This document shows positions 1 to 64,000 of a stretch of 64,000 nt of DNA, in pieces. Origin of the DNA: Propionispora vibrioides. Its GTDB lineage: Bacteria; Bacillota; Negativicutes; Propionisporales; Propionisporaceae. The translations under genes and the position numbers were made by a program. Numbering within the stretch: position 1 is the stretch's first letter; each line of letters begins with the position of its first letter. The stretch is from NCBI RefSeq assembly GCF_900110485.1, contig NZ_FODY01000026.1, forward strand, positions 1 through 64,000, in the 5' to 3' direction. The notes below the pieces were generated by a model. The model ran no database searches and was not told where the DNA came from. It was given only the letters and a program-made list of their open reading frames with translations.

Positions 1-326
1 AAGTTTCCGTTCTTGTTTTGGCTGCAGTAATGGGTGAAGCCGAGAAAGTCGAATGTCCCTGGTTTGCCTTCCCCTCTTTTGTTCCGCCTTTCCACGGCGA
101 AACGTCCGAATTCGATGATCTTTGTTTTCTCCTCTGCTATCTCTAGGTTGAATTTTCTTAATCGTTCTTTCAACTTACCGTAGAAATCTTCCGCATCATC
201 TTGGTATTGAAAGAAGCATACAAAGTCATCACAATACCGGATTATGTAGGCTTCGCCTCTGCATTCCCGCTTTATCTTTACCGTAAACCACAAGTCCAGT
301 ACATAGTGCAGGTATAAAAAAGACAT
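1..326 (-). pseudogene. Group II intron reverse transcriptase/maturase, 5'-truncated fragment
   Basis: The minus strand reads 108 codons without a stop. It contains the RT catalytic box as YCDDFV (family form YADD), the preceding YLHYVLDLWF segment and the FDFLGFTHYC segment, all typical of LtrA-type intron-encoded proteins that splice and reverse-transcribe group II introns. The N-terminal half of the RT is missing: homology stops right at a GACATGGGGACGG-type repeat at about 324-330. The C-terminal end runs off the window edge, so whether the maturase and endonuclease domains survive cannot be seen. No intron 5' end or domain V is visible here. Almost certainly non-functional. Confidence 0.85.
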
Positions 327-383
327 GGGGACGGTGGTACTGTCTCACTTTATTTTAATAAATCTTTCCTTCAAAAAACACTC
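323..383. repeat. GACGGTGGT-type repeat, copy 1
   Basis: A roughly 60-bp unit starting GGGGACGGTGGTACTGTC and running through TTTATTTTAATAAATC. It recurs almost unchanged at about 415-476. It abuts the truncated reverse transcriptase directly. Short GACGGTGGT-like sequences of this kind are scattered in many Firmicute genomes; here it marks a recombination junction. Confidence 0.75.
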
Positions 384-414
384 AGAAGGACAAAGGGACG
401 ATGGTTCCGGAAAG

Positions 415-476
415 ACACAGGGACGGTGGTACTGTCTTACTTTATTTTAATAAATCTTTCCTTCAAAAAAGCACTC
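415..476. repeat. GACGGTGGT-type repeat, copy 2
   Basis: This is the second copy of the 323-383 unit, differing at a few positions (CTTACTTT for CTCACTTT and one extra base near the end). A degenerate third relative lies at about 756-785 (GGGAACGGTGGGTACCGTC), and a fourth core (GGGGACGGTGGTTGTGTC, minus strand) ends the pentapeptide gene near 820-837. The stretch 477-812 otherwise shows no supported gene. Confidence 0.7.
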
Positions 477-812
477 ACACTCTCTCTGTTTCTAAAATAG
501 GCAGATGGGTTGTTGTTTTTTTAACAATTTGCCCGTCTTTGCCGCAAAAGGGACAGCGGACGATGGTTCTGTCCTATAAGACACTTCCTCCGGCCCCCGC
601 CTTCTATTTCTTCAAAACAAGAGGGAGGTTCATTATCCTAGGTATGTCCGATCGCTTAACAGCCGTGAACGTCTTTTCCCGTTAACTTTTTACTACAATA
701 CATCTAATATTCCAGTCCCTATAGGCTATCAATCGCAACCGGTTCCTTCGCAGGAGACACGGGAACGGTGGGTACCGTCTTCCTTTATACATCTCTCCGA
801 TAAATTCTTTCC

Positions 813-1154
813 TCAAGACACAACCACCGTCCCCAAGCCTTTTCCCAGCTTGCAGTTGGTTAACTGTACACGGTCCATAAAACAATGAGTGAAATCTACA
901 TTGGAAAGATCACATTGATCAAAAACAGTATCAGTTAGTTTGAGGGCCGGCCAATGTACAGAGTTAAAAACAACATTCTTAAACAGAACTTGGCTAATGG
1001 CAACATTTGCGGCAGTCTGAGTTCCCAATGTACAGTCTTGTATCAGGCTGAGTGCCACGGAGTCTTCCTCACGAAGCTCATTTATAGATGCCAAGGGCAA
1101 TTCGTTCGGCAGATTGGGCATTAATAATTTAGACTTAGCGGGTTTTTTACTCAT
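813..1154 (-). pseudogene. Pentapeptide-repeat protein, 3'-truncated
   Basis: The start at 1154 follows a GAGGTAA ribosome-binding site; the in-frame GTG/ATG further upstream has none. About 100 residues look native: a short polar N-terminus, then loose five-residue repeats (for example VLFKN VVFNS, DTVFD QCDLS NVDFT), the pattern that folds into a right-handed quadrilateral beta-helix. After CKLGKG the frame enters a GACGGTGGT-type repeat and stops, giving an abnormal GLGTVVVS tail. Pentapeptide proteins of this kind are usually considerably longer, so I call this a gene cut by the repeat. Function of the intact family member is unknown. Confidence 0.65.
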
Positions 1155-1265
1155 AATATTTACCTCACGTAACATTTAACTATAATTCCATGTTTTTCTA
1201 TGATTTAACAACGTATGGACAAAGTAATAACGCCTATTATATCTTACTATTTCGGGTGAATCCAT

Positions 1266-1369
1266 AAAACTCCTGTAAAATTCATACAAATTATAAACAG
1301 CACCAATGCTAGGGACACTTTCGGCGAGCCAAAAGCATTAAAAACACTAATTCCAACGCAGGAGTTTTC
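1266..1369. repeat. Long-loop inverted repeat AAAACTCCTG / GCAGGAGTTTT
   Basis: The arms lie at 1266-1275 and 1359-1369. They match the ACTCCTGC / GCAGGAGT element seen at six other places in this window (9.4, 13.2, 14.7, 39.2, 40.1 and 63.8 kb), but here with a loop of about 80 bases. Confidence 0.5.
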
Positions 1370-1389
1370 ACCATTCTTTTATCTGCGGT

Positions 1390-1512
1390 CTATTCCATAG
1401 TTCTAAATTTTTTATCAAGCCACTTACAAAAAAGAGGATTAAAGCCAAACACCTCATCCTCAAACTGTTCTTCTAGAAGTAGTAAATTCGGGGTAATCCC
1501 CCGTCTACTCAC
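1390..1512 (-). CDS. Small uncharacterised ORF (40 aa)
   Basis: A 40-codon frame from GTG at 1512, rich in acidic and aromatic residues (EEQFEDEVFGFNPLF, then KWLDKKFRTME). The composition looks protein-like rather than random, but the upstream ribosome-binding site is poor and I recognise no family. It may be the 3' remnant of a longer gene. The rest of 1155-1675 shows no other coding signal. Confidence 0.25.
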   Translation of the reverse strand: MSRRGITPNLLLLEEQFEDEVFGFNPLFCKWLDKKFRTME

Positions 1513-1675
1513 ACGAGAAACTTAGCAACCACCGACTGACCTGTTCTTTTAGCCTGGAAACCCGCAGGCAAGGTTTACACCACAAAATACGTAAGTGCCA
1601 AGGAGTAGACAAAAAGAATCGGTACGTTGTCTTCAAGATCTAGACTGCTAAATGTTTTTGCACAGTCTGACTTCC

Positions 1676-2764
1676 CTAGCAATCCAGCCAATCGTCTATT
1701 TCTGGTTTTCTAGCCACGTCCCATTTAAATATTCGCGGTTTTTCTGAACAGTATTTACATAAACTAATAGCATCATCCAATGCATTAATCCGTCCGGTAA
1801 AATCATCCATATACAGATTTACTCCGCTATCTATTGGCAAATTGTCTATGCCAAAATACTCTTTATATTTATACATTAAGCCATCTAAGGGGCATTTGTA
1901 TAACTTACCTTCTCGTAAAAAACGACATCCTCTATTAAAACACTTTTCTTGTGATATTTGTGGATTATTTTTTCCATGCATGGTTAAAAGAGCATTAAAA
2001 GTCTCTATATCAATAGAAAATCGGTAACGAAGATCATACGCATCTAGTTTTTTTATAATACTGTGTTTTATTTTACGAGTGGGCTGATAACTAGAAATAT
2101 CAAAACTAATATTATATTGTTTCATCACGTGAAATAACACGTCCTCTTTTTGCTGCAAAATTAACAATCCATTAGTAACAATTCTAATATCTGTACTTGG
2201 AAGTATGGTCCTAGTAATTTTAATATATTGTACCAGATCAGGATTCAATAATGGCTCTCCACCCAATAAACGAAAGTATAATATGTTAAAATTCTCCTCT
2301 AATTTACTCAAATCTTTTTTGAATAATTCAATATCGTAAATACTATTGTTAGTATATAAATTGGAAAAATGGGTACATCCCTTACATTTTAAATTACAAG
2401 AATCTATAATATTTGTTTCTAGATATGGCATAATCTCTTTTTTCAAGTCTAGCCAGAAAATATCCTTTATACTAATCTCTTTTCCAGACATAAATATGTA
2501 AGCAGGCACTATTCCAATCTTGTTAATACCTGCCATTCTCAACTTTTTCACAACATCCTTGAATGGAATTTCTTTTAACATACCAATTAAAACGATATCT
2601 AATTCTTCCAAATATTTTTCTGGAAGTAATATAATCTGAGTTCCATTTAGAGTTAACGCATCCCTATTTTGATCAATGAAATATTCTACAGATATTTTCT
2701 CATTGTTAAAATATTGTTTGATATATTTCCCAAATTCCCCCGTTCCCCATACCGCTGCTATCAT
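1676..2764 (-). CDS. Radical SAM protein with N-terminal Rossmann-like domain
   Basis: This is a 362-residue protein. Residues 1-90 look like a nucleotide-binding Rossmann-type domain (VWGTGEFGKYI near the start), as found in sugar-modifying enzymes. A radical SAM core follows with the 4Fe-4S motif CNLKCKGC (Cys123, 127, 130) and GGEP at 168-171 for SAM binding. The C-terminal part has extra cysteines (about 275, 280, 291 and a CKYC pair near 338) that could hold an auxiliary cluster, SPASM-like. It is the last gene of a three-gene operon, 21 bases after the glycosyltransferase-like gene, with a good AGAGGGG site. Family: predicted glycan or peptide modification. Substrate unknown. Confidence 0.8.
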   Translation of the reverse strand: MIAAVWGTGEFGKYIKQYFNNEKISVEYFIDQNRDALTLNGTQIILLPEKYLEELDIVLIGMLKEIPFKDVVKKLRMAGINKIGIVPAYIFMSGKEISIKDIFWLDLKKEIMPYLETNIIDSCNLKCKGCTHFSNLYTNNSIYDIELFKKDLSKLEENFNILYFRLLGGEPLLNPDLVQYIKITRTILPSTDIRIVTNGLLILQQKEDVLFHVMKQYNISFDISSYQPTRKIKHSIIKKLDAYDLRYRFSIDIETFNALLTMHGKNNPQISQEKCFNRGCRFLREGKLYKCPLDGLMYKYKEYFGIDNLPIDSGVNLYMDDFTGRINALDDAISLCKYCSEKPRIFKWDVARKPEIDDWLDC

Positions 2765-2785
2765 AAATATTCCCCTCTTTATGCT

Positions 2786-3724
2786 TTAATCTTCCTTCCT
2801 TTGATAAAAATACTCAAACATAAATTGATGCAATTTAAGCTTATCACTAGACCATTCCCATACTAGATTGTGTGGATTAATTCTAATATCTGTATCAGGG
2901 TCAAAGTCGTTAAGAGCATAATGTAAGCACTTTTCCCTGTAAAGTCTATTTTTTGACTCTCCGTGGTATAAATGAAATATATTGTAATTCATATAATATA
3001 TACTATTATTAACTATATTAAACGCTTTTTCTGCCCATAAAATTTGATGTGCCTTGCATTTAGGAGGGAGCTTTTCTGTATATCCCGTAACAGGAACTCC
3101 TATAAACGCATGAGCCATAACAGAATCTCCTTCTCCCAAAATGGCTGCATCATAAAACCCTATTTTGTCAAACAACTCTCGTCGCCCTGCCCAGCAATAC
3201 CCTTTATGTCCACAATATTTATCTGTTGAGAATCCTTCATTAGTGACAACATAAGCAAAACTAGGAAGCTTCTCTCCGTTGTTACCACCAACTGCCCGAT
3301 TTGTAATATCAACAGGAAACTTTTCCTCACATGTTAACTTATATGCGTTTTTAAATGGCTGAATGATATAATAATTATCTAATAATTTTGCTGTTTCAGT
3401 TACCCAATTTTTATTTTCAAAAAGTATATCACAATCAATCCATATAATTTTCTTACACTCCCTAGGCAGTTTCTTCAGACCTATATTTAAAAGTCTTTCT
3501 TTTTGCCACATAATGCTATTACCTTTGGCTTTCACATAAATCATAATATCGGCATCATTCTTTGTAAGTTCATAATTTGCATCATTAAAAGCTAATTCTA
3601 CACATAAAAGATTCAATCCATTACGTTTTGATTCTTGACGAAAAGTCAAATAATTTTCTTTTTTAGATTTATATTTAGCCGGATTAAAATACGTTGTGAT
3701 TCCCCATATATCATTTGTAGCCAT
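2786..3724 (-). CDS. Glycosyltransferase-like protein (GT-A fold)
   Basis: The 312-residue protein has the hallmarks of a nucleotide-sugar glycosyltransferase of the GT-A type: a beta-strand ending in WIDCDILF, giving a DxD metal-binding motif at Asp97/Asp99, and a later CWAGRRELFDKIGFYD segment resembling the acceptor region of GT2-like enzymes. There is no signal peptide or membrane span, so it should be cytosolic. It sits between two radical SAM genes with spacings of about 20 bases and an AGGAGGT ribosome-binding site, so the three are probably co-translated. I cannot name the donor or acceptor sugar. The locus is markedly more AT-rich than genes beyond 6 kb. Confidence 0.7.
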   Translation of the reverse strand: MATNDIWGITTYFNPAKYKSKKENYLTFRQESKRNGLNLLCVELAFNDANYELTKNDADIMIYVKAKGNSIMWQKERLLNIGLKKLPRECKKIIWIDCDILFENKNWVTETAKLLDNYYIIQPFKNAYKLTCEEKFPVDITNRAVGGNNGEKLPSFAYVVTNEGFSTDKYCGHKGYCWAGRRELFDKIGFYDAAILGEGDSVMAHAFIGVPVTGYTEKLPPKCKAHQILWAEKAFNIVNNSIYYMNYNIFHLYHGESKNRLYREKCLHYALNDFDPDTDIRINPHNLVWEWSSDKLKLHQFMFEYFYQRKED

Positions 3725-3742
3725 ATTATTACCTCCTGAATT

Positions 3743-4852
3743 TTACAAAAGTGTGGGTTCTAATTCATTGACATCTTCAAGACGTCTTTCTTTATTATTA
3801 AGATAATTTTCAATAATAGAGTCAAATCTATAGTGACGGCAAGCTTTTAATGGACATACTTTATTTTTCATTTTTAAATCATAGTAATTAGCGTCCAAAT
3901 GGTTAGAATAGTCACTTGTAATATTGATATTGCAATAAGCATTTTTATTATCATAGGGAGATGCAACGCATGGAAATAAATCTCCGTTAGTTCGCAATAA
4001 AGCGTATAATCCCGTCGCAGCAATATAACAAGACCGTGGAATAGGGTTATTGAATACCGGATCGTCCAGATTATCTAAGAGATAATCGTATTTTGATAAA
4101 ATATGGCTACCCTTTAGAGTTTCACGAACTTGTTGTAAGTTTATAGCACCATTCAGCGTTTTGTTTTCTAAAAAATTTTGTTCTAATTTAATCACTATTG
4201 AATCACAATCAAATTGTTCCAAATAATTTATATAATAATTCAATTCTGTGTAATTTTGATTTCTCATCAAAAATTTCATCGTTATTGTTTGATTGTCTTT
4301 TCTTCTCTCAAATAAAGTCTTAATGTTATTATCTATAGAGCTAAATACATCTAAGCCACATTCTTGTATTGTACTTTCTTTATCATAACCAACTACATGA
4401 ATTTGGTAAAAATCAATTTTATTTAGAATATTTTTCATGTTACTTAGATTGTATAGATTCGTAGATGTTCCTATATGCCAAGATCTATTATGTTCAACTC
4501 TTTCTACAAAATCTTCCCATCTATTCCATCCTGACGGATCGCCACCACCTGAAAAAAATATTGTTTTTAGATCACTTTTATTATAATAATTTACTAAATC
4601 AATTAGTCTATCAAAATTAATTACCATTCCACTATGACGACTTCCATAGGAACACCCATTGCATTTTAGTTGGCAGAAGTTAACAGGATGGACTTCCAAT
4701 TCCCATATAGAATTTTTCACGTTATGCAATTTTCTCTTTTGATAAGCATTGATTATTTTTTCTAATTTAAAATCGGGAAAAGCGTGCTTTTTAGTCAAAA
4801 TAATTGCCTGATGTGGAAGAAACCTTCCATTTCGTATAATATAAATTCCCAT
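3743..4852 (-). CDS. Radical SAM protein with C-terminal cysteine cluster
   Basis: A 369-residue radical SAM enzyme with the cluster motif CQLKCNGC (Cys60, 64, 67). The usual GGEP SAM-binding motif is replaced by SGGGDPSGW (101-109). Several C-terminal cysteines (SCYIA, FPC, YCNI, CPLKAC) suggest an auxiliary iron-sulfur cluster of the SPASM/twitch kind, common in enzymes modifying peptides or carbohydrates. It is the first gene of the cassette, behind a promoter at 4901-4929. Its ribosome-binding site AAAGGGGG lies partly inside an inverted repeat (4854-4886). No precursor-peptide gene is convincing nearby. Exact reaction unknown. Confidence 0.8.
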   Translation of the reverse strand: MGIYIIRNGRFLPHQAIILTKKHAFPDFKLEKIINAYQKRKLHNVKNSIWELEVHPVNFCQLKCNGCSYGSRHSGMVINFDRLIDLVNYYNKSDLKTIFFSGGGDPSGWNRWEDFVERVEHNRSWHIGTSTNLYNLSNMKNILNKIDFYQIHVVGYDKESTIQECGLDVFSSIDNNIKTLFERRKDNQTITMKFLMRNQNYTELNYYINYLEQFDCDSIVIKLEQNFLENKTLNGAINLQQVRETLKGSHILSKYDYLLDNLDDPVFNNPIPRSCYIAATGLYALLRTNGDLFPCVASPYDNKNAYCNINITSDYSNHLDANYYDLKMKNKVCPLKACRHYRFDSIIENYLNNKERRLEDVNELEPTLL

Positions 4853-4853
4853 G

Positions 4854-4886
4854 AAAAATACCCCCTTTATTTTGTTGGGTATTTTT
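4854..4886 (-). promoter_or_regulatory. Inverted repeat covering the ribosome-binding site of the 3743-4852 gene
   Basis: The arms AAAAATACCC (4854-4863) and GGGTATTTTT (4877-4886) are exactly complementary, with a 13-base loop. On the minus-strand mRNA the stem takes in part of the AAAGGGGG site just before the ATG at 4852, so folding could limit translation. Read on the plus strand the same sequence resembles a short terminator. Confidence 0.4.
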
Positions 4887-4900
4887 TACTCAACAGGTAC

Positions 4901-4929
4901 AATATACAATATATTCTTTTAATCCACAA
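4901..4929 (-). promoter_or_regulatory. Sigma-A-type promoter for the radical SAM operon
   Basis: On the minus strand, TTGTGG (4924-4929) and TATATT (4901-4906) are separated by exactly 17 bases, upstream of the first gene of the cassette. Confidence 0.5.
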
Positions 4930-5048
4930 TACATATTCATTAAATTAAAAAGATATTATTTTATATGAATAATTGCATGTTATTTACAGCTACATTGATT
5001 AGTTGTATTCTTATACTGTATAGTCATCTTTTATAAGGAGTGTTTTTT

Positions 5049-5684
5049 ATGAATGGATTACCTATATCGGTAAAAGGTGTTTTAAAAAAGAATGATAAAT
5101 ACCTATTACGTATAAACGAACGAAATGAATATGAGTTATTAGGAGGACATTTAGAAGCAAATGATTTTACTATAAAAGATAGATTAAAAACTGAATTTCG
5201 TGAGGAATCTGGAATTGAGATTGACGTGTGCGAACTTTATGAACCTTGGCTTTATGAAATTGGAGAGTCCTCTGTGCTTATCATTCCCTTTTTTTGTAGC
5301 CCACGATCTACTCCTAACACTCTTATCGATCAAGATGGTGGACGTCTTGAGTGGGTTGATGAAAACCGCATTGTCTCTCTCCCTATGCCTCAAGGATATA
5401 AAGACACTATTCTTAAGGTACAACCACATAAAAGTTATTCAAAACCAGCAAAGAAATATTTCAAAATTATTCCTAATTACCAAGAAACAAAATTTCATAT
5501 TATTGTTACAATTCATGAGAAGCATGAAGTTCTACTTAGCCAAGCGCTCCCTACAAATGCTTCCCCTATGGATTTTGCTCTTTATTCTTTACAAATGACT
5601 GGTCGGCGCTACAAAACCATTAGAATACATGATTTATCACTGTGTAAGCAAACCTTATCTTTGAATTACGAAACTCTGTCTTGA
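5049..5684 (+). CDS. Nudix hydrolase
   Basis: The ATG at 5049 is chosen because AAGGAG sits eight bases before it; an in-frame GTG at 5040 overlaps that site. Residues 32-57 carry a slightly altered Nudix box: GGHLE at the start, then EFREESGI, which keeps the catalytic Glu-Glu pair. Nudix enzymes cleave nucleoside diphosphates linked to another group, such as NDP-sugars or ADP-ribose. The C-terminal 70 residues beyond the Nudix fold are not recognised. The gene is divergent from the radical SAM/glycosyltransferase operon across a 196-base region and shares its AT-rich composition, so it may belong to the same functional unit. Substrate not predictable. Confidence 0.75.
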   Translation: MNGLPISVKGVLKKNDKYLLRINERNEYELLGGHLEANDFTIKDRLKTEFREESGIEIDVCELYEPWLYEIGESSVLIIPFFCSPRSTPNTLIDQDGGRLEWVDENRIVSLPMPQGYKDTILKVQPHKSYSKPAKKYFKIIPNYQETKFHIIVTIHEKHEVLLSQALPTNASPMDFALYSLQMTGRRYKTIRIHDLSLCKQTLSLNYETLS

Positions 5685-5738
5685 CTTTATTTTTCTCATT
5701 AGTTTAGCCGGGCAGTTTTTGCAGGTAAGCGAGCGGAC

Positions 5739-5787
5739 AAAAAAGCGACAGCTAGACTGTTTTAACCAGGAATGTCGCTCTTTTTTA
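5739..5787. terminator. Bidirectional terminator between the Nudix and MFS genes
   Basis: The hairpin arms AAAAAAGCGACA and TGTCGCTCTTTTTT are followed by a T-run, and an A-run serves the opposite strand. It lies between the convergent Nudix (+) and MFS (-) genes. Confidence 0.75.
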
Positions 5788-5830
5788 TAGTAGTCCGCTA
5801 ACTTCACAGAAACAAGTTATATTCATTTTC

Positions 5831-7048
5831 TTAATGGCTCCGCTGCGTTGCCAGGAAGCTTGCTTCAATACAGGCTATTTTTCTTTTAAAAATAATTACA
5901 ACAACTATGGCAATCAGCAGAGGCACAACCATGACGCGCCACATAATTCTATAGCCGAAGGTCTGGGCAACTAAGCCAGCAAAAGTGGGGCCCAGTAGGT
6001 TTCCGATATCCATGCCGACAAAATTGGTGCTGCTCCCTGCGCCCCGGCGTTCATTGGGGACACACTTCATAGCCAACGCCTGAATGGCCGGCTGGCATGC
6101 ACCAAAACCAAAAGAAGCTAAAAACGCGGCCAGCAGAAAGCTGGAAAGCGTATGGGAAACACTGATGATAAAAAAAGAAATTACATCGCAAAAAAGTGCG
6201 GGAGTAAATACCCTGACAAAGCCGAACCGGTCGGTGAGCTTGCCGACGATGGGTCTTGTAAAGATCATCGTTATGGCCGAAACGGTGAAATACAGGCTAA
6301 TGTCTGATCCAACTCCCTGTTCATTGGCAAAGACGACCAGAAAAGAATTTACCACACAAAACGCCATGATGATAAAAACCAGCACGGTGGCCGGTAAAAA
6401 TGCTTCTTTGGCAAGAATGTTGTTTAACGTTATTTTCAATTTTTTAGTTCGCTTATAGCGAATTTTGATCTTAAAAGCCAAAAACGCGGCCAGCAGCATG
6501 ACACCGGCATTAAAGGCAAACGTCAGATGGTATCCGATCTGGCTGACAAGCCACAGTCCGACCGTTGGCCCGCTGGCCTGGGCCACCACCTGCGCCAGCG
6601 AATAGTAGCCGATTCCGGCTCCATACTTACTCTTGGGTAATGTCTCAGCCACCATAGCCAGGCAGCAAACATTGCCAAAGGCCTGGCCGCAGCCTTGCAG
6701 AATGCGAAAGGCTATCAGTGACGGTACGCTTTGCGACAGGCTATATCCCAGGAAGGCTGCCGTCATCGTAACCATGGCGCCCGCCACCAGATATTTCCGG
6801 TTATAGGTATCCATCGCCGGGGCCGACACCACTTTAAAAAGCAAGGCCGAAACGGCGAACGTACTCATCAGAACGCCAATGGCCGAAGCGGAAGCGCCCA
6901 GTGAATCGGCATAGATGGCCAATAGAGCATTACTCATATACTGAGCCAGATTCATCACCATATTGGCAAAAAAGATGCTAATAAACATGAAATTCCATAT
7001 CTTGGTTTGTTCCTGCGGCTCACTCTGAGCATCGGTTTGCTTCACCAT
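5831..7048 (-). CDS. MFS transporter, 12-span type
   Basis: A 405-residue integral membrane protein with about twelve hydrophobic spans. It has the MFS loop signature between spans 2 and 3 (MDTYNRKYLVAG) and a second copy in the other half (VGKLTDRFGF). Length and loops fit drug or metabolite exporters of the DHA1-like group in the cytoplasmic membrane. A GGAGG site lies seven bases before the ATG at 7048. It is transcribed alone and ends at the 5739-5787 terminator. No regulator adjoins it, so the substrate cannot be inferred from context. Confidence 0.85.
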   Translation of the reverse strand: MVKQTDAQSEPQEQTKIWNFMFISIFFANMVMNLAQYMSNALLAIYADSLGASASAIGVLMSTFAVSALLFKVVSAPAMDTYNRKYLVAGAMVTMTAAFLGYSLSQSVPSLIAFRILQGCGQAFGNVCCLAMVAETLPKSKYGAGIGYYSLAQVVAQASGPTVGLWLVSQIGYHLTFAFNAGVMLLAAFLAFKIKIRYKRTKKLKITLNNILAKEAFLPATVLVFIIMAFCVVNSFLVVFANEQGVGSDISLYFTVSAITMIFTRPIVGKLTDRFGFVRVFTPALFCDVISFFIISVSHTLSSFLLAAFLASFGFGACQPAIQALAMKCVPNERRGAGSSTNFVGMDIGNLLGPTFAGLVAQTFGYRIMWRVMVVPLLIAIVVVIIFKRKIACIEASFLATQRSH

Positions 7049-7163
7049 ATTGACTGCCTCCGGTTCACTACCCCTGATTATAAATCAAGAGACTTAGTTG
7101 TTATACCAACTATTATATCAGCTCAGCAGCTAGTTTGAAAACATCTATAACGGATAGTTGCCT

Positions 7164-7271
7164 GACCGCTATGGTTGGGCCAGGGCTTACTTTATCATCC
7201 TATTCTTGGGTTTAGCCCTACTGTTTACCATCTCTTTACTTTATCGGCACCAAAACAACAAAACCATGTAG
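7164..7271 (+). pseudogene. C-terminal fragment of an MFS transporter
   Basis: Thirty-five in-frame codons read DRYGWARAYFII then one hydrophobic helix, ending YRHQNNKTM and a TAG stop. The helix and basic tail closely resemble the C-terminus of the MFS remnant at 11.0-11.9 kb (LFFCLALLLTITIIRRNKNK). No start or further homology lies upstream, so this is a relic, followed at once by a strong hairpin. Confidence 0.6.
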
Positions 7272-7286
7272 CAGCAGATGGTATAG

Positions 7287-7339
7287 CAGGAACAGGAGAT
7301 ATCGCCAACCGTTTAGCGACATCTCCTGTTCCTGTTTTT
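7287..7339. terminator. Hairpin of the GGAGxTxTCGC family, with T-tail
   Basis: A 19-base stem with one mismatch (CAGGAACAGGAGATATCGC, 7287-7305, against 7316-7334) is followed by TTTTT. Its core GGAGATATCGC / GCGACATCTCC resembles the GGAGGTGTCGC / GCGACACCTCC hairpins at 10.0, 11.9, 13.1 and 18.7 kb. Confidence 0.65.
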
Positions 7340-7348
7340 GGGAAGCGA

Positions 7349-7885
7349 TTATTCAATTTGCCAAGGCTTCTTGTCCTTGTCCAAATGCTTTCTTGCCAGC
7401 TGATAAACTTGTTGCACTGATTTTTGTGATATATCCCAGGTTTGAAGTTCTGCTTCGACTAATTCTCCATGTTTCTTACTAATGTCCTTTAAGGCATTGC
7501 CTACTGATTTCCTTACATATTCACTAGGGTCATTTCTCAAGTTTGCAAGCAGTTTTATCGCTTCATCGGGGTTTTGTTTGAAATACTCCCGGCCGGTCCA
7601 GATCCGTAATCCCTCGGTAACAGCTCTTCTGACATTGGGATTGCTATGGTTTAGCCATTCTTTAATGATCGGCAGTGAATTCTCATAGCCACGCTCATGA
7701 CAAAACCGTTCAAAGGCTTTGGCCAGGATCTCCTGGACTTGCCAGCTTTTATCTAAACTAACCTCTTCTTTTAAAAAGACTAATGCCTCGTGCAATCTGC
7801 CTGAAATGGCAACACAGATAAATGCACTTGATAATGCTCTGACTGGTAATATTCCTTTGCCAGCAAGAAACAAGCCTGTACTGAA
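7349..7885 (-). pseudogene. HEAT-repeat protein, decayed copy
   Basis: From about residue 60 to the end it is close to 90% identical to the intact HEAT-repeat protein at 18750-19364 (shared LHEALVFLKE, NHSNPNVRRAV, ELVEAELQTWD). Compared with that copy it has lost 13 bases after the CATTATCAAGT codons (about 7830), which shifts the frame. Upstream of the shift the other frame still reads ACFLLAKEYYQSEHYQ. The first 30 or so codons are absent. The continuous frame extends to 7960 only by accident. It also carries a short extra C-terminal tail (DKDKKPWQIE). Confidence 0.75.
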
Positions 7886-8140
7886 AACCATCTGAGACGG
7901 TTCGTTCAATTCGCCAAGCTCTCTTCTTCTACACCCTCCAACTCGGCAGACCATCTCCAAGAGTGATCTAGATAGTAATTCCTAAATAACAGCGGCTACT
8001 AACCCTTATAGGCAAAGACGGCGTGCAGTCTTTGCTTATCTCAGACCAGTCGCCGTCTTTCTTACTTCTTAGCAATACATATTTATTTAAAATACGAGAC
8101 TTATAAAAAAACTCTGTTCCGCTACTATTCATAGAGCAAA

Positions 8141-8359
8141 TCAGCTACTTGCGCCTATCTGCCGGGCCAGTTCCTGATCCAGGATAACCGTGACATCCCA
8201 GTGCAGCTTTAACGGAGTGCACGGCACTTGCGTAGTGACCGCAGCCCCGGTTAGCAGCTTCTTGAGCACAGCAGCCTTTTGACTGCCAGTGGCCAACAGC
8301 ACGATCTTCCCAGTCTGCAGGATATCGCCTGCCCCCATCGTGATAGCCGCCTTCGTTAT
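8141..8359 (-). pseudogene. nagB: Glucosamine-6-phosphate deaminase, C-terminal fragment
   Basis: The minus-strand frame ITKAAITMGAGDILQ, followed by KIVLLATGSQKAAVLKKLL and LHWDVTVILD, matches the C-terminal third of NagB, the enzyme that converts glucosamine-6-phosphate to fructose-6-phosphate and ammonia. The catalytic N-terminal two-thirds are missing, and the sequence upstream of 8360 has no related frame. There is no ribosome-binding site, so this is a relic. Confidence 0.7.
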
Positions 8360-8440
8360 CTTTTCATTTTGGTTTACCCGAGGAGACTTTCTCCATAATA
8401 GCGTTGCTTCACCTTTACTTCAATGTATTAGTTCAATGAT

Positions 8441-9070
8441 TTAATATTGTAAAATATAGTATTTCCCATTCTCTTCATTTTGCCTAAAATAAGTTTTATC
8501 CCACATTTCAACAACTAATGTTGAATCTTTCTCCGTTTTATTGCAACGATATGTAATAATAACATTATTTTTTTCCCAAATATAATAATTCAAATTAGGA
8601 TCAAACTTGTTCTCACCATATATAAACTTTGATAAAGTCGTGTATTCGCCGTACATCTGTTTAAGTTTTAAGAAAACACTTGTATCCTTTTCCTGCACGT
8701 TTTGATTTTTTAACTTAATTGAAAATGTTACTGCAAATAATTTTTGATCCCATTCATCGCCTACACCAGAAAGATATACTGTCCAAAAATTATCGTAGTC
8801 TACTTGCGTATATTTATATTTTTCTATCTTTCCCTGTGCAATTTTACTTTTCTTAAATGGCAATTCCTTTAATATTTCATCAATTTTACTAGCAGAATTC
8901 TCACCAAACTTTAACTCTACTGTAGGCTGCGAAAGCTCCTCTTTACCAATCCCAGTAAATAATATTTTATATATTTCATTAGGCGAATATTGCGTATCGC
9001 GAGAATCTGCCGCAAATACAACTGAGGTTAGAGCAATTAATAGCAAGGTTAATATAAGAACTTTTTTCAT
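8441..9070 (-). CDS. Secreted protein of unknown function
   Basis: The start at 9070 is preceded by GGAGG seven bases upstream. Residues 1-21 are a Sec signal peptide (MKKVLILTLLLIALTSVVFA then AD), so the 209-residue product should be exported and cleaved. The mature part is rich in Lys, Tyr and Asp with alternating beta-type segments (YYIWEKNNVIITYRC). A single cysteine near the C-terminus argues against a disulfide. I recognise no family. The gene is alone and AT-rich compared with the neighbours. Confidence 0.65.
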   Translation of the reverse strand: MKKVLILTLLLIALTSVVFAADSRDTQYSPNEIYKILFTGIGKEELSQPTVELKFGENSASKIDEILKELPFKKSKIAQGKIEKYKYTQVDYDNFWTVYLSGVGDEWDQKLFAVTFSIKLKNQNVQEKDTSVFLKLKQMYGEYTTLSKFIYGENKFDPNLNYYIWEKNNVIITYRCNKTEKDSTLVVEMWDKTYFRQNEENGKYYILQY

Positions 9071-9194
9071 CCTGACCTCCATTTTATATAAGATTAATTA
9101 TTTATTAATTAATTTTGCAAGAGACAGTAATACCATTTCTGTGCAGCTAAAAAGAGATGAATAAATATCCCGTAAAACAGAATAATTCAATCCT

Positions 9195-9362
9195 TTATTC
9201 ACTATCCTGCCAACTAGTTACCACACCAGTTTCCAGATATAGATAGTTGCTGCCGTATACCCATTGTTCACGAACCATATCACTGTTTACCATCCGGTTT
9301 ATTCTTTCCGGCTTTCCATAAATCCGTACATCTATTCTTTGAAATTCATTTGCAATATAATT
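9195..9362 (-). pseudogene. Fragment of a small conserved protein (REQWVYG motif)
   Basis: An in-frame stretch reads IYGKPERINRMVNSDMV, then REQWVYGS, NYLYLETGVVTSWQDSE and a TAA stop. The REQWVYG...YLY.E.G...SWQD pattern resembles small beta-rich proteins of the SmpA/OmlA or DUF2845 kind, which begin with a G-x-P turn. The 5' end is replaced by the dispersed repeat at 9325-9420. Confidence 0.45.
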
Positions 9363-9420
9363 CTAATTTAGATTCTAAACAAGGAAACTCCTGCTAAAAT
9401 CTGTATTAATTTTACAAATA
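9325..9420. repeat. Dispersed ACTCCTGC repeat, copy at 9.3 kb
   Basis: The unit runs from CTTTGAAATTCATTTG through AGGAAACTCCTGCTAAAAT to TTTACAAAT. It aligns over about 95 bases with copies at 14623-14720 and 63760-63848, all in the same orientation. Confidence 0.7.
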
Positions 9421-9620
9421 TAATTATTTTATGACAGCAAGTCTCCGTCGCCTTATTGCTATCATTCTAACCTATTTTGTCAGTCTGACAATTTATGTAG
9501 AAAACAGTTGCGCATTTACGTTGTTACTATCCGTTCTAATTCTCGCGAGTTATTCTAACAATATATGGTAACTTCATGTATAATTATATTGTGGATTTTA
9601 ATGATAAGGGAGTTGTTACT

Positions 9621-9998
9621 TTGGGGTTTTTAGATTCTGTTCTTGGCAATGCGTCCGAAGTTGATATTAGTGCTATCCAAAATGATTACGCTAGAATTCT
9701 CGCCAATAACGAGAGAATTGAAAAAGCGTATCGACTCATTCGTGATATGTTCCTATTTACGGATAAGCGCCTGATTTTAGTGAATATACAAGGAATTACC
9801 GGCAAAAAGGTTGAGTATCATTCCATCCCCTACCGCGCCATAACCCATTTTAGTATTGAAACCGCCGGACATTTTGATCTGGATGCAGAACTCAAAATTT
9901 GGATTTCCGGTACAGATACTCCCATTGAAAAGAAATTCAATAAGAACCTTAACATTTATGAACTGCAAGGTGTACTTGCCTCCTATACATTGCGCTAA
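9621..9998 (+). CDS. Bacterial PH-domain protein (YvbH-like), copy 1
   Basis: I choose the TTG at 9621: AAGGGA lies nine bases upstream and the sequence then begins LGFLDSVLGNASEVD, the usual start of this family (about 125 aa). The upstream ATG frame covers the promoter. The protein is a single pleckstrin-homology-like beta-barrel domain (bPH, DUF1696 type), cytosolic, with no catalytic motif; the family function is unsettled. It is over 90% identical to the copy at 18290-18667, and the upstream 130 bases are also duplicated. A perfect hairpin (10033-10065) follows the stop codon. Confidence 0.75.
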   Translation: MGFLDSVLGNASEVDISAIQNDYARILANNERIEKAYRLIRDMFLFTDKRLILVNIQGITGKKVEYHSIPYRAITHFSIETAGHFDLDAELKIWISGTDTPIEKKFNKNLNIYELQGVLASYTLR

Positions 9999-10032
9999 CC
10001 TGCACTGTATTAGGTAAGTGTCATGAAACAGG

Positions 10033-10065
10033 AATGGAGGTGTCGCGGAACGCGACACCTCCATT
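10033..10065. repeat. GGAGGTGTCGC hairpin, copy A
   Basis: A perfect 15-bp stem (AATGGAGGTGTCGCG) with a GAA loop, just after the PH-domain gene. No long T-run follows, so its role as a terminator is uncertain. The rest of 9999-10217 shows no gene. Confidence 0.8.
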
Positions 10066-10217
10066 TAGGTTCATGGGGCAGCTTATTGTTTTATCCTGGC
10101 TTTTTCTTACCCTTTTAGCTCAACTTATCATTTTAATTTAACTCTTTTACCATTAAGAAACAAACAGATAGGGTGATTTTTCTTTGAAGAGCAGAAGAAC
10201 GTCCCCAATGCCCTTAG

Positions 10218-10733
10218 TCAGGGTAACTTATCCTCTTCGTCTTTTGGTGGATCAAGCGGTTTCATGGCAGGCTGCGGCATAACCGGAGAGGTTGCCTTTT
10301 CCTGTTCAAACATATGTAGACATTGTGCCATCGCCAGGCCAAATATCGTTGACGATATTACATTGGTTATACCTGTTTTCAAAGGTATAGGAGAGGTTCC
10401 TTCTACTTTATACAATGTCGTAATTCCGTCGACTGTGAACCATATCAGCAGGGAGAAAAACCAACTTTTTAAAAAAAGATTTTTGCTTTTTATTAAAGGA
10501 AGCAGGTATACGAATACAACCCCAATTACAGCTGTAAAGAATATTTGGCTTATAAAGGTGAAAATCGTCTCTGCGAAGGTATAGGGCGGTACGTGAGCCA
10601 GTACGACGATGCCTGTCCAGTCTACAAATCGGAGCGTAGTCAATCCCATGCTCCCCATCAGAAGATCAATGACATTGGCAAGAATTCCACTCACAATTCC
10701 CGCCAGAAATCCCCTTTTGAATCTATCATCCAT
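10218..10733 (-). CDS. Conserved membrane protein, 4 predicted spans
   Basis: The start at 10733 follows a strong AGGAGGG site; the frame continues upstream without support. The 171-residue product begins with a short polar stretch and has about four hydrophobic segments (GFLAGIVSGILANVIDLL, FISQIFFTAVIGVVFVYLL, WFFSLLIWFTVDGI, NVISSTIFGLAMAQ). The tail is polar and proline-rich (PQPAMKPLDPPKDEED). The layout resembles small YqhR-like Firmicute membrane proteins, but I cannot assign it. A similar PQPAMKP motif ends the unrelated DUF378 protein at 50.3 kb. Confidence 0.65.
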   Translation of the reverse strand: MDDRFKRGFLAGIVSGILANVIDLLMGSMGLTTLRFVDWTGIVVLAHVPPYTFAETIFTFISQIFFTAVIGVVFVYLLPLIKSKNLFLKSWFFSLLIWFTVDGITTLYKVEGTSPIPLKTGITNVISSTIFGLAMAQCLHMFEQEKATSPVMPQPAMKPLDPPKDEEDKLP

Positions 10734-10883
10734 AGCCTGTCCCTCCTTATTTCGACCTTTATAGTATAATATGGCACAAGACATATTATTCTTAATGATT
10801 GAGTTAAGGGGAAAAAAGAAGGACAAGGGAGATTGATCGTTAGGGAACAGACTCATTGTCCTAATCTGACTCCCAGGACTTTT

Positions 10884-10994
10884 TTATGCTTTTAACCTAC
10901 GGTAGACTGTAGTATTTTCTTCCAGCATCTCAATAAATTTAACCAGACTACTTACAACCAGTGCTTCTTTATGCCTGATAAGATACGTGTTAAC
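10884..10994 (-). pseudogene. Possible C-terminal fragment of a LysR-type regulator
   Basis: The minus frame reads VNTYLIRHKEALVVSSLVKF, then IEMLEENTTVYRRLKA and a stop. The Y.I..K.ALV.S...FI pattern is like the end of a LysR effector domain. It sits divergently next to an MFS exporter remnant, the same arrangement as the intact DHA2/LysR pair at 20.9-23.4 kb. Short, so the call is tentative. Confidence 0.4.
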
Positions 10995-11023
10995 CAGACT
11001 ATATTGTTCGGGAACTGAAAAAG

Positions 11024-11890
11024 ATGTTAGGTACCCTTTTTGCTCGTATCTTTCAATTGCCGATTGGACTTCTCACCTTATTAATCGCTGTTTCCGAGGG
11101 GCAGGCATGGGGCTGGGATTCAGTCCGGGTTTTGGGGCTATTGGTAACAACATTGCTAATGGGCGTTCTGTTTATAAACATAGAGCTGCAGAGCAATCAT
11201 CCACTATTCGATCTTACATTGCTTCATAATGGGGACTATGCCGCCGGACTGGGTATTACATTAAAATTATTGCATAGGTTACTTTGCTATTACATTCTTG
11301 TTGACTATTTACTTACAGGGAACTTTGCAATTAAGCCCGTTACAATCGGGATTGCTAATCATTCTCCTGTCAGTCCCCCAGCTAATTATGGGACCACTGG
11401 GAGGTATCCTCGCCGATCGCTTCGGAGCAGTTCGCATGATGTTAGCCGGCCTTATTCTGCTTACTTTGAGCCTATATACGCTAGGAAATCTCGGCATCTA
11501 CCTATCCGTCGTCTCCATCATTACGCCGCTGATTTTTATTTCCGTTGCCAACGGTATTGCCTTGCCATCCTTAGCCAAAACCGTTCTTTCGTCTGTTCCC
11601 CCAGAACATGCAGGAGCTGCTTTCGGAATGTTTTATACGATTTATAATGTAGGAAGGTCATTAAGCCAACCCTCAGCCATGGCCGTAATGCAGTTTACTA
11701 TATCATCAGATATAATATAATATCACACCTATTATCACAAACGTCAGGTATGCATGATCAGGCGCCCCGCCTTCTGCTTGTTAATTCCATAATAACACCT
11801 TCCGCTTTATCATTTTATTCTTTTGTTTAGCCTTACTGCTTACCATCACCATAATTCGTCGAAACAAAAACAAAAAGCCATGCACTAGAA
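11024..11890 (+). pseudogene. DHA2-family multidrug exporter, C-terminal half with frameshifts
   Basis: Two overlapping frames join into the second half of a 14-span EmrB/QacA-type exporter. The first (11024 to about 11290) carries SEGQAWGWDSVRVLGLL. The second (about 11298-11720) carries SPLQSGLLIILLSVPQL, GGILADRFGAVRMMLAG and GMFYTIYNVGRSLSQP. A third short piece near 11800-11885 gives the last helix, LFFCLALLLTITIIRRNKNK. At least two frame changes and loss of the N-terminal seven or so spans make it non-functional. It differs in sequence from the intact exporter at 20876-22240. Confidence 0.8.
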
Positions 11891-11937
11891 GCAAAATGGA
11901 ATGAACGATCTTTTTATACTGTATGGTTGAGTGTCAT

Positions 11938-11986
11938 GAATATGAGATGGAGGTGTCGCGAAACGCGACACCTCCATCTCATATTC
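11938..11986. repeat. GGAGGTGTCGC hairpin, copy B
   Basis: A perfect 23-bp stem (11938-11960 with 11964-11986) and an AAA loop: the longest of the family. It lies between the exporter relic and the 3' end of mdh. The flanks GTGTCATGAA and GGGGCAGCTTATT are shared with copy A. Confidence 0.85.
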
Positions 11987-12022
11987 CAGGGGCAGCTTAT
12001 TAGCCACGCCTTTCAACTCAAG

Positions 12023-12943
12023 CTATTTTAACATCTTATTGATTTGTTTCGAAGCCGCAGTACTTTGATTAAACAAAGCCTGTTCCTCTGCATTCAATTC
12101 CAAATCAACAATTCTTTCCATACCTGCCCTTCCCAAGATCACCGGGACAGCAGCACATACATCTGTATTTTTATATTCACCATCAAGATAGGTAATACAT
12201 GACAAAAGCTTTTTAGTGTCTTTTGCAATCGCTTCCGCCATCGTAGCAATTGCCGCCCCTGGAGCATACCATGCAGAAGTTCCCAAAAGCTGGGTCAAAA
12301 TCCCACCACCGTCTTTTGTTTTCGCGCAAACTTCTGAAATAACGCTTTTATCCAATAATTTGTTAACGGGAATGCCTTTATAAAAAGCAAAACGTGTCAA
12401 TGGAAGCATAAAATCTCCATGAACACCAATAACCATGCCATCGACATCATTATCATGACAACCAATTGCCCGACTTAAATAATAAACGAATCGACTGCTA
12501 TCGAGTACGCCGCTCATGCCAATGACCTTATTCCGGGGCAATCCCATGTGTTTTATTGTCAAATAGGTTAATGTATCGGCCGGATTCGATACAATAATAT
12601 ATATTGCTTCCGGAGAATATTCTGTACAAGAATTTACAACACCTTTCATAATTCCGGCATTGATTCCGATTAGTTCCTCTCGTTTCATTCCTGGTTTTCT
12701 GGCAATGCCAGAGGTAATAATAATGATATCTGAATTGCTTGTTTTCTTATAGTCATTGGTACAACCAACGATTCTTGTGTTCGATCCCATTATAGCTAAT
12801 TCTTGCATCATATCTGTAGATTTTCCTTCAGCAACGCCCTCTTTAACATCCAATAAAACAACATCGCTGGCTATATTTTTTAGCGCAATCACATTTGCTG
12901 CAGTAGCTCCAACATTGCCTGCACCAATAATAGAAATTTTCAT
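12023..12943 (-). CDS. mdh: NAD-dependent malate dehydrogenase
   Basis: The start at 12943 has AAGGAG upstream; the longer frame lacks one. The product (306 aa) is a full-length member of the lactate/malate dehydrogenase family, interconverting malate and oxaloacetate in the cytosol. The dinucleotide site is GAGNVG (8-12), with Asp32 favouring NAD. The specificity loop reads ARKPGMKREEL (Arg82, Arg88), the malate rather than lactate form, and the catalytic pair is Asp148 region and His175 in GVHGDF. It is monocistronic between two hairpin repeats. Assignment is firm at family level; malate specificity rests on the loop. Confidence 0.9.
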   Translation of the reverse strand: MKISIIGAGNVGATAANVIALKNIASDVVLLDVKEGVAEGKSTDMMQELAIMGSNTRIVGCTNDYKKTSNSDIIIITSGIARKPGMKREELIGINAGIMKGVVNSCTEYSPEAIYIIVSNPADTLTYLTIKHMGLPRNKVIGMSGVLDSSRFVYYLSRAIGCHDNDVDGMVIGVHGDFMLPLTRFAFYKGIPVNKLLDKSVISEVCAKTKDGGGILTQLLGTSAWYAPGAAIATMAEAIAKDTKKLLSCITYLDGEYKNTDVCAAVPVILGRAGMERIVDLELNAEEQALFNQSTAASKQINKMLK

Positions 12944-13131
12944 AATAATCGGCTCCTTCAAGCTAAGTGTGTTCAATCTTTTAATATATTAAATGATTTA
13001 CCCATAGTCTAACACCAGTATAGCAATAAGTAAAATACTATTATTTTATAAAAATAATAGTTATATACCTATATAATAATGAATAAAAATTCCATACTTA
13101 TTCTATTCCTCATAACTTCCTTTTCACAAAT
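12944..13131. other. AT-rich upstream region of mdh
   Basis: This stretch contains TATTATTTTATAAAAATAATA-like palindromic AT runs and must carry the mdh promoter. I see no clear -35/-10 pair and no coding frame. The remainder up to 13417 holds only two hairpins. Confidence 0.4.
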
Positions 13132-13171
13132 AAATGGAGGTGTCGCAAACCGCTTTGCGACACCTCCATTT
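13132..13171. repeat. GGAGGTGTCGC hairpin, copy C
   Basis: A perfect 18-bp stem (AAATGGAGGTGTCGCAAA) with a CCGC loop. The loop-side bases differ from copies A and B but remain paired. Confidence 0.8.
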
Positions 13172-13216
13172 CGGCTTTTGTAGTCTGTAACAAACAACTC
13201 AGTTACCTCTAATGGA

Positions 13217-13250
13217 AACTCCTGCATTAATGCAAGAGTTTTAATTTTTT
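13217..13250. terminator. Hairpin AACTCCTGCATTAATGCAAGAGTT with T-rich tail
   Basis: The stem has one mismatch and is followed by TTTTAATTTTTT on the plus strand. It is a compact version of the ACTCCTGC element and lies downstream of the WD40 gene (minus strand). The remaining 13251-13417 shows nothing. Confidence 0.45.
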
Positions 13251-13417
13251 ATCACAAGTTTTCCTTATTTGTGCCAGAATATCTTTTTTGCATCAATACG
13301 ATTTCTTTTATAAATTTCATATTCCTTGACACAAACAAGATAAATATGTTGGTAAAAACCATTCTTCACACACATCTTCATAAGTATTCCATAAGCCTTG
13401 CAGCCTATCCCAAAAAG

Positions 13418-14491
13418 CTATTCAGCATTTATAACCCAAACCTTAATGTTGTTTCCATCTGACCTACAGGCTATTATCTTCCCGTCATTTATTATACGTA
13501 CTTTTTGAATACCTCTATATTTTGAAGTGCTGGTAGATTTTAATGGTATTTCTTTTAATAAATTTCCAGAGATATCCCATATTTTAAGGCTTTGTCCAAA
13601 TGTCGCTATAGTTTTCCCATCAGGGGAAAAGCTTACTGAACCTATCCCATCACTATCCCCAACAACACTCCACACTAAGCGACCCGTGTCGACTTCCCAC
13701 AACTTTAAGTTATTTCCTGCCTTGTCTGGATAGTTGCCACTTCCAGCAACTATCCATTTGTTATCCGGTGAAAAAGCCAACTCATTCACATAGTTCCATT
13801 TATTGTTTTGCGAAAGCGTCCGTAGTTCATGACGATCGCCATCTTTATTTGTCCATAACTGGACTTTTCCAAAATCGTTTCCAGCGGCGACTAATTTATT
13901 ATCGTTAGAAAATGCAATTTGAAATGGCATTTTAGTAATACCTGACGTACGACCGTTATAATCTCCCTTATTTGTGTCCCAAAATGTTATATTGTCAAAA
14001 ACACCAGCATCGGCAAGATATTTTCCATCATAAGAAAACTTCTCCGCAAAACAGCCAGATGAGCTGTCTATTGAAAATGTTATCTTCCCTGTATCGGTTG
14101 ACCAAATCTTAATATGCCCATCGTAATCTCCAGTGACTATTAATTTGCTATCTTGTGAAAAAGCAGTGCTTAAAATTTCTTTTTTATGTCCTTGAATCGT
14201 GTGTGTACGTTGTTTGTTATCAATTTCCGTATAGGAAGTTAGATCTCTAAAGATTGATCCATTTGATAAATCCCAAACCTTCGCAATACGATCTTCTCCG
14301 CCACTTACTAAATATCTTCCATCTGAAGATATGTCAATTGAACGAATCAAAGCGGTATGTCCCGATAAATTATACTCTTGAATTGCCGCGTCTGCGTTTT
14401 GAGGTAAGCTAAGAAACATAACCATACAAATAATTGCCAAAAATGGTGTTAACGTAAATGACTCAAATTTTTCCCACAATACCTGATACAA
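13418..14491 (-). CDS. Exported or membrane-anchored WD40-repeat protein
   Basis: I favour the TTG at 14491, eight bases after AGGGGGAG, over the ATG at 14521. The N-terminus has one hydrophobic segment (FLAIICMVMFLSLPQ) ending in ADAA, which fits a signal peptide. About seven WD40 blades follow, for example SIDISSDGRYLVSGGEDRI, FSQDSKLIVTGDYDGHIKIW and VSFSPDGKTIATFGQSLKIW, enough for one closed beta-propeller. Such domains are protein-interaction scaffolds. No enzymatic domain is attached. The gene stands alone, with its promoter probably in the repeat-rich region before 14.7 kb. Confidence 0.8.
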   Translation of the reverse strand: MYQVLWEKFESFTLTPFLAIICMVMFLSLPQNADAAIQEYNLSGHTALIRSIDISSDGRYLVSGGEDRIAKVWDLSNGSIFRDLTSYTEIDNKQRTHTIQGHKKEILSTAFSQDSKLIVTGDYDGHIKIWSTDTGKITFSIDSSSGCFAEKFSYDGKYLADAGVFDNITFWDTNKGDYNGRTSGITKMPFQIAFSNDNKLVAAGNDFGKVQLWTNKDGDRHELRTLSQNNKWNYVNELAFSPDNKWIVAGSGNYPDKAGNNLKLWEVDTGRLVWSVVGDSDGIGSVSFSPDGKTIATFGQSLKIWDISGNLLKEIPLKSTSTSKYRGIQKVRIINDGKIIACRSDGNNIKVWVINAE

Positions 14492-14622
14492 TCGTATCAC
14501 TCCCCCTATAATATCGTACATTCCAACAACTCTCGTGAACAGTTCTTTAGAGCTTTATAACCAAATAAGATCTGTCATAATTGGCCCTAATTGATATCTG
14601 AAAACGGCTTCACTGAGTAACA

Positions 14623-14720
14623 TCCACGTGCATCTAATCTTTGAAATTCGTTTGGAATATAATACTATTTTAGATTCTAATAAGGAAACTCCTGCAAATG
14701 ATGTATGAATTTGACACAAT
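14623..14720. repeat. Dispersed ACTCCTGC repeat, copy at 14.6 kb
   Basis: CTTTGAAATTCGTTTGGAAT through AAGGAAACTCCTGC and ATGAATTTGACA matches the units at 9325-9420 and 63760-63848. It fills most of the gap between the WD40 and GNAT genes. Confidence 0.7.
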
Positions 14721-14732
14721 GATTAGATGCAG

Positions 14733-15254
14733 CTACCGAGGTCGCATTGGGAATATTTTTTCAATATCAATCACAAAAGAATATTTATCATCTTCCAGTA
14801 CACTTTGGGCCCCATACTTCTCCCATATTTTCCTAGATACTATATTATTTTCTCTAATTGTAGAACTTACATACTTCAATCCCTTTCTTCTGGCCAACTC
14901 GAGTATAAGCCGAAAAGCTTTACTGGCATATCCTTTATTCCAATATCTACTCCCTAGCCAATAACCAATTCGGGCAGTATGGTTGACCATATCCTGATGA
15001 CTTAACGCTATCATCCCTATCGCGTTTTTCTCAAGAACGATCGCAAATAAATTTGTACATCTCTCAACAGTCCATTTTTTATTGGTTTCCATAAAATTCT
15101 GTTTGGATATCTTAACAGAGTTATTCGAACCTAGAGCCTCAATCAAACAATCATCATGATTGAGAACCCAAACAAGTTGGTCAATATGTTTATCAACGGA
15201 TTCAAGAACTATGTTATCACTTTTATTGAGTACGCTATCGTTGATATTTTCCAT
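14733..15254 (-). CDS. GNAT-family N-acetyltransferase (RimJ/RimL type)
   Basis: The start at 15254 has GGAG upstream; upstream in-frame codons lack a site. The 173-residue protein has the GNAT core: a beta-strand pair around AIGMIALSHQ and ARIGYWLGSRYWNKGYASKA, where the latter is the acetyl-CoA pyrophosphate loop (R/Q-x-x-G-x-G/A form GYASKA), then LKYVSSTIRENNIVSRKIWEKYG typical of the RimJ/RimL branch. It would acetylate an amino group on a protein terminus or small molecule using acetyl-CoA. Divergent from the MarR gene, though 270 bases apart. Confidence 0.85.
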   Translation of the reverse strand: MENINDSVLNKSDNIVLESVDKHIDQLVWVLNHDDCLIEALGSNNSVKISKQNFMETNKKWTVERCTNLFAIVLEKNAIGMIALSHQDMVNHTARIGYWLGSRYWNKGYASKAFRLILELARRKGLKYVSSTIRENNIVSRKIWEKYGAQSVLEDDKYSFVIDIEKIFPMRPR

Positions 15255-15450
15255 AAATCCATCTCCATCACAATTCATCTTCAATTTTTCCATAAAAATG
15301 TGAACGCGAAAAACCTTTTATTGCATAACAGCTACCTTATTAAGGTACTTCAGTATATTGACAAACTCCTTCAAACCCAATCAACCGCCCCCCTGATTTA
15401 AAGAATTGAGGGACAACGGTAAGGATTCCGGAATAAAAAACACAAACCAA

Positions 15451-15479
15451 TTGCTATTATGCCTCGTATTGGCTATAAT
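15451..15479 (+). promoter_or_regulatory. Sigma-A promoter of the MarR operon
   Basis: TTGCTA (15451-15456) and TATAAT (15474-15479) are separated by exactly 17 bases, 46 bases before the MarR start. Confidence 0.75.
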
Positions 15480-15480
15480 A

Positions 15481-15496
15481 GTTAAGTAGTGTTAAC
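15481..15496. promoter_or_regulatory. Palindromic operator, probably for MarR
   Basis: GTTAA-N6-TTAAC lies immediately after the -10 box, where a bound dimer would block transcription. MarR dimers typically bind palindromes of this size and autoregulate. Confidence 0.55.
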
Positions 15497-15524
15497 TTTT
15501 TTTGTAGGGGAGGAAAAATTTTAA

Positions 15525-15965
15525 GTGGCATTGTCTGATCTATATATACAGCTTAGAAAGATATTAATTGAAATATCGCAAACTTATCGCGAAGCCAATT
15601 CGGAGCCTGAATTGCCGAATTTAACAATTAAGCAATATTATTATCTTGACAATATCTATCGGATAAATAATCCTACATATAGCGAGATAGCAGAAAAGCT
15701 TAAAGTGACCAAACCTGCTGTTACTTCCATTGTAAACAAACTAATAAAAATTGGCTATCTTGAAAGAGTACAATCAGCAACAGATCGTCGTGTTTATTAT
15801 ATTATGGTCAATAATAGAGGTAAAAAGTTGATTGAAATAAATGACGGCGCCACCGATGCTTATGCCAAATATGTTGAAGAGTGCCTTACAGAGGATGAAT
15901 TAAAAACGCATATCGATATATTGAGGAAAGTTATTGTGAATTACGAGTTCAAAAACAACAAGTGA
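15525..15965 (+). CDS. MarR-family transcriptional regulator
   Basis: A GTG start ten bases after GGGGAGG gives 146 residues. The winged helix is clear: TYSEIAEKLKVTKPAVTSIV as the helix-turn-helix, then LIKIGYLERVQSATDRRVYYI as the wing with the conserved DRR. It forms dimers and usually acts as a ligand-released repressor. It precedes the condensation-domain gene by 71 bases in the same direction and shares the promoter at 15451-15479. A palindrome right after that promoter is its likely autoregulatory site. Confidence 0.9.
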   Translation: MALSDLYIQLRKILIEISQTYREANSEPELPNLTIKQYYYLDNIYRINNPTYSEIAEKLKVTKPAVTSIVNKLIKIGYLERVQSATDRRVYYIMVNNRGKKLIEINDGATDAYAKYVEECLTEDELKTHIDILRKVIVNYEFKNNK

Positions 15966-16036
15966 GACATATTTATATTTTTTTATAAAAATAGTTAATT
16001 CAATTAAACTAACAATATAACTAGGAGGTCTTTGTC

Positions 16037-17326
16037 ATGAACAAAAAACCCGTATGTTTTCCGGTTGTTGCACAAGATGCGGTAAATTATCTAATTGGTA
16101 AATATCTTGCAGACAGTCAAATCCGTTGTGTCTTACGGCTTAATGGAAGAATTGATGAAACAATGCTGCAACAAGCTGTATGGTTATCCCTCGATGTTGA
16201 ACCAATTCTTAGGTGCCGCTTCATAGAAGATGGCAATTATCCTGTTTGGGAACTGCGAAAAGATCTTGATATTGCTGACTTGTTTTCTGTGGTTGAAACT
16301 AACAATATTGATGAAGAGTTGCAAAAATTCATTGACGCTCGTTATGACACTGATTGTCAAATAAAAGTACGCCTAATCAGGACAGAATCGGACACTGTTT
16401 GTATAAAAATTAATCATGCTTGCTCAGACGCAGCCGGACTTAAGCAATATTTAAACCTGCTGGCATCGATTTATAATCAGCTATGTAAAGGACTACAATA
16501 TGTTGTAGAACCAAGAACATCTAGTCGTGGACAAGATCAGATTTTTAATATTCAGCATATTGCTAACGCCGTAAACGAAATAATGAAAACCGGGACTGAT
16601 CCGGCTCAACCCACAGTGGCGTTTCCCTGTAAGTTACGCGAAGAGAACGAACGAACATTTGTAGCGAATAAAATTTATTCGGTTAATAATATAGCTGACT
16701 ATGCTAGGAACAACGATGCTACGGTGAATGACGTTCTGTTGACTGCATTCATTAGAGTTGTATCTAAAATAGCGAAAATACAGAACAAGACCATAGCTTT
16801 TAATTTTACGGTGGATTTGCGGAGATATTTACCTGATCGTACATCAAAAACGATTTGTAATCTTTCTGTAATACAGGATATTACGGTTAACCATGATCCT
16901 ACGGAATCATTCGATGAAACATTATCACGTCTCGTGATGGAAACAAAAAAAATAATGCGTAATTATCCCGGAATTAAAAGTGCATATTCATTAGAACTGG
17001 CACATGAAAAAATGAGCATTTTTAAAAATGTTGGTATGCGTTTTCAACAGCGTCAAAAATACTTTTCTTCCACCGGATTATGCATCCCGACCCTCTCGAA
17101 TGTCGGAATTATTGCCGACGAAACAACTAAGTTTGGATTATTAAAAATTGACGAATGTTATATGGTTGGGCCCGCCGTATTTTCACCTGGATTCGCAATT
17201 ATTGCTAGTACTTATGATAATACATTAACCCTTACCGTGAACTCGTTTCAGTCCACAATGCCAAAAGCGATGATAGAGCAATTCATGAACTCAATGTGCA
17301 ATGAACTTAGTAGTTTGTTCAAGTAG
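16037..17326 (+). CDS. Condensation-domain-like acyltransferase
   Basis: A 429-residue free-standing protein of the CoA-dependent acyltransferase superfamily (NRPS condensation, alcohol acetyltransferase and wax synthase relatives). The catalytic HxxxD motif appears as NHACSDAAG (His127, Asp131), and the second half has the DLRRYLPDR and SNVGII segments expected for the latch and floor of the V-shaped fold. There is no carrier-protein or adenylation domain, so it probably transfers an acyl group from CoA or a separate carrier to a small alcohol or amine. Strong AGGAGGT site. Co-transcription with MarR suggests ligand-responsive control. Confidence 0.75.
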   Translation: MNKKPVCFPVVAQDAVNYLIGKYLADSQIRCVLRLNGRIDETMLQQAVWLSLDVEPILRCRFIEDGNYPVWELRKDLDIADLFSVVETNNIDEELQKFIDARYDTDCQIKVRLIRTESDTVCIKINHACSDAAGLKQYLNLLASIYNQLCKGLQYVVEPRTSSRGQDQIFNIQHIANAVNEIMKTGTDPAQPTVAFPCKLREENERTFVANKIYSVNNIADYARNNDATVNDVLLTAFIRVVSKIAKIQNKTIAFNFTVDLRRYLPDRTSKTICNLSVIQDITVNHDPTESFDETLSRLVMETKKIMRNYPGIKSAYSLELAHEKMSIFKNVGMRFQQRQKYFSSTGLCIPTLSNVGIIADETTKFGLLKIDECYMVGPAVFSPGFAIIASTYDNTLTLTVNSFQSTMPKAMIEQFMNSMCNELSSLFK

Positions 17327-17412
17327 TTGGTAAATTGCCAATACCCTCGTCCCCATGACACACATACGATTTCTTAACTCCTATCTGAAATCCCGAGAGG
17401 TTTTTCATGATG

Positions 17413-18039
17413 CTATCTCCGTTCTGACAATGCAAGACGCAATCCAAAACCAATAAAAATTAACCCTGTTACCCAATTGAAATATCCCTGTATTTTTTCA
17501 TTTTTCTCAATCCAGGAGCGTACTTTTGTTGATGCCAAAGCGTAGATATTCAATATAAGAAATCCCATAATAACAAACACTGCTCCAAACAAAAGTATCT
17601 GATAATGGGCATTTACGCTTTTGTTATCAATAAATTGCGGCAAAAAGCTGAGAAAAAACAGCGTAGTCTTCGGGTTTAGTGCAGAGGTTAAAAAACCAGT
17701 GAAAATTAAGCTCTTGCCTTTAGATTGCACCTTAGGGGTCTTTACGAACACCTTCTGTCTATTTAGAAAGCACCTTATTCCAATATAGAACAAATAACCG
17801 GCACCAAGCATCTTTATGATAAAAAATGCAAAAGAGGATGCTTGTAACAAGGCTGCTAAACCGAAAGAAGCTGCTAATACCTGAAACATATCTCCTATCG
17901 ATGCTCCCATCAGGGCCTTGAATGCTGCCCTACGTCCCTCCGTCATTCCTTTCGTAATAACGTATATCGTAGTTGGCCCAGGTGTTAAAATCAGAATTAA
18001 AGATACGAAAACAAAAAAATATATATTTGATATCTCCAT
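17413..18039 (-). CDS. LysE/RhtB-family exporter
   Basis: The start at 18039 follows GCGGAGGT. The 208-residue protein has about six hydrophobic spans and the family signature TPGPTTIYVITKGMTEGRR near the N-terminus, where the PGP motif lies in the first loop. Later SALNPKTTLFFLSFLPQF is the typical span-4 segment of RhtB-type transporters. Such proteins export amino acids or derivatives across the cytoplasmic membrane. It is convergent with the condensation-domain gene, with only 86 bases between the stops and no obvious terminator. Confidence 0.85.
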   Translation of the reverse strand: MEISNIYFFVFVSLILILTPGPTTIYVITKGMTEGRRAAFKALMGASIGDMFQVLAASFGLAALLQASSFAFFIIKMLGAGYLFYIGIRCFLNRQKVFVKTPKVQSKGKSLIFTGFLTSALNPKTTLFFLSFLPQFIDNKSVNAHYQILLFGAVFVIMGFLILNIYALASTKVRSWIEKNEKIQGYFNWVTGLIFIGFGLRLALSERR

Positions 18040-18289
18040 ATTCAAACACTTACCTCCGCGGAATATTTGTCTTATTATACTATATAGCAAAGATACTTGC
18101 TCATTACTTAGATAAAATTATATATCAACCAAAAATCGCCCGCAGAGATGCAGGGCAGACTCCTGAATAGAAAACAGTTGGACATTTACGTTGTTCAATA
18201 TCCCTAAATTTTCACGAGTTGTTCTAACTATATCTGTTAACTCCATGTATAATGATATTGTGGATTTTAATGATAAGGGAGTTGTTACT

Positions 18290-18667
18290 TTGGGATTTTT
18301 AGATTCAGTTCTGGGCAATGCATCAGAAGTAAATATTAGTACTGTCCAAAATGAATACGCTAGTATTCTCGCAAATAACGAGAGAATTGAAAAGGCCTAT
18401 CGACTCATTCGTGATATGTTCATATTCACGGACAAACGCCTGATTTTAGTGAATATCCAAGGGATTACCGGCAAAAAGGTTGAGTATCATTCCATACCTT
18501 ATCGTGCCATAACCCATTTTAGTATTGAAACCGCCGGTCATTTTGACCTTGATGCTGAGCTCAAAATCTGGATTTCCGGGACTGACACTCCCATTGAAAA
18601 GAAATTCAATAAGAATCTCAACATTTATGAACTGCAGAGTGTGCTTGCCACATATATATTACGCTAA
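18290..18667 (+). CDS. Bacterial PH-domain protein (YvbH-like), copy 2
   Basis: It uses the same TTG start and AAGGGA site as copy 1 at 9621 and has the same 125-residue length. Differences are few (for example NASEVN for NASEVD, and QSVLATYILR for QGVLASYTLR at the end). The shared block extends about 130 bases upstream, including AGAAAACAGTTG and ATGTATAATGATATTG, so promoter and gene were duplicated together. The protein is one PH-like domain without catalytic residues. It is convergent with the intact HEAT-repeat gene, and a perfect hairpin lies between the two stops. Confidence 0.75.
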   Translation: MGFLDSVLGNASEVNISTVQNEYASILANNERIEKAYRLIRDMFIFTDKRLILVNIQGITGKKVEYHSIPYRAITHFSIETAGHFDLDAELKIWISGTDTPIEKKFNKNLNIYELQSVLATYILR

Positions 18668-18700
18668 ATAGCACTGTATTGGGCGTGTGCTATAGCATAA

Positions 18701-18740
18701 AAATGGAGGTGTCGCCAAACATTTGGCGACACCTCCATTT
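18701..18740. terminator. GGAGGTGTCGC hairpin, copy D, between convergent genes
   Basis: A perfect 19-bp stem (AAATGGAGGTGTCGCCAAA) with a two-base loop sits between the PH-domain stop at 18667 and the HEAT gene stop at 18750. It may terminate both; T-runs are short (ATTT). Confidence 0.7.
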
Positions 18741-18749
18741 CACGTTCAT

Positions 18750-19364
18750 CTACTTTTCCAGATGCTTTCTTGCCAGCTTATATACTTGTTGTGCTGATTT
18801 TTGCGATAGATCCCAGGTTTGCAGTTCTGCTTCTACTAATTCTCCATGCTTCTTACTGATGTCCTTTAAAGCATTGCCAACTGATTTCCTTACATATTCA
18901 CTGGGGTCATTCCTTACGTTCGCAAGCAGTTTTATCGCTTCGCCTGGGTTTTGTTTGAAATAATCCCGGCCCGTCCATATCCGTAATCCCTCGATAACAG
19001 CTCTTCTGACATTAGGATTACTATGGTTCAGCCATTCTTCCATGACCGGCAGTGAATTTTCATAGCCACGATCATGACAAAACCGGTCAAATGCTTTGGC
19101 CAGTATTTCCTGAACTTGCCAGCTTGTATCCAAACTAACCGCTTCTTTTAAAAAGACTAATGCTTCGTGCAATCCGCTTGAAATGGCACCACAGATAAAT
19201 GCAGCCAAGGACCTGACTTGATAATGTTCCGATTGATAATACTCTTTTGCCATCAAGAAACAATCATGTACCGAATGATTGCTGATAATTAGGTTAGCAG
19301 CATGTTCTGTTTCTTTAAATCCATTCTCTATTTTTGTTATCTTTTCAATCATATCTTCATACAT
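18750..19364 (-). CDS. HEAT-repeat protein
   Basis: The 204-residue protein is built of paired helices of about 30 residues (QVRSLAAFICGAISSGLHEA, HSNPNVRRAVIEGLRIWTG, DPSEYVRKSVGNALKDISKK), the layout of HEAT/ALK-type alpha-solenoids. Family members either bind protein partners or, in the DNA-alkylation-repair-like branch (AlkD), bind DNA; I see no clear AlkD catalytic residues. It is soluble. The intact copy corresponds to the broken one at 7349-7885. The start at 19364 is preceded by a modest AGGTGAT site; a GTG nine bases earlier is the alternative. Confidence 0.75.
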   Translation of the reverse strand: MYEDMIEKITKIENGFKETEHAANLIISNHSVHDCFLMAKEYYQSEHYQVRSLAAFICGAISSGLHEALVFLKEAVSLDTSWQVQEILAKAFDRFCHDRGYENSLPVMEEWLNHSNPNVRRAVIEGLRIWTGRDYFKQNPGEAIKLLANVRNDPSEYVRKSVGNALKDISKKHGELVEAELQTWDLSQKSAQQVYKLARKHLEK

Positions 19365-19535
19365 AAATATCACCTATGTACAGCATACTCCTCAGAATTA
19401 CATTTTCGCAATTACTTTGAAGCAGATACGGTGATTTTTCTTCGTGGAGCAGAGGGGCGCTCTTTTTATTTCCATATTTTAAGTAGTCCAATGTTTGGGA
19501 TGTACTTCAACCGAAGCGGGGATTGTTATTGCTTT

Positions 19536-19982
19536 TTAGTCGTTTTCATCTGCTTCGGCATCTGCCTTTGTAAGATGTACGGTACCTTTCGGATGTTGGG
19601 GTGGTGCATAAATTGAATACAGTTTCAATGGGCTTTCCCCCGTATTAATTAGGTTATGCCAGGTCCCTGCTGGAATAAAAAAGGCATAGCCATCACCAAT
19701 ATTTTTTTGGAAGCACAAATCATTTTTACGAACGCCCATTTTAACAAGTCCCGACCCTTTTTCAATACGAATGAACTGTTCAAGATGAGGGTGTATTTCC
19801 AGCCCGATATCTTCGCCAACAGGAATACACATTAGGGTTAACTGCATAAAGTTGCCCGTCCATATAGTGGTGCGGAATGTCTTATTTTGTTTTGTTGCCT
19901 GCTCTAGATCTAGGATAAAAGGTTTTGGACCATAGTCAATTATGTTTGGCTCTCTGTTCATGGAATCTTTAGGACGAATCAT
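19536..19982 (-). CDS. Cupin-domain protein
   Basis: A 148-residue single cupin. Motif 1 reads GLEIHPHLEQFIRIEKGSG, giving His and Glu metal ligands in the order H-x-H-x(n)-E, and motif 2 reads FIPAGTWHNLINTG with the third His. The extended start MIRPKDSMNREPNIIDYG is usual for the family of small sugar-isomerase-like or mannose-6-phosphate isomerase-like cupins. Metal is bound in a beta-barrel; the reaction is not predictable. A GGAGG site precedes the ATG at 19982. The tail is acidic (DAEADEND). Single gene. Confidence 0.8.
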   Translation of the reverse strand: MIRPKDSMNREPNIIDYGPKPFILDLEQATKQNKTFRTTIWTGNFMQLTLMCIPVGEDIGLEIHPHLEQFIRIEKGSGLVKMGVRKNDLCFQKNIGDGYAFFIPAGTWHNLINTGESPLKLYSIYAPPQHPKGTVHLTKADAEADEND

Positions 19983-20088
19983 ATTATCCTCCTAACTCTG
20001 AATCGTTTGTTACTAGTATATGACGCTATACAGAACTAGGTGAAAAAACCTCCACCTGGGTGATCGACCAGAATGGAGGGATTTGATC

Positions 20089-20595
20089 TTACATGTCATC
20101 ATCAGAATCTTCATGGTGCAACTTCTTTTGCATAGCCGACCTCAATAGGTAAAACTGTAAATCTCTTCGATATGCCCATGCTGCGAATGCATACCAAACT
20201 AAAAAAACAAAGAAGAGTAAAAATCTACCTCTGTACTCAATCAAACCGTAGTTCCGAAATACCATTCCTATTATCTGGCTTAATGCAGCAAACGCCGGTA
20301 CATATGCTAACAAAAAAGATTTACGTTTTGGCATCAAGTAAAAAAAAATGCTAAACGTAAGTCCCCATGAAACTGGAGTCCAAGCAGAAATAATTCCAAG
20401 AACATTAAATGCGCCCATATTTTGGTACTTTAAAAGCCCCATATAAGTAAGTATTGACACCAGAATAACATCCACAATACTTCCGAAGGTAAGTCCATAA
20501 AGGAGATAACGTTTATATTGTTCTTTAGGTACTAATAAAATATATGCAACCCCGACCATAACCGCAAAGATCATAAAGATATAGCTTATATCCAT
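20089..20595 (-). CDS. Uncharacterised membrane protein, about 5 spans
   Basis: ATG 20595 lies four to five bases after GAGGTGAG. The 168-residue product has five hydrophobic spans (ISYIFMIFAVMVGVAYILL, LYGLTFGSIVDVILVSILTYMG region, GLTFSIFFYLMP, LLAYVPAFAALSQIIGMVF, FLLFFVFLVWYAFAAW) and a charged C-terminus ending HHEDSDDDM. I recognise no named family. It stands alone, with cupin downstream and exporter upstream in the same direction. Confidence 0.65.
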   Translation of the reverse strand: MDISYIFMIFAVMVGVAYILLVPKEQYKRYLLYGLTFGSIVDVILVSILTYMGLLKYQNMGAFNVLGIISAWTPVSWGLTFSIFFYLMPKRKSFLLAYVPAFAALSQIIGMVFRNYGLIEYRGRFLLFFVFLVWYAFAAWAYRRDLQFYLLRSAMQKKLHHEDSDDDM

Positions 20596-20875
20596 TTTTC
20601 TCACCTCTTTCAGCCTTACTAGTTTTACTAATATTAAATCAATTATGCACAGGACAGAATATTACTATAAAAAATAAGCCCGGCAGCCAAAGGTACCGGA
20701 CGATAGTTAGTTAATCAGAGTATCGCAAACCCAATTTGCTTTGTCATTTTCGAAGTCACCTTCAGCCACCAGGCCATATGTTTACCATCCTCGGTGATGC
20801 GTCTTAGGTGATGAGCAGAGGGACGAATCTGCACTATTTTTCATGCGCTACAATATCCCTGTCTCTTCTTTAAAA

Positions 20876-22240
20876 CTAGTTGATTGTCGCATGGCCAATG
20901 TTTTTAGGTAGAAATAGTACTTCAATAACGGGAAAGATCATCAACAGACCGAGAAAAACAAAACATAATTCATAGGAGATAGTCATGGGAAAGAAATGCT
21001 GCAATAAGTTTGCAATCACGGTAATGAGTGATATTCCCATTCCCTGTGACAATATGGAAGTAACAGAATTCAACGTATTGGCGCTGTTTCGGTGCTGAGG
21101 ATCTATTTCAGAAAAGCTCAGCCCATTGTAGGCAGTTAAAGCCAAGGAACGCCCTACTCCGGAAACTAAGGCAAGAAACATAATCCAAATAGGCACTGTG
21201 TCGGTTTGAATGAATGCTAAACAAATGGATGAGACAAATACCATTCCAAATGCTGACAATAGTGCACCGCGGTAGCCTAAATTTCGAATAATGAAATTGG
21301 TAAAAGGCTTAATCCCCACGTTTCCCACAAAAATAAATAACACATAACTGCCTGCTTTTACCGCAGACCACTGAAAGACTGTCTGTAAAAAAATCGTTAG
21401 CAGATACGGCATGGCACCAACAGACAGCCATAAGACAGAACCACCAGTCTGACAAACTCTAAACGAAGTGATTTTTAATGACTCCAGGGAAAACAACGGA
21501 TGAGCTGCTTTTTTTAAGTGGTTGAAAACAATAAAGCACAGTATTACCCCTAAGATAATTAATCCGGAGGCGCTAAACCAATATTCTTTTCCATGCGTGG
21601 CCAGCTCTGCTCCCGTTAGAATAGCACCGGATAAACAGGCAATTTCGATAAACCCTAAAAAATCAAAAACAGCTCTATTACTGACCTGATCCGTCTCGAT
21701 TAACTTCATGCCGATGAAGGCGCTGATGAAACCTATGGGGATATTAATCAAAAAGATCCAATGCCAGCTCCAGTACGTAACAATAAATCCGCCAAACACG
21801 GGGGCTATGGCCGGTGCGATCAAGGCAGGCCATGTAAGGTAACCGACCATGGTTAACAGCTGCGAAGGTGGTGTTTTTTCTAGTACAATCAATCTTGCCG
21901 TCGGTACCATCAAGGCTCCCGAAATTCCCTGGACAATTCTCATGAGCAAAAGGAAAGCAAAGTTAGGGGCTAAGGCACTGCAAAGTGAACTAAGGGTAAA
22001 GAGACCAACCGCCATAATCCAAATTCGTTTCTTGCCAAAACGCCTGGCCATCCAGCCGCTTAAGGGGATAAAAATAGCAACGGTAATCAAATACACGCTG
22101 ACCATTAACGCAATGGTGGCCGGGCCTGTATGAAACTCCTGGGCCATAGTAGGTAGTGCGGTCGTTACGATGGTTCCGTCTAAAATCTCCATAAAGAGAC
22201 TGGCAGCCATTAATAAGGCTATTTTTATTTCTTTTGTCAT
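20876..22240 (-). CDS. DHA2-family (EmrB/QacA) multidrug exporter
   Basis: I use ATG 22240, eight bases after GGTGAG; an ATG at 22267 is possible. The protein of about 454 residues has roughly fourteen spans and the drug:H+ antiporter motifs: span 1 DGTIVTTALPTM, motif A LSGWMARRFGKKRIW, and motif C-like PALIAPAIAPVFGG. Such exporters sit in the cytoplasmic membrane and use the proton gradient to expel toxic compounds. The divergent LysR gene 22452-23363 probably controls it from the 211-base AT-rich region between them. Terminal helices are complete, unlike the 11-kb relic. Confidence 0.88.
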   Translation of the reverse strand: MTKEIKIALLMAASLFMEILDGTIVTTALPTMAQEFHTGPATIALMVSVYLITVAIFIPLSGWMARRFGKKRIWIMAVGLFTLSSLCSALAPNFAFLLLMRIVQGISGALMVPTARLIVLEKTPPSQLLTMVGYLTWPALIAPAIAPVFGGFIVTYWSWHWIFLINIPIGFISAFIGMKLIETDQVSNRAVFDFLGFIEIACLSGAILTGAELATHGKEYWFSASGLIILGVILCFIVFNHLKKAAHPLFSLESLKITSFRVCQTGGSVLWLSVGAMPYLLTIFLQTVFQWSAVKAGSYVLFIFVGNVGIKPFTNFIIRNLGYRGALLSAFGMVFVSSICLAFIQTDTVPIWIMFLALVSGVGRSLALTAYNGLSFSEIDPQHRNSANTLNSVTSILSQGMGISLITVIANLLQHFFPMTISYELCFVFLGLLMIFPVIEVLFLPKNIGHATIN

Positions 22241-22451
22241 GTGACTCACCATCTTTTTTCCATTCATGTTTACATTCTTTCATCCATTCGATTGTGACAT
22301 TAACTTTCTGTCGTCGTAACGCAAGCTGCTGACTCACAAACAACATAATTCAAAATACAAAATTTATCATATTACAAGAGGAATGATTGTTCAATACAAT
22401 GAATTATATGATTATCATTAAAAATCGCAATGATTCGTGAGGGAATACATA

Positions 22452-23363
22452 GTGGAACTTAAACAATTGAAGTATTTTATTGCAGTTTGTGAGGAACTGC
22501 ATTTTACCAGAGCCGCTGAAAAACTAGGAATCGCTCAGTCCACCTTAAGTTTACAAATTGCATCATTAGAAGAAGAAATCGGGTTACCCTTATTTGACCG
22601 CATTGGTAAAAGAATTACCTTAACGGAAGCCGGCTCTATTCTTTTAAGAAATAGCCAAAACGTTCTTTGGACTTTGCAAAATACACAGGACAAAATTAGT
22701 GAACTGCACCAATTCCAGGGAGGAAGCTTGGCCGTAGGAGTGTTACATGCCGAATTAGATTATCGGCTAAATTCCTTATTTATCGATTTTCATAATCGGT
22801 TTCCGCAAATCCATTTAAAGATACTTTCATCAGTTAATGTAGACAAGCAGGTTCTTAATAATGAAGCGGATGTGGGCATCTCCATTCTGCCAAGATCAGA
22901 AAAACAACTAGTACATATTCCGCTATACTCGGAGGAATATGTACTAGTTGTTTCGAAAAAACACAAATTGGCCAATATCAGATCCCTTTCGATTATGGAT
23001 TTAGATAAGATCCATATGGTTATGTATCCAAGAGGCTTTGTAAGCAGGGAACTGGTTGAGGAATGCTGCCGGCACAATGGAGTTCAATTAAATACGATCA
23101 TAGAAACGACATCAGGAGCCTCCATTTTCGGGTTTGTAAAAGAAAACATTGGCGCAACCGTCCAACCGCTTCCCTTAACCAGATCAATCAATGACCCCAC
23201 CTTGCATTTGATTAAAATAAAGGATTGGCCGATTACCCGCCATATCGGTATTTTTTATCGGACCGATAAGTACTTAGGATTTGCCGCACGGGAATTTATT
23301 AGATTGGTCAAAAAAAGATTGGAAATGGGAGATATTTTCTTCGATATCCCCGATTCTAAGTAA
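22452..23363 (+). CDS. LysR-family transcriptional regulator
   Basis: GTG 22452 is chosen, seven bases after GAGGGA; it gives the canonical start VELKQLKYFIAVCEELHFTR. The helix-turn-helix (FTRAAEKLGIAQSTLSLQI) is followed by the dimer helix and a periplasmic-binding-protein-like effector domain of about 210 residues, total 303. LysR proteins bind T-N11-A sites in divergent promoters and respond to a small molecule. Its neighbour across the shared region is the DHA2 exporter, the likely target. The effector is unknown. Confidence 0.9.
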   Translation: MELKQLKYFIAVCEELHFTRAAEKLGIAQSTLSLQIASLEEEIGLPLFDRIGKRITLTEAGSILLRNSQNVLWTLQNTQDKISELHQFQGGSLAVGVLHAELDYRLNSLFIDFHNRFPQIHLKILSSVNVDKQVLNNEADVGISILPRSEKQLVHIPLYSEEYVLVVSKKHKLANIRSLSIMDLDKIHMVMYPRGFVSRELVEECCRHNGVQLNTIIETTSGASIFGFVKENIGATVQPLPLTRSINDPTLHLIKIKDWPITRHIGIFYRTDKYLGFAAREFIRLVKKRLEMGDIFFDIPDSK

Positions 23364-23408
23364 GTGATTATTATTTACTACTCCTTCCAACCAAGCTGCC
23401 GCGCCGCT

Positions 23409-24074
23409 TTACATGACTATTTCCTGCCAATCCAGGAAAGCTCCCGGTATCATCAGTCTAATATAAGCGTATATATCGGTTAAATGACGGTTCACCAGTT
23501 CCTGCGGAATCCCCACCGGAGCATAAACGGTATAGACAGCCTGCCTGGTTTCCGGGTCAATCCGGGTGCGACGATCAGGACCATAGATGATGCTTGAAAT
23601 GATGCCTGCCGTATCGGATAGTATCATATCCTGAGCCTTTACCCGTTGTTCCTTGCCGTTTATCAGGGTATACTGCTCCTGCCCTGTCGCCGCATCCAGC
23701 GTTAAGGGCAAATGCAGCGCATCGTAATCATGGCCGGCCGTTAGCAGGCCATTTTTTAGTTCTGCCATAAACATCGCTTCCACAGCTGGGGAAACGGAGG
23801 GAATCGACCTTTCTTTAAAAACGACAGACTCTAACTGCTGCAAAACATGGTATGTCTTTTTATATTGCTTGTAATACTGACTATAAACTGAAATAGGAAA
23901 GTAATTCACCAGTTCTTCTTTACTCGTAAAGGTTTGCCGCAGCTTAGCCTCCAGTTCCCGTTTGCACGTTTCACCTGCTTCAACGTTTGCCGGCTTTCCT
24001 ATATTTTTTACAACCATAAGGCCCATACTTGCACCTTGGTGTATCTGCCGCCAGGTATCCGTGACACATAACAT
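23409..24074 (-). CDS. B3/B4 tRNA-binding-domain protein
   Basis: The start at 24074 lies nine bases after AGGAG; ATG 24083 would overlap that site. The 221-residue protein matches the B3/B4 domain of phenylalanyl-tRNA synthetase beta chain found as a free-standing protein (COG3382 type): SIPSVSPAVEAMFMAELKNG, GHDYDALHLPLTLDAATG and MILSDTAGIISSIIYGPDRR-like segments. Such proteins are thought to edit or bind charged tRNA or related small molecules, but this is not settled. It ends 46 bases from the LysR stop and follows the AraC gene by 33 bases in the same direction, so the two may be co-transcribed. Confidence 0.75.
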   Translation of the reverse strand: MLCVTDTWRQIHQGASMGLMVVKNIGKPANVEAGETCKRELEAKLRQTFTSKEELVNYFPISVYSQYYKQYKKTYHVLQQLESVVFKERSIPSVSPAVEAMFMAELKNGLLTAGHDYDALHLPLTLDAATGQEQYTLINGKEQRVKAQDMILSDTAGIISSIIYGPDRRTRIDPETRQAVYTVYAPVGIPQELVNRHLTDIYAYIRLMIPGAFLDWQEIVM

Positions 24075-24107
24075 AGCCACCATCTCCTAATAAGAATTTC
24101 TTTCATT

Positions 24108-24962
24108 CTAAATTCTTGGCGGAGAATTTTCTTGTATGATATTGCTGTATTTTTTCGGTGTGATGCCGGTAATCTGCTTAAACTGCCTGGCAAAGTGACT
24201 CTGATCGGTAAATCCTGTCTCCTGAGCAACAAATGCCATAGAACGTCCTTTTGCCAGCAGTTCCTTGGCCCGCTTGATTCTCACCTGTTTTAAATAGGCA
24301 TGTGGCGGAACTCCCAGCCGCTCCCGGAATATTCGAAGCAAGTGAAACGAACTGAGATGGCAGACAGCGGATAATTCCCGGAGCGAAAAATTCCGATCAT
24401 AGGTCTCCTCAATATATTCACGGGCTACTTGAACCGCCCGGTGATCCTTCCCGGCAGTTTTTACCGGCAAGCGCTCCCGGGCATGGCGTGAAATAAATTC
24501 CGTTAGCAAGGTCAATAGCATTGACTCCTGCTCTACAAGCGGCAATACCGCCTTTTCCAGCGAGCAGTGAACTCTTTTAATAAAGTTGGCCATAGTATCA
24601 TCTTTGATCACCCCATCCGCAAAGAAGGGCATCCTCCCGTCCTTGCCGGACAGTTCAGCAGCAGCCTGCTCCAAAAGCTTTGACTCAAGATAAAACATCC
24701 GGTAGGTCCATCCCTCTTCCGACAAAGCCGTACCGTCGTGAGCTTCTCCCGGAATGACCAGGTTAATACATCCCGGAGTTGCAATATTCGTTTTACCCCG
24801 ATAGGAAAAACGGAGTGCCCCCGCTTCGATCACACCAATTGCAAATCCTTCATGAATATGCTTTGCAAAAGACTGTTTCACATATTTCGCATGCAACAAT
24901 TCCAGATGATTCAATTCCGGCATGATCCAGTAATTCACTTGGTCTTCGTTCTCTCCTGACAT
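24108..24962 (-). CDS. AraC-family transcriptional regulator
   Basis: The start at 24962 follows GGGGAGG. Residues 1-170 form the cupin-type sensing domain (HEGFAIGVIEAGALRFSYRG, INLVIPGEAHDG), and 185-284 form the double helix-turn-helix with YIEETYDRNFSLRELSAVCH and the signature GFTDQSHFARQFKQITGITP. Ligand probably amphipathic or sugar-like. It precedes the B3/B4 gene. The longer upstream frame is rejected because it runs into a fragment copied from the WG-repeat gene at 40-41 kb. Confidence 0.9.
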   Translation of the reverse strand: MSGENEDQVNYWIMPELNHLELLHAKYVKQSFAKHIHEGFAIGVIEAGALRFSYRGKTNIATPGCINLVIPGEAHDGTALSEEGWTYRMFYLESKLLEQAAAELSGKDGRMPFFADGVIKDDTMANFIKRVHCSLEKAVLPLVEQESMLLTLLTEFISRHARERLPVKTAGKDHRAVQVAREYIEETYDRNFSLRELSAVCHLSSFHLLRIFRERLGVPPHAYLKQVRIKRAKELLAKGRSMAFVAQETGFTDQSHFARQFKQITGITPKKYSNIIQENSPPRI

Positions 24963-25014
24963 ACCAGCGCCTCCCCAGCAATTTGAAAGCCTGATCCAAC
25001 TCCCTCGGCAAACC

Positions 25015-25119
25015 TTTTTGCCTGTAAATAAACGGTGGGATAACAACATGACCATCGGCATTACCATATTTGCCCTCTTGTTTGATAATGTAAAGTAAAC
25101 TCCCGTAACCCGGCAGCAT
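25015..25119 (-). pseudogene. Fragment of a WG-repeat protein gene
   Basis: The minus strand reads LLYIIKQEGKYGNADGHVVI followed by PP and, after a frame change, YRQKGL. This is about 85-90% identical at DNA level to codons 38-70 of the WG-repeat gene at 40234-41235 (LYIIKQDGKYGYGDADGHVV). Only this one repeat unit remains, directly upstream of the AraC gene. Confidence 0.75.
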
Positions 25120-25148
25120 GGAACGCTGCATTAGAAGCCTATGTAATA

Positions 25149-27488
25149 TCACAGGCCTTTCCAAAACACTTGCAACCATGTATTGATTTCATTTCCGTCG
25201 CGTACTTCCCTAGGATAACGCCAGTGGGCCGGAAACAGCTTTTTATAATAATAGCTGGAGAATCTTTCATCAATCAGCAGTACCACTCCTTTATCGTCTT
25301 CAGAGCGAATCACACGTCCAGCCGCTTGCAGCACTTTATTCATACCTGGATACATATACGCATATTCAAAGCCCAGTTCATTCTTCTTTCTAAAATGTTC
25401 CATAATCAGATTGCGCTCTAAACAGATTTGGGGAAGCCCCACTCCGATAATTACAGTCCCCAACAGTTTGTCCCCCTTGAGATCAATACCTTCTGAAAAA
25501 ATTCCTCCTAACACACAGAAACCCAGTAACATGCGATTACTGTCCGGCCGGAACCGCTCCAAGAAACTTTCCCGCTCTAGTTCCGACATGACATTGGTCT
25601 GAATCAGGGTCTCGATGTCAGAGTATAATTCCGAAAAAATATGATACACTTCCTGCATATAGTGATAGGATGGAAAAAAAACGAGATAATTCCCGGGTTT
25701 CTGCTGGATCGCCAGATGAATATATTGAGCAATTTCCTGATAACTACTCGCTCGATTTTTGAACTTGGTGGATATCCGGTCAGCCACCAGCAAGCATAAA
25801 TGTTCGACCTTAAAGGGCGATGGGAAGGCAATTTTTGCATCCGTTGCCTCACCACCCAATATTTCACTAAAATAATCCAACGGGACCAGGGTCGCCGAAA
25901 AAAATACACTGGACTTGCCTCGCTGGACTGCTTCCCCCAGCAGCTTGGAGGGATCCAGGCAAAACAGCTTCACCGTAACCTCTGACGAGGATGTTTCTAC
26001 ATACGTAATATAGTGGCCATCATAGAGTTCTACCATTTTTAAAAATATCAGCACATTAAAATAGAGTTCCAACAAGGCATCGTAACCGTCTGCTTTATGA
26101 TTGTCAGTTAATAAAGCAGACGCTTTCTTAACAAATGTCCAAAGCAGAGGATAAAGCTCCTCTGGTTGGTCCAACTGTGTATAATATCCTTCTTCGCCGC
26201 ACTCTTTTTTCATGCCCAGCATAACTGTATTAATTTTACTCAGGGTTTTGCCAATAGGCTGGCCTTTACAGAGATTTTTCACCTTCAAGAAGGTGCTTTT
26301 GGTCAGTTCGGCGGAAAACATCTCCCTTGCCCGGTCCACTAAATTATGTGCTTCATCAATTAGAAAGGTATAATCACCCTGACTGGTCTGAAAAAATCGT
26401 TTTAAATACACCCGGGGATCAAAAACATAATTATAGTCACAAATAACGCAATCGGCCCACAAGGCTAAGTCCAGGGAAAGCTCAAAGGGGCACACCATAT
26501 GCTTTTGTGAATAGGCTTCGATTACGTCCCGGGTAAAAGCTCGCTCCTGCAAAAACAACTCCATAATGGCATCATTGACCCGATCAAAATGTCCTTGGGC
26601 ATATTCGCAATGGTCCGGGTTGCATATAGATTTTTCCTTAAAACAGATTTTATCTTTCGCTGTGATCGTAATGGATTTAAAGTCCAAGCCACAGCCTCGC
26701 ATGACGTTCACAGCTTCTTCCGCCACTTGGCGGGTAATGGTTTTGGCGGTCAAATAAAATATCTTGCCCGTTTTATGCTCGCCCATCGCCTTAACGGCCG
26801 GAAACAAAGTGGAAATGGTTTTCCCAATTCCAGTGGGTGCCTGGACAAACAGTTTTTTGTTATCCGAAATGGTTCGATATACCGCAACCGCTAGCTCCCG
26901 CTGACCTTGTCGATAAGCTGGAAAAGGAAAATTCAGCTTTTTTATGGAAGAGTCCCGCAACTCCTTCCATGCCTCAAGCTGCTTAGCCCAAACTAAGTAA
27001 CTATCCAGCAGCCCATAAAAAAACGTTTGCAATTCCTGCAGGGTAACGGTTTCTCTTAGCCGTTTTATTTCCTCTGTATCAATATTGTAATAAGTCAATT
27101 GAATAGCGAGCTGTTCTACCTTGTTTTGTTCACCATAAATAAGTCCATAGCATTTGGCCTGAGCCCAATGCAGGGTATTAAAGGTCTCATCGATCCGTTC
27201 CAGGGGAATAGCCGTTGTCTTGATTTCATCGATCACTACCTGCTGCTGCTCGCTAATGATCCCATCTGCCCGGCCTTCTACCAGGAATAGAAAATCCTTG
27301 TAGCTAATTTCATATTTTAGTGTGACTTCCGCTATATAATTGTCGCCACCAGCCTTTTGAAGCTTTTGGTGTATTCTGGTTCCTTCTACCGCTCTGCTGG
27401 TTCCCACAAAACGAGTATCAATATCACCCGAACGCAAGGTATACTCTACTAAATCTTTTACTGATATGCGGACTACATGCGGTATCAC
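25149..27488 (-). CDS. DinG/XPD-type iron-sulfur helicase with N-terminal PD-(D/E)XK nuclease-like domain
   Basis: A GTG start at 27488 follows GAGGTG and gives 779 residues. Residues 1-170 resemble a RecB-type nuclease fold: GRADG at 73-77 and IDEIKTT at 87-92 place the D and ExK residues. A superfamily 2 helicase follows, with Walker A APTGIGKT (217-224), four cysteines Cys282, 289, 294 and 333 between motifs Ia and II that fit the XPD/DinG 4Fe-4S cluster, DEAH at 378-381, and a C-terminal GGIFSEGIDLKG and QAAGRVIR motif VI. It probably unwinds and trims structured DNA in repair. Single gene, 30 bases from the WG fragment. Confidence 0.88.
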   Translation of the reverse strand: MIPHVVRISVKDLVEYTLRSGDIDTRFVGTSRAVEGTRIHQKLQKAGGDNYIAEVTLKYEISYKDFLFLVEGRADGIISEQQQVVIDEIKTTAIPLERIDETFNTLHWAQAKCYGLIYGEQNKVEQLAIQLTYYNIDTEEIKRLRETVTLQELQTFFYGLLDSYLVWAKQLEAWKELRDSSIKKLNFPFPAYRQGQRELAVAVYRTISDNKKLFVQAPTGIGKTISTLFPAVKAMGEHKTGKIFYLTAKTITRQVAEEAVNVMRGCGLDFKSITITAKDKICFKEKSICNPDHCEYAQGHFDRVNDAIMELFLQERAFTRDVIEAYSQKHMVCPFELSLDLALWADCVICDYNYVFDPRVYLKRFFQTSQGDYTFLIDEAHNLVDRAREMFSAELTKSTFLKVKNLCKGQPIGKTLSKINTVMLGMKKECGEEGYYTQLDQPEELYPLLWTFVKKASALLTDNHKADGYDALLELYFNVLIFLKMVELYDGHYITYVETSSSEVTVKLFCLDPSKLLGEAVQRGKSSVFFSATLVPLDYFSEILGGEATDAKIAFPSPFKVEHLCLLVADRISTKFKNRASSYQEIAQYIHLAIQQKPGNYLVFFPSYHYMQEVYHIFSELYSDIETLIQTNVMSELERESFLERFRPDSNRMLLGFCVLGGIFSEGIDLKGDKLLGTVIIGVGLPQICLERNLIMEHFRKKNELGFEYAYMYPGMNKVLQAAGRVIRSEDDKGVVLLIDERFSSYYYKKLFPAHWRYPREVRDGNEINTWLQVFWKGL

Positions 27489-27760
27489 CTAAACTGGCAC
27501 CTCACTTCCTGCCATTGTAAACACTGAATATAGAATAAAGAAGGCCTGATTCAGGCCAGTTTGAGCTCCGCCTGAAGCTTAGCCGCGCTTAACTTTCGCT
27601 GGAAGCAACCCTCCCGGCTCTAAGCGGCTTGTTTTATGAAATCCAAGATTTATTACCTATTCCTTATTTATAATTATTTCGCAGCAATTATTTTTTTCCT
27701 ATATGCGCATATAAGGTTTTTTCTATTTCCCGACTGGAACACCTGGCAACGCTATATCGC
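27489..27760. other. Structured intergenic stretch
   Basis: It contains GGCCTGATTCAGGCC (27543-27557) and a pair of imperfect arms built on AGCCGCGCTTAA and TAAGCGGCTT between 27580 and 27632. No coding frame is supported. Confidence 0.3.
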
Positions 27761-27997
27761 CTATTCCGCTTGCCTAGAAGCATTTTTTGAGGTCAAATAA
27801 TAGACATTTATACAAACTGTAAATAAATTAATTAAGGCCACCGGTATTGCATGAATCGCAACGGCATAGATGACAAAACATATAGAACCTATCAGGTTCA
27901 CAAACCGCAGTTTATTTATCGATTTCATTAAGAAGGAAATAGCTACTAGAACGGAAGCCAGATAGCCCAATCCTTCTACTACATTGATACTCCCCAT
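27761..27997 (-). CDS. Small YgjV-like membrane protein
   Basis: The 78-residue protein has three hydrophobic segments (VEGLGYLASVLVAISFLM, LIGSICFVIYAVAIHAIP, VALINLFTVCINVYYL) separated by short basic loops. The pattern is that of small bacterial inner-membrane proteins of the YgjV type (G-Y-L-A-S near the start, K-x-L-R-x-x-N-x-x-G in the middle). Function unknown. AGGTTGAG precedes the ATG. It is isolated between structured intergenic stretches. Confidence 0.65.
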   Translation of the reverse strand: MGSINVVEGLGYLASVLVAISFLMKSINKLRFVNLIGSICFVIYAVAIHAIPVALINLFTVCINVYYLTSKNASRQAE

Positions 27998-28159
27998 ATT
28001 ATCTCAACCTTTCTTTATGGCTTTCCAAACTGAGTATGCCTTTAGCTTAAATAGATTATTCGGATTGACCGGCAAAGTACCACCATTGCATAAGAAATAA
28101 AATCTAAAACCTTCAGCCTGAACGAAGGCAGTTCGGCTTTACCATTTTTCAAATAAAAA

Positions 28160-28198
28160 GCATCTTCTCCTGTTTGATAAAGAAACAGGCAAAGATGC
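28160..28198 (-). terminator. Second terminator after the epoxide hydrolase gene
   Basis: On the minus strand the arms GCATCTTTGCCTGTTT and AAACAGGAGAAGATGC pair with small bulges and run into CTTTTTATTT. Confidence 0.6.
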
Positions 28199-28270
28199 GG
28201 ATGAACATTAAACTCCTCTTTAGTTTTAGTATAGTTCTATACGCTTTACCAAAATCCTGTTTTTTATAAA

Positions 28271-28294
28271 ACCAAAAGGAATATTCCTTTTGGT
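28271..28294 (-). terminator. Palindromic terminator of the epoxide hydrolase gene
   Basis: ACCAAAAGGAATATTCCTTT continues to a perfect 24-bp palindrome followed on the minus strand by TTTATAAAAAAC. The remainder of 27998-28324 shows no gene. Confidence 0.6.
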
Positions 28295-28324
28295 CAACTT
28301 TTTGCGACAGCCGTAAGTTGATAA

Positions 28325-29482
28325 TTATTTTTTCGCTTCCGTTCTGAACGGTCGATAGAACGTGCGAATGTCCTCAGCCAAAGGCTCGGGATCTTCCATG
28401 GCAGTAAAATGTCCGCCACGAGGCATTAACGTCCAGCGAGTTATATTTAGATGTCGCTCCGCCCATTCTTTAGGTGGCAGCAGTATATCAGCCGGAAAGA
28501 GGGCAATTCCCGTGGGGACCTCAATTTGTCCCATGGGCGGCAAAGAATTCATATTTTCATAATATATGCGCGTTGATGACCCGCTCGTGTTCGTGACCCA
28601 ATAAATCATGATATTAGTAAGCAGCTCATCCTTGCTGAAACTCTGCTCAAGATCACCCTGACAATCGCTCCAGGCACGGAATTTTTCAACAATCCAACTA
28701 GCTAACCCCACCGGTGAATCGGAAAGTCCGTACACAAGAGTCTGGGGCTTCGTCGATTGAATGGACATATAGGCGCCCTCTTGGGCAATCCATTGTTGAG
28801 CACTTCTCTTGTAGTCCAATTCTTCTTTGGCAAGCCCCGCCTCATTAGAAGTCATGAGATTTCTAATGATACCGATATCCGTAAGATGGATTCCAACAAG
28901 AAGCTCCGGATGGTTTAATGCCAGATATCTTGTAACGCCAGAACCAATATCTCCACCGGCAGCAGCAAAACGTCGATAACCAAGTTCTTCGGTCATTAGT
29001 TTAGCCCAAAGCTCGGAAACCCGAAAATTATTGATGCCACTATGCTCAGGACGGCTAGAAAAACCAAATCCCGGCAGGGAAGGGACAATCACATCGAAAG
29101 AATCAGCCGGGTCACCGCCATAACGGGCCGGGTCGGTCAACAGGGGGATGATCTTCTTGTAACGTATAAAACTGTCAGGCCATCCGTGAGTAAGGATAAT
29201 GGGTAAAGGGTTGGGACCTTTACCGCGTTCATGCACGAAGTGCACATCTATTCCATCGACCTTGCAGTGAAACTGGGAATAGCGGTTCAGTTCCTGTTCT
29301 TGGGCACGCCAATCGAAATGGTCCCGCCAATACGAAACAAGCGACTGTAAATAGCCCATTTCTGTTCCCCGTTCCCAAGCCGAATCTTTCAATTGGTCTG
29401 GCCATCGAACATGATCCAGTCTATATTTCAGATCGTCAAGCACTTCCTGCGCAATTTGGATACGAAAACCTTCCACAGCCAT
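28325..29482 (-). CDS. Epoxide hydrolase family alpha/beta hydrolase
   Basis: ATG 29482 is placed five bases after AAGGAGGAG; an ATG three bases earlier is equally possible. The 385-residue protein has the N-terminal EHN domain (to about 95) and an alpha/beta hydrolase core: oxyanion motif HGWPDS (about 100-105), nucleophile Asp178 in GGDIGS, and a late His in PRGGHFTAMEDP. Asp as nucleophile is the mark of epoxide hydrolases rather than esterases; they open epoxides to diols through an ester intermediate. Cytosolic. Single gene with tandem terminators. Substrate not indicated by context. Confidence 0.88.
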   Translation of the reverse strand: MAVEGFRIQIAQEVLDDLKYRLDHVRWPDQLKDSAWERGTEMGYLQSLVSYWRDHFDWRAQEQELNRYSQFHCKVDGIDVHFVHERGKGPNPLPIILTHGWPDSFIRYKKIIPLLTDPARYGGDPADSFDVIVPSLPGFGFSSRPEHSGINNFRVSELWAKLMTEELGYRRFAAAGGDIGSGVTRYLALNHPELLVGIHLTDIGIIRNLMTSNEAGLAKEELDYKRSAQQWIAQEGAYMSIQSTKPQTLVYGLSDSPVGLASWIVEKFRAWSDCQGDLEQSFSKDELLTNIMIYWVTNTSGSSTRIYYENMNSLPPMGQIEVPTGIALFPADILLPPKEWAERHLNITRWTLMPRGGHFTAMEDPEPLAEDIRTFYRPFRTEAKK

Positions 29483-29640
29483 CATGCTCCTCCTTCAGGT
29501 AAGTTTTTTTCAAGATCAACATTCACAAGAAAGCGACTCATTTCTTTACTCAGTCCTCCCCCTTCCCTCGCCAAATTTATCAGCTTAACGGTAACTGACC
29601 AGAACCTGCCTCAGAGTGAAAAGCAGCAAACCTTATAGCA

Positions 29641-29674
29641 AAAAGGCCTGCAGAGCATCAACCCTGCAGGCCTT
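29641..29674 (-). terminator. Terminator of the tRNA-Ala gene
   Basis: The arms AAGGCCTGCAG and CTGCAGGCCTT pair perfectly around a 10-base loop and on the minus strand run into TTTTTGC, nine bases after the tRNA 3' CCA. Confidence 0.85.
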
Positions 29675-29682
29675 AAGTTGTC

Positions 29683-29758
29683 TGGTGGAGACGGTGGGAT
29701 TCGAACCCATGACCTCTTGAATGCGAGCCAAGCGCTCTCCCAACTGAGCTACGCCCCC
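29683..29758 (-). tRNA. tRNA-Ala, anticodon CGC
   Basis: The minus strand folds as a 76-nt tRNA: acceptor GGGGGCG with CGTCTCC, D-arm GCTC...GAGC, anticodon stem CTTGG/TCAAG with loop CTCGCAT, and T-arm GGGTTCGAATCCC. The CCA end is encoded. The loop gives anticodon CGC, reading GCG alanine codons. This is less common in Firmicutes than the TGC and GGC alanine tRNAs. Confidence 0.93.
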
Positions 29759-29972
29759 AATGGATTACTATAGGCTTTCATGAGCAGCCAATACATAGTA
29801 TTCTACTTCACAGTATTTTACATGCGCGCCAAAATTCCTGCACCGCTACAATTTTTTTCTTATAACAGCCTGAAATACGCCGAGGGAAACGGCGACATCC
29901 CCGAAAGTCAAAAAGAACATTTGAAAATGCTATAATGAATATAGCAAAATATTTGAACACGGAGATTCACCT

Positions 29973-30728
29973 ATGCTGCAAAAAAGCGAAAGTTTCCTGA
30001 AATGCTGCCAATTTATCAAAGAAGAAAATATAGATACTTCCCGTTATCCATTTTGCCTCCCTCTATTTACCCATCATACGGAGGTCCAGTTTCATCCGCA
30101 GATTACCTTCTTCGTTGGTGAAAATGGCAGCGGCAAATCAACGCTGCTGGAAGCTATCGCTGTGGCGCGAGGCTTCAACCCCGAGGGAGGTACGCTTAAC
30201 TTTAATTTTTCCTCACACGACTCCCATTCCAGCCTGTATCAGCACGTTAGACTGGTCAAGGGAACCAAGCGGCTCCGGGACGGCTTCTTCCTGCGGGCCG
30301 AGAGCTTTTACAACTTGGCTACTTCCATTGAAAAGATGGATTCCGAAGGCATTGGCGCCCGCGTCATTGACTCCTTCGGCGGCCGTTCGCTGCACGAGCA
30401 GTCCCACGGCGAATCCTTCTTTGCTGCCATTCAAAACCGTTTTCGCGGCCAGGGACTCTACATTCTGGACGAACCGGAAGCCGCCCTCTCGCCGGTAAGG
30501 CAAATGGCCCTGCTGTCCCGCATCCACGAACTAATCCGGCTGGACTCCCAGTTTATTATCGCCACCCATTCTCCCTTTCTGCTCGCTTACCCGGGCGCCT
30601 TGATCTACCAGCTATCGGCGGAGGGCACCGGCTTGCAGCAGATGGCTTACGAACAAACCGATCATTACGTTATTACCAAACAGTTTATTAATAACTACCA
30701 GAAGATGCTGGACATATTATTGCAATGA
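29973..30728 (+). CDS. AAA-family ATPase (ABC/SMC-like, COG3910 type)
   Basis: A 251-residue soluble ATPase with Walker A GENGSGKST (about 49-57), an ABC-like signature around LHEQSHGESFF, Walker B LYILDEPEAALSP and the switch His in ATHSPFLLAYPG. Such small single-domain proteins (about 250 aa) are predicted ATPases of the OLD/RecF-like branch with unknown partners; there is no TOPRIM nuclease domain. GGAG precedes the start. It is a single gene with higher GC than its upstream region. It may be a general stress or toxin-type ATPase, but nothing adjacent supports that. Confidence 0.82.
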   Translation: MLQKSESFLKCCQFIKEENIDTSRYPFCLPLFTHHTEVQFHPQITFFVGENGSGKSTLLEAIAVARGFNPEGGTLNFNFSSHDSHSSLYQHVRLVKGTKRLRDGFFLRAESFYNLATSIEKMDSEGIGARVIDSFGGRSLHEQSHGESFFAAIQNRFRGQGLYILDEPEAALSPVRQMALLSRIHELIRLDSQFIIATHSPFLLAYPGALIYQLSAEGTGLQQMAYEQTDHYVITKQFINNYQKMLDILLQ

Positions 30729-30974
30729 ACACATAATGCTTCTACTTCTTATTCTTTTATAATCCGCAGGGAGGTCCCGCCTAAGTCACAGGGTAGGTTA
30801 CTTTTAATCATGTAAATTTATAAATCGGTGCAGCACTGGCAAAATTAAATCATCAGTACTGTCCCCGCACCAGCTCCTCTACTGTATCCTGGAAACACTC
30901 CTTAAAAATTCGATTAGCGACTACTGATCAGTCCCCCCATGATATATAATGGTAAAACAAAGGAGGAATCATCT

Positions 30975-31880
30975 ATGAGAATTGGGATTATAGGTCTGGG
31001 TAATATCGCCCAAAAAGCATACTTACCGGTAATAACGGCCAGATCGAACTTAGAACTGGTGCTTTGCACCAGAAACCCTGTTGTTTTATCGTCCATAGCC
31101 AAGAAATATCGCATTTCTCAAACCGTACAAACACTGGATGAACTGATTGCCTCCGGTGTAGAGGCTGCTTTTGTTCATACCGCCACCGAAGCCCACAAAG
31201 ATATAATCACTACGCTTTTGTCAAGCAACATTCATGTCTATGTGGATAAACCCATTGCGTATTATTATAAAGAAGCTGTTGAACTGTCTGAACTGGCACT
31301 GCGTCAGAAGAAAATTCTTCTGACCGGTTTTAACCGCCGTTTTGCTCCCATGTACGCCAATCTCAAACAGCAAGCAGCCCCGCAACTTATCATGATGCAA
31401 AAAAACCGCGCCGCAGAGCCGGATGAAGTGCGGCATTTTATCTTCGACGACTTTATCCATGTGGTAGATACGCTCCGCTATCTCTTCGGAACATCGGCAG
31501 ATACGATCTCTGCACGTGGTTTAACCGAAAACGGTAAACTGTCTACTATCGTTTTGGAACTTTCCAGCCAGCATCGTACGGCCCTCGGCATTATGAGCCG
31601 GACCAGCGGTATCAATGAGGAAATTCTCGAATACATGGGTTCCGGCCAAAAGTTCACCGTCACCGATTTACAGCAGACCCGGCATGCGACACAAAATACC
31701 GAGCATTATTTAAAACACAACGACTGGGAGACGGTCCTATACCGGCGGGGTTTTGAACAGATCATCGATCATTTCCTATACTGCGTGATAAACAGCCAGC
31801 CGCCAGCCATATCTCTGGAAGATGCACTGGTAACGCATGAACTTTGCGAAAATATTGTAGAACAGCTTATCAAAGAATAA
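30975..31880 (+). CDS. Gfo/Idh/MocA-family oxidoreductase
   Basis: ATG 30975 follows AGGAGG. The 301-residue enzyme begins with a Rossmann motif (IGIIGLGNIAQKAYLPVI), has the family lysine in HVYVDKPIAYYYKEA (EKP form as DKP), and continues with LLTGFNRRFAPMY and DDFIHVVDTLRYLFG, where the HxxD-type active-site pair lies. These enzymes oxidise or reduce sugars and inositols with NAD(P). Only one gene is present, so the substrate is open; similar proteins without partners are often annotated as virulence-factor MviM-like. Confidence 0.85.
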   Translation: MRIGIIGLGNIAQKAYLPVITARSNLELVLCTRNPVVLSSIAKKYRISQTVQTLDELIASGVEAAFVHTATEAHKDIITTLLSSNIHVYVDKPIAYYYKEAVELSELALRQKKILLTGFNRRFAPMYANLKQQAAPQLIMMQKNRAAEPDEVRHFIFDDFIHVVDTLRYLFGTSADTISARGLTENGKLSTIVLELSSQHRTALGIMSRTSGINEEILEYMGSGQKFTVTDLQQTRHATQNTEHYLKHNDWETVLYRRGFEQIIDHFLYCVINSQPPAISLEDALVTHELCENIVEQLIKE

Positions 31881-32023
31881 AAAGATAGCTCCTGAAAGAT
31901 TGCAGTGAGGAAATAACCTTTTCACTGCGTTTATCCTGATTGTCTGCCTAACAGGCAATCCTCTGTTTTGAGGAACCGTTAGGCATAATACCTGCGTGGA
32001 AACTATTGTTAGGAGAATCATCT

Positions 32024-33322
32024 ATGAGCAAAAAAGCGGTGGAATGGTTATACCGGGAACTGCCCGGCCTGGTTGAAAAGGGCATCTTAACACCGGAAAC
32101 AGCCGAAAATTTAAGACATCATTACGGGGCACCGGACGTTACACCGGGACGGCGTACCGTGCTATTGCTCTTCGGAGTAATTGGCACTATATTAGTAGGG
32201 CTGGGCATCATTTTGATTTTTGCGCACAATTGGGAGAATCTGCCCAGAATTACCCGTTTACTGATAGCTACTGGATTGTTGCTCTTCTCGCAAGCCATTT
32301 CAGGCTTCACTCTATACCGGAAACAAGACAGCCTGATCTGGCGTGAATCAGCCGGTACTTTTCAATTTTTAATGCTTGGCGCAGCCATGGCTATAGTCGG
32401 GCAAACCTACCACCTGGCCGAAGATACCGATGCGTTTTTACGTACCTGGCTGCTTTTATCTTCGCCGGTCATTTATCTGCTGCATTCGCGCAGCGCCGGC
32501 ATTTTTTACACCCTAGGGCTTACCTTCTGGACTGCCGGCGGTCCTTTCAGACTTGAAGCGCAGTGGCCTTGGCTGCTGTTGTTATCAGGTCTGGTCCTGC
32601 CGCATTACTACCGGTTAATCAAACAGGAACGCTATGCCAATACCACCATCATAACCTGCTGGGTCGCCAATGTTTGCTTTTATATTGCTTTTACAGCCGT
32701 ATTCAACCGCTTTCTCGACCACTTTGGCATGCTGACTTATGTCGCTTTATTTGTGTGTAATGTGTTGATTGGCCGTTTATGGTTTTCCCGTCAAACCAGC
32801 GGCTGGCCCATGCCGTTCCAGGGTATCGGGTTAACCGGGATAACCGTACTCCTCTTTTTTCTGACCTTCCGTAGTTCCGGGAGGCAGCTTACCATGCCTG
32901 TTACTCCTTTCCTAGCTGAGACCAGTCTGGTCATCGTTGTGCTGTTCCTGCTGCTATACATACAAGGCCTGTTTATCCGCCGTCTGAACTGGCGAAAGGA
33001 TCTGCCGCTTTTATTGGCGCCCTTCATCGTTGCCGGCGGCTATCTGTTCAACCTGGCTGATCCTGGCGGGATGACTACCACGATATTAGCTAATATCTTT
33101 TTTCTTTTTATCAGTCTGCACACTATTCGCGCCGGGGTTCACCAGCAGCAGTTGGGATTGGTTAATGCCGGTATGCTGCTATTGACAGCCATCATCGCCG
33201 CCCGTTTTCTGGATATTGATTTCAGCTTTATTGTCCGCGGCCTGGTCTTTATGCTACTGGGTATTGCCTTTTTAGGGACTAATCTCTATCTGGTACGGAG
33301 CAAAGGAGGTGGCAAACTATGA
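32024..33322 (+). CDS. DUF2157 membrane protein
   Basis: The start at 32024 follows AGGAGA. The 432-residue protein has a soluble N-terminus of about 55 residues (KKAVEWLYRELPGLVEKGIL, the conserved DUF2157 head) then about 12 hydrophobic spans. Its last codons overlap the next gene by four bases (ATGA), which points to translational coupling. DUF2157 proteins are commonly paired with a GDYxxLxY protein, as here; the pair is thought to act together in the membrane, with unknown role. Confidence 0.85.
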   Translation: MSKKAVEWLYRELPGLVEKGILTPETAENLRHHYGAPDVTPGRRTVLLLFGVIGTILVGLGIILIFAHNWENLPRITRLLIATGLLLFSQAISGFTLYRKQDSLIWRESAGTFQFLMLGAAMAIVGQTYHLAEDTDAFLRTWLLLSSPVIYLLHSRSAGIFYTLGLTFWTAGGPFRLEAQWPWLLLLSGLVLPHYYRLIKQERYANTTIITCWVANVCFYIAFTAVFNRFLDHFGMLTYVALFVCNVLIGRLWFSRQTSGWPMPFQGIGLTGITVLLFFLTFRSSGRQLTMPVTPFLAETSLVIVVLFLLLYIQGLFIRRLNWRKDLPLLLAPFIVAGGYLFNLADPGGMTTTILANIFFLFISLHTIRAGVHQQQLGLVNAGMLLLTAIIAARFLDIDFSFIVRGLVFMLLGIAFLGTNLYLVRSKGGGKL

Positions 33323-33864
33323 GGCAGCAAATCCGCCTGCTGTTATTTATCACTGCAGCCATTTTGCAGTTAGCAACGCCGCTTTATATGGCCTGGCATT
33401 GGGAAGACATTCTGCAAACCGGGGAAACCTTCTATTGGCAAACGGCTCCGGTTGATCCTTACGATACCTTTAAAGGACGCTACATGGATTTGCGCTTCCA
33501 GCAAACAATCATACCCCGACCAGATCATACGGCATGGCGTTATGGCCAGACCGCGTATGCCTTGATTGACCACGACAGTCAAAACCATGCCTATATTAGC
33601 GGCATCAGTCGTTCCGCACCTTCCAACGCTGCCTACCTTCAGGTGAAAGTCAGTTATATTCAGGATGATACGATTCATATTGATCTTCCGTTCAAGCGCT
33701 ATTACCTGCCGGAAGATCTGACTACAGCCGCCGAGGACGCTTACCGTAAACATGTCGGCGATGCTACCGTAGCTGCTGTTCGTATCAAAGACGGTTATGG
33801 CGTGATCGAACAACTCTATATCAAGGGTCAACCCCTGTCCGAATTTCTGCAAAACCAGAAATAG
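33319..33864 (+). CDS. GDYxxLxY-motif protein, partner of DUF2157
   Basis: A 181-residue protein with one N-terminal membrane anchor (LLLFITAAILQLATPLYMAW) and an extracytoplasmic domain. The family hallmark GDYxxLxY appears as GRYMDLRF in DPYDTFKGRYMDLRF. A second conserved region, HIDLPFKRYYLPE, follows. It overlaps the DUF2157 gene by four bases and ends at a strong terminator, so the two form a closed operon. Function unknown. Confidence 0.85.
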   Translation: MRQQIRLLLFITAAILQLATPLYMAWHWEDILQTGETFYWQTAPVDPYDTFKGRYMDLRFQQTIIPRPDHTAWRYGQTAYALIDHDSQNHAYISGISRSAPSNAAYLQVKVSYIQDDTIHIDLPFKRYYLPEDLTTAAEDAYRKHVGDATVAAVRIKDGYGVIEQLYIKGQPLSEFLQNQK

Positions 33865-33870
33865 CATAAA

Positions 33871-33917
33871 AATAAGCCCTAAACCAAGTTCTAAAGCGCC
33901 TGGTTTGGGGCTTATTT
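33871..33917 (+). terminator. Terminator AATAAGCCCTAAACC family, copy 1
   Basis: AATAAGCCCTAAACCA pairs with TGGTTTGGGGCTTATT and is followed by TATC. The same unit follows the secreted protein gene at 42281-42320. Confidence 0.8.
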
Positions 33918-34053
33918 ATCAGGTTAAACACCTACTGAATGGTAAGACGTCCGTCCCAAGTCTCATGAGATGGCTCCGCTTCTCCAGGCTCTGTCAGTGC
34001 TTACGGCTTAAGAACATATTGGAACTACATATGGCCGTATTTTAAAGAACTAA

Positions 34054-34380
34054 TCAGACATTATGAAGATACCGCTGAAATCCTACAACTAAACGATAAC
34101 ATAACGGAAATCCAATACCAATAAAGAAAATGCCATATAACATTGAGAAGTCAAAAAAAATCAGGCTTCTCACTATAGACCAAAGAATTGCAAACAAGTA
34201 CATCAACATGCTAAGCTTTCCAAAAAACTGAAGACTTTTACGTAAAAAACCTTCTCCTTGTAGCTCATCTAGCCAGAATAATTTTTCAAAAAATAATTTG
34301 ACCCTTTGCAACTTTGGATATTTCATAATTAAAGCTATTAATATCATTACTATTCCCAAAATCATATAAATCAACTGCAT
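34054..34380 (-). CDS. Small membrane protein (108 aa)
   Basis: The product has three hydrophobic segments (LIYMILGIVMILIALIM, FGKLSMLMYLFAILWSIV, FDFSMLYGIFFIGIGFPL) and a basic-acidic middle stretch (KLFFEKLFWLDELQGEGF). No family is recognised. It follows the TPR/redoxin gene by about 70 bases in the same direction and may be the last gene of the hscC operon. The ribosome-binding site (GTGAGTG) is weak. Confidence 0.55.
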   Translation of the reverse strand: MQLIYMILGIVMILIALIMKYPKLQRVKLFFEKLFWLDELQGEGFLRKSLQFFGKLSMLMYLFAILWSIVRSLIFFDFSMLYGIFFIGIGFPLCYRLVVGFQRYLHNV

Positions 34381-34448
34381 CACTCACTTTCGAGGAATAT
34401 GGCTGTTACATTCAGTGATAACTTAAATCAATAAGGATATTCATAATT

Positions 34449-36467
34449 TTATTCCATCCATTCAGGATAACTATTCCAATCCCCATCTATTCGGCTTTTT
34501 GCCTTGGCTACTTGTTCTTTTTTGTACTCGGGAAGGTATTCTAACGCCACTTTATAGGCCGCAAGAGCCTTATCCTGTTCTTGATTTTTCTCCAGAGACT
34601 GGGCCAATGCAAATGCTATTTTGCCATCCCTGGGCAATATTTGCATAGCCACTGTAAAATCTTTAACAGCTTCGGCTTCCTCTTGGCGCAGGTGATGCAC
34701 AATTCCCCGCTGGTAATATCCCAAAGATTCCTGAGGCGTTAATTCGATAAACTTACCCAAATCAGAGAGAGTAAGATCAGATTTTCCCTGACGATAATAG
34801 GCAATACTCCGCAAATAATAACTGCTCGGTTCAGGTTTAATCGCAATAGCAGCGCTATACTCATTAATCGCACGGCTGTTTTGGCCTTGTCTTAAATACG
34901 CAATCCCTCGTCCCGTATAACTCCTGGTATCAGGGGGATTTAACCTACTTGCAGTGTTATAATCGGCTATAGCCTCAACATACCTTTGCATTGACAGATA
35001 GCTGTCACCACGCTTTATAAAGGCTTCCGCTTCCCTGGAATTGACTTTTATTGCCGTTGTGTAATCTGCAATTGCCAGCTCCGCTTGTCCATTCTCTAAG
35101 TAGTAATTCCCTCGATACAGATATGCTTTCGTTTCCTTCGGGTTCATTTCGATAATCTTACTATAGTCAGCGACCATCTGGGAAAATTGCCGCATTTCAC
35201 GAGCAACCGCTGCCCTTTTATAATAATTGCTAACCTCTCTCGGTTTTAATTCAATGGCTGCCGTATAATCGTCATAGGCATTTTTTGATCTTAACATTTT
35301 TTCATAAGCATCGCCTCGACTTACAAAGGCTGTATAGAAGGTAGCATCCAGCGCCAGGCACTGACTGTATGCATCAACTGCTTCCAGATAATCCTGCTTT
35401 TCCAGAAATAAATTCCCGCGCTGTGCCCATTCACTGGCATCTTTCGGTTCAGGCAACGCTTTGTATGGAACTAGGCTTTCATCAATGATTTTTTGCAAGC
35501 TTACGGCATCAATCGTTCGTGGTCGAAAGCGCAATATTCCCTGCCCATCGACAACCACAATCGCCGGGAAGCTATAAGTATAACCAAGTGCAGTACCAGT
35601 ATCAAATAATGTAGGAACAGTGCAATGATGTTCCGCCAATGTCCTAATTACAAAATCCTTCTTTCTGGCTGAAACTATCGTATAAAAATTAATCTTGCCC
35701 CTATTTTCCATGTAAAGCTTCTCTATTATTGGCATTTCCCTTTCCAACGTATCGGGAGAGGAAAAATCCTTCCAAAAAAACAAAACTGTCGGCTCGCTAT
35801 GATAATCAACTTCAAAATCATTATCATCTAAATCTTTAAAATTTTCTTTTGTAAGAACTGTGCCCAGTTTCATTAGTTGTGGCACTTTAGGTACTTCACG
35901 AGCATCCGGTGCAAATTTCATACCTGGTAATGGCTCTTCACCAAAGACTAATTTATCTATATATTGCATAAACGAATTCATTTCAACATGAATCAAATTA
36001 TTATAGACTATCTTCCCCTCACCATTGGTAATCATCATGCTTGGCACACTGCCATTATATTTTCTGATAAAATGAATGGTGCTATCGATAATGACAGGTA
36101 TTGTAACATTATTTTTTTTATACGTTTTTTCGACCTCCTGACGGTCTCCTGATGTAATGATGAAGAAGCGGACCTTATCTTTGTATGTATCATAAACCTT
36201 CTGAAATTCCTGTAGTTTATTCATATATTCGCCAGTATGCAGAGAAATAATAATTGTCGGTTTTCCGGCTTTAAAATCCAAGTTACTGTCTTGCTCGCTT
36301 AACTCCGGAAGTATTAAATCAGGAGCAATTTGTCCGACCTTTATACCGTAGGGACCTTGCGCAGGAACTACATCCCCTGCTTGCAGAGCAAATACAGGCT
36401 TACTGTTAAAAATACCAAACAATAAAATAAATAAAACAAGTAATCTAATAATCATTTTTGTATTCAT
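34449..36467 (-). CDS. Exported TPR protein with two cysteine-less thioredoxin-like domains
   Basis: This is a 672-residue protein. Residues 1-28 are a signal peptide (LLVLFILLFGIFNSKPVFA). Two thioredoxin/AhpC-like folds follow, about 45-170 and 200-330, each with the family's beta-alpha pattern and cis-Pro region (GSVPSMMI, FPAIVVVDGQG). Where the redox CxxC belongs they read HTGEY and KDFSSPD, so neither can do thiol exchange. From about 345 to the end there are roughly nine TPR units (for example AYLYRGNYYLENGQAELAIA), a protein-binding scaffold. It lies 76 bases after the DjlC-like gene in the hscC operon and should work outside the cytoplasm, probably membrane-associated or periplasmic. 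Confidence 0.8.
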   Translation of the reverse strand: MNTKMIIRLLVLFILLFGIFNSKPVFALQAGDVVPAQGPYGIKVGQIAPDLILPELSEQDSNLDFKAGKPTIIISLHTGEYMNKLQEFQKVYDTYKDKVRFFIITSGDRQEVEKTYKKNNVTIPVIIDSTIHFIRKYNGSVPSMMITNGEGKIVYNNLIHVEMNSFMQYIDKLVFGEEPLPGMKFAPDAREVPKVPQLMKLGTVLTKENFKDLDDNDFEVDYHSEPTVLFFWKDFSSPDTLEREMPIIEKLYMENRGKINFYTIVSARKKDFVIRTLAEHHCTVPTLFDTGTALGYTYSFPAIVVVDGQGILRFRPRTIDAVSLQKIIDESLVPYKALPEPKDASEWAQRGNLFLEKQDYLEAVDAYSQCLALDATFYTAFVSRGDAYEKMLRSKNAYDDYTAAIELKPREVSNYYKRAAVAREMRQFSQMVADYSKIIEMNPKETKAYLYRGNYYLENGQAELAIADYTTAIKVNSREAEAFIKRGDSYLSMQRYVEAIADYNTASRLNPPDTRSYTGRGIAYLRQGQNSRAINEYSAAIAIKPEPSSYYLRSIAYYRQGKSDLTLSDLGKFIELTPQESLGYYQRGIVHHLRQEEAEAVKDFTVAMQILPRDGKIAFALAQSLEKNQEQDKALAAYKVALEYLPEYKKEQVAKAKSRIDGDWNSYPEWME

Positions 36468-36542
36468 ATTTTTCCCTTTCCACTATTGCTTTTCGATTGT
36501 AGGGATAAAGCTGCAAGCATCCTGTTTTTAGATATCTAGCAT

Positions 36543-37400
36543 TTAGCGTACGAAATGTTTGTATCTTAACCAAGAGACGATTGCTACACCTATTCCTAAT
36601 GGTCCTGCAAACTTTATGAAAATGATTGCAACTATAATAACTAAAATAGCAGTAAGCATCTTACCAGCCCAAAATAATGGACTTTTATTAACCGGTACAT
36701 ATCTCCTAACAATATTTTTCAGTTTACGTCGTTCCTGCTGTTCCCTTCTAAAATGAACTTTCTCCCATACAAAATCCAGAAAATCCTGAGGAAACATATT
36801 GTAAAGTTCCCGTTCCCGCTCCGTCCAAAAGAAAAAATCATTAAACAATTCCCATACCTCAGGCAACAGAGCATTTTTAGAAGCTCTATATGGTGAAAGT
36901 TGTTGATAAGGAGAAAGTTGCTGAGGCAATCCAACCTCGGGATTCGCCAAAAAATGTAGTAAACGTAAATTTATAGTTTGTTTAATTTCAAGATTCCAAT
37001 ACTTTTCGTCTTCCAATATATGTTTCCATTGAGTCACATCATTTTTAAGATTAGGATCATGATAAATCTTTTTTACTCTATCAATAAATTCATTGACAAG
37101 TTCTTCTGCCGTATTTCGGTTATTCCCATTTGCATCAAATGTTATCGGATTGTTTATCAAAGCTGGTTTATCATACATCTCTTCGCCAAACGTTTGTACT
37201 TGTTGAGTAATGACAGGTATCTTGGTAGGCTTCTGATTATATTTTGCAAAATTCAGAGCATTCTCATAGGCCAGTCTCAACCGTTGAAAACCTTCCGGAT
37301 CATCCTCCGGATGAAATATCTTCAACTTTGCAGCATAAGCTTTTTTGATGGCAGAAATATCTGTGGTCGAATTTAAATCCAATACAGCCCAAAAGTCCAT
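36543..37400 (-). CDS. DjlC-like membrane-anchored J-domain protein
   Basis: ATG 37400 lies immediately after the hscC stop codon (TGATATG), implying coupled translation. Residues 1-60 form a J-domain: DFWAVLDLNSTTDISAIKKA and AYAAKLKIFHPEDDPEGFQR. The canonical HPD that stimulates Hsp70 reads HPE here. A long middle helical region and a C-terminal membrane anchor (about 245-280: AGKMLTAILVIIVAIIFI) complete the 285 residues. E. coli HscC likewise pairs with membrane J-proteins DjlB/DjlC, which supports the assignment. It should recruit the Hsp70 to the membrane. Confidence 0.85.
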   Translation of the reverse strand: MDFWAVLDLNSTTDISAIKKAYAAKLKIFHPEDDPEGFQRLRLAYENALNFAKYNQKPTKIPVITQQVQTFGEEMYDKPALINNPITFDANGNNRNTAEELVNEFIDRVKKIYHDPNLKNDVTQWKHILEDEKYWNLEIKQTINLRLLHFLANPEVGLPQQLSPYQQLSPYRASKNALLPEVWELFNDFFFWTERERELYNMFPQDFLDFVWEKVHFRREQQERRKLKNIVRRYVPVNKSPLFWAGKMLTAILVIIVAIIFIKFAGPLGIGVAIVSWLRYKHFVR

Positions 37401-37401
37401 A

Positions 37402-39102
37402 TCAATACCCCTGTCTTCGTTCCAATTCATCTAATTTTACTCGAAATAATTCAGCTTCTTTTTTTATTTCCCGATCATTTTGTCTGTTTATCACGCGTTC
37501 AAACTGGTGAAGAAGAGCAGCAATTTCCATCCTAAAATCCCCCAAGGATTCTTCAAATAGTCTTTCGCCTCGCGCAAGAAGTAGTTGATTTTCTTGCCGA
37601 TCTCTAGGATGTATTTTAATGGCCGCTAAAGCTGCCAGTCTGTTTTCAATATCTGCTTTAGACAGAGTGCCAGGACTTTCTTCAATAACAATTCGTTTTC
37701 GTAGCCCTGTTTTGACAGCGTTAACTTCCACCTCCAATATACCATTAATATCATAGGTAAACCGCACATCCACGGTTTGCTGACCTGCCGGTGCTGGTGG
37801 AACTTCCATTTTTATGGATCCCAGCGATATATTACTTTTGGTTAGGCGGCCTTCACCCTGAAATATCTTAACATTTATGTAAGTCTGGTTATCAGAAATG
37901 GTACAAAATTGCTCTACCTTACTCACCGGAATCGTTGTATTACGTTCAATAATCGGAGCAAAATGTCCATCTTCGTAATAACCGTAACCACTGGGAACAG
38001 ATGTCTCAATTCCTAATGTGTAGGGGCAGACATCCGTCAGAACTACCTCTTTCAGCACAACATTCCTTTCCTTCATAGCAGCCTGAATCCCGGCCCCAAT
38101 CGCGACAACTTCATCCGGATTCAAACTACAAGAAGGAAAACGGCCCAGCAATTTGCTAACAAGCGTATGAATCATAGGCATGCGAGTCGCACCACCGACC
38201 AATATAACTGAATCAAGCTCATCTGCTTTTATTGAGGCATCTCGCAGAGCTTTCTCAACAGGGACTCGCAACCGATTTAATAATTCTTTAGCAACTGTTG
38301 AAAATCCATTGCGATCCATGTTGAATTCCAATGTTTTGCCATTAATGAGGCAATTCATGGTTGCTGTCATATGGTTACTCAGGCTTTGCTTGCATAGTTC
38401 AGCCTGCTTTTTTATCATTACGTATGCTTTTTGCTCTATATTTTTATCATTCATCTTATGATATTGAGCAAAAGCGGAAATCAAAGCATTGGTAAAATCC
38501 TCTCCTCCCAGATAGTTGTCACCGGCTATTGCTTTTACTTCCATAACATTCTCAAATAGTTCAACAATTGAAACATCAAAAGTGCCACCACCAAGGTCAA
38601 ATATTAAGAACTTTGTTTCAGATTTTTTCTGATGAAGTCCGTAAGCACACGCCGCAGCGGAAGGCTCATTAATTAGTCGCTCCACCTTCAATCCGGCCAA
38701 TTCTCCCGCCCGTTTGGTAGCCCTGCGCTGTGCATCATTAAAATACGCAGGAACACTAATCACTGCCTCATGAATTGATTCTCCCAGATAAGCTTCGGCA
38801 TCTTGCTTTAGTGAGCGAATAACAAAAGATGACAATTCCTCTGGTAGAAATTTATATTTACCTAATTTAAAGGTCTTGCTGGTTCCCATATAACGTTTAA
38901 AGGCAGCTATCGTTAAATGAGGATAACCAATTAAACGTTCCCTGGCAATCTGTCCAACAAATATCTCCTGATTTTCATCTACACTAATCACAGAAGGAGT
39001 TAAGTTACTACCAACTGCGTTTGGGATTATCTGCACTCGATCATTGTCCCAATATGAAATTAAACTATTTGTTGTTCCTAAATCAATACCTACTATAGGC
39101 AC
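37402..39102 (-). CDS. hscC: Hsp70-family chaperone HscC
   Basis: A GTG start follows GGAAGGA and gives 566 residues, the HscC length (shorter than DnaK). The ATPase domain shows GIDLGTTNS (4-12), FDLGGGTFDVSIVE and VGGATRMP. A compact substrate-binding region follows without the long DnaK lid and EEVD-like tail; the C-terminus is helical and charged (LDELERRQGY). HscC is a specialised Hsp70 with its own J-protein. It leads the operon hscC, DjlC-like, TPR/redoxin, small membrane protein. No grpE or dnaJ adjoins it. The client is unknown. Confidence 0.9.
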   Translation of the reverse strand: MPIVGIDLGTTNSLISYWDNDRVQIIPNAVGSNLTPSVISVDENQEIFVGQIARERLIGYPHLTIAAFKRYMGTSKTFKLGKYKFLPEELSSFVIRSLKQDAEAYLGESIHEAVISVPAYFNDAQRRATKRAGELAGLKVERLINEPSAAACAYGLHQKKSETKFLIFDLGGGTFDVSIVELFENVMEVKAIAGDNYLGGEDFTNALISAFAQYHKMNDKNIEQKAYVMIKKQAELCKQSLSNHMTATMNCLINGKTLEFNMDRNGFSTVAKELLNRLRVPVEKALRDASIKADELDSVILVGGATRMPMIHTLVSKLLGRFPSCSLNPDEVVAIGAGIQAAMKERNVVLKEVVLTDVCPYTLGIETSVPSGYGYYEDGHFAPIIERNTTIPVSKVEQFCTISDNQTYINVKIFQGEGRLTKSNISLGSIKMEVPPAPAGQQTVDVRFTYDINGILEVEVNAVKTGLRKRIVIEESPGTLSKADIENRLAALAAIKIHPRDRQENQLLLARGERLFEESLGDFRMEIAALLHQFERVINRQNDREIKKEAELFRVKLDELERRQGY

Positions 39103-39203
39103 AAGAAAGTCCTTCCCTGCCGCTTGATCACACTTCTCCAGAAATTATAGACGGCATCGCTCATTTTATTTGTATTTTGTTTATTTTCCGGGCAAAAGCA
39201 CTA

Positions 39204-39240
39204 AACTCCTGCCAAATTAATACAATATCTAGCAGGAGTT
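39204..39240. repeat. ACTCCTGC / GCAGGAGT hairpin at 39.2 kb
   Basis: A perfect nine-base stem AACTCCTGC / GCAGGAGTT with a 19-base loop starting CAAATTAATAC. It lies in the 221-base region upstream of hscC. Confidence 0.7.
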
Positions 39241-39322
39241 CCCTTATGTGGTATGGTTTAGATAAACAGACAATAGCTTTTAAATGCTTAAAGTACACTT
39301 CTTTTGCTCTTCCAGCATGCTA

Positions 39323-39994
39323 CTAGGGTTTGTCATCTGTAACGGTACCACTACCGTTGACAGGTATTGTTTCACCTAAAAAGGTAGGTTTAGGTTTTAT
39401 AGCCGCCGTTATAAAGGCTTTACAACGCGCTATTGATTCTCTTATATTATTGCTTACTATTACGAACCGGCTATAGTTGCCTGTCTCAGCTTCCACACCA
39501 TACGCCTCAATGCCTAGTTGCCTTGCTATAAAGATAGCCCGCGGAACATGAAACTTCTGAGATACAATGACCACCTTGTTTACCCCAAATATATATTTAG
39601 CCCTATACATACTCTCATATGTTGTAAATCCGGCATGATCCATAAATACGTCTTCCGAAGGAATGTTTTTATCAAGATAATATTTTTTCATCGCATTAAC
39701 TTCATCATAATCTTTGCGGCTATGGTCCCCGCTTACAATGATTTTCCCAGCTTTACCTTGCCGATAGAGTTCATACCCGACTTTCAGTCGTTCTTCAAGT
39801 ATCTGGGATACTACCCCATCTGGCGAAACATATGCTCCCAGAACTATGATTGCATCACTTTCCGGCACCTCGTCGGCTTTAATAATATAGTCTGATCCAA
39901 ATTCTAAGACACGCTGATTAGTATAAAGGATACAAACCACTCCAAGCAAGAAAATCAAAGAAAGACTGATTATATATGATCGTTTACATTTCAT
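39323..39994 (-). CDS. YdcF/SanA-family (DUF218) membrane-anchored protein
   Basis: I take ATG 39994, though the nearest good GAGGA site is 13-16 bases upstream and an earlier in-frame start cannot be excluded. The protein begins with one membrane anchor (SYIISLSLIFLLGVVCILY). The DUF218 domain follows, with DAIIVLGAYVSPDG, IIVSGDHSRKDYDEVNAMKK and VVIVSQKFHVPRAIFIARQ as the conserved blocks; family members affect envelope permeability in E. coli (SanA). The domain should face outward. The C-terminus PVNGSGTVTDDKP is polar. Single gene. Confidence 0.82.
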   Translation of the reverse strand: MKCKRSYIISLSLIFLLGVVCILYTNQRVLEFGSDYIIKADEVPESDAIIVLGAYVSPDGVVSQILEERLKVGYELYRQGKAGKIIVSGDHSRKDYDEVNAMKKYYLDKNIPSEDVFMDHAGFTTYESMYRAKYIFGVNKVVIVSQKFHVPRAIFIARQLGIEAYGVEAETGNYSRFVIVSNNIRESIARCKAFITAAIKPKPTFLGETIPVNGSGTVTDDKP

Positions 39995-40098
39995 CCTTTT
40001 TTTCAGTTCCTCACCACCCAATAGGTTAATTCTGTTTATTAACACCAAAGAAATCTCCATATTGCTTCATAATAATAAAATTCCTATATACAACCACA

Positions 40099-40138
40099 AA
40101 ACTCCTGCCAAATTAATGTAAAATTCAGTAGGAGTTTT
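40099..40138. repeat. ACTCCTGC / GTAGGAGT hairpin at 40.1 kb
   Basis: AAACTCCTGC and GTAGGAGTTT pair around a loop starting CAAATTAATGT, nearly the same loop as at 39204-39240. It sits between the WG-repeat and YdcF genes and may serve as a terminator for the former, with TTTTCTCTT following on the plus strand only. Confidence 0.65.
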
Positions 40139-40233
40139 CTCTTAAAGCTCAGTGGAAAAATGCCGCAATCGTTACTCTGATTTAAAGATTATGCTTTCCC
40201 AGTTATCCTGTCATCCTTTACTATCATGATTAA

Positions 40234-41235
40234 CTATTTTGTAATTTGCCTCCTTACATTACCATGCTTATCAATATAGCCAAAGCCAACATCCTTATAC
40301 TTATAATCATCTTCACCAAATCCGGGACTCTTATCATATATTCGGGCAAGGCCATCACGAAAATCATCAGCATAAGTAAATATCGGCTTAATCACCATGT
40401 TACCATTCTTGTCGATAAAGCCATATTTTCCTTCAACATCTACTCGGGCAAGCCCTTCTGAAAAACTATATGTCCAACTATATTGAGGAGGAATTACCAC
40501 ACTTCCTTGATGATCAATAAAACCACTTTGTCCCAAAGTTATTGTTACCGGAGCCAGCCCGTCAGAGAATTCTCTTGCAGTGAAATATTTTGCCTCTATT
40601 ACATAGTGCCCTTCTTTATCAATGTAGCCCCAACGAAAATCTGTTGCCTCCGAAGATACCGGAGCCAATCCTTCTTTGAAATTACCTGCCGATCTGAATT
40701 GACATTCGATAACTTCCGTTCCATTTGGGTCGATATACCCGTACTTAATATTATTTAATCTTTCCATAATAGTATTTCCGTCACGTTTTGCGACTACGGC
40801 CAATCCCTCGGAAAAATCTTCAGCCTCATCATACTTAAATGGAATAACCAGTTGTTTTTTATCGATATATCCGTATCTTGCGCCCTGCCTTACAACAGCC
40901 AGCCCTTCTGAGAATTCCCTAACTTCATCAACATTTCTTAACGTACCAACTATTTCCCCTTTTGTATTGATCATGCCCCAAAATCCTTGCTGAATCTGAA
41001 CAGCAGCAACACCTTCAGAAAATCTTTTTGCCTGTAAATAAACAGGTGGGATAACAACATGACCATCAGCATCACCATAACCATATTTACCATCTTGTTT
41101 GATAATGTAAAGTGGACTCTCGTAACCAGCAGCATTGACTAATACATGTGTACTTACTAATAGAAGTACACATGTCACCAAAACAAGCAGCTGTAACTTA
41201 CGGATGCCACTCCATAAGTCCATACTCTTTTCCAT
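40234..41235 (-). CDS. Exported WG-repeat protein
   Basis: A 333-residue protein with a signal peptide (LVLVTCVLLLVSTHVLVNAA, about 13-36), then seven to eight WG/KWG repeats of about 40 residues. Each carries a YGYIDK-type turn and an F-S/D-E/D-G-L-A-x-V segment (for example RYGYIDKKQLVIPFKYDEAE, FSEGLARVDVEGKYGFIDK). WG repeats form beta-rich arrays of unknown function, often on surface or secreted proteins. A single stray repeat copied from this gene lies at 25015-25119. Site AGGGA ten bases before the ATG. Confidence 0.85.
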   Translation of the reverse strand: MEKSMDLWSGIRKLQLLVLVTCVLLLVSTHVLVNAAGYESPLYIIKQDGKYGYGDADGHVVIPPVYLQAKRFSEGVAAVQIQQGFWGMINTKGEIVGTLRNVDEVREFSEGLAVVRQGARYGYIDKKQLVIPFKYDEAEDFSEGLAVVAKRDGNTIMERLNNIKYGYIDPNGTEVIECQFRSAGNFKEGLAPVSSEATDFRWGYIDKEGHYVIEAKYFTAREFSDGLAPVTITLGQSGFIDHQGSVVIPPQYSWTYSFSEGLARVDVEGKYGFIDKNGNMVIKPIFTYADDFRDGLARIYDKSPGFGEDDYKYKDVGFGYIDKHGNVRRQITK

Positions 41236-41500
41236 CTCTCATCATTCCCTCCATAATTTAACAAAAATCACATAGAGAATTTTTCGAGAATTACATCCCC
41301 ATTCCTTCTGCCAAATACAAAATATCTTTAGGTTTAACTATCGAGACATTCAATATAAAGATGCTCATGCACAGTTCGCATAGAATTTGGTTTTACTTTT
41401 TCATTGGCGCTTTGTTTTTGCTCGTTATTCCCTTACAATAAAAAGTAGGAGAGCCGACCCCTGATGCACATCGTTAAAATAAAATTGTGAGGTTGATTGT

Positions 41501-42277
41501 ATGAAGAAAATATATATCATAATACTAACTGTCTTGTTAGTGACTACCTGCCTGGGAACAGCCTTCTCAGAAACGGAAACAAGCACTCCTATCAATCGTT
41601 GGGAGGGAACCTGGGAGCGGGATAGCAGTCAGTTTAATTCCGCCGTTCTTAAAATCACTTCTAATACAAATGACAGCTTTTCTTTTAATATACGAGCTTA
41701 CAGTGGAACCAATATCGGAAGCATCTCCGGGGTTGCTACAATCATAAACGATACGGCTATTTTCGATGATAACCAAGGTGGTATATTAAAATTTTCTTTT
41801 AATGATAATAAAATTTATGTTACTCAGACATATGAGATGTATCGTTATGGCGGCATCGGAGTTTTTTTCAACGGGACTTACAATGATAAAGAAAAACAAA
41901 AAACTGCCGTAGTTGATGAGAATTATTTTACACACCAAGATGTTTTTAAAAAAGATCAGGAAGCCGAATTTAGACGCATCACCGGTCAATATTATTTGAA
42001 ATTTGTAAATACAGCACAATTCACCACGCCAGAAAAAGATTTAGATAATAGCGGAGCCCGTGTATACCACATGAACGTTCGTGGATTATTTACCGTGATG
42101 GAATCTATTATTATGATCAGAGATTCAGACAATGCTATTTGGGCTGCTGTTATTGATAAAGATAAGGTATTATATTTTACAAATACAAACGACATAAAAT
42201 ATGTTCCTATAACAATCAGCCGCTGGCATGATGGTTTTAGCGGTAAGCCGATTTACTATATATCATCCACTCAATAG
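41501..42277 (+). CDS. Secreted protein of unknown function
   Basis: A 258-residue product with a signal peptide (KIYIIILTVLLVTTCLGTAFS). The mature part starts with NRWEGTWERDSSQFNSAVLK, the pattern of small lipocalin-like or avidin-like beta domains (G-T-W near the start, then repeated strands such as SFSFNIRAYSGTNIGSISG). The second half (from about 140) is a different, mixed domain. I recognise no family. It is read towards a strong terminator. Upstream, 41236-41500 carries the divergent promoters of this and the WG gene but no clear boxes. Confidence 0.65.
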   Translation: MKKIYIIILTVLLVTTCLGTAFSETETSTPINRWEGTWERDSSQFNSAVLKITSNTNDSFSFNIRAYSGTNIGSISGVATIINDTAIFDDNQGGILKFSFNDNKIYVTQTYEMYRYGGIGVFFNGTYNDKEKQKTAVVDENYFTHQDVFKKDQEAEFRRITGQYYLKFVNTAQFTTPEKDLDNSGARVYHMNVRGLFTVMESIIMIRDSDNAIWAAVIDKDKVLYFTNTNDIKYVPITISRWHDGFSGKPIYYISSTQ

Positions 42278-42280
42278 AAG

Positions 42281-42320
42281 AATAAGCCCTAAACCGAATT
42301 CGACCTGGTTTAGGGCTTTT
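42281..42320 (+). terminator. Terminator AATAAGCCCTAAACC family, copy 2
   Basis: AATAAGCCCTAAACC pairs with GGTTTAGGGCTTTTATT. It is the same dispersed unit as at 33871-33917. It separates the secreted protein gene from the convergent membrane protein of the sugar operon. Confidence 0.8.
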
Positions 42321-42349
42321 ATTTATTAGTTTAAGTTCATCAATAAACC

Positions 42350-43246
42350 TTAAGAGATAACTCCCAATATCACAAAGCTCCACGAAGCAATGATGATCGC
42401 CGGCATATCCAGATGGGTATCCACATGGGTATTTACAAATCTTTGGACGTATTCTCCGGTTATAACAGCTAATATGCCAAATACGGCAGCAATCCAGACA
42501 TTGCCAAAAGCTAACGCCGCATACCCGGCGACCATGGAAACATGGTGAGACACCGGAAACTCTAACCCAAAGTACAAAAAGATGAGCGATACCGCGCTTA
42601 TAGCAAAACCAAAGCTGCTAATGTTCAGTAATATGACTGCATACGCTACAACGGCCGATAAAGCAAAGCCCCAAATGGCATTAAACATCAGCACGGTTCC
42701 GGTAAAATTAAACCTTCTTTCATTTTCCGGAAATGCACCGGTCAGCCCGGAACGCCCAAATACCAAACGGCATATGACACCAAAGGTGGCAACGGTTAAG
42801 GCAATAGTATCAATACGGGCTAGAGTCGGAAGATTAAATGTCAGCGAATAGAAATCATTCAACAAATAGCCGAGAATCCCGAAAACGCCCCCAACCAGAA
42901 GCATAACTGGATCCTTAATTTTAAATAAAGGAATTGTTGTGTCCGCTCCGTTGACGTCGGGCAAAGTGCCCGCTGAGACAACTTTTTCTTCCGCTGCTTG
43001 TTTTTCAACAGCATTTTTTCTCCCTACATAAGCAGCTGCCGCAACTCCACCGACAAACGCAATGTGAGGACCAAAAAAAGGACCAAAGGCAACCTGGGTT
43101 AAAATAATATTGCCACCACCTGAAACAGCTATTACAATTCCGGTTAGTGCAAGTATTCCCGTAAAAATGAACGCCGTTGTACCACCAATCAGAGCACCGA
43201 AAACGCCACCACCAAAAGCCGCTACTAAAGTGATTGCCAAACTCAT
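42350..43246 (-). CDS. Multi-span membrane protein of the deoC/kinase operon
   Basis: This is a 298-residue integral membrane protein with about eight spans in two groups separated by a charged loop (about 75-110: YVGRKNAVEKQAAEEK). It is very rich in Gly and Ala at the start (GGGVFGALIGGTTAFIFTGI). It does not show the EIIC signature of sugar PTS permeases, nor MFS or ABC motifs; I cannot name a family. It is the last gene of the six-gene sugar operon, 73 bases after the EIIB-like gene. Context suggests transport of the operon's sugar or a coupled role with the EIIB-like protein. Confidence 0.7.
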   Translation of the reverse strand: MSLAITLVAAFGGGVFGALIGGTTAFIFTGILALTGIVIAVSGGGNIILTQVAFGPFFGPHIAFVGGVAAAAYVGRKNAVEKQAAEEKVVSAGTLPDVNGADTTIPLFKIKDPVMLLVGGVFGILGYLLNDFYSLTFNLPTLARIDTIALTVATFGVICRLVFGRSGLTGAFPENERRFNFTGTVLMFNAIWGFALSAVVAYAVILLNISSFGFAISAVSLIFLYFGLEFPVSHHVSMVAGYAALAFGNVWIAAVFGILAVITGEYVQRFVNTHVDTHLDMPAIIIASWSFVILGVIS

Positions 43247-43319
43247 TGGCCTTCCCCCTCTTTAAAGTTTGGTAGATAACTCACTGACCTCAAGTCGGGT
43301 ATAACCATCATGAACTATA

Positions 43320-43700
43320 TTAGTCTTTTAAGAGAGATATTTCATCAACACCAACTCCCGATACGTACATATTTGCTGTCATAAATTCAGATAAAGGGCC
43401 ACTTTTTCCGGTAGGCACTAAATTGATCGTAGGAATTCCTTTACGTGGGTATACTCCGCTTCGCAGGGAACCGCCGCAGTCGATAACGGCCACCGCCATT
43501 TCTTCCTCCTGCACCCTGTATCTAAATCCGTTCACAGCTTCCATGCCTGTCAATTCGCAAATTTTATCGACCACTTCCGGACGATCCCCACCAGCAATCA
43601 GGTACATAATTTTATGTTGTTTTTCCGTCGGAGTAATCGTTAATGGCCCGCCAAAACCACCATTACTGCTCTTCACTACAATACTTCTATATTTGTCCAT
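43320..43700 (-). CDS. Free-standing glucitol/sorbitol-PTS EIIB-like protein
   Basis: The 126 residues align with the N-terminal EIIB part of glucitol-specific PTS protein SrlE: GGFGGPLTITPTEKQHK, IAGGDRPEVVDKI, AVIDCGGSLRSGVYP and PTINLVPTGKSGPL. Cys75 in DCGG corresponds to the phosphorylated cysteine. In SrlE this domain is fused to a membrane part; here it stands alone next to an unrelated membrane protein. No EIIA or HPr is in the window, and the operon has a cytosolic kinase, so a role outside classical PTS phosphorylation is possible. It lies 32 bases after deoC, with GGAGGAGG upstream. Confidence 0.75.
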   Translation of the reverse strand: MDKYRSIVVKSSNGGFGGPLTITPTEKQHKIMYLIAGGDRPEVVDKICELTGMEAVNGFRYRVQEEEMAVAVIDCGGSLRSGVYPRKGIPTINLVPTGKSGPLSEFMTANMYVSGVGVDEISLLKD

Positions 43701-43732
43701 TGCCCAAACCTCCTCCTCATCGTTGCCACCGT

Positions 43733-44392
43733 TTACGACAATATCTTCTCCATAATAACCACACCATTGGAGGATCCCAAACGGTTTGCACCTGCCTCAA
43801 TAAGTGTAAGCGCATCCTCCAGACTCCTTATTCCGCCACTGGCTTTTACCCCGACTTCATTTCCTACCGTCCGGCGCATTAAGGCAACATCGGCAATCGT
43901 AGCGCCTCCTGTCGAAAACCCTGTTGACGTTTTGACAAAATCCGCCCCTGCTTCTTTAGCCAATTCACAGGCTTTGATTTTTTCCGCATCCGTAAGTAAT
44001 GCTGTTTCAATAATTACCTTGACCAGCGCTTTTCCCTTTGCCGCCTCAGTCACCGATTGAATGTCCGCTTTAACAGCCTGGTAATTACCGTTTTTTAATT
44101 CACCGATATTAATAACCATATCAACTTCTTCGGCCCCATCTTCAATTGCTTGTCTTACCTCAGCCACTTTAATCCCGGTTGATGAAGCTCCGAGCGGAAA
44201 TCCAATAACGGTGCAGGTCTTCACATCCGTACCGGCAAGACATTGCGCTGCCGTTTTCACCCAATACGGGTTCACACAGACAGACATAAAATGATGAGCT
44301 GCCGCTTCTTTGCAAAGCGCCGTTATTTGCTTCTCTGTTGCATCAGCTCTCAGCAAGGTATGATCTACGTATTTATTCAAATTGGCAATCAT
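43733..44392 (-). CDS. deoC: Deoxyribose-phosphate aldolase (DeoC), copy 1
   Basis: A 219-residue class I aldolase of normal bacterial length. Catalytic residues are all present: Asp91 in EVDMVINIG, the Schiff-base Lys154 in [12 protein letters not shown], and Lys183 in VKASGGIRS. The canonical reaction splits 2-deoxyribose-5-phosphate into glyceraldehyde-3-phosphate and acetaldehyde in the cytosol. It follows the FGGY kinase by 18 bases in an operon with a DeoR/SorC-type regulator. That context fits deoxy-sugar or polyol use; nucleoside phosphorylase and phosphopentomutase, usual for DNA-nucleoside salvage, are absent. Confidence 0.9.
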
Positions 44393-44410
44393 CTGGTCCC
44401 CTTCTTTCTT

Positions 44411-45904
44411 TTATACTGTTTTTAAGGCTTGATACAAATGCAGATATTCCTCAAACGGTTTTTCATATTTTTTTGTATTTTCCAGATTAGGCTGTATCGT
44501 TTCTTTTTCATGAACCATGTTTTCCGCCGCCTCAAACAATGAGTCATACACTCCGCTGCCCACCGCACTAAGCATGGTGCAGCCCAGTATGGTCCCATAA
44601 TTGGTATTCTCATTAATAGTAAATTCTTTTCCCGTTACATCCGATAGAATTTGCATCCAAGTCCGGTCGTGGGTGACTCCGCCGGTACCAATCACTTTGG
44701 TAATAGGTACACCACTGTCTTCAAAATTTTTCACTATATTTTTAAAACCAAACGATACGGCTTCCATAATAGCCCGGTGAAAATGCGCCCTGTCGTGATT
44801 TAAGGTGAGACCGGTAATAACTCCTGTAGCATAGCTGTCTTTATATGGAGTGCGATTTCCCTGAAAAAAGTCCAGTGCCCGTAGACCGTCGGCACCAATG
44901 GGTACATTCTCTACTTCTTCCTGCATAATTTTATAGGCTTCCGGGCTATTTAAATTAAAAATATTCTGATACCATTTGATAATAGACCCAGCCGAAATTT
45001 GACCCGCTTCCAATAAAGTCAACCCTTCGACCATCGCCCCTTTATAGGGACCCCATATTCCCTTAACCGGAACGTCCTGATCAGTAAATATGAGCTGAAC
45101 AAAACTTGTCCCCATGTTTGCCGCCATTTTGCCGGGACCAACGACCCCCATGCCAATCATACCAATATGTGCATCAATTCCACCCTGAATAACAGGAATA
45201 TCTGGCAGGTCATATCTTTGCACAAGCTCCTGCTTCAAATAACCCACACATTTCCCCATGGGAACAATGTTAACAATCATTTTATTCTTATAGTCATCCA
45301 GCCCGATTTTTTCCATGTAGTCATCATCGAAACCAATACCTTCAATATAGTTCCACTTGCATACTGCATTGACCTTACTTGCCGCCCAGATATCGGTCAG
45401 CTTATAGTTAATTAAATCTATCTGCTCCACAATCAGGCTGGCTTTATCATAAATCTCCCGTTTGTTTTCTTTTAGCCACAGTAGCTTGGGAATCAGCCAT
45501 TCAGGGGACACCGCTTCACCACAATACTTTAATACCTCATGATTGATTTCATTTATTCTTCTGGCTTGTTCCTTCGCACGAATGTCCATCCACATAATAG
45601 CATCATCAAGCGCGGTTCCCTCCTGATCAACCGGAACAATCGTAGAGGAAGTAGCACAAATGGAGATTGCCCGGATTGCCTTTTTTTGCGTTGGAGTGAT
45701 ATTTCCCAGTACCGCCCCCAAGGCCTCCTCAAATCCCCGCCACCAATCCGCACTGTTTTGTATGGCCTGGCCCGGCTTGGGATAGTGAATGGGATACTTT
45801 ATTTCTTTAGCCTCCAAAATACTGCCTTTCTCATCCGCCAAACCAACCCGCACTCCCTGCGTACCAAAATCAGCTCCCAAGAATAAATGCCCCTGATTTA
45901 CCAT
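44411..45904 (-). CDS. FGGY-family carbohydrate kinase
   Basis: A 497-residue sugar kinase of the hexokinase/actin fold. The phosphate-binding loop LGADFGTQGVRVGLADEKG opens the protein; SSTIVPVDQEGTALDDAIMW and GGIDAHIGMIGMGVVGPG are the FGGY substrate and hinge segments, and GTGGVTHDRTWMQILSDVTG is the ATP-binding signature near the end. It phosphorylates a ketose or polyol; similarity of GGIDAH and GNRTPYKD suggests the ribulokinase-like side, without certainty. GGAGAGG lies upstream. It is placed between the dehydrogenase (25 bases) and deoC (18 bases). Confidence 0.88.
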   Translation of the reverse strand: MVNQGHLFLGADFGTQGVRVGLADEKGSILEAKEIKYPIHYPKPGQAIQNSADWWRGFEEALGAVLGNITPTQKKAIRAISICATSSTIVPVDQEGTALDDAIMWMDIRAKEQARRINEINHEVLKYCGEAVSPEWLIPKLLWLKENKREIYDKASLIVEQIDLINYKLTDIWAASKVNAVCKWNYIEGIGFDDDYMEKIGLDDYKNKMIVNIVPMGKCVGYLKQELVQRYDLPDIPVIQGGIDAHIGMIGMGVVGPGKMAANMGTSFVQLIFTDQDVPVKGIWGPYKGAMVEGLTLLEAGQISAGSIIKWYQNIFNLNSPEAYKIMQEEVENVPIGADGLRALDFFQGNRTPYKDSYATGVITGLTLNHDRAHFHRAIMEAVSFGFKNIVKNFEDSGVPITKVIGTGGVTHDRTWMQILSDVTGKEFTINENTNYGTILGCTMLSAVGSGVYDSLFEAAENMVHEKETIQPNLENTKKYEKPFEEYLHLYQALKTV

Positions 45905-45929
45905 ATTGAGCCACCTCTCCTTTTTTTAA

Positions 45930-46979
45930 TTATTTTCCATGAGGATAAAAGATAATTTTATTGAAGTAGAATGGTTCTTGATCTATTTTGCGAAACACTT
46001 CCGGAACTTCTTCAAGGCCTAAGCGATGCGTTATAATCTTATCCGGGTTTAATTTCCCCTGGGCCATAAAACTGGCTGCTTCCAGCCACTCACGTCCGGG
46101 AAATGGACTCGAAAAAGAGTTCCAGCTGCCAATGACCGAAAGCTGACCTCTTAGAATCCTGTCCACAGCTTCTTTGGGATACGTAAGTTCCGAATTGCTA
46201 ATACCAAGATACACAATTCGGCCCATTTTACTGGCAGCCAAAACGGCCTGGACCTGCGCAATCGGAGAGCCGGACATTTCAACAACTGCAGAGGTTCCCT
46301 CACCAGCGGTCAACTCCCTGATTCGGACAACTGCATCTTCCCGCCGGGAATTTACTATATAATCGGCTCCACAGTCTTTTGCCGCTTCCAGCTTCTGATC
46401 ATTGATATCCACGGCGATTATTGTTTTTATCCCAATCGCTTTGCCATACTGAATTGCGAATAGACCGATTCCACCCATTCCAAATACCGTCAGGCTATCT
46501 TTTTCTGTAATATTCCCCCGTATAAAAGCATGAATAGCATTCGCTGCCGGATCAACCGTCGCTCCCCAGTCATAGGGAATTTTCTCATCAAGCTTGATCA
46601 TATTTTCAGACTTAACTGCCAAATATTCGGCAAAAGCTCCATCATTCCGCGACCCATAATACTTATAGTCCTCACACAAGGAATACAGTCCTCCCTTGCA
46701 GCAAACGCATCGCTTGCAGGGAATCAAGGGTGCAACAGTCGCCTTGTCCCCTATGCTCCAGCCGGTAACTGCCTCACCGAGTCCCACCACCTGGCCGGCA
46801 AACTCATGTCCGGGGATAATCGGCAGTACATGCGGCCCCTTCTTATTAATACGGGGTATGTCTGAACCGCAAACACCAACCGCATAAATTTTAAGCAACA
46901 CCTCATCCGGTGCAGGACAAGGTTTTTCTACTTCATTGACTCTTAAATCTTTAACCGCAAACATTTGAACCGCCTTCAT
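45930..46979 (-). CDS. Zinc-dependent polyol dehydrogenase (GatD-like MDR)
   Basis: ATG 46979 follows AAGGAGG. The 349 residues form a medium-chain dehydrogenase: catalytic zinc ligand region GVCGSDIPR and PGHEFAGQVVGLG, four structural-zinc cysteines in CKRCVCCKGGLYSLC, and the NAD site VFGMGGIGLFAIQYGKA with Asp in AVDIND. Overall it resembles galactitol-1-phosphate and sorbitol dehydrogenases, which oxidise a polyol or polyol phosphate to a ketose. First structural gene of the operon; two 14-base direct repeats just upstream are the probable regulator sites. Confidence 0.88.
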   Translation of the reverse strand: MKAVQMFAVKDLRVNEVEKPCPAPDEVLLKIYAVGVCGSDIPRINKKGPHVLPIIPGHEFAGQVVGLGEAVTGWSIGDKATVAPLIPCKRCVCCKGGLYSLCEDYKYYGSRNDGAFAEYLAVKSENMIKLDEKIPYDWGATVDPAANAIHAFIRGNITEKDSLTVFGMGGIGLFAIQYGKAIGIKTIIAVDINDQKLEAAKDCGADYIVNSRREDAVVRIRELTAGEGTSAVVEMSGSPIAQVQAVLAASKMGRIVYLGISNSELTYPKEAVDRILRGQLSVIGSWNSFSSPFPGREWLEAASFMAQGKLNPDKIITHRLGLEEVPEVFRKIDQEPFYFNKIIFYPHGK

Positions 46980-47014
46980 GGCAATATCCTCCTTCATTTC
47001 ATTTTTTTCTTGAA

Positions 47015-47049
47015 ATTAATTTCATATATATTAAGATTAATTTCATATA
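47015..47049. promoter_or_regulatory. Direct-repeat operator upstream of the polyol dehydrogenase
   Basis: ATTAATTTCATATA occurs at 47015-47028 and again at 47036-47049, a 21-base period that places both on one face of the helix. The SorC-type regulator encoded next door is the likely ligand. A related TTTCATTT-rich stretch lies before the regulator's own gene at about 48195-48240. Confidence 0.55.
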
Positions 47050-47133
47050 CATTGTAAATCTTTCATGGTTTATCTGTCAATGAAAATAAATCTGATTTAT
47101 CTGTATTTTTGCGACAATAATTGTTTTTAAGAT

Positions 47134-47180
47134 CAAAAAAGCAGGAATGCTTCACTCTATGTGAAGCATTCCTGCTTTTA
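47134..47180 (-). terminator. Terminator between the regulator and dehydrogenase genes
   Basis: A 19-base perfect stem (AAAAGCAGGAATGCTTCAC and its complement) with a TCTAT loop and a T-run on the minus strand. It separates the SorC-type regulator transcript from the operon, so the operon needs its own promoter. Confidence 0.85.
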
Positions 47181-47225
47181 TCAATTTTGTTTATTACATT
47201 GTCCGACAAATGACCAATCGACTTA

Positions 47226-48179
47226 TTATTCTCTTTTATATAAATTAACGATTTCTTTTGCCGTGGCCTCATCTGTAAATAGTGAATTTACGTAGCCACC
47301 TTTTAGCGCGGCCAGTGTGGCTTTGGCCTTTTCAGGCCCAATAACTACCCCAATACTATTTTTCTTTTTCATGATCGATTCCAAATTGATTCCAACAACC
47401 CTATTATACAGTTCTCCCGTGGCATGTGAGCCGTCTTCCTTTATATACCTGGAACAAATATCCCCGACAAACCCTTCTGCCCGAAGATTCTCATAATCCT
47501 TTTCAGAAAAATATCCCGCCCTAACCAGAATAGAGTTTTTGTTTATATAGCCAATCCCAAAAATAACAGTGTCGGCTTCTTCGGCTAAATCCAACACCTC
47601 TTTAATTTTGGAATCCTGCATAATTGTATTGGCAATCTCTGCATTATCCACAAAAGAAGGAACATTTAGGAAATATCCCACAGCATCATAATTTTCAGCA
47701 AAATTGATTAAAATCTTTTCACTCAATGTCGATATATTCTTACGGGCCACACCACCGTTCAATTGAACAATCTTGACACCCTTTTTGGGAGAGAGCTTCA
47801 GGTTCTCCGACATATAAGTCATCGTTTCTCCCCAGGACACACCGATAAGATCACCGTCGGAGATAATGGTATTCAAATATCTTGATAACCCATCCGACAC
47901 ACTGGACAAGATCAGGCGCTCATCTCTGGAATACGACTCTGCTATATAAATATGCTTCAAATTAAAAACATCTTTCAGCTCTTTTTCCAGTTCTTCCATT
48001 ACCAATGTCGGAAAATCGAGATTTATTTTCACATAGCCCAGTTCCTTGGCTTTGTTGAGGAGCCTGGAAACGGTTGATTTAGAAATTTTTTCTGTTTGGG
48101 CAATTTCATCCTGTTTCATATCCAGAAGGTAGTACTTCTTAGTAACCCTTACCAATAATTTAAACTCTTCATTCGACAT
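47226..48179 (-). CDS. SorC/DeoR-type sugar-responsive regulator
   Basis: The 317-residue protein has an N-terminal helix-turn-helix (KQDEIAQTEKISKSTVSRLL) and a C-terminal sugar-phosphate-isomerase-like effector domain (GVSWGETMTYM, VKIVQLNGG, ADTVIFGIGYI, GDICSRYI), the layout of the SorC family that includes Bacillus DeoR and CggR. Such proteins bind a phosphorylated sugar and control neighbouring operons. It lies upstream of, and in line with, the GatD-like operon but is separated by a strong terminator. Confidence 0.9.
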   Translation of the reverse strand: MSNEEFKLLVRVTKKYYLLDMKQDEIAQTEKISKSTVSRLLNKAKELGYVKINLDFPTLVMEELEKELKDVFNLKHIYIAESYSRDERLILSSVSDGLSRYLNTIISDGDLIGVSWGETMTYMSENLKLSPKKGVKIVQLNGGVARKNISTLSEKILINFAENYDAVGYFLNVPSFVDNAEIANTIMQDSKIKEVLDLAEEADTVIFGIGYINKNSILVRAGYFSEKDYENLRAEGFVGDICSRYIKEDGSHATGELYNRVVGINLESIMKKKNSIGVVIGPEKAKATLAALKGGYVNSLFTDEATAKEIVNLYKRE

Positions 48180-48404
48180 AGAATGCTCCTCTTTAGTATG
48201 AAATGAAAATAAATTTAATTACATAAAACAAATTTCAAGATCATTCTTTATATCTGTATTGTACACTATATCCGCAGATACTGTAAATCATTCTGTCATC
48301 TGGACGAAAGCCGGAATAATGCTAATTACCAAAATATGAGTTATACTAATAAAGAAAGTTTCTCCAACTATTATTTCTGCTACAGTTATGTGAGGAGATG
48401 CTAT

Positions 48405-50108
48405 ATGCAGCTTTTACCCTACCATGAAGTTCTAGAGGCTCTATCCAGTAACAATATTCAGTCAATGGAAAAAGCCCGTGAGATCTGCTCTATCTTTTGT
48501 CAGAGCCATCCTGATAGCCTTGTCTGCCTGAGTCTGTTAGGAGACATCGAATATAGACTGACCCATTTTCCGGAAGCAGCAGAATATTTTGAGAAAGCGC
48601 TGAAGCTTCAGCCCAATTCTCCTGAACTATACTATAATCACGCCCAAGCCCTCGTAATGCAGGGAAAATATACCGAAGCCGCCCAAACCCTGCAACAGGC
48701 CGCCCAATTCATTCCGGGAAGCCCGGATATCTACTACTTTCTCGGCTGGGTTCATGACCAGCAAGGAAATAAACAGGACGCGCTGGAAGCTTATCAACAG
48801 ACTCTCACCCTGGCGCCGGATCATCTGGAAGCTCTAAACGGCCTGGGAATCCTTCTTATGGAGAAAGCACAATTAACTGAAGCCATCGAGTATTTTCAAC
48901 GTGTATTGTCTATTGATCCTGATTATTTTTATGCGTTAATTAATCTCGGCAGTATTTATCACTGCCAAAATGATTTTACGAAAAGCATCGCCCTATTTAA
49001 ACGAGCTTTGGTGCTTCAACCGGACTATCCCATAGCCCTCAACAATCTTGGCGTTGCCTTGCATTCTACGGGCGACTTGGCGGAAGCCGTTACGATCTAC
49101 AGACGTTCCCTGGCTTTGTCTCCTGCCAATCCGGAACCTCACGTAAACTTAGCTATGTCTCTTCTGAGCACTGGACAACTTGAAGAAGGCTGGCGTGAAT
49201 TCGAATGGCGACTGGAACTCATCAAACCCTTTTCCAATCGAGAAAAAACCACTAAACCCCGCTGGCAAGGAGAGGCTATCCCTGGCCGCATCTTGCTAAT
49301 TCGCGGTGAACAAGGCTATGGGGATACCTTGCAGTTTTGCCGGTATGCGTCAATGGCCGCCGACCAAGGACTTCGCGTAGTGCTCGAGGTACAACCGCCG
49401 CTGGTGAGACTGCTTCATTCTTTGCTGAACGTTGAGGTAATCCCCTATGGCGAACCGTTGCCCGATTTTGATTATTATTGTCCAATGCTGAGCCTGCCGC
49501 TGGCCTTTCAAACCCGCTTGAATACGATCCCTCACACAGTTCCCTACCTTTCCATACCGCCAGAGGATATTGAAAAATGGCACCGCCAGCTGCCGCCAGC
49601 CAGGAGAACTAATTTGAAGGTTGGTATCGTATGGTCTGGTAAACAAAGAGATGCTTCTATTGAACTCTCCTCTGCCGATACCAGACGGTCTATCCATCCA
49701 TCTTGGCTTGCCCCTATCTTATCCGTTGATTTTGTTCAGTTCTATAGTTTGCAAAAGGAAGGACCGCCGGCTCCGCAAGAGTTCCCTCTGGTAGATATGA
49801 TGAACGCTTGCAATGATTTTGCCGATACGGCTGCTCTAATTGCCAATCTGGATCTGATCATCACTGTGGATACTGCCGTATGCCATCTTGCCGGAGCCAT
49901 GGGAAAACCGGTATGGCTGCTTGTCCATTTCAATAGCTGCTGGCGCTGGCTGCAGCATCGTCAAGACAGTCCATGGTATCCTACGTTACGGTTATTTCGC
50001 CAACCACAGCCCAATGACTGGACAAGTGTCATCAACGGCGTAGAAGCTGCCTTACGGCAACTTCTAAAGGAAACCAGCGAACAGATAAGGCTGACCAAAA
50101 ATAAATAA
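48405..50108 (+). CDS. TPR protein fused to a glycosyltransferase-like domain
   Basis: ATG 48405 lies seven bases after GAGGAG. The 567 residues split into about seven to eight TPR units (residues 1-270, for example LYYNHAQALVMQGKYTEAAQ) and a GT-B-like C-terminal domain (about 300-560) with RILLIRGEQGYGDTLQFCRY, LKVGIVWSGKQRD and DLIITVDTAVCHLAGAMGKP. The last is the nucleotide-sugar site motif of GT9/GT41-like proteins. No signal peptide. Proteins of this build glycosylate proteins or assemble surface glycans. Single gene, ended by the terminator at 50142-50168. Confidence 0.82.
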   Translation: MQLLPYHEVLEALSSNNIQSMEKAREICSIFCQSHPDSLVCLSLLGDIEYRLTHFPEAAEYFEKALKLQPNSPELYYNHAQALVMQGKYTEAAQTLQQAAQFIPGSPDIYYFLGWVHDQQGNKQDALEAYQQTLTLAPDHLEALNGLGILLMEKAQLTEAIEYFQRVLSIDPDYFYALINLGSIYHCQNDFTKSIALFKRALVLQPDYPIALNNLGVALHSTGDLAEAVTIYRRSLALSPANPEPHVNLAMSLLSTGQLEEGWREFEWRLELIKPFSNREKTTKPRWQGEAIPGRILLIRGEQGYGDTLQFCRYASMAADQGLRVVLEVQPPLVRLLHSLLNVEVIPYGEPLPDFDYYCPMLSLPLAFQTRLNTIPHTVPYLSIPPEDIEKWHRQLPPARRTNLKVGIVWSGKQRDASIELSSADTRRSIHPSWLAPILSVDFVQFYSLQKEGPPAPQEFPLVDMMNACNDFADTAALIANLDLIITVDTAVCHLAGAMGKPVWLLVHFNSCWRWLQHRQDSPWYPTLRLFRQPQPNDWTSVINGVEAALRQLLKETSEQIRLTKNK

Positions 50109-50141
50109 AACAGATTATTGGCTTACTTTGTCGACAGCACT

Positions 50142-50168
50142 AGACTGACTTGGGGTCAGTCTTTTTTT
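50142..50168 (+). terminator. Terminator of the TPR-glycosyltransferase gene
   Basis: AGACTGAC and GTCAGTCT pair around TTGGG and run into eight T residues. Confidence 0.9.
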
Positions 50169-50284
50169 TGCGTATATACAACCATTGCTGATACAACCGG
50201 TTAGCACTAGGGCTAATTTAGCTTATATTCAAGGAATAGAAGCGACAATCGAATTACATACTAGAGAAAAAAAGAGGTGATATG

Positions 50285-50533
50285 ATGGATAAAACTGCAT
50301 TAATTTTAGTTATTATTGGCGCCCTCAATTGGCTGTTAGTCGGCTTGTTTCAATTCGACTTAGTCGCCACTATTCTTGGCGGTCAACAGTCCATGCTTAG
50401 CCGCATTGTATATTCATTAGTCGGTCTAGCAGGTCTCTGGTGCATTAAATTAGTGTTTTCCAGTCATGAGTCCTTACCGCAACCGGCGATGAAACCGGCA
50501 GAAAACCAGGATGATAACGGACAAAATCCGTAA
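50285..50533 (+). CDS. DUF378 small membrane protein
   Basis: The 82-residue protein has two spans (TALILVIIGALNWLLVGLF and LSRIVYSLVGLAGLWCIKLV) with the DUF378 hallmark GALNWLLVGLFQFDLV. The tail is polar and proline-rich (LPQPAMKPAENQDDNG). ATG 50285 is spaced better from GAGGTGA than ATG 50282. Function unknown; widespread in Firmicutes. Ended by its own terminator. Confidence 0.85.
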   Translation: MDKTALILVIIGALNWLLVGLFQFDLVATILGGQQSMLSRIVYSLVGLAGLWCIKLVFSSHESLPQPAMKPAENQDDNGQNP

Positions 50534-50565
50534 TCTCCTTCTTTATTCGTTAATACCCTTGTCTT

Positions 50566-50598
50566 ACAGGCCAGTTACCTTTAGCTGGCCTGTTTTTT
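50566..50598 (+). terminator. Terminator of the DUF378 gene
   Basis: ACAGGCCAG pairs with CTGGCCTGT, followed by TTTTTT. Confidence 0.9.
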
Positions 50599-50754
50599 AT
50601 GGCCGTTTTTTTACCTGACACCACATAATCTGCTTTGTTGAATTTCATATAGACACATATAGTGAAAAACGTTATTGCTTTTCAGGTAATATTCAGATTC
50701 CTATAATATGATATTGGAGTTTTAAACTACTAGAAAGTCATTGAGGAAAAAACT

Positions 50755-51966
50755 ATGAAACTAATAAATGAGATCCTCCAATATACCGAGGCACATGATC
50801 TTTATCCAGATATAAGAGTGGTGGATGCTGTCCCCTACCCTAATTTAGTGATTGAAGGAAAAGAGTATTTATGTTTTTGCTCAAATAATTATTTGGGACT
50901 TTCCATCCATCCGACAGTAAAAAGAGCCGCCATGGAAGGAATTCAAAAATACGGGATTGGTACCTGCGAATCCCGTTTTATTGCCGGGAATATCAGAGTG
51001 CTGGAAGAGCTGGAACAGGAACTGGCAAAATTTAAAGGACGCGATGCTTCGCTTACGTTCGCCACCGGGTTCTTAACCAATTTGGGAGTCATACCTGCCA
51101 TCATGGATAATCCCGATCCGTTCGGGATTTATGATATCCCGCTGCCTATCAACGATGAAGATAATCTGATTATCAGCGATTTTCTCAATCACCAAAGCAT
51201 TCGCGAAGGTTGCCGAATCAGCCGCGCCCAGGTAAAAAACTATATTCACAAGGATATGAATCATCTGGAAAAAATTCTAAAACGCTATAAAGACAAACGC
51301 AAACTCATTATAACTGACGGTGTCTTTAGTATGGACGGCGACATTGCGCCGCTTGCCGATATCATTAGACTGGCACGCACCTATGATGCCATGGTGATGG
51401 TGGATGATGCTCATGGAACAGGCGTACTGGGGGAAAACGGCAAAGGAACAGCCGAGTACTTGGGCTTGGAAGGACAAGTCGATATTGAAATGGGCACCCT
51501 GAGCAAAGCCATAGGGGCAATCGGCGGCTTTGTCGCCGGTTCGGAGAGTCTGATAAAATATCTCAAGTTAAGATCCTCCTCTTTTATCTACACCTCTGCC
51601 ATTCCGCCGGAACAGGCTTGCGGAATTTTAGCCGCATTAAAGCTTATCCAGGCAGAACCTTCCCTGCGCGAGAACTTATGGCGTAATGTCCGCCGGTTAA
51701 AAGCCGGATTAGCTTCGCTGGGGTTCAATATAGTCAATTCCGAGACACAGATTATCCCGATTATTATCGGCTCTGAGCAAAAATGCGTGGATGCATCTCG
51801 CTATCTCTTTGAACATGGCATTCTGGCTCCTGCCATAAAGTATCCGGTTGTAAAGAAAAATGAAAGCCGAATCAGACTGACAACCATAGCGACTCACACA
51901 GAAGAACAAATTGATAAAGCCCTTGATATTTTCTCTAGTATGGGCAAAAAATTCAGTATCATATAA
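50755..51966 (+). CDS. AONS/KBL-family PLP-dependent acyltransferase
   Basis: A 403-residue member of the alpha-oxoamine synthase family (BioF, KBL, serine palmitoyltransferase, ALA synthase). The PLP lysine is in GTLSKAIGAIGG; the cofactor Asp-His pair is in VDDAHGTGVLGENG; SNNYLGLS opens the fold. These enzymes condense an acyl-CoA with an amino acid, releasing CO2, or act in threonine breakdown. An inserted segment after the first domain (about 118-137: DNPDPFGIYDIPLPINDEDN) is unusual for BioF and KBL. No bioA/bioD or tdh neighbours exist, so neither symbol is used. TATAAT at 50702-50707 is the probable -10. Confidence 0.8.
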   Translation: MKLINEILQYTEAHDLYPDIRVVDAVPYPNLVIEGKEYLCFCSNNYLGLSIHPTVKRAAMEGIQKYGIGTCESRFIAGNIRVLEELEQELAKFKGRDASLTFATGFLTNLGVIPAIMDNPDPFGIYDIPLPINDEDNLIISDFLNHQSIREGCRISRAQVKNYIHKDMNHLEKILKRYKDKRKLIITDGVFSMDGDIAPLADIIRLARTYDAMVMVDDAHGTGVLGENGKGTAEYLGLEGQVDIEMGTLSKAIGAIGGFVAGSESLIKYLKLRSSSFIYTSAIPPEQACGILAALKLIQAEPSLRENLWRNVRRLKAGLASLGFNIVNSETQIIPIIIGSEQKCVDASRYLFEHGILAPAIKYPVVKKNESRIRLTTIATHTEEQIDKALDIFSSMGKKFSII

Positions 51967-51998
51967 AATACAGGCAGAAATCCCCCCCTATTAAAAAA

Positions 51999-52049
51999 AA
52001 CGTGCCGCAAAACGTTTCTCAGGAAACGCAATGCGACACGTTTTTTTTA
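51999..52049. terminator. Bidirectional terminator, 52.0 kb
   Basis: A long hairpin with outer arms AACGTGCCGC / GCGACACGTT and inner arms CGTTTC / GAAACG, flanked by A-runs and T-runs. It lies between the AONS-family gene (+) and the LCP gene (-). Confidence 0.8.
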
Positions 52050-52115
52050 ATATAAAAATAGAATTCAAGCATTACAGCTATCTTTCAGGACTTCCTGTGG
52101 ATCATAGGTTCACCG

Positions 52116-53141
52116 TCAGGGTGCATCCTCCACTTTAAGTTTTGCAATAGATTTCTCATAATTTTTTTCAAGCATATCGGCATTGTGCAGATAATCAGTA
52201 TCTATTTTTACCCCTTGTATCGCTGCCACTTGTTTACGCATATCTAAAATGTCGGGCAGCCAATAGCTAAGATTATCTATATATACCGGCTTGCCTGAAA
52301 CCATTTCTGTTTTCAAACCGTTTTTATAGGCATCTTTCGCTATTGAGACCAGGCTTAGCATATCAGTTAACGGTATATCGGTTTGAAAAGCCCGGTTCGC
52401 TTCTTTAACCGCACCGGGAAGCTTCGTAAAAATAGAAGGGCTAATGATATCCTCCAACAATGCCTTGGCAAACTTTTGCTGCCGTTCAATCCGTCCGATA
52501 TCCCCCATTTCATCATGACGAAACCGCACATACTCCAGAGCCGTATTTCCATCCATATGCTGCAACCCCGGCTTAAGATCAATTAAGCCATCGTTATCCA
52601 CTTCCCCTTCATCATAGGGATCATAATAATACATACGCTTGTCTACATTGATATCCACTCCGCCCAATGCATCGATGACCTTTTTAAATCCATCCATATT
52701 AACGGCTATATAGTAGTCAATGGGAATTCCCAGAAGGTTGGCCACTGTTTGCTCAGCTAACTGATGGCCCCCGTAAGAATAGGCGTGTCCGATTTTATTC
52801 CATTCATGGTCGGGAATAGCAACACGGCTATCCCGGGGTATCCACAACATAGACACGTTTTTACTGTCTGTATCCACCGTCATGACACAAGTAACATTCG
52901 AACGGCCAATATCATTTTTCCGTTCGTCAATACCTAATACCAGAATATTAATTTTGCGGTTTGCTAAATGTTCTATCGTTTTTTTACTCATACCCGACTG
53001 ACTGGAAACACCGGAAGAATCGCTTGTCCAATATAAATATGCCATGGTTGTCAGCGGTACGGTAATCAATATAAAAAGCAATACCCAAAAAAGTTTGGTC
53101 GGGCGCATCCGCCTTCTTCTTGGTTTATCATTTGACGACAT
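52116..53141 (-). CDS. LytR-CpsA-Psr (LCP) family protein
   Basis: The start at 53141 follows GGGAGAG. The 341-residue protein has a basic cytoplasmic start (RRRRMRPTK), one anchor (LFWVLLFILITVPLTTMAYL), and an LCP domain with NILVLGIDERKNDIGRSNVT, VSMLWIPRDSRVAI and GGVDINVDKRMYYYDP. The conserved Arg and Asp residues bind polyprenyl-phosphate-linked glycans. LCP enzymes transfer such glycans to peptidoglycan or other acceptors outside the membrane. It lies 32 bases after uppP in the same direction; both act on undecaprenyl phosphates, so an operon makes sense. Confidence 0.9.
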   Translation of the reverse strand: MSSNDKPRRRRMRPTKLFWVLLFILITVPLTTMAYLYWTSDSSGVSSQSGMSKKTIEHLANRKINILVLGIDERKNDIGRSNVTCVMTVDTDSKNVSMLWIPRDSRVAIPDHEWNKIGHAYSYGGHQLAEQTVANLLGIPIDYYIAVNMDGFKKVIDALGGVDINVDKRMYYYDPYDEGEVDNDGLIDLKPGLQHMDGNTALEYVRFRHDEMGDIGRIERQQKFAKALLEDIISPSIFTKLPGAVKEANRAFQTDIPLTDMLSLVSIAKDAYKNGLKTEMVSGKPVYIDNLSYWLPDILDMRKQVAAIQGVKIDTDYLHNADMLEKNYEKSIAKLKVEDAP

Positions 53142-53173
53142 AAAAACACTCTCCCACAAACACCAATCTTAAT

Positions 53174-53995
53174 TTAAAAAAGAAAATAACTGCCTAAGAC
53201 AAGTATACCGACTAACCAGCAGTACCAGGCAAAGGGCCGCATCGCACTGATCTCATTCGTATGGAACCACTTCATCAAGGCCCATACGCTTATATACGCC
53301 GCAATTCCGGAAGCCACACCGCCCGCCAGGGAAACTTGCAGTAAATCACCCAAACCGGTATGCATAAGCCGGGGAACTTCTACAATGCCAGCCCCGATAA
53401 TAATCGGAGTTGCCAGCAACATGGAAAACCGCGCCGCTTCGGCATGTTGTAGCCCTGCCCAAAAACCGGCTGTCATGGTGGCACCAGAGCGGGAAAAACC
53501 GGGAACCAGTGCCAATGCCTGAAATAAACCGATCACTGCCGCTTCTTTGTAGCTAAGATCACGTATCTGCTTCCTGCCTTGTACACGCATCTTTTCGCCC
53601 CAGTAAAGCAAAAAACCATTGACAATCAAAAAGAAGGCAGCACTGCTCACACTGCTAAACATCATCCTTAGCGGTTTCTCCAGAGTAATGCCAATCAAGC
53701 CGGCGGGAATGCATCCAACCAAAATTAAATACAGCAGTTTTCTATTCTCTTGGTCAGCTTTAAATAGGGAAGCAATGATCCGTATCCATTCTGTGCCAAA
53801 GAATAGTAACAGCGCAACCGCGGTTCCTAAATGAAGCATAACTAGAAATGGCAGGAAATGTTCTTTTAAAAAATTTGGATCCAGATTCCAATGAAAAAAG
53901 TACGGTGTCAGCACTCCATGGGCAACACTACTAATGGGGAAAAGCTCGGTAATCCCCTGAACAATTGCAAAAGCAATTGTTTGAAATATAGTCAA
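53174..53995 (-). CDS. uppP: Undecaprenyl-diphosphatase
   Basis: A 273-residue, eight-span membrane enzyme that removes a phosphate from undecaprenyl diphosphate to recycle the lipid carrier for wall and surface-glycan synthesis. The active-site regions are present: QGITELFPISSVAHG (E-rich motif with the Ser pair) and PGFSRSGATMTAGFWAG. The first motif reads PISSVAHG where most relatives have PISSSGHL, a small variation that keeps the His. GGAGG before the ATG. First gene of the uppP-LCP pair. Confidence 0.92.
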   Translation of the reverse strand: MTIFQTIAFAIVQGITELFPISSVAHGVLTPYFFHWNLDPNFLKEHFLPFLVMLHLGTAVALLLFFGTEWIRIIASLFKADQENRKLLYLILVGCIPAGLIGITLEKPLRMMFSSVSSAAFFLIVNGFLLYWGEKMRVQGRKQIRDLSYKEAAVIGLFQALALVPGFSRSGATMTAGFWAGLQHAEAARFSMLLATPIIIGAGIVEVPRLMHTGLGDLLQVSLAGGVASGIAAYISVWALMKWFHTNEISAMRPFAWYCWLVGILVLGSYFLF

Positions 53996-54204
53996 AATAG
54001 TACCTCCTGCTTACTTTTCAAATTACGCTATAAGACTTAATTAACTACTGCTCAATTAATCCCTTAACATTATACCTCTCCCTTAGACATCATAAAACAT
54101 TTTTTTCAACATTTACTTTTAATCATGTCAAACTTAGTTTTTTCTTATTTACTGATAAGGACAGAAAAATGGCTCTAGCTATCATTTTTCATCGCCAAAT
54201 GAAA

Positions 54205-54241
54205 GGAAGCAGAAATTTGCCAATGGCAAATTTCTGCTTCC
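54205..54241. repeat. GGAAGCAGAAA hairpin, copy 1
   Basis: A perfect 17-bp stem (GGAAGCAGAAATTTGCC) with AAT loop. Flanks AAATGAAA and GAACAAA are shared with the copy at 62985-63014. It lies 3' of deoC2. Confidence 0.8.
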
Positions 54242-54290
54242 GCGAACAAACATAGGGTGCAATGGAGACGTCGGTCAATACCTCTGTTAC

Positions 54291-55028
54291 TCAATACGTG
54301 TCTTTATTGGCTGCATCTTTTACGCTAACTCCCAGAACAACCGGTGTAGAACGATAACCAACGCCCATGCGGTCAATTCCCATATCAATAAGCTTAAAGA
54401 AGTGCTCTTGATCACGAATTCCGCCGGATCCTTTAATTTTGCAGCGTCCCTGAGCCACATCCAGCATGGCCTGAATGACCGCTACCGTAGCACCATCACT
54501 TTTGCCACCCGTATAAAACCCGGTTGAAGTCTTCACAAAATCGGCACCTGCAGCAATGGCCGCTGCCGTAGCCTTCTTAACCTGTTCAATAGTCAACGCA
54601 TCCGTTTCAAAGATTACCTTCACTTCCGTCCCGTATTTATGGCATACGTCACAGACCGCCTTAATATCTTCTTCTACTTCTTTCCACAGTCCACTGCGAA
54701 TCCAGCCATAGTTGGCTACGATATCAAGCTCAAAGATATCGCCCCGTTTGCAATATTGTTCTGCTTGTATTACTTTGGAAGCTGTAGTGGATAACCCAAA
54801 CGGGAAGTCGCATACGACACAAATTTTGGTCTCCGTGCCTTTCGTCAATTCTGCGGCAATATCTAAAGATGCCGGATTAACACAGACCGTTTTACAGCCA
54901 AAATCTATGCCTTCCTGAATATATTTTTTAATCTCTTCCTGAGTAAACTCCGGTTTTAAAACTGATTGGTCAATATAAGCTGCAAGTTCCCTTAGCGACA
55001 TTTCACACGCTTTTTTTTCTGGTTTCAT
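54291..55028 (-). CDS. DeoC-family aldolase, copy 2, of the glycyl radical enzyme locus
   Basis: A 245-residue class I aldolase, about 25 residues longer than copy 1. Catalytic residues are kept: Asp102 in FELDIVANYG, Schiff-base Lys166 in [12 protein letters not shown], Lys199 in KIKGSGGIR. The loop after Asp102 (NYGWIRSGLWKEVE) is quite unlike copy 1 ([14 protein letters not shown]), and SDGATVAV follows the Lys loop, so the donor or acceptor specificity probably differs. It has its own palindromic operator (55068-55084) and GGGGAGG site. Placement behind a YbiW-class glycyl radical enzyme suggests it cleaves that pathway's deoxy-sugar phosphate. Confidence 0.85.
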   Translation of the reverse strand: MKPEKKACEMSLRELAAYIDQSVLKPEFTQEEIKKYIQEGIDFGCKTVCVNPASLDIAAELTKGTETKICVVCDFPFGLSTTASKVIQAEQYCKRGDIFELDIVANYGWIRSGLWKEVEEDIKAVCDVCHKYGTEVKVIFETDALTIEQVKKATAAAIAAGADFVKTSTGFYTGGKSDGATVAVIQAMLDVAQGRCKIKGSGGIRDQEHFFKLIDMGIDRMGVGYRSTPVVLGVSVKDAANKDTY

Positions 55029-55067
55029 AGCAGATCCTCCCCAATAAACATTTTATTGATATATATC

Positions 55068-55084
55068 AAATGTATCATACATTT
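55068..55084. promoter_or_regulatory. Palindromic operator upstream of deoC2
   Basis: AAATGTATCATACATTT is a perfect 17-base palindrome about its central base. It is flanked by TGATATATCA palindromes (55057-55066 and 55085-55094). Nearly the same sequence lies at 59659-59677. Confidence 0.6.
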
Positions 55085-55173
55085 ATGATATATCATATAT
55101 CATTTACTGTCAATATGTTTATAAAAATCCCTAACCAGCCCAAACTAGGTATTTTCCCAGCACAAAACAATTA

Positions 55174-55215
55174 GGCCTACCCTTGAAACCAACGCTGTGT
55201 TTGCAAGAATAGGCC
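55174..55215 (-). terminator. Probable terminator after the DeoR gene
   Basis: GGCCTA and TAGGCC close a stem that continues with CTTG/CAAG and AAAC/GTTT. The minus-strand tail is AATTGTTTTG, so strength is moderate. Confidence 0.4.
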
Positions 55216-55285
55216 GTAACGCTCTGCTGTTTATATAAAAGTCTTAAGTGGAAAACTTAATAATCGGATATCGCTTTACTGATAC

Positions 55286-56035
55286 TCATACTACTTCCAC
55301 AGTTGTGCCCGTATGTTTCACACTCTCTTTAACCGACAAAGGAGGTTCCTGGGTAGTAAGGAGTACATCTACTTTTTCAAAAGAGATTACTTTGAAGCTG
55401 CTCGTTTTATTAAACTTTGCACCGTCGGCCACAACACAAACAAAAGCCGCCCGTTCGGCTACTTTTCGCTTGATACAGGCATCCTCATCATCCACTACAT
55501 AAATACCGTCCGCGGCTATGGCTGCCGCCCCTAAAAAGGCAATATCAAAACGGATATCCTCAATTTGCATAATCGTTTTACTGCCATACAAATAGCGATT
55601 TTTGGGCTCTAACTTACCGCCCAGCAGATGAACCTCACCCTGTTTCCCGGCTAATGCTTCCATATTATCCAGCGAGTGGGTAAAAGCCAGCACATTTTCG
55701 TCCAGATACTGGCACAAAACCTGAATCGTTGTTGATACATCAAAAAAGCATGTTTGCCCCGCGGAAATATACTTCAGTGCATATTTTCCCAAACGTATTT
55801 TAGCTTCGGAATTAATGGAAAGCCGTTTTTTATAATCCTTAACTTCATCTTGAATAGCAGGCAGCGCAATGCCGCCATGGGTCCGTATGGCAAAGCCCTC
55901 ATTCACCAGCTTAACAATATCCCGCCTGGCCGTGTCCCGGGATATTTGAAAGGCCTGCATGATTTCCTGATTGGACAGCACTCTTCTGTCTTTTAACATA
56001 TTTACTATTTCATATATACGTTCTTCTTGAAACAT
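55286..56035 (-). CDS. DeoR/GlpR-family transcriptional regulator
   Basis: A 249-residue regulator with the DeoR-type helix-turn-helix (VLSNQEIMQAFQISRDTARR, then RTHGGIALP) and a sugar-phosphate-sensing domain (FFDVSTTIQVLCQYL, LLGGKLEPKNRYLYG, DIAFLGAAAIAADGI). GlpR-type proteins repress sugar operons and are released by a phosphorylated intermediate. It lies inside the glycyl radical enzyme operon, 93 bases after the activase and 257 before deoC2. Two regulators for one pathway (this and GntR) suggest layered control. Confidence 0.9.
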   Translation of the reverse strand: MFQEERIYEIVNMLKDRRVLSNQEIMQAFQISRDTARRDIVKLVNEGFAIRTHGGIALPAIQDEVKDYKKRLSINSEAKIRLGKYALKYISAGQTCFFDVSTTIQVLCQYLDENVLAFTHSLDNMEALAGKQGEVHLLGGKLEPKNRYLYGSKTIMQIEDIRFDIAFLGAAAIAADGIYVVDDEDACIKRKVAERAAFVCVVADGAKFNKTSSFKVISFEKVDVLLTTQEPPLSVKESVKHTGTTVEVV

Positions 56036-56128
56036 AATGACTTCCTTTCTGTCCGTTACAAGAATTAAACGGCAGCCTTACTATCATCACGTCTATAGTT
56101 CTAGAGCAGCTACAAAAATATCCTCTAT

Positions 56129-57037
56129 TTATTCCAAATGGACATTCAAATTCAGTTCCACGGCCATTTGCCTGGTTGCTTCCAATAGCGTTTCATCACA
56201 TTCCAGACCGGTTGTTATCGGGTATTCCAGGCCAAGACGCCGGTACTTTCCGGCCCCCAGGGCATGATACCTTAATAGATCAACTCGTATCACCCCTTTT
56301 CCCAGCTCTTTAATAAAGTTAAGCCTCTTTTTTATATCGGTGAACTGATCATTCCAGCCCGGCACAATGACCAGGCGAATGATCATTTCTTTATTCATTT
56401 GGGCAATATTCCGTGCATTGGCTAAAATCATTTCATTACCTGCTCCTGTACAGGCTATGTGGATATCCCGGTCAAAAGCCTTGATATCATACAGAACCAG
56501 GTCGACAGCTTCCACCACCGGTTTCAACTCGCCCCAGGATAAACAGCCTGCCGTATCCAATGCCACATGGACACCCTGCTGCCGCAATAGATTTGCAGCT
56601 TCTACGACAAAATCCCCCTGCAGGGCCGGTTCACCGCCCGAAAAGGTAACTCCGCCGGCAGACTGGTCATAAAACACTTTATCTCTGAGCAATTTCCCGA
56701 CCAGTTCTTCACTGGTTATCTCATACCCGACTTTTTCAAAAGCTTCCCGGGGACAGATATCCATACATTCGTCCATATTAATACAGCGTGCCCGGTCAAT
56801 CTCGCAACCTACTTCCGCAAATTTGATCGATTGATTGCTGGCAATGCTTACGCAGGCGCCACAATGAATACACCGGTTTTCAAAATGCATATACTTTATC
56901 CCCGGTTCCATAAGTTCCGGATTGGAACACCATTTACAACGCAAATTACAGCCTATGCAAAATACGGTACTGCGAATTCCCGGACCATCTTTGGTAGAGT
57001 ATTTTTGAATCGTTGAAATTAATCCTTTTGTACTCAT
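56129..57037 (-). CDS. Glycyl radical enzyme activase (radical SAM)
   Basis: ATG 57037 overlaps the glycyl radical enzyme stop in TGATATG, so translation is coupled. The 302-residue protein has the radical SAM motif CNLRCKWC (Cys30, 34, 37), a ferredoxin-like insert, and GGVTFSGGEPALQ. It uses SAM to place the glycyl radical on its partner. The insert is odd: CIHCGAC (Cys56, 59, 62) lacks the usual fourth cysteine (Ala66), and the second set is Cys78, 85, 91 and 95, with C-x5-C-x3-CP in place of CxxCxxCxxxCP. Whether two clusters still form is uncertain. Confidence 0.9.
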   Translation of the reverse strand: MSTKGLISTIQKYSTKDGPGIRSTVFCIGCNLRCKWCSNPELMEPGIKYMHFENRCIHCGACVSIASNQSIKFAEVGCEIDRARCINMDECMDICPREAFEKVGYEITSEELVGKLLRDKVFYDQSAGGVTFSGGEPALQGDFVVEAANLLRQQGVHVALDTAGCLSWGELKPVVEAVDLVLYDIKAFDRDIHIACTGAGNEMILANARNIAQMNKEMIIRLVIVPGWNDQFTDIKKRLNFIKELGKGVIRVDLLRYHALGAGKYRRLGLEYPITTGLECDETLLEATRQMAVELNLNVHLE

Positions 57038-57038
57038 A

Positions 57039-59462
57039 TCAGGACCAGGTATTTTCCGTGCGGGCGATAATGGCATCCTGGGCCTCCGGCATTAAGGAGA
57101 CGAACTGAGCGCAATAGCCCGCGACCCGCACAATTAAATCGGTATAGTTTTCCGGATTTTTCTTTGCATCCAGGAATGTCTTCGTATCAACAACGTTAAA
57201 TTGGTTATGATAAATTCCCTTTAACAGGCTCGCTTTGAGAAAATCTACGAATTTTTCCAGATTCTCATCATCCGCCAGCGCACCGGGGGCAAACCGCATA
57301 TTTAAGAGCTGGCCGGCAGCCACCTGATCATTGGGAAGTTTGGCAACCGAATTGATTACCGAGGTCGGTCCATTCCGATCCGTTCCCTGTGTGGGTGAGC
57401 AGCCCTCATTTAACGGGCTTTTGGCTTTCCTGCCGTCCGGAGTTGCTCCTACATCCAGTCCATTGGGCACATAGGAAGTGATGTTACTGGTAGACATGGT
57501 ATAGCAGCTTACCTCCGGTCCTTTTCCATAGCGTTCCGTCTTATAGTCCGGCAGCAACTTCAGATAGGAATGAAAGACATCATTCACGATACTATCCACA
57601 TAATCTTCATCATTCCCGAATTTAGGCACTTGTTTTACCAGCTTGTGAACATAAGCCGCCGCTTTGCCCTCCCAGTTCGCTTTCATTGCCGTTAAGAGCT
57701 GTTCCCAGGTCAGTTTCCGGTCTTCAAATATCAAATTCTTTATTACCGCCAGTGAATTACCGACCACACTGGGTCCAATATTGGATTGGGAGATGACATC
57801 ATATTTGCAGCCGCCATTTTTTAACGTCTTGCCAAGGTGCATGCAGTTATCGACAAAGCAGGAGGCAAACGGATCGGCATCATAAACAACTAAGGCACGG
57901 TCACAAATCGAGTCGCATTGTACAGCCAAATCGGAATAAAATTTCAGCATGTTTTCCCAGGCCGCCCAAACCTCCTCGTAACTTTTATAGTCAACTTCCG
58001 GTCCTGGTTTGCCGTTAATGGCAACCAATTGGATGCCCGAAGCCGGATCCATACCATTATTTAATACAAGCTCCAATACTTTTCCCCAGTTCACATAGGT
58101 CATTCCGGTTGAACGATGCCCGTATTTTCCCGGCACACCGGTCTCCACGCAGCCAATGGCGCAATAATCCAGCGCATCCTCCTGAGGAATCCCTAAGTCC
58201 ATAAGACCCTTTACCGCGACCTCGTCATTGAACATCGACGGCATTCCACAACCGGTACGGATCAGCTTTGCCGCCAGGCGCAACAAATCCCGGGGCGTAT
58301 CCGTGTTGTAGCGCATCGAAAAATTAGGTTCGGCCATTTTGGTCAGATTCATGGCCTCAATACATAAATAGGACAATTCATTGGTTCCGTCTGTCCCGTC
58401 TGGTTTACGGCCGCCAATCATCAGATTGGAATATAGCGGATAACCCTGGGAGAATTTCGTGTGTCCATAGGGTCTTACCTTGTTGTTGCTGCTGTTCATT
58501 AAAAACATATGGGTAATGATTTCGAGTGCTTTCTCCTGGGTCAATATTCCTCTTTTTATGTCCTCTCTATATAAATCGTACATATACTGATCAAATCTGC
58601 CATAGCAGAAAGAGTGCCCATTGCTTTCGATCATTTGCAGCATATGCACCAGGTAACAGGTCTCGCAGCCCTCATAGAAACTCTGGGCGGGTCTTTCCAG
58701 CAATGTTTCACACATGCTTCCCATTTGTAGAAGTTCTTGCCGGCGTTTCTTATCCGTTTCCGTCTCAGCCATCTTATAAGCTAATGCCGAGTATCGCTTA
58801 ATAAATTTCAAAGCACCTTCTAAGGCAATGACCACGGCCTGATAGAAAATTACGTTTTCTTCAGATAAACCCTCGTTTTTCAATTGCCTTTCCGCTTCTT
58901 CCACTATACCCCGGAATCCCTTCTGGAGAATCAATTCATGCTTAGGTACAATATGGCCGTCCCCCGACATGGAAATACCACCTCGGTGCAGCACACTTTG
59001 TTTTTCGGCCTGCCTAATGCTGTCAGGTGTATTTCTCAATACTTCATCTTCATGTGTATATCCCTGCCAGTCGGGCGCAATGCTTTTTAGATCTTGCTTT
59101 ACTTCTTCCGAAATCTGAAAAACATCACCGGCCCGTTTATCGAACTCATCCAATTCTTTAACTACCCATTGAATTGAATATTCGGGGAAAATAGGCGCTG
59201 CAAAATTACGGCTTGCCTGATTACCAAAGATCAAACTGTCATCTTGAATATAAATCGTCATATTTCCCAGTATGTGGGCAAATGCCCTGGCCTTACGTAA
59301 AACATAATCTTCGCCTTCTGTTGTCCGGAACGATTCTGTAATTAACACGGCACGCTCACTGCAGATACTGGCTGTCCTTTTTTCCATGATCTGCTGTAAA
59401 CGGCGGACTCTTGCCAGATCTATATCATCATTGCGGGGAACAAATTCTAAAAATGTTTTCAT
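57039..59462 (-). CDS. Glycyl radical enzyme, YbiW/PflD class
   Basis: The start at 59462 follows AGAGGTGG; 807 residues, as YbiW (810). Gly782 in RVAGYCAQF is the radical site; catalytic Cys438 and Glu440 lie in IGCVETGVPGKYG, the C-x-E pattern of C-O-cleaving eliminases; pyruvate formate-lyase has Cys-Cys. NGHSFCYGRFDQY (His283, Ser284) lines the pocket. IFGNQASRNFAAPIFPEYSI and the GCxET form match YbiW/PflD rather than glycerol dehydratase or CutC (GCVEP). E. coli YbiW and PflD open 1,5-anhydro-hexitol-6-phosphates to 1-deoxyfructose-6-phosphate. Here the partner aldolase is DeoC-type, so the exact substrate may differ. Strictly anaerobic. Confidence 0.88.
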   Translation of the reverse strand: MKTFLEFVPRNDDIDLARVRRLQQIMEKRTASICSERAVLITESFRTTEGEDYVLRKARAFAHILGNMTIYIQDDSLIFGNQASRNFAAPIFPEYSIQWVVKELDEFDKRAGDVFQISEEVKQDLKSIAPDWQGYTHEDEVLRNTPDSIRQAEKQSVLHRGGISMSGDGHIVPKHELILQKGFRGIVEEAERQLKNEGLSEENVIFYQAVVIALEGALKFIKRYSALAYKMAETETDKKRRQELLQMGSMCETLLERPAQSFYEGCETCYLVHMLQMIESNGHSFCYGRFDQYMYDLYREDIKRGILTQEKALEIITHMFLMNSSNNKVRPYGHTKFSQGYPLYSNLMIGGRKPDGTDGTNELSYLCIEAMNLTKMAEPNFSMRYNTDTPRDLLRLAAKLIRTGCGMPSMFNDEVAVKGLMDLGIPQEDALDYCAIGCVETGVPGKYGHRSTGMTYVNWGKVLELVLNNGMDPASGIQLVAINGKPGPEVDYKSYEEVWAAWENMLKFYSDLAVQCDSICDRALVVYDADPFASCFVDNCMHLGKTLKNGGCKYDVISQSNIGPSVVGNSLAVIKNLIFEDRKLTWEQLLTAMKANWEGKAAAYVHKLVKQVPKFGNDEDYVDSIVNDVFHSYLKLLPDYKTERYGKGPEVSCYTMSTSNITSYVPNGLDVGATPDGRKAKSPLNEGCSPTQGTDRNGPTSVINSVAKLPNDQVAAGQLLNMRFAPGALADDENLEKFVDFLKASLLKGIYHNQFNVVDTKTFLDAKKNPENYTDLIVRVAGYCAQFVSLMPEAQDAIIARTENTWS

Positions 59463-59658
59463 TGTTACCACCTCTGAAATTATTTATATTTATATAATAA
59501 GTAATTATAAGCATTTAATCAATATTTTTCGCTTATTTATCTGTATAAATCTATAATATTCCCCGATATACTTAAAACCACTTATATATTGACATGGTTT
59601 TACTCTACATTCTTGCCATTAGTTAAAATCAAATTTTATTGAATAAATTACTTGATAC
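59463..59658. other. AT-rich divergent regulatory region, GRE side
   Basis: Very AT-rich, with several TATAAT-like boxes on the minus strand (for example around 59550-59556). No coding frame. It should carry the promoter of the glycyl radical enzyme operon. Confidence 0.5.
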
Positions 59659-59677
59659 AAATATATCATACATATTT
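59659..59677. promoter_or_regulatory. Palindromic operator between GRE and GntR genes
   Basis: AAATATATCATACATATTT shares TATCATACAT with the 55068-55084 palindrome and is nearly symmetric. GntR/HutC proteins commonly bind palindromes of the TGTATxATACA type. Confidence 0.6.
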
Positions 59678-59810
59678 ACATATTAATATTAATAACACTA
59701 TAATGAAATTATATAAAAGCAACTTAATTCTCAGCAAGATAACCGTCTTCTATTCCTGTTGCATGTTATACCCACAGTGTACAAGAAAATAAAGAACCAG
59801 GAGAGATCAT

Positions 59811-60620
59811 ATGCCAGCTAATACCTTAAAGTTTACTATTATACACGAGAGCACAGTCCCCTTATATTATCAATTGTTCACTCAACTTAAAAACGAAATA
59901 CAAAACGGCACGTTAAAGCCGGGTGACCTGCTTCCGCCGGAAAGTCAGCTCTGTTCACAATACAGCCTGAGTCGTTCCACGGTTAGACAAGCCCTGAATC
60001 AATTGGTGGAAGAGAATCTTGTCCTTAGACGAAGAGGTAAAGGCTCTTTTGTTGCAGAAAAAAAACTTAGCAGAAACTTAAATCATCTCTACAATTTCAC
60101 TGAAGACATGTTTGAGTTGGGGATATATCCACATTCACAGGTTTTAGAACATGCGGTTGAGTATGCGACAGGTGAAACAGCTAAAGAATTAAAGCTTAAT
60201 GAAGGAACGAAAGTATTCAAACTTACCAGACTGAGATTGGCCAATACGGAACCCTTGTTACTGGAAGTCACCCGTATCCCGCTCTATTTGTGCAACGATA
60301 TTGTCAATGAAGATTTCTCCAATACTTCCTTATACAATTATTTGAAATCAAAATATGATCTAAATCTCCATAAAGCAATTGAAACCTATGAGGCGGTTAA
60401 ATTAAATAAAGAAATGGCTCAACTGTTAAATTGCAAATCCGGAGCCAGTGCCTTTAAAATCCAACGCATTGCCTATCTGGATTCAGGCATCCCCTTTGAA
60501 TTAACCAACTCCTATCAAAAGGGAACAGCCTGTAAATTGAGACTGGAGCTATATGCTAATCAAAATAAGGTGAATTTTTCCAGAGAAACGACGTTAGAAA
60601 AGCGAAGTAATAACAATTAA
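59811..60620 (+). CDS. GntR-family regulator with UTRA domain
   Basis: A 269-residue HutC-type regulator. Residues 15-75 are the winged helix (LYYQLFTQLKNEIQNGTLKP, then ESQLCSQYSLSRSTVRQALN, ENLVLRRRGKGSFVA), and 95-250 the UTRA ligand domain (TKVFKLTRLRLANTEPLLLE, ASAFKIQRIAYLDSGIPFEL). UTRA domains bind sugar phosphates or other small metabolites. It is divergent from the glycyl radical enzyme operon over 348 bases that hold its likely operator. AGGAGAG before the ATG. Followed by a strong terminator. Confidence 0.92.
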   Translation: MPANTLKFTIIHESTVPLYYQLFTQLKNEIQNGTLKPGDLLPPESQLCSQYSLSRSTVRQALNQLVEENLVLRRRGKGSFVAEKKLSRNLNHLYNFTEDMFELGIYPHSQVLEHAVEYATGETAKELKLNEGTKVFKLTRLRLANTEPLLLEVTRIPLYLCNDIVNEDFSNTSLYNYLKSKYDLNLHKAIETYEAVKLNKEMAQLLNCKSGASAFKIQRIAYLDSGIPFELTNSYQKGTACKLRLELYANQNKVNFSRETTLEKRSNNN

Positions 60621-60715
60621 GATACTAATACCGGAAATCATTATAATGAAGCAAATAATGTTTTCTGATTACCGTTTTCTCTTGCTTTTTAACAGGACCA
60701 CAGTTGATAATCAAA

Positions 60716-60749
60716 ACAGCCTGCTATCCGTCAGCGGATAACAGGCTGT
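60716..60749 (+). terminator. Terminator of the GntR gene
   Basis: ACAGCCTGCTATCCG pairs perfectly with CGGATAACAGGCTGT around a TCAG loop. The rest of 60621-61016 has no supported gene, only weak inverted arms AAGTTTGCAG / CTGCAAACTT. Confidence 0.8.
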
Positions 60750-61016
60750 CTTGGTTATAAGCCGAATATGGCAAACAGCACAGAAAAAAGCAATGAGCCA
60801 CCCCATTGCCTTGTATAAATTTTATTATATTATGCAATTCTCAGACTCATGACCAGATAATCTTGCAACCGTAGGATCGGCCATCCCCTAAAATTAAGTT
60901 TGCAGTATTTTGATAAGCCTGCTATAACTCATCAACAAAAAGGAAATCTGCAAACTTATCCGAAGTAATTGAAAAGCTAGATAAACTGTAAACGCTGACC
61001 TTCTACTAAAAATCCG

Positions 61017-61589
61017 TTATTTATTCCCGATTTCCTTACCGATAGCATATGCTTTGGCAACTTGTTTCCCAATACCATAGTAATTCATACTATCGGGAGC
61101 AAATAGTAATGGTTTTATCTGTTCGATAATCGGCTGATTTTTTTCTTGAATCGTATCGTCAATTTTTGCATCCAAAACCTCCCCGATGAACTGAGTATGT
61201 AGGCCTAATTCCACAACCTGTATAACCTTACACTCTAGATTGACCGGAAATTCTCTGATATATGGGGCATCAACCATATTGCTTTTTACCGGAGTAAGTC
61301 CAGTCTTAGCGAATTTGTCTTCTTTTCTTCCGGATTCCATACCAAAATAATCGGCTTCTTTCACATATTGTTCTGAAGGAATATTGATTGTAAAAGCCTT
61401 TCTAGCCATAAGATTTCCATGAGTATAGGTAGCCTCACGTAATGAAACCGCAACACAAGGTGGAAGTGAGCAACAGACACCACCCCAGGCAGCGGTCATG
61501 GCATTCGGCTTACCTTCATTGTCATAAGTACACACGACCAAAACCGGTGTCGGATAAAGCATTGTTTTCGCACCCAAACTTTTTTTCAT
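61017..61589 (-). CDS. Flavin reductase-like (FMN-binding split barrel) protein
   Basis: ATG 61589 follows GAGGTGAG. The 190-residue protein matches the flavoredoxin/flavin reductase family: the start [20 protein letters not shown], then [20 protein letters not shown] and [20 protein letters not shown], which together bind FMN. Anaerobes use these to reduce flavins or as electron carriers. [12 protein letters not shown]-type strands ([20 protein letters not shown]) complete the barrel. Single gene; the partner is not visible. Confidence 0.87.
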
Positions 61590-61952
61590 AGCTCTCACCT
61601 CTTAAAAAATATTATCTTCCGGATTATCTAAACTTTGCTATAGTATATCTTGCACTGTGATGCAATAAACATCAGTATGAATTTCTGACAATAGCCGAAT
61701 ATGATATAGCCCTTCCCCTGGACGTCCCATTTCTGCTTATTTGGGAGATAACCTACTTTGTCTGACCCTCCCGAAGCTTTAGCCTGAACACCAAACAGGT
61801 CTAGCAACTCATATGGCTATGATTAATAGTAAATGCAAAATTATGAGAAAGTATTCCACTGCGCCCAATACGTCATACACATTTTATATTTCTGTTACCT
61901 TATAGCTCAAATAAAGTAGAACCACCTTATTTTAAGATTGGAGGTAAATAAA
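61590..61952. other. Non-coding stretch before the D-cysteine desulfhydrase gene
   Basis: It separates two divergent genes. I see no hairpin, riboswitch fold or coding frame with confidence; TTATAGCTC and the GGAGGT site of the next gene are the only landmarks. Confidence 0.35.
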
Positions 61953-62951
61953 ATGAACTTGACATATTTCCCACGGCGACATTACACGCAAGGCCAGACG
62001 CCATTAGAGAAATTAACCCGCTTCTCTCAAGCTATTGGTGGCCCCAATATTTATATTAAGCGCGACGATTTACTGGGATTAACCGAAGGTGGCAATAAAA
62101 CGCGCAAGCTTGAATTTCTAATAGCCGATGCATTGGCACAGGGAGCCGACACCTTGATCACTTGCGGTGGCGTACAGTCCAATCACTGTCGCTTAACACT
62201 GGCAGCTGCCGTGAAAGAAGGACTAAAATGCCGTCTGGTCCTGTCAGAAATGGTTCCGGGGAGTTACAACCCGCAAGCAAATGGAAATGTATTGCTTTAT
62301 CATCTGCTCAATGTAGAAAAGGTCAACGCCGTTCCATGGGGAACCAACCTAATGGCCGAAATGCAAAATGCTGCTGCCGAAGCCATCGCCGAGGGCCGTA
62401 AACCTTATATAATCCCAATGGGTGGTTCTAACCACCTGGGAGCCCTCGGTTATATTGCCTGTGCTGAGGAAATAATGGCTCAAGCCTTTGCCGCAGGCCT
62501 CCCTATTCATCACGTTGTGCTTCCTGACGGTAGCGCTGGTACCCATAGCGGTCTATTGCTGGGGTTCTGGGGCAACAACTGTCACATTCCAGTGACCGGA
62601 GTTAGTGTTCTCAATCCTAAAATCGTGCTGGAAAATAGGATCGCCGAATTGATGCAACAGACTGCTGATTATATGGGAGTCAATCTAAAAATAGCTCCGG
62701 ACAAAATCGTTTGTGTTGACGAATACATAGGCCCGGGGTATACGCTGCCTACAGCAGACATGGTCGACGCTGTCAGATTACTGGCCAGCACTGAAGGTAT
62801 TTTACTGGACCCAACTTATACAGGAAAAGCGATGGCTGGATTGATCGGTCTTGCTAAGCAAGGCTACTTTAAAAAGAATGATAATGTTCTTTTCTTACAT
62901 ACAGGCGGACTGCCTGGTTTATATGCCAATACTCCCTTATTTACGCCTTGA
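61953..62951 (+). CDS. dcyD: D-cysteine desulfhydrase-like PLP enzyme
   Basis: ATG 61953 lies after a consensus GGAGGT. The 332-residue protein belongs to the ACC deaminase/D-cysteine desulfhydrase branch of fold-type II PLP enzymes. Lys47 or 50 in GGNKTRKLEFL is the PLP lysine; TCGGVQSNHCRLTLAAA holds the Ser/Asn pocket; VLPDGSAGTHSGLLLGF binds the phosphate, and LHTGGLPGLYANT ends the protein. DcyD breaks D-cysteine into pyruvate, H2S and ammonia; ACC deaminase is the alternative and needs Tyr residues I cannot verify. Single gene with a hairpin repeat after it. Confidence 0.8.
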   Translation: MNLTYFPRRHYTQGQTPLEKLTRFSQAIGGPNIYIKRDDLLGLTEGGNKTRKLEFLIADALAQGADTLITCGGVQSNHCRLTLAAAVKEGLKCRLVLSEMVPGSYNPQANGNVLLYHLLNVEKVNAVPWGTNLMAEMQNAAAEAIAEGRKPYIIPMGGSNHLGALGYIACAEEIMAQAFAAGLPIHHVVLPDGSAGTHSGLLLGFWGNNCHIPVTGVSVLNPKIVLENRIAELMQQTADYMGVNLKIAPDKIVCVDEYIGPGYTLPTADMVDAVRLLASTEGILLDPTYTGKAMAGLIGLAKQGYFKKNDNVLFLHTGGLPGLYANTPLFTP

Positions 62952-62984
62952 GTTGATTTTCCCCACGGCAGACATTAAATGAAA

Positions 62985-63014
62985 GGAAGCAGAATATGAT
63001 AGTTTTCTGCTTCC
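62985..63014. repeat. GGAAGCAGAAA hairpin, copy 2
   Basis: GGAAGCAGAA and TTCTGCTTCC pair around a short loop. The flanks AAATGAAA and GAACAAATATAG match the 54.2-kb copy. It follows the D-cysteine desulfhydrase gene. Confidence 0.75.
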
Positions 63015-63119
63015 TGAACAAATATAGTGGACAATGGGAACATTCCCCTTTCGCCCAAAATTTTGTATGAAACTCCTATTTCTATGTTTAATACATTGCA
63101 GAGCCACTCCCAAGAGGCA

Positions 63120-63701
63120 TTATTTAAATCCCATTGCCTGTTTTACAACTTCCATTTGTTCTATGGAGGTCAACTTCTCTAAAAGTTTAAAAGCTACACC
63201 GGCAGCAGTCTCCGGACAATAAGAGGTAATGATATTTTTATCCACCGCAATAGGTTCATTTCTTACATCAACATTAAATTCTTTCAACTGCTTTTGGCGA
63301 TATGCATCCCGTAGATGATATGTTGTAGCTTTTCTTCCCGTTAACACCCCGCTTTTCCCCAAAGGCAGCGCCGCTACGCAAATTGTGGCAATTATTTTTT
63401 GTTGTTTATCGAACTCACGAATTAGATTTAAGAACCGTTCATCATAGGCTTCTTCATAAAATCCAAATTCCTCAAAACCGCCCGGAATCGCCAACGCATC
63501 ATAATCATTACTATTTATCTCTTCAATTGTCTTATCAACCAAAATGGGAACGTTAAAAGTACTGGTTACCTCTTTTTGAAATCCGCAGGTAACAACCGGC
63601 ACGTCATATCCATAATCATTTCTCGCCCATCCCAAAACATCAACGAAAACGCTAAACTCCATCGTTTCGAATCCTTTTAGCGCAAATAGTAAAGTTTTCA
63701 T
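63120..63701 (-). CDS. DJ-1/PfpI-family protein
   Basis: A 193-residue class I glutamine-amidotransferase-like protein. The nucleophile elbow is Cys in TICVAALPLGKSG (about Cys108), with a Glu in the early GFETMEFSVFVDVLGWAR segment and GGFEEFGFYE nearby. His of TYHLRDAY lies where the usual third residue is found. DJ-1/PfpI members act as deglycases, chaperones or isonitrile hydratases; this one cannot be narrowed down. A GGAGG site precedes the ATG at 63701. Single gene. Confidence 0.85.
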   Translation of the reverse strand: MKTLLFALKGFETMEFSVFVDVLGWARNDYGYDVPVVTCGFQKEVTSTFNVPILVDKTIEEINSNDYDALAIPGGFEEFGFYEEAYDERFLNLIREFDKQQKIIATICVAALPLGKSGVLTGRKATTYHLRDAYRQKQLKEFNVDVRNEPIAVDKNIITSYCPETAAGVAFKLLEKLTSIEQMEVVKQAMGFK

Positions 63702-63759
63702 TGTATGTCCTCCATAAACAAAATAAACAAATATACAGCGATTTCTTTAGATTCTTAGC

Positions 63760-63848
63760 TGTACATTTAATCTTTTGATTTCCTTTGGAACTATCTTAGC
63801 TTCTGGATAAGGGAAGTCCTGCTAAATTTTGTATTAATTTTACAAATC
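63760..63848. repeat. Dispersed ACTCCTGC repeat, copy at 63.8 kb
   Basis: CTTTTGATTTCCTTTGG through AAGGGAAGTCCTGCTAAATT and GTATTAATTTTACAAAT aligns with the 9.3 and 14.6 kb copies, more diverged at its start. The remaining sequence to 64000 shows no gene. Confidence 0.65.
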
Positions 63849-64000
63849 AATAGTCATTTTACTCAAAGACATCACTTTCCCTTTTGATTTTTCAATGCCT
63901 TACAGTCCCGCCCACACAATACAATACAAAAGCCGCCCTCACTTTGAGAGCGACTTGGTTTCGCAAATTATTATCCTATCATATTATGCAGCAAAGACCT

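Follow-up and report, generated by a model that had tools for sequence, protein, structure and literature searches.

A candidate glycan-tailoring cassette of two radical SAM enzymes and a GT-A type glycosyltransferase in Propionispora vibrioides

Main finding

The stretch of DNA analyzed in this study (64,000 nucleotides, referred to as the window) opens contig 26 of the Propionispora vibrioides genome, which has a size of 4.43 Mb. Near its left end, a glycosyltransferase gene (GT) is enclosed by genes for two radical SAM enzymes (rSAM1 and rSAM2), with a Nudix-type hydrolase gene in divergent orientation. We interpret the GT and the two radical SAM genes as a horizontally acquired glycan-tailoring cassette and put the probability of this reading slightly above one half (about 0.55). 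The case for it is built on a GT family that recurs next to radical SAM genes as well as in loci for surface polysaccharides, and on the composition and patchy occurrence of the genes.

Organization of the locus

The original prediction of three tightly spaced genes and a divergent Nudix gene was borne out at the predicted positions (Table 1). On the minus strand the gene order is rSAM2, GT, rSAM1; 18 bp separate the first two genes and 21 bp the last two, and each of the three has a good Shine-Dalgarno sequence in front of it. Co-oriented and closely spaced as they are, they probably constitute one operon. Consensus promoter matches are present in the intergenic region between rSAM2 and the Nudix gene, as sequence matches only and not as evidence of function.

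Table 1. Features at the left end of the window, in window coordinates
Feature	Position	Strand	Basis and remarks
Group II intron-type reverse transcriptase fragment	1..330	-	Translation; named from its motif (YCDDF); edge of the variable segment, outside the cassette
Pentapeptide-repeat ORF	813..1175	-	Composition normal; located downstream of the cassette; terminates in a REP-like repeat
rSAM1	1676..2764	-	Rossmann-like N-terminal domain (1 to ~105); core C123/C127/C130; twitch-type C-terminus (C275, C291, C336, C339); PF04055, E 4e-10
GT, GT-A type glycosyltransferase, uncharacterized	2786..3724	-	D97xD99; H251xxHG; 51-sequence alignment; AF2 model, pLDDT 95.5; Foldseek GT-A; at least 244 relatives in genome contigs
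rSAM2, first gene	3743..4852	-	PF04055, E 2e-8; CX3CX2C (C60/C64/C67); GGGDP; CX14GX4C (C275-C295); C338; invariant Cys; top match of the model DesII
Divergent AT-rich intergenic region	4853..5048	.	Presumed promoters of the cassette and the Nudix gene
Nudix-type hydrolase with C-terminal extension	5049..5684	+	Divergent; Pfam NUDIX, E 5e-4; PHROG MutT/NUDIX, 3e-7; same GC3 class
MFS transporter	5831..7048	-	GC3 0.56, opposite composition; also absent from relatives

The pentapeptide-repeat ORF and the MFS transporter gene are probably not part of the cassette. No tRNA or Rfam element was found near it. A match to a known surface-glycan locus, named beforehand as evidence against the prediction, did not emerge: no exporter, polymerase or sugar-nucleotide gene accompanies the GT, neither within the cassette nor among the next genes, with the left side visible as far as base 1, where the contig ends. 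REP-like palindromic repeats (GGGACGGTGGTACTGTC) lie at 328-346, 420-438 and 765-779, and the end of the pentapeptide-repeat ORF falls inside similar sequence.

The two radical SAM enzymes

Both proteins carry the CX3CX2C motif and exceed the Pfam Radical_SAM cut-off of 29.5 bits (rSAM1 with 40.4, rSAM2 with 35.1 bits), and thus are two distinct members of the superfamily, as had been predicted. The same holds for the additional C-terminal cysteines, which are conserved among 21 relatives of rSAM1 and 26 of rSAM2. In the former alignment the core cysteines and the four C-terminal ones listed in Table 1 are invariant and C280 is nearly so. In the latter, whose members (also used for the structure model) share 14-21% identity with rSAM2, the core cysteines are kept and C275, C295 and C338 are invariant as well. 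A CX9-15GX4C motif at residue 275 is common to both enzymes and, with four invariant C-terminal cysteines in rSAM1 and three in rSAM2, the arrangement is of the twitch/SPASM type; the Pfam SPASM domain (PF13186) matched neither of them. Because these cysteine sets represent conserved twitch/SPASM-type motifs, a second Fe-S cluster is probable in both enzymes, as predicted from the family motif.

The Rossmann-like N-terminal domain that had been assigned to one of the enzymes is present in rSAM1, beginning with GTGEFG. Among solved structures, the closest relative of rSAM1 is a '4Fe-4S cluster-binding domain-containing protein' of 322 aa (PDB 7wzv/7wzx/7x0b; E 2e-13 with the single sequence, 3.6e-37 with the profile), the match covering the core and the C-terminus but not the N-terminal domain. 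Literature searches turned up no useful link for 7wzv and none that connects radical SAM enzymes with O-antigen loci. BtrN, the twitch radical SAM dehydrogenase that acts on 2-deoxy-scyllo-inosamine in butirosin biosynthesis, resembles rSAM1 in having, besides the radical SAM core, a second cysteine set of the twitch type, and the profile alignment spans both (E 2.5e-7 over residues 117-351). In contrast to BtrN, however, rSAM1 has the extra N-terminal domain and adjoins a glycosyltransferase, and the similarity is remote. Homology over the core and twitch region would place rSAM1, if remotely, among the BtrN-like sugar/cyclitol dehydrogenases. With the sugar epimerases NeoN and HygY the comparison was made by literature descriptions only; BtrN oxidizes, while NeoN epimerizes via Cys249 (PMC10991966). 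NF033640 (N_Twi_rSAM, a family of radical SAM proteins with a twitch domain) matched rSAM1 with only 22.5 bits at a cut-off of 170, and rSAM2 not at all. No relative of rSAM1 was detected in viral contigs.

The replacement of GGEP by GGGDP, predicted for the other radical SAM enzyme, is present in rSAM2. It is a minor change, since GGG[E/D]P is usual among its own relatives. The structure model of rSAM2 is modest overall (pLDDT 68), with a core of 85-95, and its fold search ranked DesII first and BlsE 14th, with SPASM-type peptide maturases close behind DesII. DesII is a deaminase of TDP-sugars and thus an NDP-sugar enzyme, and BlsE is the cytosylglucuronate decarboxylase. Both are, however, only weakly similar to rSAM2 in sequence, and the sequence profile favors the peptide maturases SuiB and SkfB (E 4e-16) over DesII (1e-7), which counts against a sugar substrate. 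No close relative of rSAM2 was found in viral contigs, plasmids, phages or genome contigs. One distant relative adjoins a LegB dehydratase gene in another genome of the class (535 bits, cut-off 475); another occurs in phage HTVC008M together with carbamoyltransferase and sugar-nucleotide dehydrogenase genes. These two settings, like the fold match to DesII, count for a sugar substrate.

The glycosyltransferase family and its neighborhoods

The protein between the two radical SAM enzymes had been called GT-A-like with a DxD motif. It has no match in Pfam, NCBIfam, PHROG or among PDB sequences, but its confident model retrieved the GT-A enzymes WrtF, K4CP and TarS by Foldseek (E ~1e-6 to 1e-5, with TM scores of only 0.4-0.46), and D97xD99 is kept without exception across 51 relatives, in agreement with that assignment. 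With WrtF, TarS/TarP and K4CP it shares the GT-A fold and the DxD motif, and several of its relatives stand in surface-glycan settings, while it differs from them in lacking any detectable Pfam or PDB sequence match. Of the relatives in genome contigs, 80 were fetched; hosts include Methanoregula, Nanoarchaeota, Patescibacteria, Omnitrophota, Nostoc, Sphingomonas and Streptomyces. Further relatives are encoded in viral contigs, in Xanthomonas phage XaC1 and on Burkholderiaceae plasmids. Apparently, the GT represents a large, undescribed family.

The four genes were found together in none of the 80 GT loci, and neither the full quartet nor a pair of GT and rSAM2 was found in any other genome searched. 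Thus there is no conserved four-gene system. The proposed neighborhood survey nevertheless showed that the pairing of GT with radical SAM genes recurs. By BLAST, the 80 loci contained rSAM1-like genes only, never rSAM2 or Nudix: in Streptomyces griseocarneus (L107) such a gene lies 28 bp downstream of the GT, and its product is much nearer to 7wzv (E 9e-75) than rSAM1 is; in a Brocadiia MAG (L101) one lies ~0.9 kb upstream. Radical SAM genes of any type stand directly beside the GT in L056, L069, L073, L074, L107 and L109, those of L073 and L109 including NF033640. Among the nearest ORFs on each side of the GT, 5 of 121 were radical SAM genes, compared to 0 of 274 ORFs at distances above 5 kb (Fisher's test, p=0.0025). 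This value serves as a guide only, because the test was designed after a first look at the neighborhoods, independence among the loci is incomplete and the five genes fall into different subtypes. A Pfam scan detected PF04055 in 5 of 117 nearest neighbors, which places it, with GT1/GT4 glycosyltransferases, among the commonest families there; ABC transporters are also among these neighbors. That the radical SAM neighbors belong to several unrelated subtypes counts against the glycan-tailoring reading. In L051, L052, L056 and L069, inspected by eye, the GT is surrounded by ABC-2 exporters, other glycosyltransferases or sugar epimerases, and we read these as surface-polysaccharide loci.

In a Blastocatellia MAG (L073, 2129-4692), the GT is directly followed by a tandem pair of twitch-type radical SAM genes, of which the first is NF033640. 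The viral relatives (L002-L012 and L049: viral contigs, one of them 533 kb long, and phage XaC1) lack radical SAM neighbors, and a phage origin of the cassette was rejected, as the fetched GT relatives from phage contigs have no such neighbor. On plasmids of Cupriavidus and Burkholderia (L047, 7998-8921; L048, 5983-6924) the gene next after the GT is in each case one of unknown function, apparently similar in the two, and PRTRC genes lie near the Cupriavidus copy. Proteins of ~800 aa from the same class (L020, L023, L025, L028) consist of TPR repeats joined to a DxD-bearing domain that Pfam does not recognize, a stretch resembling a Rossmann fold and a domain of the rSAM1 type. Homology of the cassette GT to their middle domain is unsupported (hhalign probability 0.1), and these fusions were therefore not counted as evidence for a link between GT and radical SAM enzymes.

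Composition and probable acquisition

The AT-richness predicted for the cassette, and its sharing by the Nudix gene, are evident from GC3 values of 0.22-0.26, the four lowest among the 55 ORFs of the window that served as comparison set (mean 0.41). At the thresholds applied, none of the four proteins was detected in the three nearest genomes. Within the order, the other three genomes gave no rSAM2 match at E<=1e-3, and 380 genomes of the class gave only one weak relative. The GT has no relative in the class, and the Nudix protein has one other among 379 genomes. For rSAM1, 46 of the 379 class genomes have a relative, mostly in one other family, and its own genus and family have none at 1e-20.

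A congener (G001) is largely collinear with the window from base 7377 rightward, in blocks of 77-95% identity, while positions 1-7376 have no match in it and other genes stand in their place. Because the cassette has the lowest GC3, has no relatives in the same genus at these thresholds and lies in a part without counterpart in the syntenic congener, it probably sits in a variable, acquired segment. With the reverse transcriptase fragment of group II intron type that opens the contig as a further line of evidence, the proposed acquisition by transfer is well supported.

The Nudix gene and the search for a precursor

For the Nudix gene, ATG at 5049 (RBS AAGGAG) is a likelier start than GTG at 5040. 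Its product scores 20.6 bits against a Pfam gathering cut-off of 21.1 and has a degenerate Nudix box compared to GX5EX7REUXEEXGU, with E-F-R-E-E kept; no relatives were found in viral contigs. As a partner of the cassette it had been predicted from its composition, and it does share the low GC3. BLAST found it in none of the 80 GT loci. Tied to the cassette by position and composition only, it may be an accessory. The suggested search for a conserved small precursor gene came out negative: the cassette and its flanks hold no credible small ORF, and no small gene recurs beside the GT-rSAM pairs looked at.

Proposed function and alternative explanations

Radical modification of a nucleotide sugar, glycan or glycopeptide had been proposed. 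The best, though indirect, reading is that a sugar or glycan is modified; no precursor peptide was found. In such a pathway, both radical SAM enzymes would reduce SAM to a 5'-deoxyadenosyl radical, which would take a hydrogen from a sugar carbon. The BtrN-like rSAM1 might oxidize or epimerize a hydroxyl-bearing carbon: in a dehydrogenation the auxiliary cluster would accept the electron, whereas in an epimerization a cysteine, for example the nearly invariant C280, would give the hydrogen back, as Cys249 does in NeoN. BlsE, which decarboxylates a nucleoside sugar (PMC3715490), is a further precedent beside BtrN and NeoN. rSAM2 could bring about a further change or work on a different position, and the GT would transfer the sugar, before or after modification, onto a cell-surface glycan or glycolipid acceptor. 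The donor sugars would come from the host, and the Nudix enzyme may remove or provide intermediates linked to nucleotides. Several observations count against a glycan: most rSAM1 relatives that were fetched from the class have no recognizable glycan locus within ~1.3 kb, the cassette itself lacks exporter, polymerase and sugar-nucleotide genes, and neither the quartet nor GT with rSAM2 was found in another genome.

Alternatively, the genes could be coincidental neighbors in an acquired AT-rich island without a common pathway. The lack of conservation of the set would fit, as would the variable region with its REP-like repeats and intron fragment, but spacing of 18 and 21 bp on one strand, a common composition and a GT-rSAM pairing above background in other phyla make this unlikely. 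Quite unlikely is a small-molecule cassette, in which an aminocyclitol- or nucleoside-like compound is made and glycosylated, with chemistry as in BtrN, NeoN, BlsE and DesII, and exported by a transporter. This explanation draws on BtrN as the closest characterized full-length relative of rSAM1, on DesII and BlsE among the best fold matches of rSAM2, on the row of GT, rSAM and HAD phosphatase genes in the Streptomyces locus and on the nearby MFS gene. However, the latter is of opposite composition, the GT relatives lean to polysaccharide loci, and the cassette is devoid of a cyclitol synthase, an aminotransferase or a resistance gene.

Finally, the radical SAM enzymes might alter a peptide that the GT then glycosylates, i.e., mature a RiPP or glycopeptide. 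While SuiB and SkfB are nearest to rSAM2 by profile and SPASM-type maturases come near DesII in its fold search, the missing precursor ORF and recurring small gene, along with the absence of a protease or peptide exporter from the cassette, render this very unlikely.

Within the preferred glycan-tailoring reading, one might tentatively speculate further: an undescribed GT-A family and interchangeable radical SAM enzymes could form a mobile module that puts C-H-functionalized (oxidized, epimerized or deoxygenated) sugars on surface glycans in bacteria and archaea, here with two different radical steps in a single operon. Antibiotics are the main source of what is known about sugar chemistry by radical SAM enzymes. 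Evidence of its recurrence beside a single GT family in the context of surface glycans would hint at sugars yet to be explored on the surfaces of anaerobes and archaea, with a bearing on how phages adsorb and how cells interact with hosts. Represented in genomes, jumbo phages and plasmids, the GT family is directly testable.

Additional observations

Elsewhere in the genome of P. vibrioides, a locus beside flagellin (G000:C4:117297-127302, L210/L211) comprises LegB together with genes for an aminotransferase-like protein, for a nucleotidyltransferase and for large proteins resembling GTs. It is a probable locus for flagellin glycosylation with a legionaminate-type sugar. Its parallel to the LegB gene next to the distant rSAM2 relative is suggestive only, because the host's own LegB locus has no radical SAM gene. 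Within the window, a gene pair for a HEAT-repeat protein and an unknown protein of ~140 aa is duplicated (7349-7960 with 9576-9998, and 18191-18667 with 18750-19373); one copy of the pair was seen in the congener G001 (L204, 17596-18875). In addition, an MFS drug-efflux gene at 11024-11720 is apparently split into two overlapping frames.
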